The position numbers and the translations under genes were made by a program. Of a DNA stretch of 49,278 bases, positions 1-49,278 are shown piece after piece. This DNA comes from Bacilli bacterium (GTDB taxonomy: Bacteria; Bacillota_I; Bacilli_A; RF39; UBA660): positions 1 through 49,278 of the forward strand of contig JAFSGC010000019.1 in the NCBI GenBank assembly GCA_017434825.1. Direction: 5' to 3'. Numbering within the stretch: the stretch's first letter is position 1; every line of letters begins with the position of its first letter. Below the pieces are notes generated by a model. That model made no database searches, had not been told where the DNA came from, and saw only the letters and a list, made by a program, of their open reading frames with translations.

Positions 1-53
1 AGCAAAATATCGATTTCTACTTTCTTTTTTTCTGTCAATTGGGTATAATTCAT
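1..53 (-). CDS. IS30-like transposase, N-terminal fragment
   Basis: An ATG at 53-51 opens a reading frame that leaves the window after 17 codons, beginning MNYTQLTEKKKVEID. The [KN]YxxLTxxxxxxI pattern is typical of the N-terminal helix-turn-helix of IS30-family transposases, which cut and join DNA with a DDE domain that lies outside the window. AAGGAGG sits 9 bases upstream. An identical start occurs at 49228 on the plus strand. The family call is inference from a very short piece. Confidence 0.6.
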   Translation of the reverse strand, partial: MNYTQLTEKKKVEIDIL

Positions 54-141
54 TTTAAGAGTCCTCCTTGCCGGGTGTGGCTCTTTTTTATTGTATCAAA
101 AAACCGCACCGAGTGGTGCGGTTGAGATTTCAATTTAGGAA
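3..141 (-). mobile_element. Left end of IS30-like insertion sequence (copy 1, cut by contig end)
   Basis: These 139 bases are the exact reverse complement of 49140-49278. They hold an IS end, a hairpin with stem 102-110/115-123, a Shine-Dalgarno AAGGAGG and the start of a transposase gene reading out of the window. Identity stops abruptly after base 141, beside the alr terminator, and this marks the IS boundary. The assignment to IS30 rests on the first 17 residues only; the repeat itself is seen directly. Confidence 0.8.
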
Positions 142-142
142 T

Positions 143-172
143 AAAAAAAGGAAAATATTTTTTCCTTTTTTT
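143..172. terminator. Bidirectional terminator after alr
   Basis: An A-rich/T-rich stem with GG/CC in each arm and a TATT loop, flanked by A and T runs, ends at the alr stop codon (171-173). It can stop transcription from either side and separates alr from the insertion sequence. Confidence 0.6.
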
Positions 173-1229
173 ATTTTACATAAACTCTTGGAATTCTTTT
201 CCCGACACTACATATTACTTCATAATTAATTGTATCTAAATGTTTTGCTATTTCATTAATATGTTTATTATCTTTAATTAATGTTACTTTATCTCCTATC
301 CTTATGGTATCATCCACTTTAATAAATAACATATCCATACAAATATTTCCTACTATAGGATACTTTTTATCATTAATATAAACATATCTTCCAGTATTCT
401 TACGAATAATTCCATCTGCATACCCAATTGGAATAACCGCTATTTTTCCATTACCAAAGACACGATATTGTCCATTATAACCAACAGTTTCATCTGTTAC
501 GTCATTTATTTGGATTACAGTGCTATATAGTGAAAATGTTGATTTTAAATCTAACTTAGTTTTAACTAGACCATACATTGCAATGCCCAATCTACAGCCA
601 TTAACATATTCTAACTTTTCATAATTCAAAGTATAACCACTTGCTCCGAAATGAACAATTGGAATATCTTCAAGATTAATATTGCTAGTTATTAATTCAA
701 ATTTTTTGATTTGCTTTTCGGTATCCATTAAACTGCTATCATTATAAATGTGTGTATATATACCTTCGATAAAAATATTATTTACTTTTAATAACTGATA
801 CACTTTATTTAATTCATCGTTACTAGAAATACCTAATCTATTCATCCCTGTATTAATTTTCAAATGAACTTTTATATTATTCAAATCTTCGATATGAATT
901 AAATTCAAATAACTTAAACTTGATATAGATATTGTTATATTGTTTTCTCTACATACATTTAAATCTAAAGTATCAATCACTCCTAAACAAAGGATTGGAA
1001 TTTCTCTGTAAGCCTTTCTAATTTCTAAAGCTTCCTCTAAGGTAGCTACTGCTAAATAGTTACATCCGCCTTCAATAATTTTACCTACTACTTCATTGCT
1101 ATTATGACCATAACAGTCAGCTTTAACAACACCAATATGATAGTCATAATCCTGTAAATTATTTATTAACATTTGAACATTATCTTTAATATTATTTAAA
1201 TTTATTTCTGCATATGTTTTACGATACAT
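171..1229 (-). CDS. alr: Alanine racemase
   Basis: This 352-residue protein interconverts L- and D-alanine with PLP in the cytoplasm and supplies D-Ala for peptidoglycan. The PLP-binding lysine is Lys36 in VVKADCYGH; the usual form is VKADAYGHG, so a Cys replaces Ala. RLGIAMYG and NICMDML, typical of the C-terminal beta domain, are present, and the length is close to the family norm (about 360-390). A GGGAGATGAAACA ribosome site precedes the ATG. The gene lies 61 bp beyond the YugP-like gene, with a terminator in between. Its presence argues that the host makes a cell wall. Confidence 0.93.
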   Translation of the reverse strand: MYRKTYAEINLNNIKDNVQMLINNLQDYDYHIGVVKADCYGHNSNEVVGKIIEGGCNYLAVATLEEALEIRKAYREIPILCLGVIDTLDLNVCRENNITISISSLSYLNLIHIEDLNNIKVHLKINTGMNRLGISSNDELNKVYQLLKVNNIFIEGIYTHIYNDSSLMDTEKQIKKFELITSNINLEDIPIVHFGASGYTLNYEKLEYVNGCRLGIAMYGLVKTKLDLKSTFSLYSTVIQINDVTDETVGYNGQYRVFGNGKIAVIPIGYADGIIRKNTGRYVYINDKKYPIVGNICMDMLFIKVDDTIRIGDKVTLIKDNKHINEIAKHLDTINYEVICSVGKRIPRVYVK

Positions 1230-1242
1230 TGTTTCATCTCCC

Positions 1243-1276
1243 TAAAAAAAATGCAGGTACAATAGTACCTACATTT
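1243..1276 (-). terminator. Rho-independent terminator after the YugP-like gene
   Basis: A 10-bp stem (1251-1260 with 1265-1274), AATA loop, is followed on the minus strand by a run of seven T. It lies between the stop of the YugP-like gene and the alr ribosome site, so it ends the gltX-cysS-yugP unit. Confidence 0.8.
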
Positions 1277-1290
1277 GAATACTTTGCATA

Positions 1291-1956
1291 CTAATCATTA
1301 TTTCTTGCAATTAATACCAATCTTAAGATTTGAATAGCACTAGCCAGAACACCTGCTACATAAGTAAGAGCTGCACTTCTTAATACTTTTTTTACTCCTT
1401 TAGCTTCATCGCTTTTTACAATATGAAGACTATCTAGTTCATCTTTTGCTCTCTTACTTGCATTAAATTCTACTGGTAAAGTTACAATTTGAAAAATTAA
1501 TCCTAACATAGTAAATGCTATACCAAGATATAACAAATCTAAGATTTGCAATAAAATACCAATTAAAATTATATAATATGAAATTGATGTTGCAATATTA
1601 ACCATCGGAAATATAAAGCTTCTAAAGCGCATATACATGTATCCTTCTTTATCTTGAATCGCATGTCCGCATTCGTGAGCAGCTATAGCAATTGATGCTA
1701 CGGTTTCTCCTTCATATACAGCTTTTGAAAGTCTAACTACTTTTCTTTTAGGATCATAATGATCTGATAAATATCCTGAAGTTTCTACTACATAAACATT
1801 TTGTAAACCATGTTTATCTAAAATTTGTCTTGCAACTTCTTGGCCAGTTAATTTATTGGAATTTTTAACCTTTAAATATTTTTTATAAGTGCCTTTTACA
1901 TTTAAATCTGCAATAAGAGGAATTACAATAGTTAAAGCTATTAAAAAATAATCCAT
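1291..1956 (-). CDS. YugP-like membrane zinc metallopeptidase
   Basis: A 221-residue membrane protein with the zinc-protease motif HECGH at residues 94-98. A hydrophobic segment covers residues 2-18 and several more lie after the motif (about 115-170 and near the C-terminus). This matches the YugP/putative neutral zinc metallopeptidase family (Pfam Zn_peptidase_2). No substrate is known for the family. Its ATG overlaps the cysS stop codon by one base (TAATG), so it is translationally coupled to cysS. The catalytic call rests on the motif and the membrane layout. Confidence 0.88.
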   Translation of the reverse strand: MDYFLIALTIVIPLIADLNVKGTYKKYLKVKNSNKLTGQEVARQILDKHGLQNVYVVETSGYLSDHYDPKRKVVRLSKAVYEGETVASIAIAAHECGHAIQDKEGYMYMRFRSFIFPMVNIATSISYYIILIGILLQILDLLYLGIAFTMLGLIFQIVTLPVEFNASKRAKDELDSLHIVKSDEAKGVKKVLRSAALTYVAGVLASAIQILRLVLIARNND

Positions 1957-3338
1957 TATTTCACCTCGTAAATTGTACCTTCTCTAGTATCTTTTAAAAC
2001 AATATTTTGAGAAAGTAATTCTTCTCTAATTTGATCTGCTAAAGCATAATCTTTATTTTGTTTAGCTACATTTCTTTTTTCAATCATTTCTTTAATATAG
2101 TCTTCATTTAATACTTCTTCTTTTTTAGTTAAATCAAGTGATAAAACTTTATCAAATTCTTTAATTAAAGCAAGCTTAGTTGCATCATTTACTTCTTCTT
2201 TTAATAAATTATAAATTAAAGTAATTGCATTCGAAGTGTTTAAATCATTACCAATAGCTTCTTTAAATAAATCATTGTATTTATTAAATACTTCATCATT
2301 TAAATCACCATCTTCTTTTAAAGATAATACCCTATTTTTTAGTTTTTTATACGCAATAGAGGCATTTTCTAAAGCATCATAAGAGAATACCAATTGGTTA
2401 CGATAATGAGATGTTAAACACATATAACGATATGCAAGTGGACTATATCCATGTTTTTCAATTGTAGCTAAAGTTAAACTTTCACCACTACTTTTACTCA
2501 TCTTACCATTTTTATCATTTAAATGTTCTGCATGAACCCAATACTTACACCAAGGATGTCCAATATAACTTTCACTTTGAGCAATTTCATTAGTGTGATG
2601 TGGGAAAATATTATCTACACCACCACAGTGAATATCCAAGTATTCTCCTAAATTTTTAAGAGATATTCCAGAACATTCAATATGCCATCCTGGATACCCA
2701 ACACCAAATGGTGTATCCCATTTTAATTCTTGAGTATCAAATTTCGATTTTGTAAACCATAATACAAAATCATTTTTATTTTTCTTATTTGTATCTTCTT
2801 CTACAGTATCTCTTACTCCTGAAATAAGTGAGTCTTCATCTGCATTAGTTAGTACATAATACTTTTCTAACTTAGATGTATCAAAATAAATGTTGCCACC
2901 AGCTTTATAAGCATAGCCAGTATCTAACAATTTTTGAATTATTTTAATATATTCATCAATATTTTCAGTTGCTGGAGAAACAATCTCAGGTGTCTTAATA
3001 TTTAATTTTTCTGTGTCTGCAAAAAATGCATCAGTATAAAACTTAGCAATATCTAGTACTGTCTTATTTTCTTTCTTTGCACTTTTTACCATTTTGTCAT
3101 CGCCAGTATCGCTATCTGATGATAGAAGGCCAACATCTGTTATATTCATACATCTTTTAACATTATATCCAAGATACACTAAAGTTTTTTCTAATATATC
3201 TTCCATAATATAAGTTCTTAAGTTACCAATATGAGCATAATGATACACAGTTGGACCACATGTATACATATTAACAACGTTCTCATCCCAAGGAATAAAT
3301 TCTTCTACTGTTTTTGTTAATGTGTTATAAATTTTCAT
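1956..3338 (-). CDS. cysS: Cysteinyl-tRNA synthetase
   Basis: A 460-residue class I aminoacyl-tRNA synthetase that charges tRNA-Cys in the cytoplasm. The ATP-binding signature is HIGN at residues 36-39, preceded by the zinc-ligand region CGPTVY (27-32); KMSKS follows in the second half (NGKMSKSSGE). The HIECSG and GGVDNIFPHH segments are characteristic of CysRS. Length is normal. It lies 8 bp after gltX and overlaps the next gene by one base. gltX and cysS are also close in Bacillus, though there cysE lies between them. Confidence 0.97.
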   Translation of the reverse strand: MKIYNTLTKTVEEFIPWDENVVNMYTCGPTVYHYAHIGNLRTYIMEDILEKTLVYLGYNVKRCMNITDVGLLSSDSDTGDDKMVKSAKKENKTVLDIAKFYTDAFFADTEKLNIKTPEIVSPATENIDEYIKIIQKLLDTGYAYKAGGNIYFDTSKLEKYYVLTNADEDSLISGVRDTVEEDTNKKNKNDFVLWFTKSKFDTQELKWDTPFGVGYPGWHIECSGISLKNLGEYLDIHCGGVDNIFPHHTNEIAQSESYIGHPWCKYWVHAEHLNDKNGKMSKSSGESLTLATIEKHGYSPLAYRYMCLTSHYRNQLVFSYDALENASIAYKKLKNRVLSLKEDGDLNDEVFNKYNDLFKEAIGNDLNTSNAITLIYNLLKEEVNDATKLALIKEFDKVLSLDLTKKEEVLNEDYIKEMIEKRNVAKQNKDYALADQIREELLSQNIVLKDTREGTIYEVK

Positions 3339-3346
3339 TTTTTTAC

Positions 3347-4768
3347 CTACTTTCTTAAATTGTTTAATGTTTTTTCTTTTCCAAGTAAGTAGATACAGGC
3401 ATCAAGTTCAGGGCCATGCATATAACCACTAGCTTTAATACGGAGTGGCATATATAACAATTTTCCTTTTACATTTAAGCTATTTTTTACATTATCAACA
3501 GCTATCTTGATATTATCAGTATTCCAATCAGTAATAAGTTCAATTTCACTAATAAACTTTTCAATTACTAAAGGAACAACTTCATCACTTTGTAAAAGTT
3601 CGATGCACTCATCTGATAAATTATATTCCTCTGTAAAGAAGTTTTTAACTACATCATTAATTTGAACACCATAACTAATATGTCCTTTATAAGTTAATAA
3701 TAATTTATTAACCCATTCTTCTGATTTGTCGCTTGTATCATGTGTTAAATATGGTTTAATCCATTCAAGATATTTTTCATCATCCATATCTTTAATATAA
3801 TGAGCATTGAACCATTCTAACTTTTTAATATCATAACATCCTGGAGCATTAGAAATACGATTAATATCAAATGCTTCTTCTAATTCTTTAAGAGTAAAAA
3901 TTTCTCTATTTTCTTTCGGAGACCATCCAAGTAAAGCTAAATAATTAATAATAGCTTCTGGTAAAAATCCACGATTAATTAAATCCATTAAATTATCATC
4001 TTTATTACGTTTACTAATTTTAGTACCATCGGCTTTAATAACTAAAGGTTGATGGATATAAGCAGGACTTTCCCAACCAAAAGATTTATATAAAAGTAAA
4101 TACTTTGGAGTACTTGATAAATATTCATTACCACGATTAACATGTGATATTTCCATTAAATGATCATCAATTACGTTTGCAAAATTATATGTAGGAAATC
4201 CATCACTTTTAATTAAAATTTGATCTTCTAAAGTAGAATTGTCTACTTTAATTTCACCATACACTGTATCTATATAGGATGTAACTCCTTCTTTAGGCAT
4301 CTTTTGTCTAATAACATATTTTTCGCCAGCTGCGATTCTAGCACGAGCTTCTTCTAAAGGAATATTTGCACAATGACCATCATAAGTAAATGCTACTTTA
4401 CGAGCATTGGCAATTTCTCTTAATTTATTTAATCTTTCTTCATCACAAAAACAATAATATGCATCCCCTTTTTCAACTAATTGTTCTGCATACTCTTTGT
4501 AGATTTCTAGTCTTTCACTTTGAAAATAAGGGCCATATTCTCCACCGGCACCAACGCCTTCATCTGGTTTAAGGCCTACTAAATCTAAAGTCTGACAAAT
4601 AAAATCGACAGCACCTTCAACTTTACGCTCTTGGTCTGTATCCTCGATTCTTAAAATAAATTCTCCACCCATACTTTTAGCAGTTAAATATGCAAATAAT
4701 GCACTTCTTAAGTTACCAATATGCATATAACCAGTTGGTGATGGAGCAAATCTTGTTCTAACTTTCAT
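3347..4768 (-). CDS. gltX: Glutamyl-tRNA synthetase
   Basis: A 473-residue class I synthetase. HIGN is at residues 16-19 within PSPTGYMHIGN and KISKR is at 250-254. CFC at 106-108 and Cys133 fit the zinc finger seen in many bacterial GluRS. In most Firmicutes this enzyme also charges tRNA-Gln with Glu for later amidation; whether that holds here cannot be read from the sequence. It is the first gene of a gltX-cysS-yugP operon, with a promoter at 4786-4814 and a GAGGTGG ribosome site. Confidence 0.97.
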   Translation of the reverse strand: MKVRTRFAPSPTGYMHIGNLRSALFAYLTAKSMGGEFILRIEDTDQERKVEGAVDFICQTLDLVGLKPDEGVGAGGEYGPYFQSERLEIYKEYAEQLVEKGDAYYCFCDEERLNKLREIANARKVAFTYDGHCANIPLEEARARIAAGEKYVIRQKMPKEGVTSYIDTVYGEIKVDNSTLEDQILIKSDGFPTYNFANVIDDHLMEISHVNRGNEYLSSTPKYLLLYKSFGWESPAYIHQPLVIKADGTKISKRNKDDNLMDLINRGFLPEAIINYLALLGWSPKENREIFTLKELEEAFDINRISNAPGCYDIKKLEWFNAHYIKDMDDEKYLEWIKPYLTHDTSDKSEEWVNKLLLTYKGHISYGVQINDVVKNFFTEEYNLSDECIELLQSDEVVPLVIEKFISEIELITDWNTDNIKIAVDNVKNSLNVKGKLLYMPLRIKASGYMHGPELDACIYLLGKEKTLNNLRK

Positions 4769-4785
4769 TTTTCCACCTCAAAGGT

Positions 4786-4814
4786 ATTTTATCACGATAA
4801 ACTTGTAAAGTAAA
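4786..4814 (-). promoter_or_regulatory. Promoter of gltX operon
   Basis: On the minus strand TTTACT (4814-4809) and TAAAAT (4791-4786) are 17 bp apart. It lies between the terminator of the upstream gene and the gltX ribosome site. Confidence 0.6.
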
Positions 4815-4822
4815 TTTTTTAC

Positions 4823-4850
4823 AAAAAAAATTCACTATTATCTAGTGAAT
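4823..4850 (-). terminator. Terminator containing the stop codon of the solenoid protein gene
   Basis: An 8-bp stem ATTCACTA/TAGTGAAT (4830-4837 with 4843-4850) encloses the TAA stop (4838-4840) in its loop. On the minus strand it is followed by eight T. Confidence 0.8.
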
Positions 4851-7800
4851 TGTTCAGTGTTTCTTCTCCTACACTCTATTATAATAGAGTTACCTAATTG
4901 ACTTAAGGACATAATAAATCCCGAAATATTTAAATGTTCTTGTAAAGGACATAAATTAGACTCTATCGATTGTTTTAAATTTTGAATATCAATTTCTTTA
5001 CTTATCATAACATCATCTATAGCATTTTGAGAAATACCTTCAGATGATAACAAACCCACTATAAAAGATATATACTTATCTACTAAATTTTGAGTAGCTA
5101 AATAAAAATTACCTTCCACAACCATTTGTAGTGACTCTCCGCTCCAGCTAAAATTATCAGGCAAATTACTTGCGCAATTAAGTCGATGAGCGAGTTCGCC
5201 AAATAAGAAATCTTTTCTATTATTAATGTATTCTTGATTCATAGGAGTTCTTTCATTATCATTTATAATAGTTTCAATTTGATTAACTATAGCTAACAAA
5301 TCATCTACTTTAACTTTACAATCAAGAGAAACTACCTTTTTAGCCATTCCATAAGATACATCATATTTATAATCCATCACACGTACTGTATCAGGATCAT
5401 CAGTAGGATATATTCTTAAATGTTCTGAAGCATTTCTTAAACAGCTTACTAATTTTTTATTAATTAAACTTAATCGTTCAAACATATTATTTCCATCTTG
5501 CAGTCTTCCTTTTAATACCGTTGCAGTACTTGTTAAACTATTTAAAGAACCACTACCTTTTACTCTTACATTATTAAAGCTTTGAATAATACCATCTATC
5601 CATTGTAAACTTCCAGTATCAAAAGATTTATCACTTCTTTTATTAAGCTTATTTACATAGTTCATCACATCTTCTGGCGCAATAGAGATATTTAATGCAC
5701 TTAATTTTAAATCTAAGAATTCAATTCCTTCATTATTGAAATTAGAAAAAGTTTCATTTAAATATAACATTAAAGCCACCAACTTTGGATCATTAATACC
5801 AAATAAAGATTTCATCATATTCGTTTCAAAATGCTCAAACATAGATTCTGCTATAGCATCCTCACAAGTATATATTTCTTTAGGTAATTTATTTATTGTA
5901 GCTAAATTATTACCGACTTTGTCGTAAATAAATTTTAAACGAGAATAATCCATTCCATTAAAATCAAATGGTAGCTCACTTAATCTTTCAAAATGTACAA
6001 TTCCATCTTTAGTAACAAATTTCAAGAAAATTTCTAAACATTCTACTGGAGCATAAAATAAAATCCTTGGAATTGATTGCAGCTTTGTAAGATCATTATT
6101 AGCTTTATCAATTAATAATTGAAAAATTTCAATAGGACATGAAAAAAATTCCTCTGGTAATTTTTGTAAAGAAGAAACTTTAAAAATTCCATTTTCTCTA
6201 TTAATGTTCGATAAAATTTGTTGATGTTCGTCGTCTGTAAAAAAAATACCATTAGGTACATCATTAAAAATTGAAATATCATAATTATATATTTCTAATA
6301 ATTTATTGATTACATCCAGTGAATAACTATAAAAAATCGAAGGTAAATTAGAGATTTTATTAAAATCTACTTTTCCATTAACTTTAACTAAATTAGTTAA
6401 ATAATCATATTTTTCTTTCGAGCTATATAAAAGTGATTCAGGAATATTTGGAAGTAATGAATAATCGCCTTTAATGTCATCTAAAACATCAATAATCCTT
6501 TCGTACGAACAAGATTTATCCCAAAAACCATATGGAAAACTATTAGTAATCGAAAGGTCTAACCCGTTTTGTCTAATTTTATTAATAATAAAACTAAGTT
6601 TATCGCAACTAACTGAAAACGCCTTATCAGATAACTCTTTTAATTCTTCAATAGTAATTAGATTTGTTGTGTTTAATAGATTATATATTTCTAAGAGTTG
6701 TTCATTAGATATTCGAGGACTATAAAGAACATATGGTATGTCTTGCAATTTACTTAGATTAAAAGAATTTCCATCCATCGTAAATTTGAATAAAGTATCT
6801 ATTTTGGGAATTGGACACATCATTAATTCTTTAGGAATTTGAGAAAGCAAAGAAAAATCTAAAATACCATTTTCATTAGTAACATAGTGAATAATTCGAT
6901 TAAATTTATCTTTATAACACCTAAATATTAACATATCTACGTTATTCAAAACATTTATAGATAAATTTTGTTTGAGTATTTGTTCTACAAATATTTGTAA
7001 TCTTGATAATTTACAATTAAAACAAATTTCCGGAATATTTTGAATATCATTAGGGAAAATCTTATATAAGTAATAAAAATTTTCTAACGAACAATAATTA
7101 TGAAATAAAACACTTGGTAAATGTTCTAAACAACTTATATCTATATTTTCTGGTAATTCATCAAATGTTTTAACAATCGGAACATTATTTAAATAACATA
7201 ATATCTCACAAATTCTTTCAGTATTGTTTACTGGAGTTAATATAGAGGCAGGTAAATTCTTCAAATATGTTATACCGGATTTTTTTCCAGTTCTTTTTAG
7301 CAAAAGTTTAACTAAATTATCTCTTTTTTCACTTTCGCATTTACATAATGAAGAAATACCATTTAGCCATTCAAAATGGATGTCTCCTTTTTCATCTGTT
7401 ATATATCCTATAACACTTTGAAAATCTGCATCTTCACATAAAAACAGAATATTAGGCAAATCATTTACAGTAAGTAAACAATTGTTATTTTTCAACATTT
7501 CAACAATAGTTAAGAATCTTGTTACAGAGCATTTAGGATTAAGTGCAATCGCAGGAATTCTTCCTACGTCTTGGATGCCCCTTTCATCTGCAGTAATTTC
7601 TAATAGTTCATTTAACTTTGAAGGTTCAACCCGATAAAATAATGTAGCAAGATTATATATCCCCTCTTGATCTAAATTCATAGCAATATAATCATCTATT
7701 TCATCAGAAATTTCTTGATGTTGATTCATCGAAATAATTCCACTTCCAAAGTTTTTTAAATAACTTACCGGCAAACAAATATTAAGATGATTATTTGGAT

Positions 7801-8257
7801 GTCTATTTTTGATATAAGCCATATTATTAATAATTTCAAATGGAACGAAATCCTCTGAAGAGCTTACTCGATGCCCCAATGAATCTCGAATTTTTTGAAT
7901 TACTACAACGGCTCTTTTTAGTCTTTCTTCTAATTCAGGCTCGTAACAATTTAAAATACTTACTTTAACAACCCCATAAGAATTATTTTCATTTATTATA
8001 TTATCGACTTCATTAAGTGCAACACTATCCATTTGTCTTTCAACTACTTCTGCTAAAAAAAGCAAATCCCAAATTATGTGTTTTCCTTTTTCATAATCAA
8101 AACGGAGTTCATATTTACTTTTGGATATATCAATTTTTTCAAAATAATTTTCTTTTTGACGCATTAAATTAGTTGTTCCAAATTCATTGAAATTTAATAT
8201 GTCTGAAAATAAACTTCCACCATTAAGTGCAATATCTTGTAAACTTCTTCTCGCCAT
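4838..8257 (-). CDS. Large alpha-solenoid repeat protein, function unknown
   Basis: A 1139-residue protein I do not recognise. Residues 235 to about 820 are a regular tandem repeat. Each unit starts with a hydrophobic-Pro pair followed by an aromatic/aliphatic patch (for example LPNILF, LPSIFY, LPEEFF), then a helix-rich stretch, often a G-x-hydrophobic-x-F turn, then LxxLP. Pro anchors are at about 235, 268, 336, 381, 409, 475, 508, 575, 606, 639, 668, 701, 730, 763 and 792, spaced 28-35 residues, with a few degenerate anchors between (302, 441, 543). The spacing suggests a right-handed helical solenoid like mTERF or PPR proteins, but sequence kinship is not shown. The first 230 and last 320 residues look globular. 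There is no signal peptide or membrane helix. It is monocistronic, with its own promoter and terminator. Confidence 0.75.
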   Translation of the reverse strand: MARRSLQDIALNGGSLFSDILNFNEFGTTNLMRQKENYFEKIDISKSKYELRFDYEKGKHIIWDLLFLAEVVERQMDSVALNEVDNIINENNSYGVVKVSILNCYEPELEERLKRAVVVIQKIRDSLGHRVSSSEDFVPFEIINNMAYIKNRHPNNHLNICLPVSYLKNFGSGIISMNQHQEISDEIDDYIAMNLDQEGIYNLATLFYRVEPSKLNELLEITADERGIQDVGRIPAIALNPKCSVTRFLTIVEMLKNNNCLLTVNDLPNILFLCEDADFQSVIGYITDEKGDIHFEWLNGISSLCKCESEKRDNLVKLLLKRTGKKSGITYLKNLPASILTPVNNTERICEILCYLNNVPIVKTFDELPENIDISCLEHLPSVLFHNYCSLENFYYLYKIFPNDIQNIPEICFNCKLSRLQIFVEQILKQNLSINVLNNVDMLIFRCYKDKFNRIIHYVTNENGILDFSLLSQIPKELMMCPIPKIDTLFKFTMDGNSFNLSKLQDIPYVLYSPRISNEQLLEIYNLLNTTNLITIEELKELSDKAFSVSCDKLSFIINKIRQNGLDLSITNSFPYGFWDKSCSYERIIDVLDDIKGDYSLLPNIPESLLYSSKEKYDYLTNLVKVNGKVDFNKISNLPSIFYSYSLDVINKLLEIYNYDISIFNDVPNGIFFTDDEHQQILSNINRENGIFKVSSLQKLPEEFFSCPIEIFQLLIDKANNDLTKLQSIPRILFYAPVECLEIFLKFVTKDGIVHFERLSELPFDFNGMDYSRLKFIYDKVGNNLATINKLPKEIYTCEDAIAESMFEHFETNMMKSLFGINDPKLVALMLYLNETFSNFNNEGIEFLDLKLSALNISIAPEDVMNYVNKLNKRSDKSFDTGSLQWIDGIIQSFNNVRVKGSGSLNSLTSTATVLKGRLQDGNNMFERLSLINKKLVSCLRNASEHLRIYPTDDPDTVRVMDYKYDVSYGMAKKVVSLDCKVKVDDLLAIVNQIETIINDNERTPMNQEYINNRKDFLFGELAHRLNCASNLPDNFSWSGESLQMVVEGNFYLATQNLVDKYISFIVGLLSSEGISQNAIDDVMISKEIDIQNLKQSIESNLCPLQEHLNISGFIMSLSQLGNSIIIECRRRNTEQFTR

Positions 8258-8284
8258 GATTATAAACTCCTTTATTATAAATAA

Positions 8285-8293
8285 ATTATAACA
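8285..8293 (-). promoter_or_regulatory. TG-extended -10 box of solenoid protein gene
   Basis: TGTTATAAT on the minus strand, 28 bp before the ATG. No good -35 is seen; it overlaps a T-rich stretch after the trxB terminator. Confidence 0.5.
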
Positions 8294-8304
8294 TCCTTAG
8301 CAAA

Positions 8305-8334
8305 ATAAAAAAAGACATTCATTTTGAATGTCTT
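8305..8334 (-). terminator. Terminator of the uvrA-lgt-trxB operon
   Basis: A 9-bp stem AAGACATTC/GAATGTCTT (8312-8320 with 8326-8334) is followed on the minus strand by a T run. The trxB stop codon (8333-8335) overlaps the stem. Confidence 0.8.
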
Positions 8335-9214
8335 ATTTATCTATATCTGAAACAGCAATTGCACCGTCAGCAGCTGCAGTAACTAGCTGATAGACACCTT
8401 TTTTTATACAATCTCCAACGGCATATACTCCATCAATTTCTGTCTTACAAACTTCATCAACAACTATATCACCTTCAATATTGGTTATGTTAAGTTCTTT
8501 AAATATTTCTGTATCTGGTTTATATCCTACATAGATAAATACTCCTGATACATTTAATATTTGACCATTATCAAGTTCAATACTTGATATTTTATTATCC
8601 TGTTCATTAAACTTTTGAATATTTACACCGTAGATGATTTCAATATTTTCTGTATTAATTACTCTTGAAACAAGTTCTTCTTCGCCTTTAAATTCTCTTC
8701 CGCGATGAAGCAAATATACTTTATTAGCTAAATTAGATAAATATAAAGATTCAGTTAATGCAGAATTACCACTACCTACTACAGCAACATCCGCTCCTTT
8801 ATATAAAAATCCATCACAAGTTGCACAAGTACTTATTCCTTTTCCTAGTAATTCTTGTTCTTTATCAAGCCCTAAATATTTTGGTTTTCTTCCAGTTGCT
8901 ATTATTACATTTTTTGCTTCATAAATACCACTTTTAGTTGTGATTTTCTTTATTTCACCATTACACTCTAATGCTGTTACTTCTTCATTTTTAAATGGTA
9001 TCTTCAATGTTTGAACTTGTTTAAATAATTGCATAGCTAAATCTGGACCAGATATTTCTTCATAACCCGGATAATTTCTAATTGTTGATATTTTTTGTAA
9101 TATTCCTCCGGGCGCACTTTTTTCAAACATCAAAACATTAAGACCTGCTCTTTTGGCATAAATACCGGCAGTAATTCCTCCCATACCCATACCAATTATT
9201 ATAACATCGTACAT
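8333..9214 (-). CDS. trxB: Thioredoxin-disulfide reductase
   Basis: A 293-residue FAD/NADPH flavoprotein that keeps thioredoxin reduced in the cytoplasm. It has the N-terminal FAD-binding GMGMGGITAGIY, the redox-active CATC at 130-133, the NADPH-binding GSGNSALTE and the C-terminal FAD motif GDC. It is slightly shorter than typical TrxB (about 305-320) but all key parts are present. It is the last gene of the uvrA-lgt-trxB operon, 16 bp after lgt, with ribosome site AAAGGAGATATC. A ferredoxin/flavodoxin-type reductase is less likely because the CATC centre is present. Confidence 0.93.
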   Translation of the reverse strand: MYDVIIIGMGMGGITAGIYAKRAGLNVLMFEKSAPGGILQKISTIRNYPGYEEISGPDLAMQLFKQVQTLKIPFKNEEVTALECNGEIKKITTKSGIYEAKNVIIATGRKPKYLGLDKEQELLGKGISTCATCDGFLYKGADVAVVGSGNSALTESLYLSNLANKVYLLHRGREFKGEEELVSRVINTENIEIIYGVNIQKFNEQDNKISSIELDNGQILNVSGVFIYVGYKPDTEIFKELNITNIEGDIVVDEVCKTEIDGVYAVGDCIKKGVYQLVTAAADGAIAVSDIDK

Positions 9215-9230
9215 TTAGATATCTCCTTTT

Positions 9231-10043
9231 TTAAAATCTTATATTACTATCATATTGTGCATTATATAAATCTTCGAATCTTCCTTTTCGTGAAATAATC
9301 ATCGTAGATATTAAACCTACTAAGAATAAAACAACAGATACAATTTGAGCTACCTTAAAACCGCCTAACATTAATGAATCCGTTCTTAAACTTTCAATAA
9401 AGAATCTAATAACAGAATAATACATTAAATAAATACTAGTTAACGTACCAATTTTAACATACTTAAATCTACGAATTATTATGATAACAATAAAACCAAT
9501 TAAGCAAGCTATTGATTCATATAAAAATGTTGGTTCATAATAAATCCCTGAAATATTCATTCCTTCAATAATAAATTCAGGCAAATGTAAACTTTGTAAA
9601 TGAGCTAAACTAGTTGCAGGACCATGGGCTTCCCCATTGAAGAAATTTCCCCATCTACCAATTCCTTGAGCAAGTAACAACGCTGGAACGCATAAATCTG
9701 TCACTCTTACAAATGATACATTATACTTTTTACAATATAAGAATACAGTTAATGCACCAGCTAAAATACCGCCATGAATTGCTAGGCCACCTTCCCAAAT
9801 TTTAAACATTGCCATAAGGTCACCCTTATATAAGCTATAATTAAAAATTACATAGTATATTCTTGCACCAATTATTCCAAAAATAATTGCCCAGAAAGCC
9901 ATATTAAATAAGAAGTCTTTATTGATTCCAAACCTTTTTCCTTCTTTCATAACTAGGCCAATACCCAATAGTACACCTACTAAGATTAAAGCGGTATACC
10001 ATCTTAAACTGAAATTTCCAATTTCAAAAATATATGGATTCAT
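9231..10043 (-). CDS. lgt: Prolipoprotein diacylglyceryl transferase
   Basis: A 270-residue polytopic membrane enzyme that moves diacylglycerol from phosphatidylglycerol to the lipobox cysteine of prelipoproteins. The signature GRWGNFFNGEAHG lies at 129-141 and the essential HGG at 90-92, with about seven hydrophobic segments. Likely substrates in this window are the GH25 protein at 41434 and the rhodanese at 46037. It sits between uvrA and trxB; in Bacillus hprK normally precedes lgt, but it is absent here. A GGGGATGATGAT ribosome site precedes the ATG. Confidence 0.95.
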   Translation of the reverse strand: MNPYIFEIGNFSLRWYTALILVGVLLGIGLVMKEGKRFGINKDFLFNMAFWAIIFGIIGARIYYVIFNYSLYKGDLMAMFKIWEGGLAIHGGILAGALTVFLYCKKYNVSFVRVTDLCVPALLLAQGIGRWGNFFNGEAHGPATSLAHLQSLHLPEFIIEGMNISGIYYEPTFLYESIACLIGFIVIIIIRRFKYVKIGTLTSIYLMYYSVIRFFIESLRTDSLMLGGFKVAQIVSVVLFLVGLISTMIISRKGRFEDLYNAQYDSNIRF

Positions 10044-10061
10044 ATCATCATCCCCATTTTA

Positions 10062-12860
10062 TTATAGCATCTTTTTAAGATACATACCAGTATATGACTT
10101 AGATACTTTAGCCACTTCTTCTGGAGTACCTGTAGCTACAATTTTCCCTCCAAGGTTACCGCCTTCAGGACCTAAATCAATAATATGATCTGCTACTTTT
10201 ATAACATCTAAATTATGCTCAATAACGATTACGGTATCACCATTATCTACTATTCTATTTAATATCACTAATAACTTCTTAATATCATCAGTATGTAATC
10301 CAGTTGTAGGTTCATCTAAGATAAATACACTCTTTCCAGTTGCTTTCTTTTGGAGTTCTTTAGCTAGTTTCACTCTACCAGCTTCCCCACCAGAAAGTGT
10401 TGTAGCATTTTGACCTAGTTTAACATATGAAAGGCCTACATCATCCATTACTTTCAATTTATTATATATTTTAGGAACATTAGCAAAAAATTCTAAAGCT
10501 TCACTAACACGCATTTCTAAAACATCAGATATGTTTTTACCTTTATATTTAATTTCTAAAGTTTCTTTATTATATCTTTTTCCATTACAAACATCACAAG
10601 GTACATAAACATCTGGTAAGAAATGCATTTCAATTTTCTTTACTCCATCTCCCCAACAAGCTTCACAACGTCCGCCTTTTACATTGAATGAGAATTTACT
10701 TTTATCATAACCTTTAATTTTGGCTTCTTTGGTTTCTGTAAATAAATCTCTAATATCGTCAAAGACGCCAACATATGTCGCAGGATTACTTCGTGGTGTT
10801 CTACCAATTGCATCTTGAGTAATCATAACTACTTTATCAACATTATCTATACCCTCGATTGATTTGCACTTTCCTGGATTAACCTTTGATCTATAAACTG
10901 CTATTTGCAAATTTTTATATAATATTTCGTTAATTAAAGTGGATTTTCCACTTCCTGATACCCCAGTAACTGCTACAAATTTACCTAAAGGAATATCAAC
11001 ATCAATTTTCTTAAGATTATTCTCTTGAGCTCCCAAAATTTTAATTAGTTTTCCATTCCCTTTTCTTCTTTCTTTAGGAACTTCAATCTTTTCTTTTCCT
11101 GCTAAATATCTTCCTGTTAAACTTTCTTCATTATTCATAACTTCTTCTGGGGTTCCATGTGCAACAATCTTTCCACCATTATCACCGGCGCCAGGGCCAA
11201 TATCAACAAGGTAATCACTTTGCAACATTGTATCAGTATCGTGTTCCACAACTACTAAAGTATTTCCTAAATCACGCATTTCCTTTAATGAATCAATTAA
11301 TCTTTGATTATCTCTTTGATGAAGTCCAATCGATGGTTCGTCTAATACATATAATACCCCTGAAAGTTTACTTCCAATTTGAGTGGCTAGTCTAATTCTT
11401 TGGGCTTCACCACCAGATAAAGTTGCCGCAGTTCTATTGAGCGATAAATATGAAAGGCCAACATTTTTTAAGAAATCTAATCTCGATATTATCTCTTTTA
11501 AAATTAAATCACTTATATTTTCCTCTTCTTTAGAAAGTTTTAAATTTTCTAAAAAGTCTTTTAATTCCGCAATATTAAAGCAAGTCATATCATAGATATT
11601 TTTCTTATTAATATAAATGGATAATACCGATGATTGAAGTCTTGTTCCTTTACATACATCACATGTACTTTCAACCATGTAACTAGATAACCATTCTCTT
11701 ATCCAAGAAGAAGTTGTTTCAATATATCTTCTTTCTAAGATATTAATTATTCCTTCATAATAATCTTTAACATATCTTGTATTTCCATTCTTAGACACAT
11801 ATTTAAAATCAATTTTTTCTTTTGTACCATAGAAAATAATATCTAATTTTTCTCTTGGAATATTCTTTACCGGAGTATCCATATCAATATCATAATATTC
11901 ACATACTGTACGTAACGATGTTGAATAAATGTTATTTTCGGCATTAATAACTAGTAAAGCCCCTTTATTTAAACTACGTTCTTTATCCGGCATAATTAAA
12001 TCTTCACTAATTTTAAGTTTAGTTCCAATACCCTTACACTCTTCACAAGCACCATATGGGGAATTAAATGAAAATAAACGAGGTTCAAGTTCCGGTATTG
12101 AATAATTACAATTTACACAAGCATACTTTTCGCTCATGATAATTTCTTCTTCATCGACGATGATTAATACTTTACCGTTAGCCATCTTACAAGATGTTTC
12201 AATGTCTTCGAAAATACGGCTTCTCTCTTCTAAAGAAACAGTTAATTTATCAATAACTATATCAATGTTATCTTTAATATTTTTTTCTAGTTCAATCTCA
12301 TCATATACACTATAAATTGTTCCATTAACTCTTAGTTTAGAGAAACCACTTTTCTTAAACTCTTCGATTTCATCTTTATGAGTTCCTTTTTCGCCATGTA
12401 TAACAGGTGATAAAATTAATATTTTTTTACCTTCGAATTCCATTACTTTGTTAGTCATTTCTTCGATTGATTGATTCTTAATTGGTATTTTATGTTTAGG
12501 ACAATAAGGAACTCCAATACGAGCAAATAACAAACGTAAATAATCATAGATTTCTGTTATTGTTCCTACTGTTGAACGTGGATTTTTATTCGTAGACTTT
12601 TGGTCAATTGAAATTGAGGGTGATAAGCCTTCGATTGAATCTACATCTGGTTTATCTACATTTCCAATAAATTGTCTAGCATATGCCGATAAACTTTCAA
12701 CATATCTTCTTTGCCCTTCAGCATAAATAGTATCAAATGCCAAACTACTTTTACCACTTCCTGAAACACCCGTCATAACAACAAGTTTATTCTTTGGTAT
12801 TGTGATATCTATATTTTTTAGATTATTCTCTCTTGCACCTTTAACAATTATTTTATCCAT
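10062..12860 (-). CDS. uvrA: UvrABC excinuclease subunit A
   Basis: A 932-residue damage-recognition ATPase of nucleotide excision repair. It carries two ABC modules: Walker A GVSGSGKSS near the N-terminus and GVSGSGKST in the second half, and signature motifs LSGGEAQRIRL and LSGGEAGRVKL. CxxC zinc modules (CVNC...CEEC and CEAC...CDVC) are present. Length and order are typical. It leads the operon to lgt and trxB. uvrB, commonly adjacent, is not in the window. Ribosome site: AAAGGAAGATGTAAT. Confidence 0.98.
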   Translation of the reverse strand: MDKIIVKGARENNLKNIDITIPKNKLVVMTGVSGSGKSSLAFDTIYAEGQRRYVESLSAYARQFIGNVDKPDVDSIEGLSPSISIDQKSTNKNPRSTVGTITEIYDYLRLLFARIGVPYCPKHKIPIKNQSIEEMTNKVMEFEGKKILILSPVIHGEKGTHKDEIEEFKKSGFSKLRVNGTIYSVYDEIELEKNIKDNIDIVIDKLTVSLEERSRIFEDIETSCKMANGKVLIIVDEEEIIMSEKYACVNCNYSIPELEPRLFSFNSPYGACEECKGIGTKLKISEDLIMPDKERSLNKGALLVINAENNIYSTSLRTVCEYYDIDMDTPVKNIPREKLDIIFYGTKEKIDFKYVSKNGNTRYVKDYYEGIINILERRYIETTSSWIREWLSSYMVESTCDVCKGTRLQSSVLSIYINKKNIYDMTCFNIAELKDFLENLKLSKEEENISDLILKEIISRLDFLKNVGLSYLSLNRTAATLSGGEAQRIRLATQIGSKLSGVLYVLDEPSIGLHQRDNQRLIDSLKEMRDLGNTLVVVEHDTDTMLQSDYLVDIGPGAGDNGGKIVAHGTPEEVMNNEESLTGRYLAGKEKIEVPKERRKGNGKLIKILGAQENNLKKIDVDIPLGKFVAVTGVSGSGKSTLINEILYKNLQIAVYRSKVNPGKCKSIEGIDNVDKVVMITQDAIGRTPRSNPATYVGVFDDIRDLFTETKEAKIKGYDKSKFSFNVKGGRCEACWGDGVKKIEMHFLPDVYVPCDVCNGKRYNKETLEIKYKGKNISDVLEMRVSEALEFFANVPKIYNKLKVMDDVGLSYVKLGQNATTLSGGEAGRVKLAKELQKKATGKSVFILDEPTTGLHTDDIKKLLVILNRIVDNGDTVIVIEHNLDVIKVADHIIDLGPEGGNLGGKIVATGTPEEVAKVSKSYTGMYLKKML

Positions 12861-12884
12861 ATTACATCTTCCTTTGCTTTTTTT

Positions 12885-12893
12885 ATTTTACCA
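12885..12893 (-). promoter_or_regulatory. TG-extended -10 box of uvrA operon
   Basis: TGGTAAAAT on the minus strand, 25 bp before the uvrA ATG and just past the upstream terminator. No convincing -35 is seen. Confidence 0.45.
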
Positions 12894-12898
12894 TATAA

Positions 12899-12926
12899 AT
12901 TAAAAAAGATGCTTTTAAAAGCATCT
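12899..12926 (-). terminator. Terminator of the second VirB2-like gene
   Basis: A perfect 20-base palindrome AGATGCTTTT/AAAAGCATCT (12907-12926) is followed on the minus strand by a T run. The stop codon of the gene (12925-12927) overlaps the stem. It marks the downstream end of the pilus locus. Confidence 0.8.
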
Positions 12927-13287
12927 AATCCATTGCAATTACTTTACTTTGACAAAAATCCCCTTTTGGATTTGAGATACACTTTTGACATACGTTGTAA
13001 TCACTTTTTAATTCTCCGAATCCATTTACTATACCAAACATCGTAGTTATTATTGTTGGTAAGAAAAAGATTACTACTGCCGTTAAAAATTTTTTAATAA
13101 TACTATTAAAGCCATTTTTCATGTCTTTTTCATCTGTAGATATTACTGCTTTTCCTAACGTTATAATTCCTATACAGATTAACGCTACTGGAACTAAGAT
13201 TTTTACAATCAATAATATGTTACCTACCACTTGCCAAAACACTGCAGTTTGAGCACAAAAACCAGCTTCTGTTCCGAATGTTTCCAT
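12925..13287 (-). CDS. VirB2/TrbC-like two-helix membrane protein (copy 2)
   Basis: A 120-residue protein with two long hydrophobic segments (about 17-47 and 65-90) joined by a charged loop, STDEKDMKNG. Short exposed ends carry cysteines: Cys12 at the N-terminus and a CxKCIxNPxxxxC tail. It is a clear paralogue of the next gene upstream (13354). Two helices around a short charged loop resemble VirB2/TrbC and T4SS_pilin-type subunits, but no signal peptide is visible and the link is by architecture only. It has its own extended -10 and terminator. A structural or membrane-anchoring role in the pilus is inferred from its position. Confidence 0.7.
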   Translation of the reverse strand: METFGTEAGFCAQTAVFWQVVGNILLIVKILVPVALICIGIITLGKAVISTDEKDMKNGFNSIIKKFLTAVVIFFLPTIITTMFGIVNGFGELKSDYNVCQKCISNPKGDFCQSKVIAMD

Positions 13288-13310
13288 AATATCCCCTCCA
13301 CATGGGGTTT

Positions 13311-13319
13311 ATTATATCA
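13311..13319 (-). promoter_or_regulatory. TG-extended -10 box of second VirB2-like gene
   Basis: TGATATAAT on the minus strand directly after the terminator of the upstream paralogue. The predicted start of transcription falls near CCCC (13304-13307), which can pair with GGGG (13293-13296) of the ribosome site. Confidence 0.5.
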
Positions 13320-13323
13320 TATG

Positions 13324-13358
13324 CAAAAAAAAATAACTAGTATAAGTTACTAGTTATT
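13324..13358 (-). terminator. Terminator of first VirB2-like gene
   Basis: An 11-bp stem (13332-13342 with 13348-13358), loop TAAGT reading on plus, is followed on the minus strand by a T run. The stop codon (13354-13356) lies inside the stem. Confidence 0.85.
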
Positions 13359-13722
13359 TTGTAGTTGCATTTACAGCATTCTTACAAGTTCCGTTTGTAG
13401 GATTTGTGATACATTTAACACAAATTTCATAGTCAGATTTAATATCACCAAAACCATTAACAATTGTGAATAATGCAGATATAATTGTTGGAATAAAGAA
13501 AATTGCTACAGCTGCAATAAATTTCTTAATAATTGAATTAACTGCAGTTTTAATTTCTTTATCGTCAGCTGCAATAACAGCCTTTCCTAATGCAATAACA
13601 CCTAATACAATTAGAATACTTGGAATTAATATTTTTAATACTAATACAACATATCCAATAAATTGAAATACTACAGATGTATTGTAGCAGAATCCTTGTG
13701 ATCCACCAAAGTCTAAAAACAT
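13354..13722 (-). CDS. VirB2/TrbC-like two-helix membrane protein (copy 1)
   Basis: A 122-residue paralogue of the 12925 product. The shared features are FC near residue 11, a first hydrophobic segment (about 18-48), the loop GKAVIAADDKEIK, a second hydrophobic segment with FFIPTII, NGFGDIKSDYE, and the CxKCITNP...C tail. All four cysteines line up with the sister protein, suggesting a disulfide between exposed ends. It has a near-consensus promoter (TTGACA, 17 bp, TAAAAT), a good ribosome site AAAGGAG and its own terminator, as expected for an abundant subunit. VirB2/TrbC kinship is by architecture; function is unproven. Confidence 0.72.
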   Translation of the reverse strand: MFLDFGGSQGFCYNTSVVFQFIGYVVLVLKILIPSILIVLGVIALGKAVIAADDKEIKTAVNSIIKKFIAAVAIFFIPTIISALFTIVNGFGDIKSDYEICVKCITNPTNGTCKNAVNATTK

Positions 13723-13746
13723 AATAACACTCCTTTAACTACCCAT

Positions 13747-13775
13747 ATTTTATATAATTTTCTTTTTTATGTCAA
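13747..13775 (-). promoter_or_regulatory. Strong promoter of VirB2-like pair
   Basis: TTGACA (13775-13770) and TAAAAT (13752-13747) on the minus strand are exactly 17 bp apart, the best match to consensus inside the pilus locus. Confidence 0.75.
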
Positions 13776-13809
13776 TAGATTGACTATATTTTTACAGGTT
13801 TTACCCGCC

Positions 13810-14802
13810 TTATCCAAATAGCCCAAATCCACGGCCTTTATCATTATCACTGAATCTAGTAAATCCTAAAGCAAGTAAGAAATCCTTAATTACTTTTATG
13901 TTATCTAGTTTATCGTCAATGTTTGGAATATTAAAGAACACTTTACTTCCTGATTCTCTTTCAAAATCAGATACATCTGATGAAGAAAGAACACTACGAT
14001 TCAAAACTAACTTTTTATTTTTCATTCTTTCAAATACTCGATTATCTTGTCTAATTAATCTATTTAATTGAATTAATCCTGGTTCTATTAAATAGATAAC
14101 ATCAGTACAATATTGTTCTACATCGGTACTACCCATATCTATTAAAATTATTTCCATATCTGAATAACGATTTAAATAGTTCTTAATTTCAATTGATGTA
14201 GAATTATCTAAGTCACTATCATTAAAATAAACAAAATCTCGTTTTTCAATTTCTACAGCTTTTACTTTATATAAACTTTCAATATGTTTTTTTAGTAAAT
14301 AAGTTAATGTCGTAGAACCTGCATGATCAGTTAAATTTCTTATACCAATTATCCTTTGACCAATAAAACTTTGATTTTGTGCAATTCTTCTGTCATTCAT
14401 TCGAATGTCTTCTTCAGTCATATTTAACTGATGGAAACTAGCAACATCCTTATAAGAATTTGGGTTATCCATTAAAAATGTGATAGCATCTAAATTCTTT
14501 GTAAAATTATAAATTCCCATCGATACTAGTTGTGATAGATATACAGCAGAATTTACTCTTGGAGAATCATCAAGAAGCAAAATTACTTTATTCATATCTA
14601 AGGCAACAGATAATTTTTGGATTGTATTTATATCTTCATAATTTTCTAATGCAGTAATATCTAAAATCATCTTATTAAAAAAGAAATTTTTAAATTGAAC
14701 TGCTAAATCGTCAATAGAAAATACTCCATTTATATTTTTAATTACATCAATATTTAAATTTGATAATAAAGTTTGATATTTATTTGATACAATTACATTC
14801 AT
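13810..14802 (-). CDS. tadZ: TadZ/CpaE-like pilus localisation protein with altered P-loop
   Basis: A 330-residue protein. Residues 1 to about 115 look like an atypical receiver domain, and residues from about 150 on like a MinD/ParA-type ATPase. TadZ/CpaE proteins place the pilus machine at a cell site. The expected deviant Walker A KGGxGKT is replaced by RNLTDHAGSTTLTYLL (about 155-170), with neither lysine; the following helix and the IILIDMGS strand (Walker B position) are retained. Some TadZ proteins are known to have atypical Walker A motifs. The C-terminal GFTRFSDNDKGRG is poorly ordered. It follows the pilin-like genes by 16 bp, ribosome site AGAAGGAG. Confidence 0.75.
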   Translation of the reverse strand: MNVIVSNKYQTLLSNLNIDVIKNINGVFSIDDLAVQFKNFFFNKMILDITALENYEDINTIQKLSVALDMNKVILLLDDSPRVNSAVYLSQLVSMGIYNFTKNLDAITFLMDNPNSYKDVASFHQLNMTEEDIRMNDRRIAQNQSFIGQRIIGIRNLTDHAGSTTLTYLLKKHIESLYKVKAVEIEKRDFVYFNDSDLDNSTSIEIKNYLNRYSDMEIILIDMGSTDVEQYCTDVIYLIEPGLIQLNRLIRQDNRVFERMKNKKLVLNRSVLSSSDVSDFERESGSKVFFNIPNIDDKLDNIKVIKDFLLALGFTRFSDNDKGRGFGLFG

Positions 14803-14818
14803 TTTTATTTCTCCTTCT

Positions 14819-15310
14819 TTATGAATATAGTGCTTTTGTTTCTCCCACAGATTTAAAAATCAACACATTACGTAAAACCGGTAAATCTAATTTATAAAAT
14901 ACAATTACTTGATAATAATAGCTTTTTGTTACGCCATTATCTTTCGTTCCAGCTGTTTTAGTAATACAAAATGCAGCTTGACCACTTGTCTTTTGTCCAC
15001 TTCTAGTATATCCTTGAACTTCACCTTCAGAATGTGATAATACTGGACAATTACCAGTTTGACGATATGATAAATGATTAATGGCATCAACGATTTCTTG
15101 AATTACTATTCCATCACCAGTAAGATTGCCAGATACAGGAACCTCATCTTGTAAGTCTAATCCACCATTACGCTCAATAATAGATACAATTTCATCCTTA
15201 ATAGCATAGGAATTTGATCTGTTCATTGTAAGTGCCATAATACCTGAAAATATAAATATCATAAACACAACAATAACAAATATTTGTGTAGAACCAATAC
15301 TTTCCTTCAT
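14819..15310 (-). CDS. Pilin-like/TadE-like protein
   Basis: A 163-residue protein with one hydrophobic helix at about 9-29 straight after a short MKESIGSTQ leader, followed by an exported-looking domain with two cysteines (about 88 and 115) and Gly/Ser-rich segments. The layout is that of a minor pilin or TadE-like pseudopilin. It starts 5 bp after the 84-residue pilin-like gene and shares the MKE[AS] N-terminus with three other small subunits of the locus. No clear type III prepilin cleavage site (G/A followed by E at +5) is seen. Confidence 0.65.
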   Translation of the reverse strand: MKESIGSTQIFVIVVFMIFIFSGIMALTMNRSNSYAIKDEIVSIIERNGGLDLQDEVPVSGNLTGDGIVIQEIVDAINHLSYRQTGNCPVLSHSEGEVQGYTRSGQKTSGQAAFCITKTAGTKDNGVTKSYYYQVIVFYKLDLPVLRNVLIFKSVGETKALYS

Positions 15311-15315
15311 ACTAT

Positions 15316-15570
15316 CTATCCTTTATAATTACACATAAAAGTGCTAGACTTACAAACAACTTGATTACTAGCATCAACCTCGGGAATACAACATTTTACT
15401 TTACCATTTGCATCAGGGCTTGTACCACATAACGCTTTCTCACATGAAGTTTGTGATGAAAAATTATTTTCGAGTAATGGCCATATTGTAAAGTAAAAAA
15501 AGGCTACTAAAATAGCCACACTAACCGTTACAACTAATAAATTTGATAATTCACCTGTAGCTTCCTTCAT
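15316..15570 (-). CDS. Small pilin-like subunit, Cys-rich
   Basis: An 84-residue protein: MKEATGELS leader, a hydrophobic helix (about 10-31), then a short hydrophilic tail with seven cysteines including CC. Its first nine residues are identical to those of the 81-residue neighbour, which points to a common recognition or processing signal. Size and layout fit Flp-type pilins, although Flp pilins usually lack so many cysteines. Ribosome site AAAAGGTG. It is probably co-transcribed from the strong promoter at 15885-15913. Confidence 0.65.
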   Translation of the reverse strand: MKEATGELSNLLVVTVSVAILVAFFYFTIWPLLENNFSSQTSCEKALCGTSPDANGKVKCCIPEVDASNQVVCKSSTFMCNYKG

Positions 15571-15609
15571 TTTTTCACCTTTTTTACTTCAATATTTTAT
15601 ATATTTTTA

Positions 15610-15855
15610 CTATGCGTTTGGATCGTCGCAGTTAACATTCTTAGTAGTAATTGTACCATTTGCGTCCACTTCATCGTATAAACATGCGCAAGTACCATTA
15701 GTACAAGTACAACCATAAGCCTCAGAACAATGCATTCTTGAAGTAATACTAGATCTTAGAGTTGGTAATAATAACCCTGTAAAAAGTGCTAAAACAGCAG
15801 CAATTGCAACAACAGCAATAACAGTAGTACTTAATTCACCAGTAGCTTCTTTCAT
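15610..15855 (-). CDS. Small pilin-like subunit, probable major pilin
   Basis: An 81-residue protein: MKEATGELS leader, an Ala/Val-rich hydrophobic helix (about 10-30), then a tail with six cysteines in CSEAYGCTCTNGTCAC spacing plus one near the end. It is first after tadC and has the strongest signals in the locus: a TTGATA-17-TATAAT promoter with TG extension and a GGAGGAG ribosome site. This favours it as the main filament subunit. The Cys-rich tail suggests disulfide-stabilised subunits. The pilin assignment is inference from size, position and layout. Confidence 0.68.
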   Translation of the reverse strand: MKEATGELSTTVIAVVAIAAVLALFTGLLLPTLRSSITSRMHCSEAYGCTCTNGTCACLYDEVDANGTITTKNVNCDDPNA

Positions 15856-15884
15856 TAATTATCTCCTCCTTATTTTATATTTTT

Positions 15885-15913
15885 ATTATAGCAAAACAAA
15901 ATTTTTTTATCAA
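15885..15913 (-). promoter_or_regulatory. Strong internal promoter for pilin-like genes
   Basis: TTGATA (15913-15908), 17 bp, TATAAT (15890-15885) with TG one base before the -10, on the minus strand. It lies in the 61 bp between tadC and the first pilin-like gene and allows the subunits to be made in excess over the machine. Confidence 0.75.
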
Positions 15914-15916
15914 CAA

Positions 15917-16708
15917 TTATAGATTCATCATTTGTAAAACCGCTAAGATAAGTACAATCATAACACCAATACCAGTTGTTATTAGCATCTTCATTGTCAT
16001 GCCTTCCATTTTTTCCAAACGATTTTTATATTTTGTTTCTCTTGCCTTTTGTTGTAAGTTTGAAATTGATTTTGAGAAAGCTAATAATTGTTCTTGCTTT
16101 CTTTCTTGGCGACCAATACTAAGACGATATAAAAGTCGCATCATTCTCATACTATCTCTAACGGGGTATGTTTTAGCAAATTCCATGTATGGATTTATTG
16201 AATCATCCCCAGAATTAATTGCATTAATTAAATCTTGCAATCCATCTCTAAATATCTCTGGAGCATCTGGAAGTGATTTTCCAATTGCAACTGGAACAGT
16301 ATAGTGTTGAATTAATATTTCTATACTCTTAAGATAATGAGGCAACATTGCATCTATTTCATTAATATGTTTTCTATAATATCCCTTAATATCCATATAA
16401 GAAATCTTATATGTAAAAAATCCGGCTCCAAATGCTACCGCAAGCATCAATGGAGAAAAATTAGATAACGTAATCAACACTACTGCAAAAATAACTATTA
16501 TTCCATTTTTTATCCTTTTATTAAATAGAATATCTGGATTTACTGAATTACCATATTTAGCTCTAACATAAAAGTCCCAATCGGATTCTTTTAGTTTTTT
16601 AAATAAGGCATCATTATCACTTACAAGCTGATTTAAACTAATTTGTTTAGTGCTAAACATTATAATAAATACTATAGCAGCAATAATGAGCATTTCATAA
16701 TATATCAT
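15917..16708 (-). CDS. tadC: TadC-like pilus platform protein
   Basis: A 263-residue integral membrane protein with hydrophobic segments at about 3-20, 70-105 (two) and 238-260, and a T2SSF-like cytoplasmic helical region between (HINEIDAMLPHYLKSIEILI through RMMRLLYRLSIGRQE). TadB and TadC form the inner-membrane platform against which the TadA ATPase works. It starts one base after the tadB stop, the conserved tadA-tadB-tadC order. Divergent in sequence, so the call leans on order and topology. Confidence 0.8.
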   Translation of the reverse strand: MIYYEMLIIAAIVFIIMFSTKQISLNQLVSDNDALFKKLKESDWDFYVRAKYGNSVNPDILFNKRIKNGIIVIFAVVLITLSNFSPLMLAVAFGAGFFTYKISYMDIKGYYRKHINEIDAMLPHYLKSIEILIQHYTVPVAIGKSLPDAPEIFRDGLQDLINAINSGDDSINPYMEFAKTYPVRDSMRMMRLLYRLSIGRQERKQEQLLAFSKSISNLQQKARETKYKNRLEKMEGMTMKMLITTGIGVMIVLILAVLQMMNL

Positions 16709-16709
16709 A

Positions 16710-17615
16710 CTATTCTACCCCCACATCTGCATTGTAGTACTTTTCACCTTTAAGTAAAAAACTAGCATTTAGTACTATTATTAAGTGTAATAAAATTTGA
16801 ACATACCACATTTCTAAAAGTTCTAAATATGTTTCAACTTGAAGCATATATTGAAGAGCTAGAATCAGGAAAAACAACGCTAAACCAAACTTAATAAATC
16901 TGCCATGGAAGTTTTTACGGTCCATTTGATCTCGGTATACACCTTCGACTAAAGCATCGATATCCATTGACATATTTTCAAGAGATTCACCAGCATCTCT
17001 TGCACCTTCTTTTGTAATTTGATAGAACAACTGATGCATATTTTTAATCATATAATATGGATACTTGGCATTAAAGTATTCAATTGATTGGTCAATAGTA
17101 CCATTTTGATAAGATAAATCAATCATCTTTTTTATATCACTAAGTACTGGATCTTCAATAATTCCAGAATCGCGTACACCCTCTAATGACTTAACAAAAC
17201 TTTGGGTAGTATTAAATTCCATTATTACGTTTGTTGCATATGTTTGTATTTGTTCAAAAATAAATTCTGAATACACTCTTTGACAACGTAGATATGCAAG
17301 ATATGGAATAAAGGATATCGCTACAACAGCATAAATAATTGCCCAAATAAAGCTATAAAAATATAAATATGCTATTCCTCCAGCAAATCCTGCAAACATA
17401 ACTATTTGTCCAAGATATTGCCGTGAATCATATTCTTGTCCTAATTCTTTTGCTTTAGCACGTACGCTTTTAAAAGAATATGGTGCATACTTTTCATAAA
17501 CAGATGAAACTTGTCCAATAAAAAACTTATGAACATTTTCACCTGGATTACGACGATATATGATAATAAATATTCCTAATGCAATAAGTATGAATAGTAA
17601 AAGTAAATCTTCCAT
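16710..17615 (-). CDS. tadB: TadB-like pilus platform protein
   Basis: A 301-residue membrane protein with an N-terminal helix (about 3-20), a pair of hydrophobic segments (about 70-105) and two C-terminal segments (about 240-290). The middle has the T2SSF-type pattern ITKEGARDAGESLENMS, where type II secretion F proteins carry their second helical bundle. It follows tadA by 11 bp and precedes tadC by one base. Confidence 0.82.
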   Translation of the reverse strand: MEDLLLLFILIALGIFIIIYRRNPGENVHKFFIGQVSSVYEKYAPYSFKSVRAKAKELGQEYDSRQYLGQIVMFAGFAGGIAYLYFYSFIWAIIYAVVAISFIPYLAYLRCQRVYSEFIFEQIQTYATNVIMEFNTTQSFVKSLEGVRDSGIIEDPVLSDIKKMIDLSYQNGTIDQSIEYFNAKYPYYMIKNMHQLFYQITKEGARDAGESLENMSMDIDALVEGVYRDQMDRKNFHGRFIKFGLALFFLILALQYMLQVETYLELLEMWYVQILLHLIIVLNASFLLKGEKYYNADVGVE

Positions 17616-17626
17616 ATCAATCCTTT

Positions 17627-18724
17627 CTATAACGCTTCAATTTGAGTGTTATCTACTGGCATTTCTGTTTCTTCAATAAATAAATCTGGCGCCAATTTTT
17701 TTCCTTGGGCTCCAAAATAATCTCTTAAATATTTTGTAGGATTTTTAAATGTAATAGTACCATCTAAACCTTTTTGGAAAATAATATTTGCCTTAGCTTC
17801 ATTATTTTCATCTACATAGAATTCTGCAACTTCTACAATCTCTCTTTGGAATCTTTGAAGCTCTGCACTCATGTACCCCTTAACATGAATACCAATTTGA
17901 ACATATCTATGAATTGATTTTAAAAATTGATCAATATCCTGACTTCCCTCTAACAAAGAATACATACGCATTGGAATATTTTGTGCTTTATCTGAGTGAA
18001 TAGTCGAAATAATGTTATGTCCTGATGAAACTGAGTTACGTACCGCAGTAACCGCTTCTCCAGAACGAACTTCGGATAGTAGTATCCATTTAGGGTTCTG
18101 TCTCATACATGTTACTAGTACATCAGAGTAAGATGCAATATTACTTGTTTTCATTGCTACTATATCCCTATGAGGAAAAATTCTATCTAAATGAAGTTCA
18201 AGAGTATCTTCGATTGTGATAATCTTTTCATTTTCTGCAGTATTTGATGCTAAGTATTTTACAAGTTCTGTTTTACCTGAACCAGTTTCTCCACTTACCA
18301 TAATATTGCAGTGTGCTTGCACACATTGTAATAAGAAGTCATGCAAGCTTTCTGTTACATATTTTTCATTTAATAATTTTTCTTTATTTAATCTAATTTT
18401 TGCTGGAGTCTTTCTTATAACACAAGCAATTCCGTTAGTAGCAATTGACTCATGTACAAAGTTAAGACGAAGTTCAGCTCCTTCAGCATCTAAAAAAGGA
18501 TGGGCCATATTAAATGTTACGCCCATTACATTAGAACATTGGAAGGCCAACTTTTCCATTAATGCATTATTAATTTCTGGCCTTTCAACTTTATATATAC
18601 CTTTATCTAATGATTTGACCCAAACTTGACCGCCATTTGAATATGACACGTCTGTAATATTATCATCATTTAAAAACTCTGATATTGGTCCAAAATCTAA
18701 TTGTGAAAATATTGCTTCTTTCAC
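17627..18724 (-). CDS. tadA: TadA/CpaF-type secretion ATPase
   Basis: A 365-residue VirB11/CpaF-family AAA-type hexameric ATPase that drives pilus assembly from the cytoplasm. Walker A is GETGSGKT at 145-152, Walker B region WILLSEVR at 213-220, and the His box GHNIISTIHS at 235-244. It lacks the long N-terminal extension seen in many CpaF proteins, so it is near the minimal core. It is preceded by two cpaB-like genes and followed by tadB. No separate retraction ATPase is present, as usual for Tad systems. Confidence 0.93.
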   Translation of the reverse strand: MKEAIFSQLDFGPISEFLNDDNITDVSYSNGGQVWVKSLDKGIYKVERPEINNALMEKLAFQCSNVMGVTFNMAHPFLDAEGAELRLNFVHESIATNGIACVIRKTPAKIRLNKEKLLNEKYVTESLHDFLLQCVQAHCNIMVSGETGSGKTELVKYLASNTAENEKIITIEDTLELHLDRIFPHRDIVAMKTSNIASYSDVLVTCMRQNPKWILLSEVRSGEAVTAVRNSVSSGHNIISTIHSDKAQNIPMRMYSLLEGSQDIDQFLKSIHRYVQIGIHVKGYMSAELQRFQREIVEVAEFYVDENNEAKANIIFQKGLDGTITFKNPTKYLRDYFGAQGKKLAPDLFIEETEMPVDNTQIEAL

Positions 18725-18745
18725 GCTTAGTCACTCCTTTTTTTA

Positions 18746-19513
18746 TTACTCTACTGGTATTTCTGCACATTGTGCCAAGATAAATTGTTTTAAATATTCT
18801 TTAGTTTTAACTTCGCCAGGTTGATAATTAGCATTTCTTGGTACCGGGACAATCGTAATACCATTTATATAACTAGCTTTCATAAATAATTCGTACATAT
18901 CATCAGGTACTGAGAACATTAATTCAGATGGAGAACCAACAGCCCCATCAGCATTAAATACATCCTTACCTGCTGCATCTCTTACAGCAAGAATTTCAAT
19001 ACCTTCGATTAGTTTTCCAAACATAATCTTACCATTTTCATCAGTAGCTTTCATATACAAATCAATACTTGTTCCAGGATGCATTGTATTACCATATGTA
19101 GTGTGATTATTTACTGATAATGCATATATAGTATATCCATCATCTATTTCATCAAAAATAGTATTAGGTAACTGACTTTTTTCAACTACTTGATTCTTAT
19201 AAAATAGTCCTCCTGCAGGAACCGAAGTTCCAGTATTTATATACTTACCAATTAACTCATCTTTGTTAAGAACTATATCAGCATTTTTTAAAAATGCTGA
19301 ATTAACCTCAGTCCACTTAATGTCTTCCTCTTTTATTTCTTCAGTAGCGGTTATCTCACGAACAGCATAAGGAACTTTAGTAGGTGTTGTAGCTTCATTT
19401 ACTCTATAATTGTAGAAGAAAAATAATACCCCTATCCCAATAATAACGCCGAGAATAGTAACAGTATTTTTATTACCTAAAAACTTTTTAATTGAATTAA
19501 TTAATCCTGTCAT
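18746..19513 (-). CDS. CpaB/RcpC-like SAF-domain protein (copy 2)
   Basis: A 255-residue protein with a single N-terminal membrane helix (about 17-34) and a SAF domain right after it (about 46-110: KVPYAVREITATEEIKEEDI, then GTSVPAGGLFY). In diderm Tad systems CpaB/RcpC helps the secretin; here there is no outer membrane, so it probably acts at the membrane/wall face, where SAF domains may bind glycans. It is closely related to its upstream neighbour along the whole length. Confidence 0.82.
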   Translation of the reverse strand: MTGLINSIKKFLGNKNTVTILGVIIGIGVLFFFYNYRVNEATTPTKVPYAVREITATEEIKEEDIKWTEVNSAFLKNADIVLNKDELIGKYINTGTSVPAGGLFYKNQVVEKSQLPNTIFDEIDDGYTIYALSVNNHTTYGNTMHPGTSIDLYMKATDENGKIMFGKLIEGIEILAVRDAAGKDVFNADGAVGSPSELMFSVPDDMYELFMKASYINGITIVPVPRNANYQPGEVKTKEYLKQFILAQCAEIPVE

Positions 19514-19527
19514 TTCAATTCTCCTTT

Positions 19528-20295
19528 TTATTCTACTACTGGTATTTCAGCACTTTTAGCTAAAATATAATTTTTTAAAAATTCATATGTTTTTATTTCT
19601 GGTGGGTTATATTTTTTATTTCTTGGTACAGGTACAATACTTAATCCAGGAATATAAGTTGCTAGCATTAATAGTTCGTAATCTTCATCTTTCACTTCGA
19701 ACATCAATTCTGCTGGTACTCCAGATTTTGAACCACCAAATACATTTTTTCCAGTTGCATCTACTACTTGTAAAACTTCAATACCTGTAACAAATTTTCC
19801 GAACATAATTCGGTTATTTTCATCAACAGCCTTAATATATAGGTCTATTTTATCCTTTGGATATATTGAATTACCATATGTTGAATGGTTACTTACACTT
19901 AACCCAAATACTGTATAGCCATCTTTAATATTATCGTAATAATTTACTGGCAATTCAGCTTTAGACACAACTTGTTTTTTATAAAATAAGGATCCTGCAG
20001 ATATAGAAGTGCCAAGATTTACATATTTACCAATTAAATCTCCGCTACCTCTATATACATCTGCAGTTTTTAAAAATTTACTGTTAATCTCCGTATAACC
20101 AATATTTTCTTCCGTAATTTTTTCTCCAGCAGCAATGGCCACTTTTGCATAGGGAACTCTTATTGGAGTAACAGCGTGTTCCACTCTATATTTATAAAAT
20201 CCCCATATAACAATGATTCCAGCAATAACAGCTAATATTGTTACTGTATTTTTATTAGAAACTATATTCCGTATTTTTTGAACTATATTACCCAT
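19528..20295 (-). CDS. CpaB/RcpC-like SAF-domain protein (copy 1)
   Basis: A 255-residue paralogue of the 18746 product and the same length. It has a membrane helix at about 17-34, the SAF motifs RVPYAKVAIAAGEKITEENI and GTSISAGSLFY, and the closing block PGLSIVPVPRN shared with the sister gene. Tandem copies 14 bp apart indicate duplication; both keep intact frames, so they may form a heteromer. Confidence 0.82.
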   Translation of the reverse strand: MGNIVQKIRNIVSNKNTVTILAVIAGIIVIWGFYKYRVEHAVTPIRVPYAKVAIAAGEKITEENIGYTEINSKFLKTADVYRGSGDLIGKYVNLGTSISAGSLFYKKQVVSKAELPVNYYDNIKDGYTVFGLSVSNHSTYGNSIYPKDKIDLYIKAVDENNRIMFGKFVTGIEVLQVVDATGKNVFGGSKSGVPAELMFEVKDEDYELLMLATYIPGLSIVPVPRNKKYNPPEIKTYEFLKNYILAKSAEIPVVE

Positions 20296-20312
20296 TTTAT
20301 TCCTCCATTTTA

Positions 20313-21038
20313 TTAACTACAAGCATTTTGATCAAATGTATTAAATGTTGCAATTATTTGACATTTATCATTTCCAGTTTTGTATGCAATACAATATTCG
20401 TCAGTAGAATCTAAATCATATTGTAAAATTCCTAACTCAGTTGGAGTTCCACATTTATAAATTGTAATAGGTGCTTTAGTACCATTTGTAGTACATACAT
20501 CATCTTTAAATTCATACTTACAACTTTTAGCAGTTAATACATTTTTTATACTATTGTTCTCTGTTAAAACACCATCAAGTTGACTAACGCTAGCATACCA
20601 GAACTCATTATTAGTACCCGCAGTTGGAATGAATTCAGCATTTGATTCTAATATTGCATCAATACGATTAACAATATCAAAAGATTCAGCATCTCCAGCG
20701 ATATTAAATGTATTTGCACGACTTGATACTTTTACCCCTACCTTTGGAGGAGCTTCATATATTTCGGAAAACTCAATATCATAAGTTGTAGCAATTGATG
20801 CTTCTTCAGCAAATCTTCTTAAAAAAGATTCATAAAATTTTTCTTTATTAATCTTCAACTCACCGTATTGGCGATAGTATGCAAAATCAATTGCATCTTC
20901 CATCGCCGCTTCAGTGATTGTTTTTACTAAATAATAATCTTGTGTATTTGAAGAAGTAAAGCTTTGAACTAATAAAAGCACTACTATAATAAATACACCT
21001 AATACAACTAACCAATAGCCCCAATAAGCTTCTTTCAT
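20313..21038 (-). CDS. TadE-like pseudopilin
   Basis: A 241-residue protein with the leader MKEAYWGYW, a hydrophobic helix (about 9-26) and a long exported domain with several cysteines towards the C-terminus (CKYEFKDDVC, CGTPTELG, C near the end). Position and layout suggest a minor pilin placed at the filament tip, together with the large surface protein directly upstream. It has 20 bp to that gene and shares the MKEA start with the two small pilins. I do not recognise the C-terminal domain. Confidence 0.62.
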   Translation of the reverse strand: MKEAYWGYWLVVLGVFIIVVLLLVQSFTSSNTQDYYLVKTITEAAMEDAIDFAYYRQYGELKINKEKFYESFLRRFAEEASIATTYDIEFSEIYEAPPKVGVKVSSRANTFNIAGDAESFDIVNRIDAILESNAEFIPTAGTNNEFWYASVSQLDGVLTENNSIKNVLTAKSCKYEFKDDVCTTNGTKAPITIYKCGTPTELGILQYDLDSTDEYCIAYKTGNDKCQIIATFNTFDQNACS

Positions 21039-21058
21039 TAATTAACTTTCCTCCTTCA

Positions 21059-24000
21059 TTATTTCCATGATGGACCAATATCCGGAATTTTATCTCCATT
21101 TATATCCATAACAGTATATTGATATATAGTCCAATAGTCATTTATTACCATTATCGGTCTTGTTGTAGCATCATTATATATAACATTGTTACCAGTATAA
21201 TTACGTACATTAACATAACTATTATTTAGTGCAGCACTATATGCATTAGCTCTATTTGGCATTTGAACTTCTGCACTATAATTAGTTTCCAAATCTGACA
21301 TAAATTTACTAAAGCAGAATACTTTTTTCATTTGGCAGCCGTTTGTTTCATCCCAATAATAACCAGCCTTTTCACAAGTGTCTTGTGCACGATACTGAGT
21401 AACAGGATAGTCAAAACACTCTAAAGTATCATTACTATATCCGCCCTTATCCTCATTAGTATCATTATAATTACGTATATAATTTGCCATTTCTGGAGTT
21501 AATTTAACTTTAACTTTATATTCTTCCACCATTTGCAATTCTGCTTGGTCATCTGGAGTAAGACTTTCAACGTCATTTAATTCTGCTCTTTTCTTAATTT
21601 CTGTAATTGTATTACCAGCTTTTTCAGCTACCAACACATTTATCGGATTAGCTATCGTTGGATCCCAATACCAGTTATATCCCATTTCCCTATCATTAGG
21701 ATTAACTATTTCTGGGGTAATTGGTTTAAACTCAACTCCAGCTTTTATTTCTTCGTTATTCCAATTTCCAGTATCCATTACACACGGTCCAACACACATA
21801 ATCGTACAATTTGGACAGCAATTGTAATTCTCAGTAGCAGCAGCAACTGCAGAATCACGATCAGAATATTCTACACAACTACTATCATACGATGTAGTAT
21901 TACATACATAATATGACTCAGCCTGTTTTACACAATAACTGCTTGTAGTAGGACAAAGTCTCTTTTTACATCTATCCCAAGACTCGCCAGTGTTACATTC
22001 AATTGGGTGGTGAACCACGCCAGCAGAATCGGTACAACTTGTTATTTCATAAGTACATGCATATTGATTTCCTTTTAATTCTTCTCCATTAATTGTTTGG
22101 GAATTATTATTTAATACTGAAGATAAACCTTTTTCAGAATAAATTCTTCCTAGTCTATTACTTTGATTAGAATAATACATACCAATGTTATTCAAAGTCA
22201 ATATGTAAAAATATACATCTGGTTGAGTATACAATCCTACTGGCAAACCAGGAATTAACGATGCTTCAGGAATATCAACATTTGAAACCTTAATAGAACC
22301 ACTCGGAGAAAATTGATAGTAAACTCTAGCAGTATCATATTTTCCTTCTGCAACAGCAACTTTATGTACATAATTCATATTTGTAACTTTTACACCAGGA
22401 GTAGTATTAGTAGGATCATTTCTCTTATCTACATAGTTTTCACATCCACTATCATTACAAACAACAACTGGATAAAATGTATAATCAGAACTTGTTATAC
22501 TAGTCTTTAGCGTGCCAGTACAATTATATGAAGCGTCAATGGCACCATCACACCACTCAACAACATTCATAGCATTATTATTAAATATATTATAAACAGG
22601 TTCATTATCAATACAGCGTGTTCCGGAAGTACTAGGTTGACCACAATATTGAGCTATAACTTTTTGATTAACGTTCCCAGCTGTATCCTTAGTAGGAATC
22701 ATTACATCACACGATTTCCCGTTACAGTCGAGTGCTTGAACATCTTTGATCCATTTATCATAACTATAGTCATTTGGTTCTGGTTCTCTATAAGAATATT
22801 TAATTTCCGGATTAAATTCATATACCATTTGCCAACTTCGATACATATCGTCATTCAAGTACATAGTATCATAATTATCATCTGCCATACATCCGTTAAA
22901 TAAATCAACTAGATGATATAACTTATTAACAGCCGCTTCATACAAGGTTTTATATTCTTCTAATTTTTCTTGTGTTATATCATTATCTTCCAAATACTTT
23001 TCATAAGCGTCTTCAGGGGTTGTTATATCACATGAAGCACCACTACACCCACAAGTTCCATCTGCTAGAAGACTACAAGAACCAGTACTTTTTGATTCAA
23101 TCTCACCAAATTCTAATGTACTGTCATCTATAGTTGAAGCCGTAATAGCATTTTTATCAGTATAATCATATATATAAACGTCACTTGATGTTGCAACTGT
23201 ATAATATGCACTATTTTGAAGTACTAATTGATAATAAGTACCGTTATAAGCATATTTTTTTGGAGTTACACTACCATTTGTAGTAATACTAGGTATTCCG
23301 CAACTAATTTGCCCTGTCAACGGATTTGTAAGAATTGGTGCAGAAGTATATTTATAGCAAGTTTCAGTAGTTCCATCATCCCAATACTTTGGATCACTCA
23401 TATCAGCTTTTGCATCCAACAAATTCTTTGTTCTAAGCATTAAATTATAATTAGTGACCATCTCTGCTTGAGCCGCTCTTAAATCTCTATATAAAGCTGC
23501 AGAATCAATTTTGGTACTATAGCAATCCATTTGACCTTTAATTTCCATAGAAAGCTTAAAGTATCTTCCGTTATCTACAGTTACTTTATATGGTACACTA
23601 AATTTATAGTCTTCCTTACAATAAACAGAACAATATGGATTATCATGTAAAATACCAGCGTTTAGTGAATCCACCAATTTATGAGAACTTCCATTGGCAT
23701 CCGAATTCTTTAATATACATTTTTCAATATTTAAATTTCCATGATATATACCTTCACGATATTCATATTCAGCAAGTGTATTACCAGAATTCATAGTGAC
23801 ATTGGTAGGATCATCATCACACATTTGAGGGAATGAATTTTGTGGTTTACAGCCAGCAGGACACATAGAAAGCGGAATATTGTATTTATCTTCTACCGGA
23901 TCTCCTGAAAACATAAAGAATCTTTGAAAGTCAGTAGAGTCCAATCCGCCTGATAGCTTTGCCATTAACATAGCACCGTTTAATAGCATTGTATCATCAT

Positions 24001-25120
24001 ATGCATGCTTAATTGAAAAACCGGCAGGACAACCAGATGTACTATCAGAAGATTGATTTTTAACTTTGTAAGCAATATATATAGTTTTATATTCATCATC
24101 TGGATTACCTGTCGCAGGAGAATTAGCCTTTAAAAAATCGACTAAATTAATTTTATTGGCATCCGATGATAAAATATCCACCATAGGACTCAAGGCAGTT
24201 AAATCAGCAGGCTTATCAAAACTATATCCAATCTCAGATATTGAAGTAGTCGAAGGATAATCAGCTTCTGCACCATAATACTCATAACTACCATTATTAA
24301 ATCCATCTATAGTAATAGCAACAACTATATCTTGTTCATACTGAGTAAGAGAACCTACTGTTGTTTCAGTAACCTCCGAAGAACTTACTCTATTTATAGT
24401 TACCTCAGGCATTGTAATTGAACCTTCCATATAACGAACAGCAGCAGCCATACCTTTTTCCAATAACTCTTTAGCTTTTGTCTCCACTGCAACGGCCCCA
24501 CCAGAGTATTTAAACATTTTACTTGGATCTTCTGATAATCTATAAAGATCTAGTATACGTTTAGGATCTTGATTTCCATTTAACTTTTTGTAATATTCAG
24601 TCATTTCAGGATCATCTTTAATCCATCTGTACGCCGTTTGAATATACGAATAAAAAAGTGAATTACCATTACTAGAGATACGATAAGGTATTCCCCATAA
24701 CGCATTAACAAACATTCTTAACGCTTGAGACGTTGCTTCATAATCATTATCACGATTAGGATTAGAAGTGCTAAACGCCTGTTCTCCTAAATCTTGCATA
24801 ATAACAAGAACACCGTAATCTAAATGTTTTTTGGTACTTTCAGCGCCCATTAGGATATGATCAACCTTTAAATACAGACTGGCGTTAACAAATGGGTCTG
24901 CACAATACATATAATACTTTTCATTCACATCAGCAGTATTAGTAGCATAATATATTGAGTTTTTAAATTGTGTAGGATATTTTGGACACGTTATTGTAGG
25001 AATCGCAGTATGCCCATCTCTTCCCTTTTCAAAGATTGTTTCGGCATCATATGCAAAAACATCCCCGATGCTAAATAGCACACACAGCAAAAAGAATAAA
25101 CTGATTAATTTATTTTTCAT
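21059..25120 (-). CDS. Large secreted Cys-rich protein with thioester-domain-like N-terminus
   Basis: A 1353-residue exported protein with a signal peptide (cleavage near Ala23, VFA-YDAE). The N-terminal domain has YMYCADP (Cys73), then YGVLVIMQDLG, then EATSQALRMFVNALWG with Gln132. This is the Cys ... TQxAIW pattern of thioester domains (TED), in which Cys and Gln form an internal thioester that binds host surfaces covalently. The rest is rich in cysteines (many CxxxC clusters), Asn/Asp and Tyr and ends DINGDKIPDIGPSWK without LPXTG or a membrane helix, so anchoring is unclear; attachment to the pilus tip is possible. It overlaps the upstream gene by four bases (ATGA). TED assignment is inference. 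Confidence 0.68.
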   Translation of the reverse strand: MKNKLISLFFLLCVLFSIGDVFAYDAETIFEKGRDGHTAIPTITCPKYPTQFKNSIYYATNTADVNEKYYMYCADPFVNASLYLKVDHILMGAESTKKHLDYGVLVIMQDLGEQAFSTSNPNRDNDYEATSQALRMFVNALWGIPYRISSNGNSLFYSYIQTAYRWIKDDPEMTEYYKKLNGNQDPKRILDLYRLSEDPSKMFKYSGGAVAVETKAKELLEKGMAAAVRYMEGSITMPEVTINRVSSSEVTETTVGSLTQYEQDIVVAITIDGFNNGSYEYYGAEADYPSTTSISEIGYSFDKPADLTALSPMVDILSSDANKINLVDFLKANSPATGNPDDEYKTIYIAYKVKNQSSDSTSGCPAGFSIKHAYDDTMLLNGAMLMAKLSGGLDSTDFQRFFMFSGDPVEDKYNIPLSMCPAGCKPQNSFPQMCDDDPTNVTMNSGNTLAEYEYREGIYHGNLNIEKCILKNSDANGSSHKLVDSLNAGILHDNPYCSVYCKEDYKFSVPYKVTVDNGRYFKLSMEIKGQMDCYSTKIDSAALYRDLRAAQAEMVTNYNLMLRTKNLLDAKADMSDPKYWDDGTTETCYKYTSAPILTNPLTGQISCGIPSITTNGSVTPKKYAYNGTYYQLVLQNSAYYTVATSSDVYIYDYTDKNAITASTIDDSTLEFGEIESKSTGSCSLLADGTCGCSGASCDITTPEDAYEKYLEDNDITQEKLEEYKTLYEAAVNKLYHLVDLFNGCMADDNYDTMYLNDDMYRSWQMVYEFNPEIKYSYREPEPNDYSYDKWIKDVQALDCNGKSCDVMIPTKDTAGNVNQKVIAQYCGQPSTSGTRCIDNEPVYNIFNNNAMNVVEWCDGAIDASYNCTGTLKTSITSSDYTFYPVVVCNDSGCENYVDKRNDPTNTTPGVKVTNMNYVHKVAVAEGKYDTARVYYQFSPSGSIKVSNVDIPEASLIPGLPVGLYTQPDVYFYILTLNNIGMYYSNQSNRLGRIYSEKGLSSVLNNNSQTINGEELKGNQYACTYEITSCTDSAGVVHHPIECNTGESWDRCKKRLCPTTSSYCVKQAESYYVCNTTSYDSSCVEYSDRDSAVAAATENYNCCPNCTIMCVGPCVMDTGNWNNEEIKAGVEFKPITPEIVNPNDREMGYNWYWDPTIANPINVLVAEKAGNTITEIKKRAELNDVESLTPDDQAELQMVEEYKVKVKLTPEMANYIRNYNDTNEDKGGYSNDTLECFDYPVTQYRAQDTCEKAGYYWDETNGCQMKKVFCFSKFMSDLETNYSAEVQMPNRANAYSAALNNSYVNVRNYTGNNVIYNDATTRPIMVINDYWTIYQYTVMDINGDKIPDIGPSWK

Positions 25121-25869
25121 AGAACACTCTTCTTTCTTTTTTTATTAACTATAATGAATGTTGTAACAGCGCCTATTGCAACTACACCCACAACAATCAA
25201 TACAACAACTTTATTTTCTACAATAAAATTCCAAACAGCTGCGTACCAAGGTACATTTTGTTCAGCCATTTGTTGAGCCTCTTTTTCTTCAATCTCTTTT
25301 TCAACAGTATCTAAAAATTCATAAAATGGAATTTCATCAAAAGTAACATATTTCTCACACAAATAATATTCAGGAACTTGACTACATTGCAAATAGTAAT
25401 AATAAGGATTTTTTCTTGGCAAAGTTTTATATATTGTTCTTAAACTTTCATGAACGCATTCAGTCTTAGCGGAAGCATAAACTTTTATTGTTAACGTCGT
25501 AACATTCATTATACCCTTCCAATCAAAACTTACAATGCCGCCTTCAGAATCACTATAAGAATATTTTTTCATAGAATTGTCTTGGTTATTTTCAACCGTA
25601 AAATAGAAATCTTCAGTAACATTATAAACAGATACCTTAAAATAATTATACTCTGAACGAACACATAAGCCTAATTCTTCATCCGCTTCACTACATCCAG
25701 ACATCTCTTCGTCATAATAGCCTGTCATTTCTTCATATTTAACTTTAATATTAGCTACATCTTTATTAAGTTGAGCTTGTTCACTATAGCTACAAGAACT
25801 AGCGTTTACACCGCTTATACCTAGCAAAAAGCTACTTAACAATACCGCCATTATATTTCTTTTTTTCAT
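25117..25869 (-). CDS. Surface protein with signal peptide and C-terminal anchor helix
   Basis: A 250-residue protein read from the second in-frame ATG (MKKRNIMAVL). The longer start at 25908 lies upstream of the -10 box at 25904-25899, so it cannot be in the transcript, and GAAGG precedes the chosen ATG. It has a signal peptide ending near VNA-SSCSY, an outside domain with cysteines, then a membrane helix (VVVLIVVGVVAIGAVTTFII) and a basic KKRKKS tail, a stop-transfer layout. It is the first gene of the pilus operon and is coupled to the large secreted protein, which it may anchor. Function unknown. Confidence 0.7.
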   Translation of the reverse strand: MKKRNIMAVLLSSFLLGISGVNASSCSYSEQAQLNKDVANIKVKYEEMTGYYDEEMSGCSEADEELGLCVRSEYNYFKVSVYNVTEDFYFTVENNQDNSMKKYSYSDSEGGIVSFDWKGIMNVTTLTIKVYASAKTECVHESLRTIYKTLPRKNPYYYYLQCSQVPEYYLCEKYVTFDEIPFYEFLDTVEKEIEEKEAQQMAEQNVPWYAAVWNFIVENKVVVLIVVGVVAIGAVTTFIIVNKKRKKSVL

Positions 25870-25898
25870 AATTTGATATACCTTCTCTACTATTAAAA

Positions 25899-25927
25899 AT
25901 TTTATCATATTGCAAGTGGCATTTCAA
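25899..25927 (-). promoter_or_regulatory. Promoter of the pilus operon
   Basis: TTGAAA (25927-25922), 17 bp, TAAAAT (25904-25899) on the minus strand. It transcribes the operon that starts at 25869 and rules out the upstream ATG. Confidence 0.65.
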
Positions 25928-25964
25928 TTAAAATAAGCTTTTTTCAAAAAATATTTCAAGCAAA

Positions 25965-25993
25965 TTGAAAGCAACACCACTTTATGTTAAGAT
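25965..25993 (+). promoter_or_regulatory. Promoter of CPBP protease gene
   Basis: TTGAAA, 17 bp, TAAGAT, with GGATGG ribosome site and ATG at 26013. It is divergent from the pilus promoter. Confidence 0.6.
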
Positions 25994-26012
25994 ATAAAAT
26001 AAGGATGGCACT

Positions 26013-26687
26013 ATGAAAGAAAAACTTAAAAACTTAGGGAAATCAACTTTAATAATTTTTAGTTTCTTTTTCCTCTACATATCACTAATCTCATTATCAT
26101 TTAAATATATAGCAAACTTAAGCGAAACCGCTCTTTTATATATTGATATATTATTTCTATCAATCTGTTCTATATATTTAATTTTTATATTTAATAAAGA
26201 CTTGAGAAATAGCTTCAAACCATTTATTAAAAACTTTACTAAATCACTCAAAAAGTATATAGGTATATATTTGCTAACCTATATATTAGTTATTATTTCA
26301 AATAACCTTATTATTAAATTCGTAAGCGAGATGGCAACCAATGAAGCAGTAAACCAAAACGCCGTATTAACAAGCCCTTTAACTGCTATAATTTCAACTT
26401 GTATTTTAGCCCCTTTCTACGAAGAAGTATTATTTAGATTAAATTTTAAAAAAATTTTTAAAAACAAGTGGAAGTTCATTTTAACAACCGGGATTTTCTT
26501 TGGTAGTCTACATCTTTTAGTAGCTAAAACAACTTTGGAACTTCTATATATAATTCCCTATTCTCTTTTAGGAATAGTACTAAGTTATATTTATTATGAT
26601 AGCAATAACATTTATAATTCGATATTCTTTCACGCTTTAAACAACATCATTCAAGTAATATTAATTTTAATCGGAGGTACCCTATGA
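26013..26687 (+). CDS. CPBP-family intramembrane metalloprotease
   Basis: A 224-residue polytopic membrane protein of the CAAX protease/bacteriocin-processing family. The EEVLFR motif (within APFYEEVLFRLNFKKIF, about residue 141) and the later FFGSLHLL and FFHALNN segments supply the conserved Glu, Glu, Arg and His residues. Members process or give immunity to peptides, but the substrate here is unknown. It overlaps the next gene by four bases (ATGA). A prenyl-protein substrate is unlikely in bacteria. Confidence 0.85.
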   Translation: MKEKLKNLGKSTLIIFSFFFLYISLISLSFKYIANLSETALLYIDILFLSICSIYLIFIFNKDLRNSFKPFIKNFTKSLKKYIGIYLLTYILVIISNNLIIKFVSEMATNEAVNQNAVLTSPLTAIISTCILAPFYEEVLFRLNFKKIFKNKWKFILTTGIFFGSLHLLVAKTTLELLYIIPYSLLGIVLSYIYYDSNNIYNSIFFHALNNIIQVILILIGGTL

Positions 26688-27472
26688 AAAAATTCATTTG
26701 TATTATTATATTAATAATTTCTTTAGTGTTTTTATACGCAAAATACATCGAACCAAAACAAATTACAATCCACGAATATTCTGTAACCAGCGAAAAAATT
26801 CCCAACAACTTTGACGGAGTTAAAATCGCTCACTTTTCCGATATTTTATATACCGAAAAAACAGATGATAAATATATTGAAAAAGTAATTAATGAAATCA
26901 AAAATACAAACTCAGATATTGTTGTATTTACCGGAGGTCTTATAAATAAAAAGATTAACGATTCCGATAAAGAAAATCTTATCAATCTACTTTCTAGCAT
27001 TAAACCAAAACTATATAAATATGCAATAACTGGCGATAAAGATTCCGACGCGTCAAAAGAAATCCTAAACCAAAGTAATTTTATTTTGTTAGATAACACT
27101 AGCAATTTCATATTTAACAATGACACTGAACCAATTCTAATCGCTGGTGGAGATAACTTAACTAGCGAATCATTACCAGAAGAAGAAATAACTTATAATT
27201 ATAAAATTGCTTTAATCCATAAACCAGATGATTATGATAAGTTAAATAACGATTACAATCTAGTACTTGCAGGACATTCTTTAGCAGGAGAAATAAGACT
27301 TCCATTCATTGGAGCAACAATCAAAAAAGATGGAGCTAATAAATATACCGATACACTTTACTTTCATGAAGATAGTTATTTATATATATCAAATGGTATA
27401 GGTTCACAAAAAACCGGATTAAGGCTTTTAAATACACCATCAATAAACGTTTATCGATTATATTCAAAATAA
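26684..27472 (+). CDS. Metallophosphoesterase-like protein with lost active site
   Basis: A 262-residue protein with an N-terminal membrane helix (about 3-20) and the fold landmarks of YkuE/YaeI-type phosphoesterases, parallel to the intact paralogue at 43222. Almost every metal ligand is gone: SDxH is SDIL (Leu55), GD is TGGL (Gly85), GNH is GDK (118-119), GHxHGG is GHSLAGE (Leu200, Ala201). Only Asp53 and His198 remain. The gene is otherwise intact, so it is probably a pseudoenzyme rather than decaying DNA. It is translationally coupled to the CPBP protease. Confidence 0.75.
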   Translation: MKKFICIIILIISLVFLYAKYIEPKQITIHEYSVTSEKIPNNFDGVKIAHFSDILYTEKTDDKYIEKVINEIKNTNSDIVVFTGGLINKKINDSDKENLINLLSSIKPKLYKYAITGDKDSDASKEILNQSNFILLDNTSNFIFNNDTEPILIAGGDNLTSESLPEEEITYNYKIALIHKPDDYDKLNNDYNLVLAGHSLAGEIRLPFIGATIKKDGANKYTDTLYFHEDSYLYISNGIGSQKTGLRLLNTPSINVYRLYSK

Positions 27473-27520
27473 AAAAACATAGTAGATATTTTATAAATAT
27501 TCTACTATGTTTATATTTTT
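27471..27520. terminator. Bidirectional terminator between convergent genes
   Basis: An 11-bp stem (27477-27487 with 27501-27511) is flanked by A7 and a T-rich run. It serves the plus-strand pseudoenzyme gene and the minus-strand repeat-protein operon, whose last stop codon falls in the loop. Confidence 0.75.
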
Positions 27521-27778
27521 GTTTAATTTTGAAATTAAATCATCTCTTTCATATTTTGAAAAGATGTCTTTAAAATTACTATTATCCATTAGGAACATAT
27601 CATAATATCTAATAAAGATTTCTTGATAATTAGTTACTCCTAATTCTCTTAAAAAGGTAATATTTTCTGTTACCAATTTTTTTTGCATTTTTATAAGTTC
27701 TAGTAATTTTTCTGGAGTTGAATCTTCGATTTCAGCAATATCATCTTTACTAAAATTTAATTTTTCTAAGAATTTCAT
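27491..27778 (-). CDS. Small helical protein of repeat-protein operon
   Basis: A 95-residue, highly charged, all-helical-looking protein with no signal peptide. Its start, LEKLNFSKDDIAEIEDSTPE, resembles the N-terminus of the upstream gene product (LKALNYSKDALPTINKFVPS), and LRELGVTNYQEIF echoes the C-terminal repeats of the first gene in the operon. It overlaps the upstream gene by four bases (ATGA). I do not recognise a family. Confidence 0.6.
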   Translation of the reverse strand: MKFLEKLNFSKDDIAEIEDSTPEKLLELIKMQKKLVTENITFLRELGVTNYQEIFIRYYDMFLMDNSNFKDIFSKYERDDLISKLNKNINIVEYL

Positions 27779-28674
27779 GCTGCCATACCTCCAATATTAA
27801 TCTCTAATATACTAGTGTATTCTAATTCTTCACGAATTGTTTCTTTTAATCTTCTTTCTTCTTCATCAGTAATATTTTTTCCATAAGTAATAGCATAATA
27901 CATTACTTTGTCATCACCAACTACTTCATTAGTAACTAGTTTAATTAAATTATCAGTTATTGAATCATTTATTTCTTCAATTCCATAAACAGATACCATT
28001 ACATGTCTAATTGAATCAGCTAATCTTTCATATCTTTCAAATGTTTCATCAACTAATCCAATAGTTTGTGGTTTACTTAAGATATCAATCAAAGGATCAG
28101 TAATCTCTGGTTCTTCAGGAACATATTCAGTAGCTTCAGTTTTATTTGGATTAAAGCTAATTACTTGTGTAACTTTGTGTCTTTCTACTGGAGCCTCAAC
28201 TATAGGAGCTTCTACAACAGGAACCGCTTCAATTACAGGTTCTACAACTTCTGCTACACTATTTAAATAATCAATTCCATATTTTGCTTCAAAAGCTCTT
28301 TTTCTAAAAGGTAACTTAGAATATTTACCTTCTGGAGTTTTATATGGTTCATCAAGACTCTTTAAATAACTAATTCTTTGAGCTGCACCTTTTGAATTGA
28401 TTCTAACCGGATCTTCAACATATGCACCTAGCTCACCAATTCTTTCCATTTCTTCAACTTGTTTTTTCACAAACAAAAGACCACCAGCTAAAGCTTTTTG
28501 TTGTGCTGGTCTTTGAATGCTTATTCCCTTTTCATTCAAATAATTAACTATTTGAACAAGTTCTTCTAAAGAAATTACTTCATCAGAAATACTTGGAACA
28601 AACTTATTAATTGTTGGCAAAGCATCTTTTGAATAATTCAATGCTTTTAATTTTAATGCAATGTTACTTTCCAT
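27775..28674 (-). CDS. Unknown protein with Pro/Glu/Val linker
   Basis: A 299-residue cytosolic-looking protein. Residues 1-55 form a helical module (ALNYSKDALP ... YLNEKGI). Residues 60-140 are basic and Gly/Lys-rich, followed by a low-complexity PVIEAVPVVEAPIVEAP linker and an acidic helical C-terminal domain (about 200-299). It has no signal peptide. The same PVE-type linker occurs in the upstream gene, so the two probably work together. Ribosome site AGAAAGGTT. Confidence 0.55.
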   Translation of the reverse strand: MESNIALKLKALNYSKDALPTINKFVPSISDEVISLEELVQIVNYLNEKGISIQRPAQQKALAGGLLFVKKQVEEMERIGELGAYVEDPVRINSKGAAQRISYLKSLDEPYKTPEGKYSKLPFRKRAFEAKYGIDYLNSVAEVVEPVIEAVPVVEAPIVEAPVERHKVTQVISFNPNKTEATEYVPEEPEITDPLIDILSKPQTIGLVDETFERYERLADSIRHVMVSVYGIEEINDSITDNLIKLVTNEVVGDDKVMYYAITYGKNITDEEERRLKETIREELEYTSILEINIGGMAA

Positions 28675-28684
28675 GATAACCTTT

Positions 28685-29923
28685 CTAATAAGCCATTAAA
28701 GGAACATTTTTAGGTTCTAAACCACTTTCATGTAATGTTTTAATAGCACTATCTAATTCATTTAAACTATATTTAACTAAAACATTTGGATTTAAGTATA
28801 TATCTTGTGGAGCTTTTCCAACGCTAGTTAACTTTTCAATCTTTAATTTCAATTCTCTATCATATAATAATTCAATATTGTCATTGAATACATCTTTATT
28901 AATTTTTAATTCTTCAATTAATGCTACGTTACTAGAAATTAATTCTTCATCATAATTTTCTAATAATTTAGCAAAATCATTACTTGTAAAATCTAAATAA
29001 TCAAATCCTAATTTAGTTAGTAATTCAATTAATTTATCTTTATCTGCTTCAGAGTTTCCTACCGGAGCTACTGGAGCTGTAGGCACTGACGGTTCAACAA
29101 CAGGTACTTCTACTATAGGTTTTGTAATTTCAATTGGTTCAATTTTAATCGCAGGTTCTTTAGCTTCTTCAATAACTGGTTCCGCTTCAGGTTCTGGAGT
29201 TCCAGCCAATGCTGTGAAGTCTACTACTGGAGTAACTTCCCTAGCTTCTTGAATTACTTCACCAATTGATTTTCCTGATACAGGACGATCTTTAAATGAT
29301 TCTTCATAATCAAATAAACCATCTTCAGGGAACATCAATAATTTCGCAGCTTCTCTTTGTTCTTCTTCAGAGAAATTAAATTTAGCAAGCAATGAAGTTA
29401 TTTCATCTCTTGTTATATTTATATTTGAACTTAATGCAAGTTCAAAATAGCGATTTAATCTACTTTGATTTGATAAAGCTTCATCTTTACGAATGCCTAA
29501 TTCTTCAATTTTAGTAATCGCAGCATTCATTTCATCTTCTACTTGAACAAGTTCTTCAGCAGCTTCTTTCTTTTCAGTGGCTACTTTTTCAATTGTTAAA
29601 GGAAGAGCACTATCCACTTTACTTTTAATTGCTTCAGGATCAAAATCAATATTTAAATGTTCAATTACTGTTGCAAATTCATCTTTCTTAATAGCAGCTA
29701 AAGCAGTCTTTAATTTTTCTCCTTCTTCTGCTAAGACAGTTTCTTCTGATGTTAAATCATTAATTTTTGATTGTAACTCAGCTTTTAATGCGCTAGTACG
29801 ATCTCTAGTTTCTACAGCTGTTTGTTTTTCTTTATCCATAGAAACAAGAATTACGCTGTCTTCACCGCGTAAATTATATAACTTATCTAGTAAACTTGTC
29901 ATTTCTGAACTTAACACTTTCAT
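28685..29923 (-). CDS. Coiled-coil protein with C-terminal helical repeats
   Basis: A 412-residue protein with no signal peptide. Residues about 25-165 form a long charged coiled coil. A PEPEAEPVIEEAKEPAIKI linker (about 240-290) follows, then a C-terminal helical repeat region (about 300-412: KLGFDYLDFTSNDFAKLLEN, then LIEELKINKDVF and TLHESGLEPKNV). It leads a three-gene operon (28685, 27775, 27491) with a clear promoter at 29949-29978. A structural or scaffold role is possible; no family recognised. Confidence 0.55.
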   Translation of the reverse strand: MKVLSSEMTSLLDKLYNLRGEDSVILVSMDKEKQTAVETRDRTSALKAELQSKINDLTSEETVLAEEGEKLKTALAAIKKDEFATVIEHLNIDFDPEAIKSKVDSALPLTIEKVATEKKEAAEELVQVEDEMNAAITKIEELGIRKDEALSNQSRLNRYFELALSSNINITRDEITSLLAKFNFSEEEQREAAKLLMFPEDGLFDYEESFKDRPVSGKSIGEVIQEAREVTPVVDFTALAGTPEPEAEPVIEEAKEPAIKIEPIEITKPIVEVPVVEPSVPTAPVAPVGNSEADKDKLIELLTKLGFDYLDFTSNDFAKLLENYDEELISSNVALIEELKINKDVFNDNIELLYDRELKLKIEKLTSVGKAPQDIYLNPNVLVKYSLNELDSAIKTLHESGLEPKNVPLMAY

Positions 29924-29948
29924 AAATTCACACCCTTATTATGAAATA

Positions 29949-29978
29949 ATTATAACACATCGATTAATTGATTGTAAA
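29949..29978 (-). promoter_or_regulatory. Promoter of coiled-coil protein operon
   Basis: TTTACA (29978-29973), 18 bp, TATAAT (29954-29949) on the minus strand, followed by an AAGGGTG ribosome site. Confidence 0.6.
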
Positions 29979-30068
29979 TATCAAAAAATGGAAAATCACT
30001 TAAAAAACGGGCTATCGAACTAACAATAGAAGCGCTATGGAATATACTACTCTAGAAGAGGTGAAATT

Positions 30069-31055
30069 TTGAAAAATAAATATTATATATATTTGGTAAT
30101 AGCCAGTATTTTGATTATTATAATTGCCATCTGGTCCTTTACAAAAGATAGACAAACTTCTACTTTAGAAAAAATAACCATCGGTGAAGTTACCCACTCT
30201 GTTTTCTATGCACCAATGTACGTTGCAATTGAAAATGGTTATTTTGAAGAAGAAGGAATCGATATTGAATTAGTTTTAACAAGTGGTGCTGATAAAGTAA
30301 GTGCTGCTGTATTATCGGGTGATGTTGAAGTCGGTTTTGCGGGAGCAGAATCTGCAATTTACATTTATGAAAAAGGCGAAAAAGATTATTTGCAAATCTT
30401 TAGCGGTTTAACAAAACGAGATGGTCAATTTATATTATCTCGAACTAAAATAGACAACTTCGAATTAGAAGACTTATATGGTAAAGAAATTCTTGTAGGT
30501 AGAAGTTCAGGAATGCCAGCATTAAATTTTCTAAATGCTTTAAAGAATGAAAATATTGATCCTAAAAAAATCAATATCAATTACAGTGTAGATTTTGCAG
30601 CTCTATCCGGAACTTTCATAGGTGATACAGGAGATTTTGTTAATCTTTTTGAACCTAATGCGCTTCGACTTGAACAAGAAGGATACGCATACGTTGTTGA
30701 AAGCATCGGAAAGCTATCAGGAGAAATGCCATACACCGCCTTTTATGCAAGAAAAAGTTATATTAAAGAAAATGAAAATACAATCAAGTCTTTTGCACAA
30801 GCGATTAACAAAGGATTAAAATTTACTCATAATAATAGCGCAGATAAAATCGCCGAAGTAATTCTTAATCAATTTCCTGATACTTCATTAAACGATTTAA
30901 CTAAGCTGATTGCTAGATATAAAGAAAATGACAGTTGGCTTCAAACAACATACATTTCCGAAAAGTTGTTAGAAAATCTCGAAGACATTATGATAGACAA
31001 CAATTTACTAGACAAATATGTTCCATATAAAGATTTAGTTATTAACTATGACTAA
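30069..31055 (+). CDS. ABC transporter substrate-binding protein, SsuA/ThiY (NMT1) type
   Basis: A 328-residue protein starting at a TTG codon; AGAGGTG lies a few bases before it and no closer ATG exists. An N-terminal hydrophobic helix (about 5-23) is followed by a charged stretch. There is no lipobox cysteine, so the protein is anchored by its helix rather than by lipid. The core YAPMYVAIENGYFEEEGIDI and the GGAES-like FAGAESAIYIY strands are the hallmark of the NMT1/sulfonate/nitrate binding-protein group. The ligand cannot be deduced; a pyrimidine precursor or an organosulfur compound are options. First gene of a three-gene importer. Confidence 0.85.
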   Translation: MKNKYYIYLVIASILIIIIAIWSFTKDRQTSTLEKITIGEVTHSVFYAPMYVAIENGYFEEEGIDIELVLTSGADKVSAAVLSGDVEVGFAGAESAIYIYEKGEKDYLQIFSGLTKRDGQFILSRTKIDNFELEDLYGKEILVGRSSGMPALNFLNALKNENIDPKKININYSVDFAALSGTFIGDTGDFVNLFEPNALRLEQEGYAYVVESIGKLSGEMPYTAFYARKSYIKENENTIKSFAQAINKGLKFTHNNSADKIAEVILNQFPDTSLNDLTKLIARYKENDSWLQTTYISEKLLENLEDIMIDNNLLDKYVPYKDLVINYD

Positions 31056-31794
31056 TATTTTAAATGTTAACAAGTTAAAAAAGAACTATAACACCATCAA
31101 AGGAGAAGTTGAAGCAATTAATAATATTAACTTTTCAATTCAAGAAGGTGAATTTCTTTCAATAGTAGGTTCAAGTGGGTGCGGTAAATCTACTCTACTC
31201 AACATTATCGCAGGGTTAGACACTCCTACCGAAGGAACAATAGAATTTAAAGAGGATTTAAAAATTGGATATATGTTGCAGGATCACGCACTACTTCCAT
31301 GGCTAACAATATTCCAAAATGCATCACTAGGACTTAAATTACAAAAAATAGATTCTAAAGAAAACTTAGATTACGTTAAAAGCTTACTTACAACATATGG
31401 TCTTGAAAAGTTTATTGATAAATACCCCGACGAACTATCTGGAGGAATGAAACAAAGAGTAGCATTAATTAGAACTCTAGCTACCAAACCAGACTTACTA
31501 CTTTTAGATGAACCCTTCTCAGCTTTGGATTATCAAAGTAGATTAATGGTATCTGATGACGTTTATAAAATTATTAAAAATGAAAAGAAGACAGTTATTA
31601 TGATAACCCATGATATCGCGGAGGCCATCTCACTTAGCGATGAAATTATCGTTTTATCAAAAAGACCTGCAACAATAAAAACAAAATACAAGATAAAAAT
31701 GGAAAATAAAACTACTCCAATTAACAATCGTAAATGTTCAGAATTTCCAATTTATTACGATAAGATATGGAGGGATTTAGATGTATCACTCTAA
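31048..31794 (+). CDS. ABC transporter ATPase, SsuB/TauB type
   Basis: A 248-residue ATPase with Walker A GSSGCGKST, signature LSGGMKQR, Walker B LLLLDEPFSAL and the H-loop THDIAEAI. Q-loop LQDHALLPW is typical of nitrate/sulfonate/taurine importers. It overlaps the binding-protein gene by eight bases and the permease by 14, indicating tight coupling. Confidence 0.93.
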   Translation: MTNILNVNKLKKNYNTIKGEVEAINNINFSIQEGEFLSIVGSSGCGKSTLLNIIAGLDTPTEGTIEFKEDLKIGYMLQDHALLPWLTIFQNASLGLKLQKIDSKENLDYVKSLLTTYGLEKFIDKYPDELSGGMKQRVALIRTLATKPDLLLLDEPFSALDYQSRLMVSDDVYKIIKNEKKTVIMITHDIAEAISLSDEIIVLSKRPATIKTKYKIKMENKTTPINNRKCSEFPIYYDKIWRDLDVSL

Positions 31795-32572
31795 AAACCA
31801 AAAAGAATTTATAAAGAAAAGAAAAAAAGAAAAAAGAATCATTTTACTAACCCAAATTTCCATTATAGCAATTATTATTTTAGGTTGGGAATTATTAACT
31901 TACTTTGAAATCATTAACTCTTTTATCTACTCTTCTCCCTCAAAAATAATGTTAACAATTAAAGATTTAGCGATTACAGGCAACTTACTTTCTCATATTA
32001 TTACCACTTTATCCGAAGTCTTAATTGCTTTTACTTTGGGAATTATTTTAGGTTTTATCATATCCGTGATTTTTTATGAATATCCATTAATTGCAAAAAT
32101 ATTTGATCCCTTTCTCACTGTCTTAAATTCGCTTCCTAAGGTTGCTCTAGGACCAATAATAATTATCATTGCCGGAGCAAATACTAAAAGTATTATCATA
32201 ATGGCTCTTTTAATAAATCTAATTGTCAGCATAACTACAATATATAATGGTTTTTTAAATACAGATAAAACAAAAATTAAAATGTTTACTACATTCAAAG
32301 CTAGTAAAACACAAATCCTTAGTAAATTAGTAATCCCTAATTCATATACAACGATCATATCGAGTTTAAAACTAAATATCGCTTTAACTCTAATTGGTGT
32401 TATAACCGGAGAATTCCTTGTTAGTAAAAAAGGAATTGGCTATTTAATTATTTATGGAACACAAGTTTTTAATTTAGACTTAGTTATGTCAGGAATACTA
32501 CTATTATTAATTATTTCTTATATTTTATATAAACTTGTCATTACTTTAGAAAAAAAGCTATTACATCATTAA
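31781..32572 (+). CDS. ABC transporter permease, SsuC type
   Basis: A 263-residue membrane protein with about six helices, a basic N-terminus (KNQKEFIKKRKKEKR) and the cytoplasmic EAA-like loop TFKASKTQILSKLVIPNS. The LNSLPKVALGPIIII segment is typical of BPD_transp_1 permeases in this importer class. An ATGGAGGGATTTAG ribosome site lies inside the ATPase gene. The unit ends at a bidirectional terminator. Confidence 0.9.
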   Translation: MYHSKNQKEFIKKRKKEKRIILLTQISIIAIIILGWELLTYFEIINSFIYSSPSKIMLTIKDLAITGNLLSHIITTLSEVLIAFTLGIILGFIISVIFYEYPLIAKIFDPFLTVLNSLPKVALGPIIIIIAGANTKSIIIMALLINLIVSITTIYNGFLNTDKTKIKMFTTFKASKTQILSKLVIPNSYTTIISSLKLNIALTLIGVITGEFLVSKKGIGYLIIYGTQVFNLDLVMSGILLLLIISYILYKLVITLEKKLLHH

Positions 32573-32573
32573 A

Positions 32574-32603
32574 AAGCCACGATTTAAATATCGTGACTTT
32601 TTT
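32574..32603. terminator. Bidirectional terminator between importer and transglutaminase-like gene
   Basis: A CACGAT/ATCGTG stem (32578-32583 with 32590-32595) is extended by AAAG/CTTT, with A and T runs on the two sides. The loop holds the stop codon of the minus-strand gene (32584-32586). Confidence 0.8.
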
Positions 32604-33330
32604 GTCTTTGTAATAGCATCTCTTCTACTGGAGCAACTCTTAATCCTTCATTTTCAAGTTCCTCTTTAGTTTTACTAATTGGACAATTTGGTTTAGTAAA
32701 TGCATTAATATAAACTTCTCCAGGAATCGTTTGAAAACGCCAATTACTTTTTGAAACTCCAACCTTAGTATTAAAGAAACTATCTCCATACATTCTAGCT
32801 ACTTCTGGAGTTAGCAATATATATCCGTGATCTAGTAAAAACTTTGCCATTCCCTTTTGCTTTTCTCTAATAAAGAATCCAGGATCTGGTGTTGCTAAAA
32901 TTGTATCTGGTGAAAGTGCACTTACATAGAACTTTTGCATTGAACAATCTTCTTGGCTAAAAAATTGAATATATGTTGGATCTAACAAATATAAACGTTC
33001 TTGATCTTCTACCAACAACTTAACTACTAAGAAACTATGACCAATAATATGATTAGTTATCGCAAATTGCGTCATCGAAGGAATAGGTTCTAATCCTAAA
33101 TCTTTCAAATAATGATATTCCATAGCCTGAGCAGTATCACATTTATTATGAAAATAAATCATTTCCGGATTTAATTTAACTCTAGTAAAATATCCTAAAT
33201 TATCTAAGAAGAAACTTGTTTCTTCTTCAGTTAAAGCGGCGCCAGATTTAACTTTTTGTTCAATCCCACTTAAATAGTCATAATTTACATCATCTATAAT
33301 TATAGGTTCAAAATTTGTTATATATGCCAT
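32584..33330 (-). CDS. Transglutaminase-like cysteine hydrolase (putative)
   Basis: A 248-residue protein without signal peptide. It has the order CDTAQAM (Cys near 64), GHSFLVVKL (His near 97) and LLDPTY (Asp near 117), matching the Cys-His-Asp triad spacing of transglutaminase-like/papain-like folds, where the Asp is often in a DPT context. The substrate is unknown and no exact family was recognised; the triad is a reading of the sequence, not a proven site. It is monocistronic and convergent with the ABC importer. Confidence 0.5.
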   Translation of the reverse strand: MAYITNFEPIIIDDVNYDYLSGIEQKVKSGAALTEEETSFFLDNLGYFTRVKLNPEMIYFHNKCDTAQAMEYHYLKDLGLEPIPSMTQFAITNHIIGHSFLVVKLLVEDQERLYLLDPTYIQFFSQEDCSMQKFYVSALSPDTILATPDPGFFIREKQKGMAKFLLDHGYILLTPEVARMYGDSFFNTKVGVSKSNWRFQTIPGEVYINAFTKPNCPISKTKEELENEGLRVAPVEEMLLQRQKSHDI

Positions 33331-33382
33331 ATCTATACACCACCTATTATAATTATATCACGTATCATTTATAACACAAATA

Positions 33383-33517
33383 TTAATAATCCTCGGAAGT
33401 TGTATTATTAATCACTTCATTATTACTTTTTTCTAACTCGTTTTTATAAAGCATTATTCCAATTAACCCTGCTAATATAATTGCAATGGATAGTGCAATT
33501 AATACCCTTTTATTCAT
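33383..33517 (-). CDS. Small membrane protein, 44 residues
   Basis: ATG at 33517-33515, TAA at 33385-33383, with a good AAAGGATGGG ribosome site 8 bases before the start. The product begins MNKRVLIALSIAIILAGLI, so a basic start followed by one hydrophobic helix (about 5-24) and an acidic/Asn-rich tail ending SEDY. The region between nusG and the transglutaminase-like gene is otherwise empty. Coding is supported by the ribosome site, the clean membrane-helix composition and a nusG terminator just upstream. Confidence 0.7.
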   Translation of the reverse strand: MNKRVLIALSIAIILAGLIGIMLYKNELEKSNNEVINNTTSEDY

Positions 33518-33570
33518 TTATATCCCATCCTTTAGAATTAAAATATCATATAAAACAAACAATTTTTGTC

Positions 33571-33600
33571 AAAAAAAATACCAAGATAAATCTTGGCACT
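33571..33600 (-). terminator. Terminator of the secE-nusG unit
   Basis: CCAAGA/TCTTGG stem (33581-33586 with 33591-33596), TAAA loop, followed on the minus strand by a run of T; it starts three bases after the nusG stop. Confidence 0.8.
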
Positions 33601-33602
33601 TT

Positions 33603-34142
33603 TTAAACTCTACTAACTTGATAAGTTTCAACATCTACAGATGTTTCTTGTCCGAATAAATCGATAATAATTGTTAAACGGTTATTTTCAGCATCAATAT
33701 TGTCTACTTTTCCACTCATACCATTGAATGGTCCATCAATAATATTAACAGAATCTCCAACAGCAAGTTCAGTTTCAATATTAACACGGCTCATACCCAT
33801 ATTAGCTAAAATACGATCAATTTCTTGTGGTAATAATGGTGTTGGTTTAGCACCCTTTCCTGATGATCCGATAAATCCAGTTACGCCTGGAGTATTTCTT
33901 ACAATATACCAAGCTTCATCTGTCATAACCATTTCTACTAAAACGTATCCAGGGAACATTTTTTTAACTTTTTCCTTTTTTACGCCATCTTTTACTTCAA
34001 CTTCAGTAGTTTCTGGAACTATAACTCTAAAAATATAATCTTGCATACCCATAGATTCAGTACGCATTTCTAATTTTTCTTTTACATTTAATTCATGACC
34101 TGAATATGTATTAACAACATACCATAATTTTTCGTTTTCCAT
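33603..34142 (-). CDS. nusG: Transcription termination/antitermination factor NusG
   Basis: A 179-residue protein read from MENEKLWYVV. The alternative ATG at 34154 sits directly against the AAAGG ribosome site and inside secE, so the internal start is preferred. It has the NGN domain (YVVNTYSGHELNVKEKLE; FPGYVLVEM) and a KOW motif (GPFNGMSGKVDNID) near the C-terminus. It binds RNA polymerase and modulates pausing. It follows secE by two bases, as in most bacteria. Confidence 0.95.
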   Translation of the reverse strand: MENEKLWYVVNTYSGHELNVKEKLEMRTESMGMQDYIFRVIVPETTEVEVKDGVKKEKVKKMFPGYVLVEMVMTDEAWYIVRNTPGVTGFIGSSGKGAKPTPLLPQEIDRILANMGMSRVNIETELAVGDSVNIIDGPFNGMSGKVDNIDAENNRLTIIIDLFGQETSVDVETYQVSRV

Positions 34143-34144
34143 TT

Positions 34145-34366
34145 TTAAAACCATCCTTTAATCACAGCTAATAAGAAGTTTAATAATATAAAGAATCCAC
34201 ATATAACTACACATAATACAACAGTAGCAATAGTATTTTTAATTACATCTTTTAGTGTAGGCCATTTAACTAAACCCATTTCTTTTTTTACACTTTTTAA
34301 ATAGCTTTCTTTTTTTACTTTTTTAGTTTTTTTTGTTTCAGCTTTTTTACCAGCAGCTTTTGCCAT
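34145..34366 (-). CDS. secE: Preprotein translocase subunit SecE
   Basis: A 73-residue protein read from MAKAAGKKAETKK; GGGAGGAAAT precedes this ATG, whereas the longer start at 34414 has none. It has a basic Lys-rich N-terminal half, the conserved KKEMGLVKWPT segment and one membrane helix (about 45-66), the usual single-helix SecE of Gram-positives. rpmG, which normally precedes secE, and rplK, which normally follows nusG, are absent from this neighbourhood. Confidence 0.93.
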   Translation of the reverse strand: MAKAAGKKAETKKTKKVKKESYLKSVKKEMGLVKWPTLKDVIKNTIATVVLCVVICGFFILLNFLLAVIKGWF

Positions 34367-34377
34367 ATTTCCTCCCA

Positions 34378-34402
34378 ATAAAAAAACACTTCCGTGTTCA
34401 CT
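34378..34402 (-). terminator. Terminator-like hairpin upstream of secE
   Basis: AACAC/GTGTT stem (34385-34389 with 34394-34398) with a T run towards secE on the minus strand. AAACACTT (34382-34390 region) can also pair with AAGTGTTT at 34433-34440, an alternative long-range fold. It may end the AAA+ gene transcript or act as a leader element of secE. Confidence 0.45.
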
Positions 34403-34450
34403 AGTAATATACAATATATTTCCTAATAAATCAAGTGTTTTCCCTTTAAT

Positions 34451-35368
34451 TTATGCAATATCATTTACATCGACATTTTCTACACGAAGCATGTCTGCAA
34501 ATTCAATTTTAAATCTTTCTCTTTCTTTAACAAGTGCATCTGGATAAATATTTTTAGCATTACATATAGCTTTGTAAAAATGTTTAATTGTTACGATATT
34601 AGTATTATCATATAGTGCAAAAGTAAATGCATTTGATACTATAGTTAAACAGATATCTGGATATCTACTTGCTACCTCATATACTCTTTTATATTCATCA
34701 GTCATTTGAACAATAAACGTCATTATCTTTTGAATAACAAATGGTTGATATCCAATCCTTACTCCAAGTTGTTGTTCTATTTTTGGATAAGTTCCCATTA
34801 AGATTTGTACGCATGTTGCTTCATCGGCTTCTGCCACTTCAATTTTTTGAAAACGTCTTAAGAACGCTCTATCTCTTAAAATATATGTTTCATATTCATC
34901 TGTTGTTGTGGCACCAATCATTTTTATTGTTCCTCTATCTAATCCTGCCTTTAACATGTTAGCAAAGTCTAATCCACCTTCACGATTTACTAAAAGATGC
35001 GTTTCATCAATAAATACTATCGTTCTTTCTTTTTGAGCTAATTCTTTTACTAATAAATCTATTCTATTTTCTGTTTGACCTGCACTTTGAGTTGAACCAA
35101 TTAAACTTGTAATATTTATTTTAATAATCGACCAGCCCTTTAAAGCATCAGGAACTAAACCCTTTTGAATTCGATAAGAAAGGCCCTCAACTATAGCAGT
35201 CTTACCTATACCTGGTTTACCTACTAAAAGAGCACTTTTTTCTGGTGTTAATAAAGTTAAAATACATTGCTTTATTTCATTATCACGAGCTATCGCTGGA
35301 TCTGTTATATATGTTTTAGCAGTTAAATCTTCTCCATATCTTTCTAACATACTTATTGCTTCATTCAT
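34451..35368 (-). CDS. Single-module Clp-D1-like AAA+ ATPase
   Basis: A 305-residue protein that matches only the first AAA+ module of ClpA/B/C. Residues 14-30 ([17 protein letters not shown]) resemble the linker before ClpC D1. Walker A is GKPGIGKT at 50-57, Walker B IVFIDETH at 117-124, sensor 1 IGATT near 151 and an arginine finger RRF at 171-173, followed by a small helical lid. There is no N-domain, no ClpP-binding loop and no second ring. It is divergently transcribed from an orphan protein gene 56 bp away, and the two may form a partner system. It could still be a standalone unfoldase or a chaperone/regulator. Confidence 0.82.
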
Positions 35369-35385
35369 GTTATCACCTATTTAAA

Positions 35386-35394
35386 ATTATACCA
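35386..35394 (-). promoter_or_regulatory. TG-extended -10 box of AAA+ gene
   Basis: TGGTATAAT on the minus strand, 17 bp before the ATG with a GGTGATAAC ribosome site between. It faces the plus-strand box at 35410-35418. Confidence 0.6.
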
Positions 35395-35409
35395 AATCTA
35401 ACTAGCAAA

Positions 35410-35418
35410 TGATATAAT
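35410..35418 (+). promoter_or_regulatory. TG-extended -10 box of orphan protein gene
   Basis: TGATATAAT on the plus strand only six bases before the ATG at 35425, so transcription should begin at or near the start codon. Confidence 0.6.
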
Positions 35419-35424
35419 AAATTT

Positions 35425-36528
35425 ATGAATGAAGTTTTAAATGTATTTTATAATCATGTTATCCCAGGAGCTTTACAAGGAGAAATTGACTGTGAACTAT
35501 TAGTTCATATGATTTGTAATGTTTATTTTCCAGAAAATAATCGACTTTTAAAAGCAACAGATAAATATGAAGATTTAATTATTCCAACACTTATTATTAA
35601 TAATCAAAATGAATTTAATAATGCTTTAATTGATTATGTTGAAACAATGTTAGCTTTTTATCAAGACTATGACTTTTCCTCAATTGATAAACAATATTAT
35701 CCAGCATACATTATTGCAACGGCTTTAGCTAATATGAGTCAAAAGGATTATTTAGATCCTACAACTTATTTTAGATTAAGAACAGAAGCAATTAAACAAA
35801 ATCCTTTTATTTTATCAGAAACCAAAGTTCCGGTAGCACATAGTGACGACTTTAAGGGAGATTTATACTACACAGTCAACAAAGAAAAGCCGAATGAAGA
35901 AGCTCCTTTTAGATATACTCTTTTTGTTACTGATGGCACTGATACTTACGAATTTCAAACAATAAGATTTTTTATTCACGACAAAACTGCTTATATCGGT
36001 GCTATCCAAGGAAATAAACCAGATGAAAAAACCAAATATCAAAACAAAGTAAAAAGAGTTTTATATAAAGCTAACGAAGGAATTAACTCAGAAAACGAAC
36101 TATACCAAACTAATCCCGGGGCTGTGGTAGCACTTACATCTTTCATTGCCTTATTAAACAGTATGGGAATTAATAAAGTAGCAATATTACCTTATGGGAT
36201 CCAAAGATGGAATGATAAAAAGATATTATTTTCTAATCTAAGCGAAAAACTTCAAAACAATAAAATCGAAGAACCCTATAAAATTAAAGTAGTAAGAGTT
36301 ATTGAAAGAACATCCTCATACTTTGATAAAGTTCCAACGATTAGAAATCAATTAAAGAATTCGCTATTAAGATTTCACTACCATTTAAATGGTAGTTCAT
36401 TAACGCAAGATAATGAAGAACTATTAATTGAATGCGGACAAATAACCAATGGTAATAACAACCTACTCAATGAAATTTATGGAACGTTCAACAATTTATC
36501 AACAAAAAAAGCTAATCAATTAGATTAG
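35425..36528 (+). CDS. Orphan protein, distant paralogue of the 40387 product
   Basis: A 367-residue cytosolic-looking protein. No known family recognised. The middle (TYEFQTIRFFIHDKTAYIGA) and the block VVALTSFIALLNSMGINKVA line up with IRYNLPLIRYAFDEDGVCYL and FVVSLSLFVDMLRELGTTKM of the protein at 40387, so they form one family within this genome. There is no ribosome site; the -10 box is six bases from the ATG, so the mRNA is probably leaderless. It is divergent from the AAA+ gene and ends in a terminator that overlaps the stop codon. Confidence 0.6.
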   Translation: MNEVLNVFYNHVIPGALQGEIDCELLVHMICNVYFPENNRLLKATDKYEDLIIPTLIINNQNEFNNALIDYVETMLAFYQDYDFSSIDKQYYPAYIIATALANMSQKDYLDPTTYFRLRTEAIKQNPFILSETKVPVAHSDDFKGDLYYTVNKEKPNEEAPFRYTLFVTDGTDTYEFQTIRFFIHDKTAYIGAIQGNKPDEKTKYQNKVKRVLYKANEGINSENELYQTNPGAVVALTSFIALLNSMGINKVAILPYGIQRWNDKKILFSNLSEKLQNNKIEEPYKIKVVRVIERTSSYFDKVPTIRNQLKNSLLRFHYHLNGSSLTQDNEELLIECGQITNGNNNLLNEIYGTFNNLSTKKANQLD

Positions 36529-36537
36529 CTTTTTTAT
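36504..36537 (+). terminator. Terminator containing the stop codon of the orphan gene
   Basis: A GCTAATC/GATTAGC stem (36511-36517 with 36523-36529), extended by A/T pairs, followed by six T. The TAG stop (36526-36528) is in the stem. Confidence 0.8.
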
Positions 36538-36545
36538 TTCCATAA

Positions 36546-36621
36546 TGGCGCCCAATGTAGGACTCGAACCTACGACCTAACGGTTAACAGCCGTGCGCTC
36601 TACCGACTGAGCTAATTGGGC
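36546..36621 (-). tRNA. tRNA-Asn (GTT)
   Basis: Acceptor stem GCCCAAT/ATTGGGC, D-stem GCTC/GAGC, anticodon stem ACGG/CCGT with loop CTGTTAA (anticodon GTT), T-stem GTAGG/CCTAC with TTCGAGT loop, discriminator G and encoded CCA. 76 bases. Confidence 0.97.
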
Positions 36622-36636
36622 ATCAGTACAAGTAAA

Positions 36637-36665
36637 ATTATATTAAATTACGCTCGATATGTCAA
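36637..36665 (-). promoter_or_regulatory. Consensus promoter of tRNA-Asn
   Basis: TTGACA (36665-36660), exactly 17 bp, TATAAT (36642-36637) on the minus strand, a perfect sigma-70/A consensus; the start is predicted about 9 bases before the tRNA. Confidence 0.85.
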
Positions 36666-36778
36666 TCGCTTTTTTCCATTTTTTTAAAAATCTTGTTTAT
36701 TGACCCGTTGCGTGTTTCAATAGAGCTTTAATCCCTTCTTTCTTCTTTGAGATTTTAGGTCAATAATTTTTTTCTTAA

Positions 36779-37642
36779 TTAACTGGAAATATAGTCGTAT
36801 ACTCCATTCATCCCATCATATTTCAATCTGATAGTATCATTAGGAAATATGAATACGCTACCTAGCCCACCTGCACCGATCGTATAACTTTGAGAAGTTG
36901 CCAAAGACACATTCTCAATAGCATGTTGGTAGCTCCCGAAAACTGCAGCAGGATATGCATTAATGGACATATTAGCATCAATAGTACACTCTAAATAAGT
37001 TAAACTTGTATCATTTAACAAATTCATCGAAATCCCAAAACCATTTGAATGATTTTGAATGTTAGTACCATTAAAATTATACTGAACCCATTGATAACTG
37101 CCATCGTTAATCTTATAGATTTGTTGACCTTGTTGTGTTCCATTAATCACACTTAAATTTGAAAGTCTTACACCAATTACGTCAAAAGATCTTACTACAG
37201 GCATAATTTTCCAAATAGCATTTAATGTGAAAAATGCAGTATGTGCAGAATCGCTTGTTCTTGAAAATCCTAAAGATAATTGTTTATATGATGTTCCTAT
37301 TAAAGTCGCTCTAGTTAAATAATTTGGACTAACAGTTTCATATTCTTCTTTTGATATTTCAGTTTCTGTAACTTCACCAGTCACATTGTTAATTTCTGTT
37401 TTAACATACTTATTTTGCACTTGAACACTATCATAATCTAAATTCATACTTTTAATTTGGTCATATTTATTTTGGTCTAAAACTGCTATATGCGCTTCAG
37501 TATAAAGTAATTTTAAATTATTATAATCTTCTTCAGGAATCACAACACCTAAGTCATTTACATAATCTTGTGCATTAACAAAATTTGGTGCACATATAAA
37601 TAACAAAAGAAAACTTGCAATTAATAAATAGCACTTTTTCAT
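36779..37642 (-). CDS. Secreted protein of unknown function
   Basis: A 287-residue protein read from MKKCYLLIA; GGAGAG precedes this ATG, while the longer start at 37696 has no ribosome site. A signal peptide runs to about residue 24 (FVNA-QDYVND). The mature part is soluble, rich in Asn/Ser/Thr and beta-strand-like, with no cysteine pair, anchor or recognised domain. It lies 72 bp after a membrane-bound XRE regulator gene with the same direction, so it may be its target or signal partner. Confidence 0.65.
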   Translation of the reverse strand: MKKCYLLIASFLLLFICAPNFVNAQDYVNDLGVVIPEEDYNNLKLLYTEAHIAVLDQNKYDQIKSMNLDYDSVQVQNKYVKTEINNVTGEVTETEISKEEYETVSPNYLTRATLIGTSYKQLSLGFSRTSDSAHTAFFTLNAIWKIMPVVRSFDVIGVRLSNLSVINGTQQGQQIYKINDGSYQWVQYNFNGTNIQNHSNGFGISMNLLNDTSLTYLECTIDANMSINAYPAAVFGSYQHAIENVSLATSQSYTIGAGGLGSVFIFPNDTIRLKYDGMNGVYDYISS

Positions 37643-37714
37643 ATCCCGCTCTCCTTTCCAGGCAAAACTATATCCTAAAAAGTCGAATTTTGACAATCTC
37701 TTTTTCGTAGAGTT

Positions 37715-38776
37715 CTACTCTACGATTAATAGAGTTATATATTCTTCCAAGGTTTTACAAACACTTTCGACAGTTGAACAAACTCCAACTTGGCAATCTA
37801 AACTCCCATCATTATAGTCATAAATGTATTTTTCAAATAAAATTCGTTCAGTACCACTTTTGTTATATACACATACTATTAATAAATTCGTTTTTAAATT
37901 AAACGTTATATTTTTAATAATAATGGAGTCAGTACTGTTATAAGTTATTTTATTTGCATTAGAGTAATAACTGACAATTTCCTCTAGTTTATTATTTTTT
38001 TTATTTAACTTCCAGTTATCACCATCTTTTTTGAATCCTGCCTTCTTTAAATTAGCAACAATTTCTTCTTCAGTTAGCAAATGTAACTTTGAAACCCTTG
38101 GAGATTTAATTTCATTATCTTTAGAAATATTTGTAGATGCTAATTTAACTTCATAGACAGTATCTTCTTTTTTATTATTAGTGATTGTTACCTTAACCAT
38201 TATTTTATCTTGATTAATATCGTCAGCATATTTAACCACAATATTAGAAAGTTCATTAGTATGATATATCAAGGTTTTATCACTATATATTTCAACACTT
38301 ATAATATCAGTTTCTTTAATATTATAGTTCCATATATCAATATTACTTATATACAGCATACTTGTTTGATTAGTTTCCACTAAAGTTCCATGTACATTAA
38401 CTTCAACACTAGAATTTTTAGTTTCTAACAAATATATTTTTGTAGAATCATAATTATTTATGAAAAATAAACATAAGAAAATTATTAATGGTATAGTTAT
38501 TGCAGCATATATTGCAATCATCCGATTAATTATTTTCCTACGTTTATGTCTCTTTCTTCTTTCAAGATTATATTCTCCATCATGTAGTTCTTCTAAAAAG
38601 ATATCTAAAACAGAACATAATTTAGTTTGATAAGCAATATCAGGAAATCCATTACCCTTTTCCCATTTAGATACTGTCTTATCAGAGGCACCAATTAATT
38701 CTGCTAATTGAAGTTGAGTTAGATTCTTCTCTTTTCTCAACATTACTATAAAATTTCCTACTTTATTTAAATCCAT
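37715..38776 (-). CDS. Membrane-anchored XRE-family regulator
   Basis: A 353-residue protein read from MDLNKVGNFI. The longer start at 38806 has no ribosome site, and this one has a weak GAGAG. An N-terminal helix-turn-helix of the XRE/Cro type (about residues 8-60: RKEKNLTQLQLAELIGASDK, then VSKWEKGNGFPD) is followed by a basic KRHKRRK stretch, one membrane helix (about 84-105) and an extracellular domain of about 245 residues with two nearby cysteines. This is a one-component transmembrane regulator. Its ligand is unknown. Confidence 0.78.
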   Translation of the reverse strand: MDLNKVGNFIVMLRKEKNLTQLQLAELIGASDKTVSKWEKGNGFPDIAYQTKLCSVLDIFLEELHDGEYNLERRKRHKRRKIINRMIAIYAAITIPLIIFLCLFFINNYDSTKIYLLETKNSSVEVNVHGTLVETNQTSMLYISNIDIWNYNIKETDIISVEIYSDKTLIYHTNELSNIVVKYADDINQDKIMVKVTITNNKKEDTVYEVKLASTNISKDNEIKSPRVSKLHLLTEEEIVANLKKAGFKKDGDNWKLNKKNNKLEEIVSYYSNANKITYNSTDSIIIKNITFNLKTNLLIVCVYNKSGTERILFEKYIYDYNDGSLDCQVGVCSTVESVCKTLEEYITLLIVE

Positions 38777-38830
38777 ATTACTTACTCTCAGACCAAATTT
38801 TACCATTAATAAATTTTTATTTTTTGAAAA

Positions 38831-39487
38831 TTATCTTTGTGTAAACTTTTGCCAAATTTCTCCATCCGGTTTTCTTTCAAAAGTCAATTGTTCTTTTGTT
38901 GTCGGATGTAAAAAAGATAACTTATATGCAAATAATGCTATTTGTTTCTTATCTTGGTCTCCATATAGTTGATCGCCATATAAAGGATGATTTCTCGAAG
39001 AAAATTGAACTCTTATTTGATGAAAACGTCCTGTAATTAAGTCAATGTCCATTAAAGAAAGATTATCTTTTTCCTCAATCACTTTATAATTTAAAACAGC
39101 ATCTTTTCCATTCGGAGTATTTAGTAATACTTTTTTGTTTTCACATTTTTCTAATTTATCTTTAAAAGTTCCTTGCTTTTCATTTAGATAGCCTTTTACA
39201 ACAGCATAATAAGACTTGTGCATTTTTCCTTCACGAATTTGATCACTTAGTCTTGAAGCCGCCTTTGAAGTCTTAGCAAAAACCATCACGCCGCCTACAG
39301 GACGATCTAAACGATGAACAAGTCCCAAATATACATTTCCTGGTTTTTGATATTTTTCTTTAAGATAAGATTTTATTAAAGTAAGCATATCTATATCATG
39401 AGTATTATCTGCTTGGGATAAAATATTTGGCTTCTTTACAACCACAATAATATGGTTATCTTCATATAAAATTTCTAAATTAGTCAT
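38831..39487 (-). CDS. RluA-family pseudouridine synthase
   Basis: A 218-residue enzyme that isomerises uridine to pseudouridine in rRNA or tRNA. The catalytic motif HRLDRPVGG (Asp in HRLD) is at about residue 62-70, and GRFHQIRVQF and HPLYGDQLYG are typical later motifs. It lacks the S4 RNA-binding domain of RluC/RluD, as in the short YlyB/RluA-like or TruC-type members, so the site it modifies is uncertain. It overlaps the upstream methyltransferase gene by eight bases. Confidence 0.88.
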   Translation of the reverse strand: MTNLEILYEDNHIIVVVKKPNILSQADNTHDIDMLTLIKSYLKEKYQKPGNVYLGLVHRLDRPVGGVMVFAKTSKAASRLSDQIREGKMHKSYYAVVKGYLNEKQGTFKDKLEKCENKKVLLNTPNGKDAVLNYKVIEEKDNLSLMDIDLITGRFHQIRVQFSSRNHPLYGDQLYGDQDKKQIALFAYKLSFLHPTTKEQLTFERKPDGEIWQKFTQR

Positions 39488-40334
39488 TAGTTATCCACCC
39501 TGTTACACCACAAGGTAAATATAATTTACTTTCTTCAATAGGTAGTGCAATTTCATCTACTGCTACACTTGCATTTCTAAAGTGAGTCTTTAAAATATTT
39601 TCTAAAGTTAATAAAGAAAGATTAGTAGAATATGTATTAACACATACAAATAAGTAATCTTCTGCTAAGATTTGCTCACATAAAGATAATAGTCTATCTA
39701 AATCCTTTTCTATAGACCAAACTTCTTTATTAGCTCCTCTTCCATAACTCGGAGGATCCATTACAATACCATCATACTTATTACCACGTCTTATTTCTCT
39801 TTCGACAAATTTAATTACATCGTCTACTAAAAATCTAACTGGTTTATCTTGAAGTCCCGAAGATACAACATTTTCCTTAGCCCAATCATTCATTCCTTTC
39901 GAAGAATCAACATGAACTACACTAGCTCCTGCAGAAAGACACGCTACAGTTGCTCCTCCTGTATAAGCAAACAAATTTAATACTTTAATATCTTTTTTAT
40001 TACTACTTTTGATTTTATCCATCATTCGTTCCCAGTTAACAGCTTGTTCTGGAAATAAACCTGTATGTTTAAAGCCCATTTGTTTGATATTAAAAGTTAA
40101 ATTTTTATAATTTATTGTCCAACGTTCAGGTACTTTCTTTAAATTTTCCCAATGGCCTCCACCTGTATTTGAACGATAGTAAACTGCATCAGCTTCACTA
40201 TTTTGAATTTTTGAATCATGCCAAATAATAACAGGATCTGGTCTTAATAAAGTTACATTGCCCCATTTTTCCAATTTTTGGCCGTTGCTAGCCTTAATTA
40301 ATCGATAATCATTTCCAAAGTTACTAATTAACAT
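39480..40334 (-). CDS. Class I SAM methyltransferase, RlmI/RlmK-like
   Basis: A 284-residue Rossmann-fold methyltransferase. Motif I is LNLFAYTGGATVACL (about 140) followed by the acidic VVHVDSSKG; motif IV is MDPPSYGRG, as in RlmI/RlmL 23S rRNA methyltransferases. The N-terminal PUA-type domain of RlmI is not seen, so it is a short form. Co-translation with a pseudouridine synthase (8-base overlap) supports an RNA-modification role. Ribosome site AAAGGTGATG. Confidence 0.85.
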   Translation of the reverse strand: MLISNFGNDYRLIKASNGQKLEKWGNVTLLRPDPVIIWHDSKIQNSEADAVYYRSNTGGGHWENLKKVPERWTINYKNLTFNIKQMGFKHTGLFPEQAVNWERMMDKIKSSNKKDIKVLNLFAYTGGATVACLSAGASVVHVDSSKGMNDWAKENVVSSGLQDKPVRFLVDDVIKFVEREIRRGNKYDGIVMDPPSYGRGANKEVWSIEKDLDRLLSLCEQILAEDYLFVCVNTYSTNLSLLTLENILKTHFRNASVAVDEIALPIEESKLYLPCGVTGWITND

Positions 40335-40386
40335 AATTCATCACCTTTATAAATTATAAAATAATACGTTTTAAAACGCAATTTAT

Positions 40387-41325
40387 TTACGATTCTCGCT
40401 TTAATATTTTCTCTTTTTCTTTAGGAAGTATTGTAATATGTGTGTAGCTATCAACATCTAAAGGAAAAAATTCTATTACAAAGCCATCATCCTGGAATTC
40501 CATTCTTTTTAACAGTCTTACAAAATTATCTAAAATTCTTTCTAATATTTGATTACTTTTGGTAACACTTGAAGCTCCAATATATTTGCGATATCTACCA
40601 AATAAAAAGTCTGGTGCCACCATCTTCGTAGTTCCTAACTCTCTTAACATATCTACAAATAAAGATAACGATACCACAAAGCTCGGAGAAACATTTCTAA
40701 ATTTTGTTATACCTTGATTTACATCATTAACAATGTCTCTATAAGTATCATCCAAAACAACTATGCGGTCTCTACCAAATTGAACTGCAAATAAATAACA
40801 TACTCCATCTTCATCAAATGCATATCTAATTAAAGGTAGATTATAACGAATCCCATCAGATTCCATATAAAAAACCATTACATAAGGAGTCTCTAATCCA
40901 GGACATTCTAAAAATCTCTGAGCATAATATTTTACACCATCTTTTTCCATCAAAAGTTTTGGACTATCAAACTCTTCGAATTGATTATTTCTAAAAAACG
41001 CTATTCTTTTATAAATAAAACTTGTTAAATCCTCAGCATCAGTAGAAGTCATATTAATAAGCAAGTTATTAAAGAAGAAAGATAAGTCATGATAATCTTC
41101 GAGTTTTGGTTTATCAGAATAAAAAGTATTTAGTTCATTTACAAATTCAATTAAAGCAACTTCTAAATCTGCTACATCTTTAACTACAATATTTGGTTTG
41201 TAGTACGATTGTTCTTTTCGAGCTTCAATTATTGCACTATTACCTAAAAATACTGTATTATATTTTCCTTTTTTCTTAAGTTCTAAAAAGAAATACTCTA
41301 GTATATTTTCTGGAATCTCAAACAT
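40387..41325 (-). CDS. Orphan protein, distant paralogue of the 35425 product
   Basis: A 312-residue cytosolic-looking protein with no recognised family. The core (RYNLPLIRYAFDEDGVCYLF) and the helix VSLSLFVDMLRELGTTKMV align with the orphan protein at 35425. The N-terminal 90 residues differ more. It has a strong AAGGAGGGAAGA ribosome site, unlike its paralogue, and an extended -10. It is divergent from the lysozyme-like lipoprotein gene. Confidence 0.58.
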   Translation of the reverse strand: MFEIPENILEYFFLELKKKGKYNTVFLGNSAIIEARKEQSYYKPNIVVKDVADLEVALIEFVNELNTFYSDKPKLEDYHDLSFFFNNLLINMTSTDAEDLTSFIYKRIAFFRNNQFEEFDSPKLLMEKDGVKYYAQRFLECPGLETPYVMVFYMESDGIRYNLPLIRYAFDEDGVCYLFAVQFGRDRIVVLDDTYRDIVNDVNQGITKFRNVSPSFVVSLSLFVDMLRELGTTKMVAPDFLFGRYRKYIGASSVTKSNQILERILDNFVRLLKRMEFQDDGFVIEFFPLDVDSYTHITILPKEKEKILKRES

Positions 41326-41350
41326 ATTCTTCCCTCCTTAAAGCTATGCT

Positions 41351-41359
41351 ATTATAACA
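41351..41359 (-). promoter_or_regulatory. TG-extended -10 box of the 40387 gene
   Basis: TGTTATAAT on the minus strand, 26 bp before the ATG at 41325. Confidence 0.55.
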
Positions 41360-41405
41360 CAAACTTATTTTTTTGAAAGTATTTTATACAAAGACACAAA
41401 TATCT

Positions 41406-41414
41406 TGCTATAAT
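41406..41414 (+). promoter_or_regulatory. TG-extended -10 box of the GH25 gene
   Basis: TGCTATAAT on the plus strand, followed by an AGAAGGAA ribosome site and ATG at 41434. Confidence 0.6.
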
Positions 41415-41433
41415 AAAAAAGAAGGAATTATTT

Positions 41434-42609
41434 ATGAAAAAAATTATTGTAATTATAACTATTTTATTATTAACATCATGTAAAGCTAGCAACAAGCCAA
41501 GTGTTAGCGAAGAATTTTTAAATACCAAAACAAATGAATTTGAATATGGAAGTCTAGTTAAATTATCCAACCTTTTCGAAGATAAGGAACTTAAATTTAC
41601 CCAAGAATATTTAGATACATCTTTCATTGGAGAAAAAACTTCTTATATTGAGTTTGAAAAGAATAATCAATTATTTAAAGAGGAATATACATATTCAGTT
41701 GTAGATACAACAGAACCTCTTATTTGGATTGCAGGTTCCTACACTATAACAAAAGGTTCCGAAGATAATTTAACTAAGAAAATTATTTGTGCAGATAACC
41801 ATGCAAAAAAGCCAAACTGTTATATCGAAGGCGATTATGATGTAAATAAAGTTGGAAGTTACAAATTAAAGTTTATTGCCGAAGATGAATACGGAAACAA
41901 AGAAAGTGCTAACTTTACTTTATATGTAACTAATCCAAAGAATAGTAATGGTTCTACAAATAGCAACACTAATAAGATAAGAACAGATATTAAAGATGTT
42001 ATAAAAAAATATAAAAATGAAGATACAATGATTGGAATAGACGTTTCCAAATATCAAGGAGATATCAATTGGAAGAAAGTTAAGGATGCCGGAGTGGAAT
42101 TTGCAATGATTCGAATGGGGACCCAATGGTACTTTGGAGAAGAATATATTATTGACCCATATTTTGAAAAAAATGCTGAAGGTGCTTTAGCTAACGATAT
42201 TAAAGTTGGTATATACTTCTATTCATATGCCCGTAACGCTGAAGAAGGTAAAGAACAAGCTCAGTACGTTATAGATAATATCAAAAAATATGATATCACC
42301 TTCCCTGTTGCTTATGACTGGGAAAGCTATAGTACTTGGAATGATCTTGGTATAAGTTTATTTGATTTACAAAGTGCAGCCAATGCCTTTCAAGATGAAG
42401 TTAGAAAAGCTGGTTATACACCTATTCATTATGGAAGTAAAAATTATTTAAATGCTTTTTGGCAACCGATTAAATACGATACTTGGCTAGCACATTATAC
42501 TAAGGGAACATCAGATTATGACAAAGACTACAAAATGTGGCAATTATGTAACAATGGACTGGTGGATGGTATCAGCGGTGATGTTGATATCGATGTTTAT
42601 TACAAATAA
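41434..42609 (+). CDS. GH25 lysozyme-like lipoprotein
   Basis: A 391-residue exported lipoprotein. The signal ends in the lipobox LLTSC (Cys16), the substrate for Lgt. An Ig-like domain (about 88-166, ending FTLYVT) and a Ser/Asn-rich linker (about 168-183) precede the glycoside hydrolase 25 domain (about 199-391), which starts GIDVSKYQGDINW and carries YDWE (Asp295, Glu297) at the catalytic place; Asp203 is also conserved. It should cleave the muramic acid linkage in peptidoglycan, for wall remodelling or attack on competitors. The end of the gene shares a terminator with carD. Confidence 0.92.
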   Translation: MKKIIVIITILLLTSCKASNKPSVSEEFLNTKTNEFEYGSLVKLSNLFEDKELKFTQEYLDTSFIGEKTSYIEFEKNNQLFKEEYTYSVVDTTEPLIWIAGSYTITKGSEDNLTKKIICADNHAKKPNCYIEGDYDVNKVGSYKLKFIAEDEYGNKESANFTLYVTNPKNSNGSTNSNTNKIRTDIKDVIKKYKNEDTMIGIDVSKYQGDINWKKVKDAGVEFAMIRMGTQWYFGEEYIIDPYFEKNAEGALANDIKVGIYFYSYARNAEEGKEQAQYVIDNIKKYDITFPVAYDWESYSTWNDLGISLFDLQSAANAFQDEVRKAGYTPIHYGSKNYLNAFWQPIKYDTWLAHYTKGTSDYDKDYKMWQLCNNGLVDGISGDVDIDVYYK

Positions 42610-42640
42610 AAAGACAGTTTTAAAAACTGTTTTTTATTTT
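42610..42640. terminator. Bidirectional terminator between GH25 gene and carD
   Basis: An ACAGTTTT/AAAACTGT stem (42614-42621 with 42623-42630) is flanked by A and T runs; the gene stops lie on each side. Confidence 0.75.
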
Positions 42641-43107
42641 GTAGATAATTTATTTACGATATATTCTTTAGTTTCATCATAAGATAAATTTAAACTTATT
42701 GATAATTCTGTATATAATAATTTTTCTGCTTTTTTAAAATAAAAATCATCTTTTTCACCAATCTTTTTACCTTCATCTACTCGTTTTAAATTTCTTAAAT
42801 ATGTAGTTTTGATAATTTTTATTAAATCCTCTAAAGATGAAGAAGCTAGTAAAGCTTGATATTCATGTTCTAACATTTTTTCATTTAAATCTAATGTTTC
42901 TATTTCACTCATATGTTCAATTAAGTTTTCCGCTTCATCTTTTGTTAAGACATTTCTTAGAAACTCGTTTGAAGCTGGAACTTTTAATGACAAACTATCA
43001 TCACTAAGCGGAGATAAAGCATAATATGCCTCTCCTCGCATTTCCAAAATGTCTTTTACAACACAAACATCCTTACAATATACTAAATAATCTCCTTTTT
43101 GATACAT
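42634..43107 (-). CDS. CarD-like transcription regulator
   Basis: A 157-residue protein of the CarD/CdnL/TRCF-RID family. Residues 1-50 (YQKGDYLVYCKDVCVVKDIL, then LSLKVPASN) match the RNA polymerase-binding Tudor-like domain. The remainder is helical and charged. CarD-type proteins bind the polymerase beta subunit and stabilise open promoters, particularly of rRNA. A strong AGGGAGGAAAT ribosome site precedes the ATG, with a stem-loop and T run between it and the promoter (43131-43169). Confidence 0.82.
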   Translation of the reverse strand: MYQKGDYLVYCKDVCVVKDILEMRGEAYYALSPLSDDSLSLKVPASNEFLRNVLTKDEAENLIEHMSEIETLDLNEKMLEHEYQALLASSSLEDLIKIIKTTYLRNLKRVDEGKKIGEKDDFYFKKAEKLLYTELSISLNLSYDETKEYIVNKLSTK

Positions 43108-43121
43108 TATTTCCTCCCTAT

Positions 43122-43169
43122 AATAAAAAAAGTAGCTATTAAACTGGACTTACGCCATTAATAGCTACT
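43122..43169 (-). terminator. Stem-loop with T run in the carD leader (possible attenuator)
   Basis: An 11-bp stem AGTAGCTATTA/TAATAGCTACT (43131-43141 with 43159-43169) is followed by a run of seven T on the minus strand. It could end the phosphoesterase transcript at 43222, but it also lies downstream of a promoter-like pair in front of carD. Confidence 0.7.
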
Positions 43170-43184
43170 CGTTTATGTAAGAAA

Positions 43185-43214
43185 ATTATATCATTTTTTA
43201 TCGGTTTATGTAAG
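43185..43214 (-). promoter_or_regulatory. Promoter-like pair upstream of carD hairpin
   Basis: CTTACA (43214-43209), 18 bp, TATAAT (43190-43185) with TG before it (TGATATAAT) on the minus strand. Transcripts would begin just before the stem-loop at 43131-43169. Confidence 0.5.
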
Positions 43215-43221
43215 TGAAAAA

Positions 43222-44052
43222 CTACTTATTTAAAGTTACATAAATCAGTTCCGGATGGTTATTAATTCGAATTGGGCACAAACTATTTCCAATTCCCCTA
43301 CTGATTACTACACTAGTTTTATTTTGCTCATGAACTCCTGAGGTAAATTTTGGGAAGAACCCTTGATTCGGAGCAATAATTGGTCCAATAAATGGAATTA
43401 TTATTTGTCCTCCATGAGCATGACCATGAAATGCCACATCAATATTATTTTTTACTAAAACTTCCATTAACTCTGGTCTATGTAAAAGTACTACATTAAA
43501 TGATTTAGAAACTAAAGATTTCAAATAATTATCAACAATTTTTTTCATTTGTTCAGAATTTAACTCTCCAGTTTCAAACGATGGATCTTGCAAACCAATT
43601 AGTTCAATAGTCTCTTTTCTATTTTTTAACGTAACTTTTTCATTTTCTAAAACTGTTATTCCAAGTTTAGTTAACTCTTTTTTAAACTTAGGATAATCTT
43701 TAATTCTTGATTCATGATTTCCTGCAACATAATAAATTGGAATGTCTTTTACTTGTTTTATAAATTCAAGAGATATATTCATATTTGTTCTTCTTGAGTC
43801 TATAAAATCACCAGTAATCGCTAAAATATCAGGCCTATTTTTTAACAATGATTTCAATATATTCTTCTTAAGTTTATTAGATTTAGTGTTATGAAAATCC
43901 GAGATATGTGCTATTTTATATCCATTAAATTCTTTAGGCAATTTTTCATTTTTGATTTTATAATTTGTTACATCTAAAGTTGTAAGTTCCCAATATAAAT
44001 ATATAAACAATATAACTATTATTAATACTATTACGATAACTTCGATTCCCAT
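43222..44052 (-). CDS. Membrane-anchored metallophosphoesterase, YkuE/YaeI-like
   Basis: A 276-residue protein with an N-terminal membrane helix (about 4-20) and a calcineurin-like phosphoesterase domain. All metal-binding motifs are intact: SDFH (Asp52, His54), GDFID (Asp82), GNHE (Asn112, His113), LLHRPE and GHAHGGQ. Relatives act on phospholipids or lipid A at the membrane face; the substrate is unknown here. It is the catalytically competent partner of the degenerate copy at 26684. Promoter at 44079-44087. Confidence 0.88.
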   Translation of the reverse strand: MGIEVIVIVLIIVILFIYLYWELTTLDVTNYKIKNEKLPKEFNGYKIAHISDFHNTKSNKLKKNILKSLLKNRPDILAITGDFIDSRRTNMNISLEFIKQVKDIPIYYVAGNHESRIKDYPKFKKELTKLGITVLENEKVTLKNRKETIELIGLQDPSFETGELNSEQMKKIVDNYLKSLVSKSFNVVLLHRPELMEVLVKNNIDVAFHGHAHGGQIIIPFIGPIIAPNQGFFPKFTSGVHEQNKTSVVISRGIGNSLCPIRINNHPELIYVTLNK

Positions 44053-44078
44053 TATTTATCCCTTACTTTCAAATATGA

Positions 44079-44087
44079 TTATAACAT
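44079..44087 (-). promoter_or_regulatory. TG-extended -10 box of the 43222 gene
   Basis: TGTTATAAT on the minus strand, 27 bp before the ATG at 44052. Confidence 0.55.
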
Positions 44088-44112
44088 AAATATATTTGTT
44101 CATACTAATAAT

Positions 44113-45582
44113 ATGAAATATAAAAATATAAGTATTTGGTCAGATGCAAAACAAGAAAATGTTTGTGAAAATTTAAGTAGTAATATTGATGTAGACGTTT
44201 TAATTATCGGCGGAGGAATTACCGGTTTAAGTACTGCTTATCACCTAATTAATAGCAATTTAAAAGTTTGCCTCGTAGACAAAAATGAAATTGCCTCGGG
44301 AGTAACTTGTCGTACAACAGGAAAACTTACATACCTACAGGAAAACATATTATCTAAAGTTGCTAAGTATCATGGAATTAGTAAAGCAAAAGATTATTTA
44401 GATTCCCAAATTGATGCAATAAATTTAGTTAAAGCAATCATTACAAAAGAAAATATCAGCTGCGATTTACAAGAAGTCAGTTCATATATTTTCTCTAACG
44501 ATAAAGTAAACAAAATAAAAAAAGAAATGGATTTATTAAACAAATTAAATGTAAAATTAGAACCTGCTACTACTTTACCAAATGGTAAATGTTTTAATTA
44601 TGGATTTTTTGTTAAAGACACCTACGTATTTCATCCTATTAAATATTTGCACGCAATAAAAAATATTTGTTTAAATAATAATATTAATATTTATGAAAAT
44701 ACTAAAGTAATATCAATTAACTATGAAAATTCGATATATGAATGTGTCACAGAAACCGGAACTATAAAAGCGAAATACGTTGTGTTAGCGATGCACTATC
44801 CCTACTTTTTATTTCCATTCCTATTACCACTTAAAACTACAATTGAAAAATCTTACATCAAAGCATACGAAGTTAGTTGCGACAATAAATTCAGTGCAAT
44901 CACAATATCTAAGCCCACAATTTCCATGAGATTTCACCAAACAAAAGATAAATGCTATCAACTATACTTAAATAATTCACATAATTCTTGTGTTAAATTT
45001 AACGATAAAGAATGTTTTAAAGATTTAACAAATGTAAACAACCAAGAACCTGAATATCTATGGTCAAATAAAGATATCATTACTAACGATGCACTCCCTT
45101 TTATCGGGCCAATTGATGATACTAACACTTTACTAATCGGTACCGGATATAACACTTGGGGAATGACCAATGGTTCTATCGCAGGTAAAATACTATCAGA
45201 CATTATTTTAAATAAGGAAAATAAATATGTAAAATTATTTTCACCCAAAAGAAGTCTAAATTTAGGTAAAATTATTAACTTACCAGTTTCAATTGGTTCA
45301 AGTGCTTGCGCTATTGTAAAAACCAAAATCCATAAGAATAAAGAATGGTATCCTGATAACGTAAGGTTTGAAACTAGAAAGGGTAAAAACATTGCAATTT
45401 ATACAGATGAAAATAAAAAGGAACATATAGTTTATAACATATGTCCCCATTTAAAATGTAGTTTATTATTTAATGATGTTGAAAAAACGTGGGATTGTCC
45501 ATGTCATGGATCCCGTTTTGATATTGATGGAAATACAATCGAAGGTCCAAGCAATTACAACATTACATATAAAGATAATTAA
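44113..45582 (+). CDS. FAD-dependent oxidoreductase fused to a Rieske domain, YhfW-like
   Basis: A 489-residue fusion. Residues about 25-360 form a DAO-type FAD enzyme with GGGITGLSTAYHL (33-45) and a C-terminal LLIGTGYNTWGMTNG motif. Residues about 385-489 form a Rieske [2Fe-2S] domain with ligands Cys444, His446, Cys462 and His465 and the extra pair Cys449/Cys464. Such two-domain proteins are known in Bacillus (YhfW); the substrate is unknown. No ribosome site is visible before the ATG. Confidence 0.88.
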   Translation: MKYKNISIWSDAKQENVCENLSSNIDVDVLIIGGGITGLSTAYHLINSNLKVCLVDKNEIASGVTCRTTGKLTYLQENILSKVAKYHGISKAKDYLDSQIDAINLVKAIITKENISCDLQEVSSYIFSNDKVNKIKKEMDLLNKLNVKLEPATTLPNGKCFNYGFFVKDTYVFHPIKYLHAIKNICLNNNINIYENTKVISINYENSIYECVTETGTIKAKYVVLAMHYPYFLFPFLLPLKTTIEKSYIKAYEVSCDNKFSAITISKPTISMRFHQTKDKCYQLYLNNSHNSCVKFNDKECFKDLTNVNNQEPEYLWSNKDIITNDALPFIGPIDDTNTLLIGTGYNTWGMTNGSIAGKILSDIILNKENKYVKLFSPKRSLNLGKIINLPVSIGSSACAIVKTKIHKNKEWYPDNVRFETRKGKNIAIYTDENKKEHIVYNICPHLKCSLLFNDVEKTWDCPCHGSRFDIDGNTIEGPSNYNITYKDN

Positions 45583-45702
45583 AATAACGGAGAAAATACT
45601 TTTAATACTTTCGTCACTAATTTTTTTAATCCTTTGAGCTTTGCTTTATCTTTTGTTATTTCTTTAGATATTTTTCTTGAATCTCTTTTTAAATCTGAGC
45701 AG
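45579..45702 (-). other. Unassigned open frame beyond the 45689 gene
   Basis: A frame offset by -1 from the 73-residue gene runs without stop for about 37 codons and encodes a Lys-rich, helical-looking peptide (DLKRDSRKISKEITKDKAKL, then KLVTKVLKVFSPLF). It has no start codon or ribosome site, and its stop overlaps the end of the oxidoreductase gene. It may be an untranslated or frameshifted extension, or chance. Confidence 0.25.
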
Positions 45703-45910
45703 TTGATTTAGAATACTTTGTATTTTTATTCAATATCTCTTTTTGCTTTTTTAAATGCTCTTCTTGTTCTTTTTTTATACGCAATTTTGCTTCTGCTATT
45801 GTTTCATCTGAGCGACGTAAAAATAAATCTACAAATTTATCTTCAATTTTCTTATAACTACCAACTACAGCATCTTCAATTTTTTTATTTGCATCAGTAA
45901 CTTTAGACAT
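45689..45910 (-). CDS. Small conserved-type charged helical protein
   Basis: A 73-residue soluble protein with repeated KKIED elements (ANKKIEDAVVGSYKKIEDKF) followed by a long charged helix (ETIAEAKLRIKKEQEEHLKK). Small proteins with this pattern occur in many gut Firmicutes with no assigned function. It has a very strong GAGGGGGTG ribosome site. Confidence 0.6.
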   Translation of the reverse strand: MSKVTDANKKIEDAVVGSYKKIEDKFVDLFLRRSDETIAEAKLRIKKEQEEHLKKQKEILNKNTKYSKSTAQI

Positions 45911-46010
45911 TATTTCACCCCCTCATTAAATTTATCAATATGTCATTAGTATAATAAAACAAAACACTTGATTCAATCAGCAAATTCAAAGATTTTGTTG
46001 AAATAATTAT

Positions 46011-46034
46011 AAAAAAAAAGAAGCTTAGCGCTTC
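46011..46034 (-). terminator. Terminator of the rhodanese gene
   Basis: A GAAGC/GCTTC stem (46020-46024 and 46030-46034) with a T run on the minus strand, three bases after the stop codon. Confidence 0.65.
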
Positions 46035-46036
46035 AT

Positions 46037-46402
46037 TTAATTTTTGGGTAAATCTATATTATCAATTGCTCCCATATCATAAACTGTATAACCTAAAGAG
46101 TTTAGTGTTTGTGTAGCCATTTGACTACGTCCTCCGCTTTTACAATATACTAGGATATCTTTACTTTTATCAAGTTCAATATTTTCATCAATTGTTGTGT
46201 AAGGAATATTAACTGCTCCCTCAATATGAGATTCATTAAACTCCGCTTCAGTTCGTACATCCAGTATAATATAATTATTTTCTTCTATAATACTGTTTAG
46301 TTGTTCCGAAGTAATCACTTCACTAATTAAACCGTCTGTGTTTTTGGTATTACCACATCCACATAAAAATAATAAACAAACAATTACTAAAACTTTCTTC
46401 AT
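46037..46402 (-). CDS. Rhodanese-domain lipoprotein
   Basis: A 121-residue exported protein read from MKKVLVIV; GAAGGTG precedes this ATG, and the longer start has no such site. Lipobox LFLCGC (Cys about 16) is a further Lgt substrate. The rhodanese fold has ILDVRTEAEFNESHIEGA and the active-site loop CKSGGRS. It may handle persulfides at the outer membrane face of the cell; the sulfur donor is unknown. It lies close to tRNA-His and its terminator. Confidence 0.85.
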   Translation of the reverse strand: MKKVLVIVCLLFLCGCGNTKNTDGLISEVITSEQLNSIIEENNYIILDVRTEAEFNESHIEGAVNIPYTTIDENIELDKSKDILVYCKSGGRSQMATQTLNSLGYTVYDMGAIDNIDLPKN

Positions 46403-46465
46403 TATGACACCTTCATTCATTTTAATTATACCACACCAAAATATATCCAAGTATTTTTTTAGCAA

Positions 46466-46496
46466 GAAAAAAGTGAAATCAAAATTTGATTTCACT
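46466..46496 (-). terminator. Terminator of tRNA-His
   Basis: A 12-bp stem AGTGAAATCAAA/TTTGATTTCACT (46472-46483 with 46485-46496) with a T run on the minus strand. Confidence 0.85.
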
Positions 46497-46508
46497 ATAA
46501 TTTCCTAA

Positions 46509-46585
46509 TGGGGCGAAATGTGGGAATCGAACCCACGCGTAACAGAGCCACAATCTGCCGTGTTAACCACTTCACCAATTCCGCC
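46509..46585 (-). tRNA. tRNA-His (GTG)
   Basis: Acceptor GCGGAAT/ATTTCGC (one G-T pair), anticodon stem GCAGA/TCTGT with loop TTGTGGC (anticodon GTG), T-stem GTGGG/CCCAC, discriminator C and encoded CCA. The extra G at -1, needed for tRNA-His identity, is encoded at base 46585. Confidence 0.96.
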
Positions 46586-46599
46586 ATAAATGCAATATT

Positions 46600-46628
46600 A
46601 GAATATCAAAAAAACTAAGTATTTGCAA
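46600..46628 (-). promoter_or_regulatory. Promoter of tRNA-His
   Basis: TTGCAA (46628-46623), 17 bp, TATTCT (46605-46600) on the minus strand. Confidence 0.55.
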
Positions 46629-46636
46629 GTATTTAA

Positions 46637-47263
46637 TTAATTTATTTTTGTATCATCTAATATTTTACGCATTTTTAGTTTTATTCTTTGAATTGTATTA
46701 TCAATTTGTTTCGGAGTTTTTTCTAAAATTTTCGCTATTTCTTGATAAGAAACTTCATTTAACATAAATGTAAATACTTTGTATTCAAACTCTGATAAGT
46801 GTTCTTTTGCTAAGCTTACAATTTCATCAAAAGTTTCAAATGAAGTTAAATTTGTTAACGGGTCAAACTTATTATCATCACTAATCATATCAATTAATGG
46901 AGTATGCCCATCTCCATGTGCTGTGTCTAAAGATAAAGCATCTTTTAACATTTGCGCCTTTTGAGTAGTAAATTTAGATAAATATTTAATAACTCTTCTT
47001 TCAATACATAAACTTAGAAATGTTTTTAAAGATGCATTTTTATTATCCGCATAAGAGTTAATTCCATCACTAAATCCATATGACGCTTCACAACGTAGTT
47101 CTTGTTCATCAATTTGAAACATTTTAATAAAATTATTATATTTCCTAATTAAGACATCTATCAAATAACCATATTCATCATAAATTATATTCTTAATATT
47201 TTCTTCATCTTCAGGAAGAAGGCTAATTAATTCACTATCAGTAATATCAAGACTATTCTTCAT
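46637..47263 (-). CDS. sigH: SigH-like sigma-70 family factor
   Basis: A 208-residue protein read from MKNSLDITDSEL; GGGGA precedes this ATG and it overlaps the rlmB stop. Sigma region 2 covers about 25-100 (YDEYGYLIDVLIRKYNN, then FLSLCIERRVIKYL). Region 4 is at the C-terminus (SYQEIAKILEKTPKQIDNTI). The position next to rlmB matches sigH in Bacillus, where yacP lies between. SigH directs early stationary-phase and competence genes there; its regulon here is unknown. A generic sporulation-type sigma factor is the alternative. Confidence 0.75.
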   Translation of the reverse strand: MKNSLDITDSELISLLPEDEENIKNIIYDEYGYLIDVLIRKYNNFIKMFQIDEQELRCEASYGFSDGINSYADNKNASLKTFLSLCIERRVIKYLSKFTTQKAQMLKDALSLDTAHGDGHTPLIDMISDDNKFDPLTNLTSFETFDEIVSLAKEHLSEFEYKVFTFMLNEVSYQEIAKILEKTPKQIDNTIQRIKLKMRKILDDTKIN

Positions 47264-47921
47264 ATGTCCCCATTTCATATAGTAATACTCCTGCACTAAC
47301 GGAAGCATTTAAACTATTAATCTTCCCCTTCATTGGAAGAGACACTATAACATCTGAATTTTTTCTAACAATTTGTGAAACCCCTTCACCTTCGCTACCA
47401 ATTACTAAAACTTTTTTAGGAGCATAATTTATTTTCTTGTAATGTTGTCCATCCATATCCGCAGTATAAATAAAGTATCCATCCTCTTTTAGCTTGTTAA
47501 TAGCGTTAACTAAATTAGATACCATTATAATCTTAACATTATTAATTGCCCCAACACTAGTTTTATAAACAGTATCATTAACAAGTACACTACGATCTTT
47601 AGGAATAATTATTGACTCTACTCCCATACATTCACAAGTTCTAATAATTGCTCCAAAGTTATGAGGATCAGATAGATGATCAAGCATTACAACTAAGTTT
47701 CCTGTGATATCTTCGTAGTTATAATATTCATAATCAAAAATATCAATTACAATACCTTGATGATTTCCTTTTACTTTCTTATCTAAAATACTATTGTCAA
47801 CAAAATCATACTTAATATTATTCTCGTGTAAATAAACTAAATATTCTTTTCGGGCTACATAAACTTTCTTTATTTGTTTTTTGTCAAGTTCATGTAAGAC
47901 ATTTTTTCCATAAACTAGCAT
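47253..47921 (-). CDS. rlmB: 23S rRNA 2'-O-methyltransferase, TrmH/RlmB family
   Basis: A 222-residue SPOUT methyltransferase read from MLVYGKNVLHEL (GGGAGTG ribosome site). The N-terminal substrate-binding domain begins GKNVLHEL. The SAM-binding trefoil knot has LDHLSDPHNFGAIIRTCECM, IGSEGEGVS and LPMKGKINSLNASVSAGV. RlmB methylates G2251 in E. coli. It overlaps sigH by 11 bases, indicating translational coupling. Confidence 0.9.
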   Translation of the reverse strand: MLVYGKNVLHELDKKQIKKVYVARKEYLVYLHENNIKYDFVDNSILDKKVKGNHQGIVIDIFDYEYYNYEDITGNLVVMLDHLSDPHNFGAIIRTCECMGVESIIIPKDRSVLVNDTVYKTSVGAINNVKIIMVSNLVNAINKLKEDGYFIYTADMDGQHYKKINYAPKKVLVIGSEGEGVSQIVRKNSDVIVSLPMKGKINSLNASVSAGVLLYEMGTYEE

Positions 47922-47987
47922 AATATCACTCCCTAAACCACTTGCTTTTGTAATCTTATTATACCAAAACAATTGCATAAAGTAATT

Positions 47988-48012
47988 AAAAAGTTTACAC
48001 CAATAAAGTGTA
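47988..48012. promoter_or_regulatory. Possible operator: inverted repeat between rlmB and alcohol dehydrogenase gene
   Basis: GTTTACAC and GTGTAC (about 47990-48010) form an imperfect inverted repeat around CAATAAA in the space between divergent genes, and could bind a repressor. No partner regulator is known. Confidence 0.3.
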
Positions 48013-48097
48013 CATAATTTTTACTACCAATTTCCAAAAAAATCCCTATAGATATGATATTTATTATATAATAAATGTAAAGTAAGGAAGTGATCAT

Positions 48098-49126
48098 ATG
48101 AAGTGCGCAATGATAAAAGGCGTAAAATTAATTGAAACAAGTGAAATTAATGAACCACAAAGCGGAAAAGGAAATGTTATTGTTGATATCAAAAAAGCTG
48201 GTATATGTGGTTCTGACATTCACAACTGGGATTTAGGAGCTCCCGAAGGTTTAGTTATGGGACATGAATTTTGTGGAGTTGTTACCGATCCAGGTGCAAG
48301 AGATGATTTAAAAGTTGGCGACCGTGTTACTGCTCTACCGATATCACCATGTCGCGCATGCCCTGCTTGTGACAGTGGAAATTACCAATATTGCCCTCAA
48401 ACATGGGCTAAAGCTGTAGGATTAAGTTTAGATAATCCTGGTGCTTATGCTCCAAAATGCGCAATTAGACCAGATATGGTTGTTAAAGTGCCAGATTCAG
48501 TAACAGATAACGAAGTTGCTATGATTGAACCTGCTGCTGTTGCATTACACGCAGTTCACTTAGCAGATTTAGAAGTTGGAAACAAAGTGCTAGTTATTGG
48601 TGCTGGAGTTATCGGAGACTTATGTGCATTATTTGCTAAACTAAATGGTGCTAGTTATGTTGCAGTTTCAGAAACTAACGAAAAACGTGGAGAAAAAAGT
48701 GTTAAACTAAATTGTGCTGATGAATGGTTTAATGCCAAAGATGCAAACTTTATGCAAAACGTATTAAAAGAATGTCCTTATGGCTATGATGTTGTTATTG
48801 ATTGTTCAGGAAACTCTGCTGCAGTTACAACTGCACTAGCAACAGTTAGACCTAATGGTTGTGTTGTTTTAGTAGGAGTTTCTGTAGAAAATATTAGCAT
48901 TCCTTCTGCTCTACTTGTCACTCGTGAATTAAAGGTATACGGAGCAATCGCTTATACAGTTCAAGAATTTAGAGATTGCATTGATTTAATTTATCGTAAA
49001 CGTATTAATGTAGAACAATTTGTTGATGACGTTGTATCTATAGATGAAGTACAAAGATCTTTTGAAAGATTAACATGCGGAACTGATGACGCTATTAAAA
49101 TACTTATTGATCCAAATAAAAACTAG
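48098..49126 (+). CDS. Zinc-dependent alcohol/polyol dehydrogenase (MDR family)
   Basis: A 342-residue NAD(P)-dependent oxidoreductase. The catalytic zinc site has Cys37 (GICGSDIH) and GHE at 55-57. The structural zinc set Cys85, Cys88, Cys91 and Cys99 is complete. The Rossmann motif VIGAGVIGDLCA follows. It is closest in pattern to sorbitol/threonine/butanediol-type dehydrogenases; the exact substrate cannot be named. It has an AAGGAAGTG ribosome site, is monocistronic, and is followed by a terminator into which the insertion sequence abuts. Confidence 0.88.
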   Translation: MKCAMIKGVKLIETSEINEPQSGKGNVIVDIKKAGICGSDIHNWDLGAPEGLVMGHEFCGVVTDPGARDDLKVGDRVTALPISPCRACPACDSGNYQYCPQTWAKAVGLSLDNPGAYAPKCAIRPDMVVKVPDSVTDNEVAMIEPAAVALHAVHLADLEVGNKVLVIGAGVIGDLCALFAKLNGASYVAVSETNEKRGEKSVKLNCADEWFNAKDANFMQNVLKECPYGYDVVIDCSGNSAAVTTALATVRPNGCVVLVGVSVENISIPSALLVTRELKVYGAIAYTVQEFRDCIDLIYRKRINVEQFVDDVVSIDEVQRSFERLTCGTDDAIKILIDPNKN

Positions 49127-49142
49127 CAAATGCTAGTTTTTC
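49117..49142 (+). terminator. Terminator of the dehydrogenase gene
   Basis: An AAAACTAGCA/TGCTAGTTTT stem (49119-49128 with 49131-49140) containing the TAG stop (49124-49126). The IS begins at the last base of the stem (49140), so the T run is partly supplied by the IS. Confidence 0.75.
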
Positions 49143-49157
49143 CTAAATTGAAATCTC

Positions 49158-49184
49158 AACCGCACCACTCGGTGCGGTTTTTTG
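49158..49184 (+). terminator. Terminator at IS end, before the transposase gene
   Basis: A GC-rich AACCGCACC/GGTGCGGTT stem (49158-49166 with 49171-49179), ACTC loop and T6. It stops readthrough from the flank into the transposase gene, a known IS safeguard. The copy at 102-123 is the same. Confidence 0.75.
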
Positions 49185-49227
49185 ATACAATAAAAAAGAG
49201 CCACACCCGGCAAGGAGGACTCTTAAA

Positions 49228-49278
49228 ATGAATTATACCCAATTGACAGAAAAAAAGAAAGTAGAAATCGATATTTTG
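49228..49278 (+). CDS. IS30-like transposase, N-terminal fragment (copy 2)
   Basis: Starts at ATG 49228, 9 bases after AAGGAGG (49212-49218), and has the same 17 residues as the copy at 1-53. It is cut by the contig end. Confidence 0.6.
   Translation, partial: MNYTQLTEKKKVEIDIL

Follow-up and report, generated by a model that had tools for sequence, protein, structure and literature searches.

The window, a 49,278-nucleotide stretch of DNA from an uncultured Bacilli lineage, carries on its minus strand a gene for a secreted, cysteine-rich protein (P0001) together with genes resembling those of Tad pilus loci (Table 1). This reading frame had been proposed to encode a thioester-domain (TED) adhesin linked to a pilus, and it is genuine: it starts with ATG, encodes 1353 residues and opens with a signal peptide-like segment. 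A TadA ATPase gene, CpaB/RcpC-like genes and pilin-like genes adjoin it, as in a Tad pilus locus, and a prepilin peptidase gene lies elsewhere in the same genome. Across homologous loci, a DUF5411-like gene lies directly downstream in 67 of the 75 with room for it, TadA lies no more than 6 kb away in 61 of 63, and in 69 of 74 the gene is directly preceded by a homolog of its neighbour P0002. The Tad context named in the original prediction is thus borne out by the TadA/CpaF-like ATPase, the CpaB/RcpC-like genes and their conserved linkage.

Table 1 Features of the P0001 locus and of P0001 itself, with positions in the window.
Feature	Position	Strand	Basis
P0002: Cys-rich protein with signal peptide and basic-tailed C-terminal membrane span	25117..25908	(-)	Homologs in related loci
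P0001: secreted Cys-rich protein, class II-like TED head and Cys-rich body	21059..25120	(-)	ORF and homologs
P0001 signal peptide-like segment, residues 1-23 (..DVFA/YD)	25052..25120	(-)	Sequence; Ala23 in 73/74 homologs
P0001 predicted TED fold, residues 24-418	23867..25051	(-)	AlphaFold pLDDT ~90 over most of range; top nine VIA-align rows are TEDs
Cys73, thioester Cys candidate	24902..24904	(-)	Conservation; aligned to TED Cys
Gln132, variable site on second helix, originally predicted partner	24725..24727	(-)	Helix H100-119 of model
Arg135, in place of TQxxΦW Trp	24716..24718	(-)	Aligned to Trp
Inserted beta-sandwich, residues 239-387, between third helix and Gln strand	23960..24406	(-)	Model strands E216-364; class II topology (PMC6194298)
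Gln399, thioester Gln candidate, motif residues 398-402	23924..23926	(-)	Conservation; superposed on TED Gln
Cys-rich body, residues 420-1353, no assigned fold	21062..23863	(-)	Model and searches
Conserved C-terminal GPSWK end, residues 1349-1353	21062..21076	(-)	Homolog alignments
DUF5411 protein, pseudopilin-like N-terminus	20313..21038	(-)	PF17424, E 5.7e-53
Two CpaB/RcpC-like genes	18746..20295	(-)	19528-20295: SAF 4.8e-5, TIGR03177 pilus_cpaB 6.3e-6; 18746-19513: sequence similarity
TadA/CpaF-like secretion ATPase	17627..18724	(-)	PF00437 1.8e-28; TIGR03819 TadA family 4.8e-29
Two putative TadB/TadC-like membrane protein genes	15917..17615	(-)	Position and length; no family match; conserved beside TadA
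Three putative small pilin-like proteins with common MKE[AS] start	14819..15855	(-)	Sequence

Homologs of P0001 were found at the same locus in related genomes of the same genus and family. A scan of genome contigs with the P0001 sequence alone returned no relatives; a profile scan gave 77 loci, mostly in MAGs labelled Bacilli, Bacillota, Tenericutes or Mycoplasma. A plasmid search gave no match. In a class-wide sample of 198 genomes, no homolog was seen outside the bacterial family of the window, all 14 matching genomes falling within it. DUF5411 was detected in 119 of 145 genomes sampled from this family, and in most of the family's loci examined a large Cys-rich secreted protein is encoded upstream of it. 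Because ~12 of 67 such proteins carry a TED-like head as judged by HMM, this head may be exchangeable. Three Tad-locus proteins of other genera (L099, L118 and L167) keep Q-x-x-x-W and C-x-[DE]-P motifs, but their sequences pointed to no particular thioester Gln.

Sequence searches with P0001 itself gave little. Pfam and NCBIfam returned zero family matches, with no Cna/SpaA match anywhere in the protein including its body, and phmmer and profile searches against PDB sequences produced only chance matches, mostly to designed helical proteins. We looked for a sortase signal, an isopeptide domain and an ester domain and found none, and the protein ends in GPSWK with no membrane span, so that it has neither the LPXTG anchor nor the isopeptide or ester stalk of TIE proteins. 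The Pfam TED model (PF08341), proposed originally as a check, failed to match P0001 even at E 10. It did match 5 of 47 homologs (best E 2.9e-5) and scored 20.7 bits on homolog L149 against a cut-off of 22; such a match aids detection but does not define the fold. A purpose-built TED HMM scored P0001 weakly (E 0.39), and hhalign comparison to 22 authentic TEDs gave 91% probability (E 9.9e-7), with Cys aligned to Cys. TEDs like that of P0001 are largely invisible to Pfam, and more may be hidden.

We modelled residues 24-495 with AlphaFold from 47 sequences (model number is protein number minus 23). The mean pLDDT was 82.6, and values were ~90 or above over most of the first 400 residues. The model runs through strands, one of them closed by Cys73, then helices, of which H100-119 bears Gln132, then a beta-sandwich, and finally a hairpin that starts right after Gln399. 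It contains the beta-barrel and helical subdomain of the TED fold along with the inserted beta-sandwich of class II, and the predicted fold of the head is of the class II TED type. The first nine rows of a VIA-align comparison were all TEDs (6fwy, 6fwv, 2xic, 4bug, 2xid, 5a0g, 6fx6, 4c0z and 5a0l), with Z scores of 12.8 for 6fwy, 12.6 for 6fwv, 11.3 for 2xic, 10.2 for 5a0g, 9.9 for 6fx6 and 9.4 for 5a0l, compared to 7.4 for the best non-TED. Counting from the ends of the VIA-align ranges, with the last aligned residues assumed to be ungapped, Gln399 (model 376) lands on the thioester Gln of Cpa (575), CpTIE (267) and SfbI (261). Foldseek alone gave no match below E 1e-3 and placed the TED 6fx6 at rank 32. 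Because these Foldseek scores are non-significant, the case for a TED rests on the structural realignment, the TED profile comparison, the Pfam TED matches of homologs and conservation.

The remainder of the protein resembles nothing that we could identify. A model of residues 414-1353 was of middling confidence (pLDDT 75), Pfam found no domain in the body, and a structure search returned unrelated chains with a best Z of 5.1, an absence that is no proof of a new fold. GPSWK or a near variant ends almost all homologs among the 77 loci, and this end and the invariant cysteines of the body may reflect a function in assembly or attachment that is kept across homologs.

Conservation points to a probable reactive pair. 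Some 20 sequences, a number of them with no obvious Gln, had been dropped from the alignment behind the fold prediction (A3), hence conservation was retested on all 74 usable homologs without selection for Gln. Cys73 and Gln399 are the sole invariant columns of the N-terminal region (74/74 each), while the next-best Gln column reaches 18/74; Gln399 had also been invariant in 22 close homologs and then in 47. Across four alignment settings, Cys73 was kept in 73-74 of the 74 sequences and Gln399 in 69-74, compared to 18-19 for the next Gln column and 1-2 for position 132. Both residues sit in motifs that are universal among TEDs (Φ, hydrophobic; ζ, hydrophilic): Cys73 in YCAD, which fits [YFL]C-Φ-ζ, and Gln399 in FQRFF, which fits Φ-Q-ζ-Φ-Φ and lies on a strand past the helices. 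A Q-polar-Φ-Φ context surrounds the aligned Gln at 67 of 74 sites, compared to 78 of 869 other Gln residues, and the Gln contexts resemble those of authentic TEDs from the same bacterial family, such as TNQDVITIG in a TED of the same genome and TNQDMIIGA in a Tad-locus homolog. The aligned Gln is doubtful in a few outliers (for example L220 and L247), and 7 of the 74 sequences lack this context. A third TED motif, TQxxΦW, which is common and non-essential, is absent: P0001 has TSQALR at this place, with Arg135 in 67/74. The true thioester pair is almost certainly Cys73-Gln399, with the bond itself a prediction. The two residues are 326 positions apart in P0001 and 153-653 apart across its family.

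The original prediction had instead joined Cys73 to Gln132 in a Cys ... Gln-x-x-x-W arrangement. P0001 itself has both residues, located where they had been placed, in YMYCADP and ATSQALRMFVNALWG (ATSQALRMF), and the choice of Cys73 as the reactive cysteine agrees with its invariance. The choice of Gln132 does not hold. Four residues beyond it stands Met136, the sole nearby Trp being W142 (Q+10), and the Gln-x-x-x-W motif is therefore absent. Gln occupies position 132, on a helix, in just one or two of the 74 homologs; most have Leu, Ile, Thr or Met, with Met already in the closest relative found, and a first alignment of 11 full-length proteins had Q, M, H, I, L or F there, with Cys73 and Arg135 invariant. 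A profile-profile alignment puts Gln132 one residue out of register, the helical-motif Gln of TEDs pairing with Ser131 and the motif Trp with Arg135. In TEDs the TQxxΦW motif forms part of a helix, and the thioester does not depend on its Gln or Trp (PMC4450167, PMC6194298), whereas the thioester-forming Gln of characterised TEDs is on strand Q and never that of TQxxΦW (PMC4450167, PMC6194298). Because the latter forms the thioester in no characterised TED, the Cys73-Gln132 pairing is wrong in principle, and with conservation, motif register and literature all ruling out Gln132 as a partner, its probability is close to nil. Nor do we give much credence to a disulfide at Cys73 within the Cys-rich domain, which is very improbable even in a protein of 43 cysteines in which C364 (68/74) and C420 (71/74) are widely kept. 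L177 and L178 lack C364 and C420, yet both keep Cys73; because those two cysteines are missing together, they probably pair with each other, and in L177, where Cys73 is the sole Cys before the Gln, it needs no disulfide partner. Somewhat less remote, though still improbable, is a TED fold without a functional thioester, with Cys73 and Gln399 kept for structure. The loss of the helical TQxxΦW motif, replaced by S-Q-A-L-R, would fit such a loss of function; however, published mutants show that the Gln and Trp of this motif are dispensable (PMC4450167), and among sequences with a mean column identity of ~17%, Cys and Gln alone are invariant in the domain, as in active TEDs.

We conclude that P0001 probably serves a Tad-type filament as a secreted adhesin, with a class II-like TED head that holds a Cys73-Gln399 thioester. 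Its predicted fold, invariant Cys/Gln pair, secretion signal and conserved Tad linkage were computed here; from the example of Cpa and SfbI we infer thioester formation, presence on the filament and a binding target. The N-terminal ~395 residues would fold as a thioester domain of class II type. Within it Cys73, on strand C, and Gln399, on strand Q and brought close by the hairpin past the beta-sandwich, would react spontaneously, releasing ammonia and leaving an internal thioester. This bond would then be open to attack by a nucleophile on the target (by analogy, a lysine), after which an amide at Gln399 would link the bacterium to the target. Residues 420-1353, the Cys-rich body, might connect the head with the tip or shaft of the pilus via the pseudopilin-like DUF5411 protein, or with the membrane via P0002. 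The chief rival to this proposal, which we consider possible but distinctly less probable, is a genuine TED adhesin that is not on the filament, held in the envelope via P0002, with the Tad-like genes serving as a secretion or assembly system or merely being co-expressed. P0001 indeed has an ordinary signal peptide with no pilin-like N-terminus, P0002, with its signal peptide and C-terminal membrane span, accompanies it with great constancy, and TIEpLS20 is a class II TED of a conjugation locus that is independent of sortase. On the other hand, DUF5411, CpaB and TadA follow P0001 in nearly all loci, and the Tad gene cluster encodes no other large exoprotein. The originally predicted link to a pilus is upheld as conserved gene linkage and not as physical attachment, since gene linkage does not prove that P0001 is on the pilus. 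That a TED fold heads a secreted protein in a Tad locus, as was also predicted, is supported by the fold match, the TED profile match, Pfam TED matches in homologs, invariance and locus linkage. The chances are about even that a whole uncultured Bacilli lineage equips its Tad-type pili with thioester domains acting as covalent harpoons, in a new TED subfamily (Cys...A-x-R...Gln) delivered by a type IV-related filament in place of a sortase.

Most thioester domains described so far belong to proteins anchored by sortase or to pili that sortase builds. The literature searched held no paper that brings together 'thioester domain' and 'Tad pil', and papers pairing it with 'type IV pil' dealt, judged by title, with other subjects. 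The systematic recurrence of this reactive fold across the Tad loci of a single bacterial family would bring covalent attachment, to a host or another surface, into the type IV filament superfamily. If the proposal is true, a non-covalent and possibly dynamic pilus makes irreversible bonds, which raises the question of how such a filament bears them, and P0001 offers a handle on surface attachment in small-genome uncultured Bacilli.

By its fold and its two defining residues, P0001 belongs to the TED fold family but stands outside the sortase-anchored TIE proteins. Its best structural matches are the class II TEDs. It shares the fold of BaTIE (6fwv), EfmTIE86 (6fwy) and SaTIE (6fx6), including the beta-sandwich ahead of the Gln strand, and in BaTIE and EfmTIE86 the Cys lies near residue 70-90, like Cys73. 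In contrast to these proteins, it has a long insert, a Cys-Gln spacing well above their 171-204 residues, an Arg for the TQxxΦW Trp, no LPXTG, no isopeptide stalk and a place in a Tad locus. The P0001 head superposes on the class I TEDs Cpa/Spy0125, SfbI and CpTIE at 3.3-4.0 Å over ~150 residues (Z 9.4-11.3), with Gln399 at their Gln position, but class I TEDs have no beta-sandwich insert. Cpa is a pilus tip adhesin too, although its pilus is covalent and built by sortase. Within the same genome, the TED of L001 matches PF08341 (E 7.7e-8) and has a YCIEP motif and a Gln context that are like the P0001 pair; unlike P0001, it has 479 residues, SpaA/Cna-like repeats, an adjoining sortase gene and an intact TQMYIW. 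Closest in setting is TIEpLS20 (p34 of plasmid pLS20), likewise a class II TED encoded in the locus of an envelope machine and independent of sortase (PMC8092201). It differs in its conjugation locus, its Cna-type repeats and the lack of Tad genes, and the likeness is one of class and context. Even so, with TIEpLS20 a TED that does without sortase was already known from the locus of an envelope machine.

The genome that encodes P0001, the secreted Cys-rich Tad-locus protein with a class II-like thioester domain (TED) head, also carries a canonical TED protein next to a sortase, and thus two TED delivery routes coexist there. Across a sample spanning the whole bacterial family, TEDs matching PF08341 were present in 106 of 145 genomes, many of the sampled genomes having several copies.

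At loci L219 and L247, a homolog of P0001 lies downstream of DUF5411, separated by a gap of a few hundred bases, rather than upstream of it, which suggests that the putative tip genes were duplicated or exchanged at these loci. P0002, the product of the constant upstream partner gene of P0001, returned no family match and is possibly an anchor or assembly factor.

Features of the window and of other loci
Feature	Location	Details
Canonical PF08341 TED protein	L001:1312-2751 (own genome, contig C4)	SpaA/Cna-like repeats; sortase adjoining
P0002	window 25117-25908	signal peptide, C-terminal membrane span
1139-aa ORF	window 4838-8257	minus strand
Small pilin-like proteins	window 14819-15855	
DUF5411	window 20313-21038	
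GPSWK C-terminal end	window 21062-21076	near-universal in the Tad-locus protein
Enlarged P0001 homolog	L028:8474-14002	1842 aa; extra Cys-rich insertions
Enlarged P0001 homolog	L234:5873-11791	1972 aa; extra Cys-rich insertions

Both DUF5411 and the small pilin-like proteins begin with MKE[AS] ahead of the hydrophobic segment, an arrangement that differs from the usual prepilin leaders. In the window's genus, the GPSWK end is preceded by a DINGDGxPD stretch similar to a calcium-binding loop. The heads of Tad-locus proteins from other genera (L099, L118 and L167), which combine a Cys motif with intact Q-x-x-x-W helix motifs such as YIVAQMYIW, are nearer to canonical TEDs.
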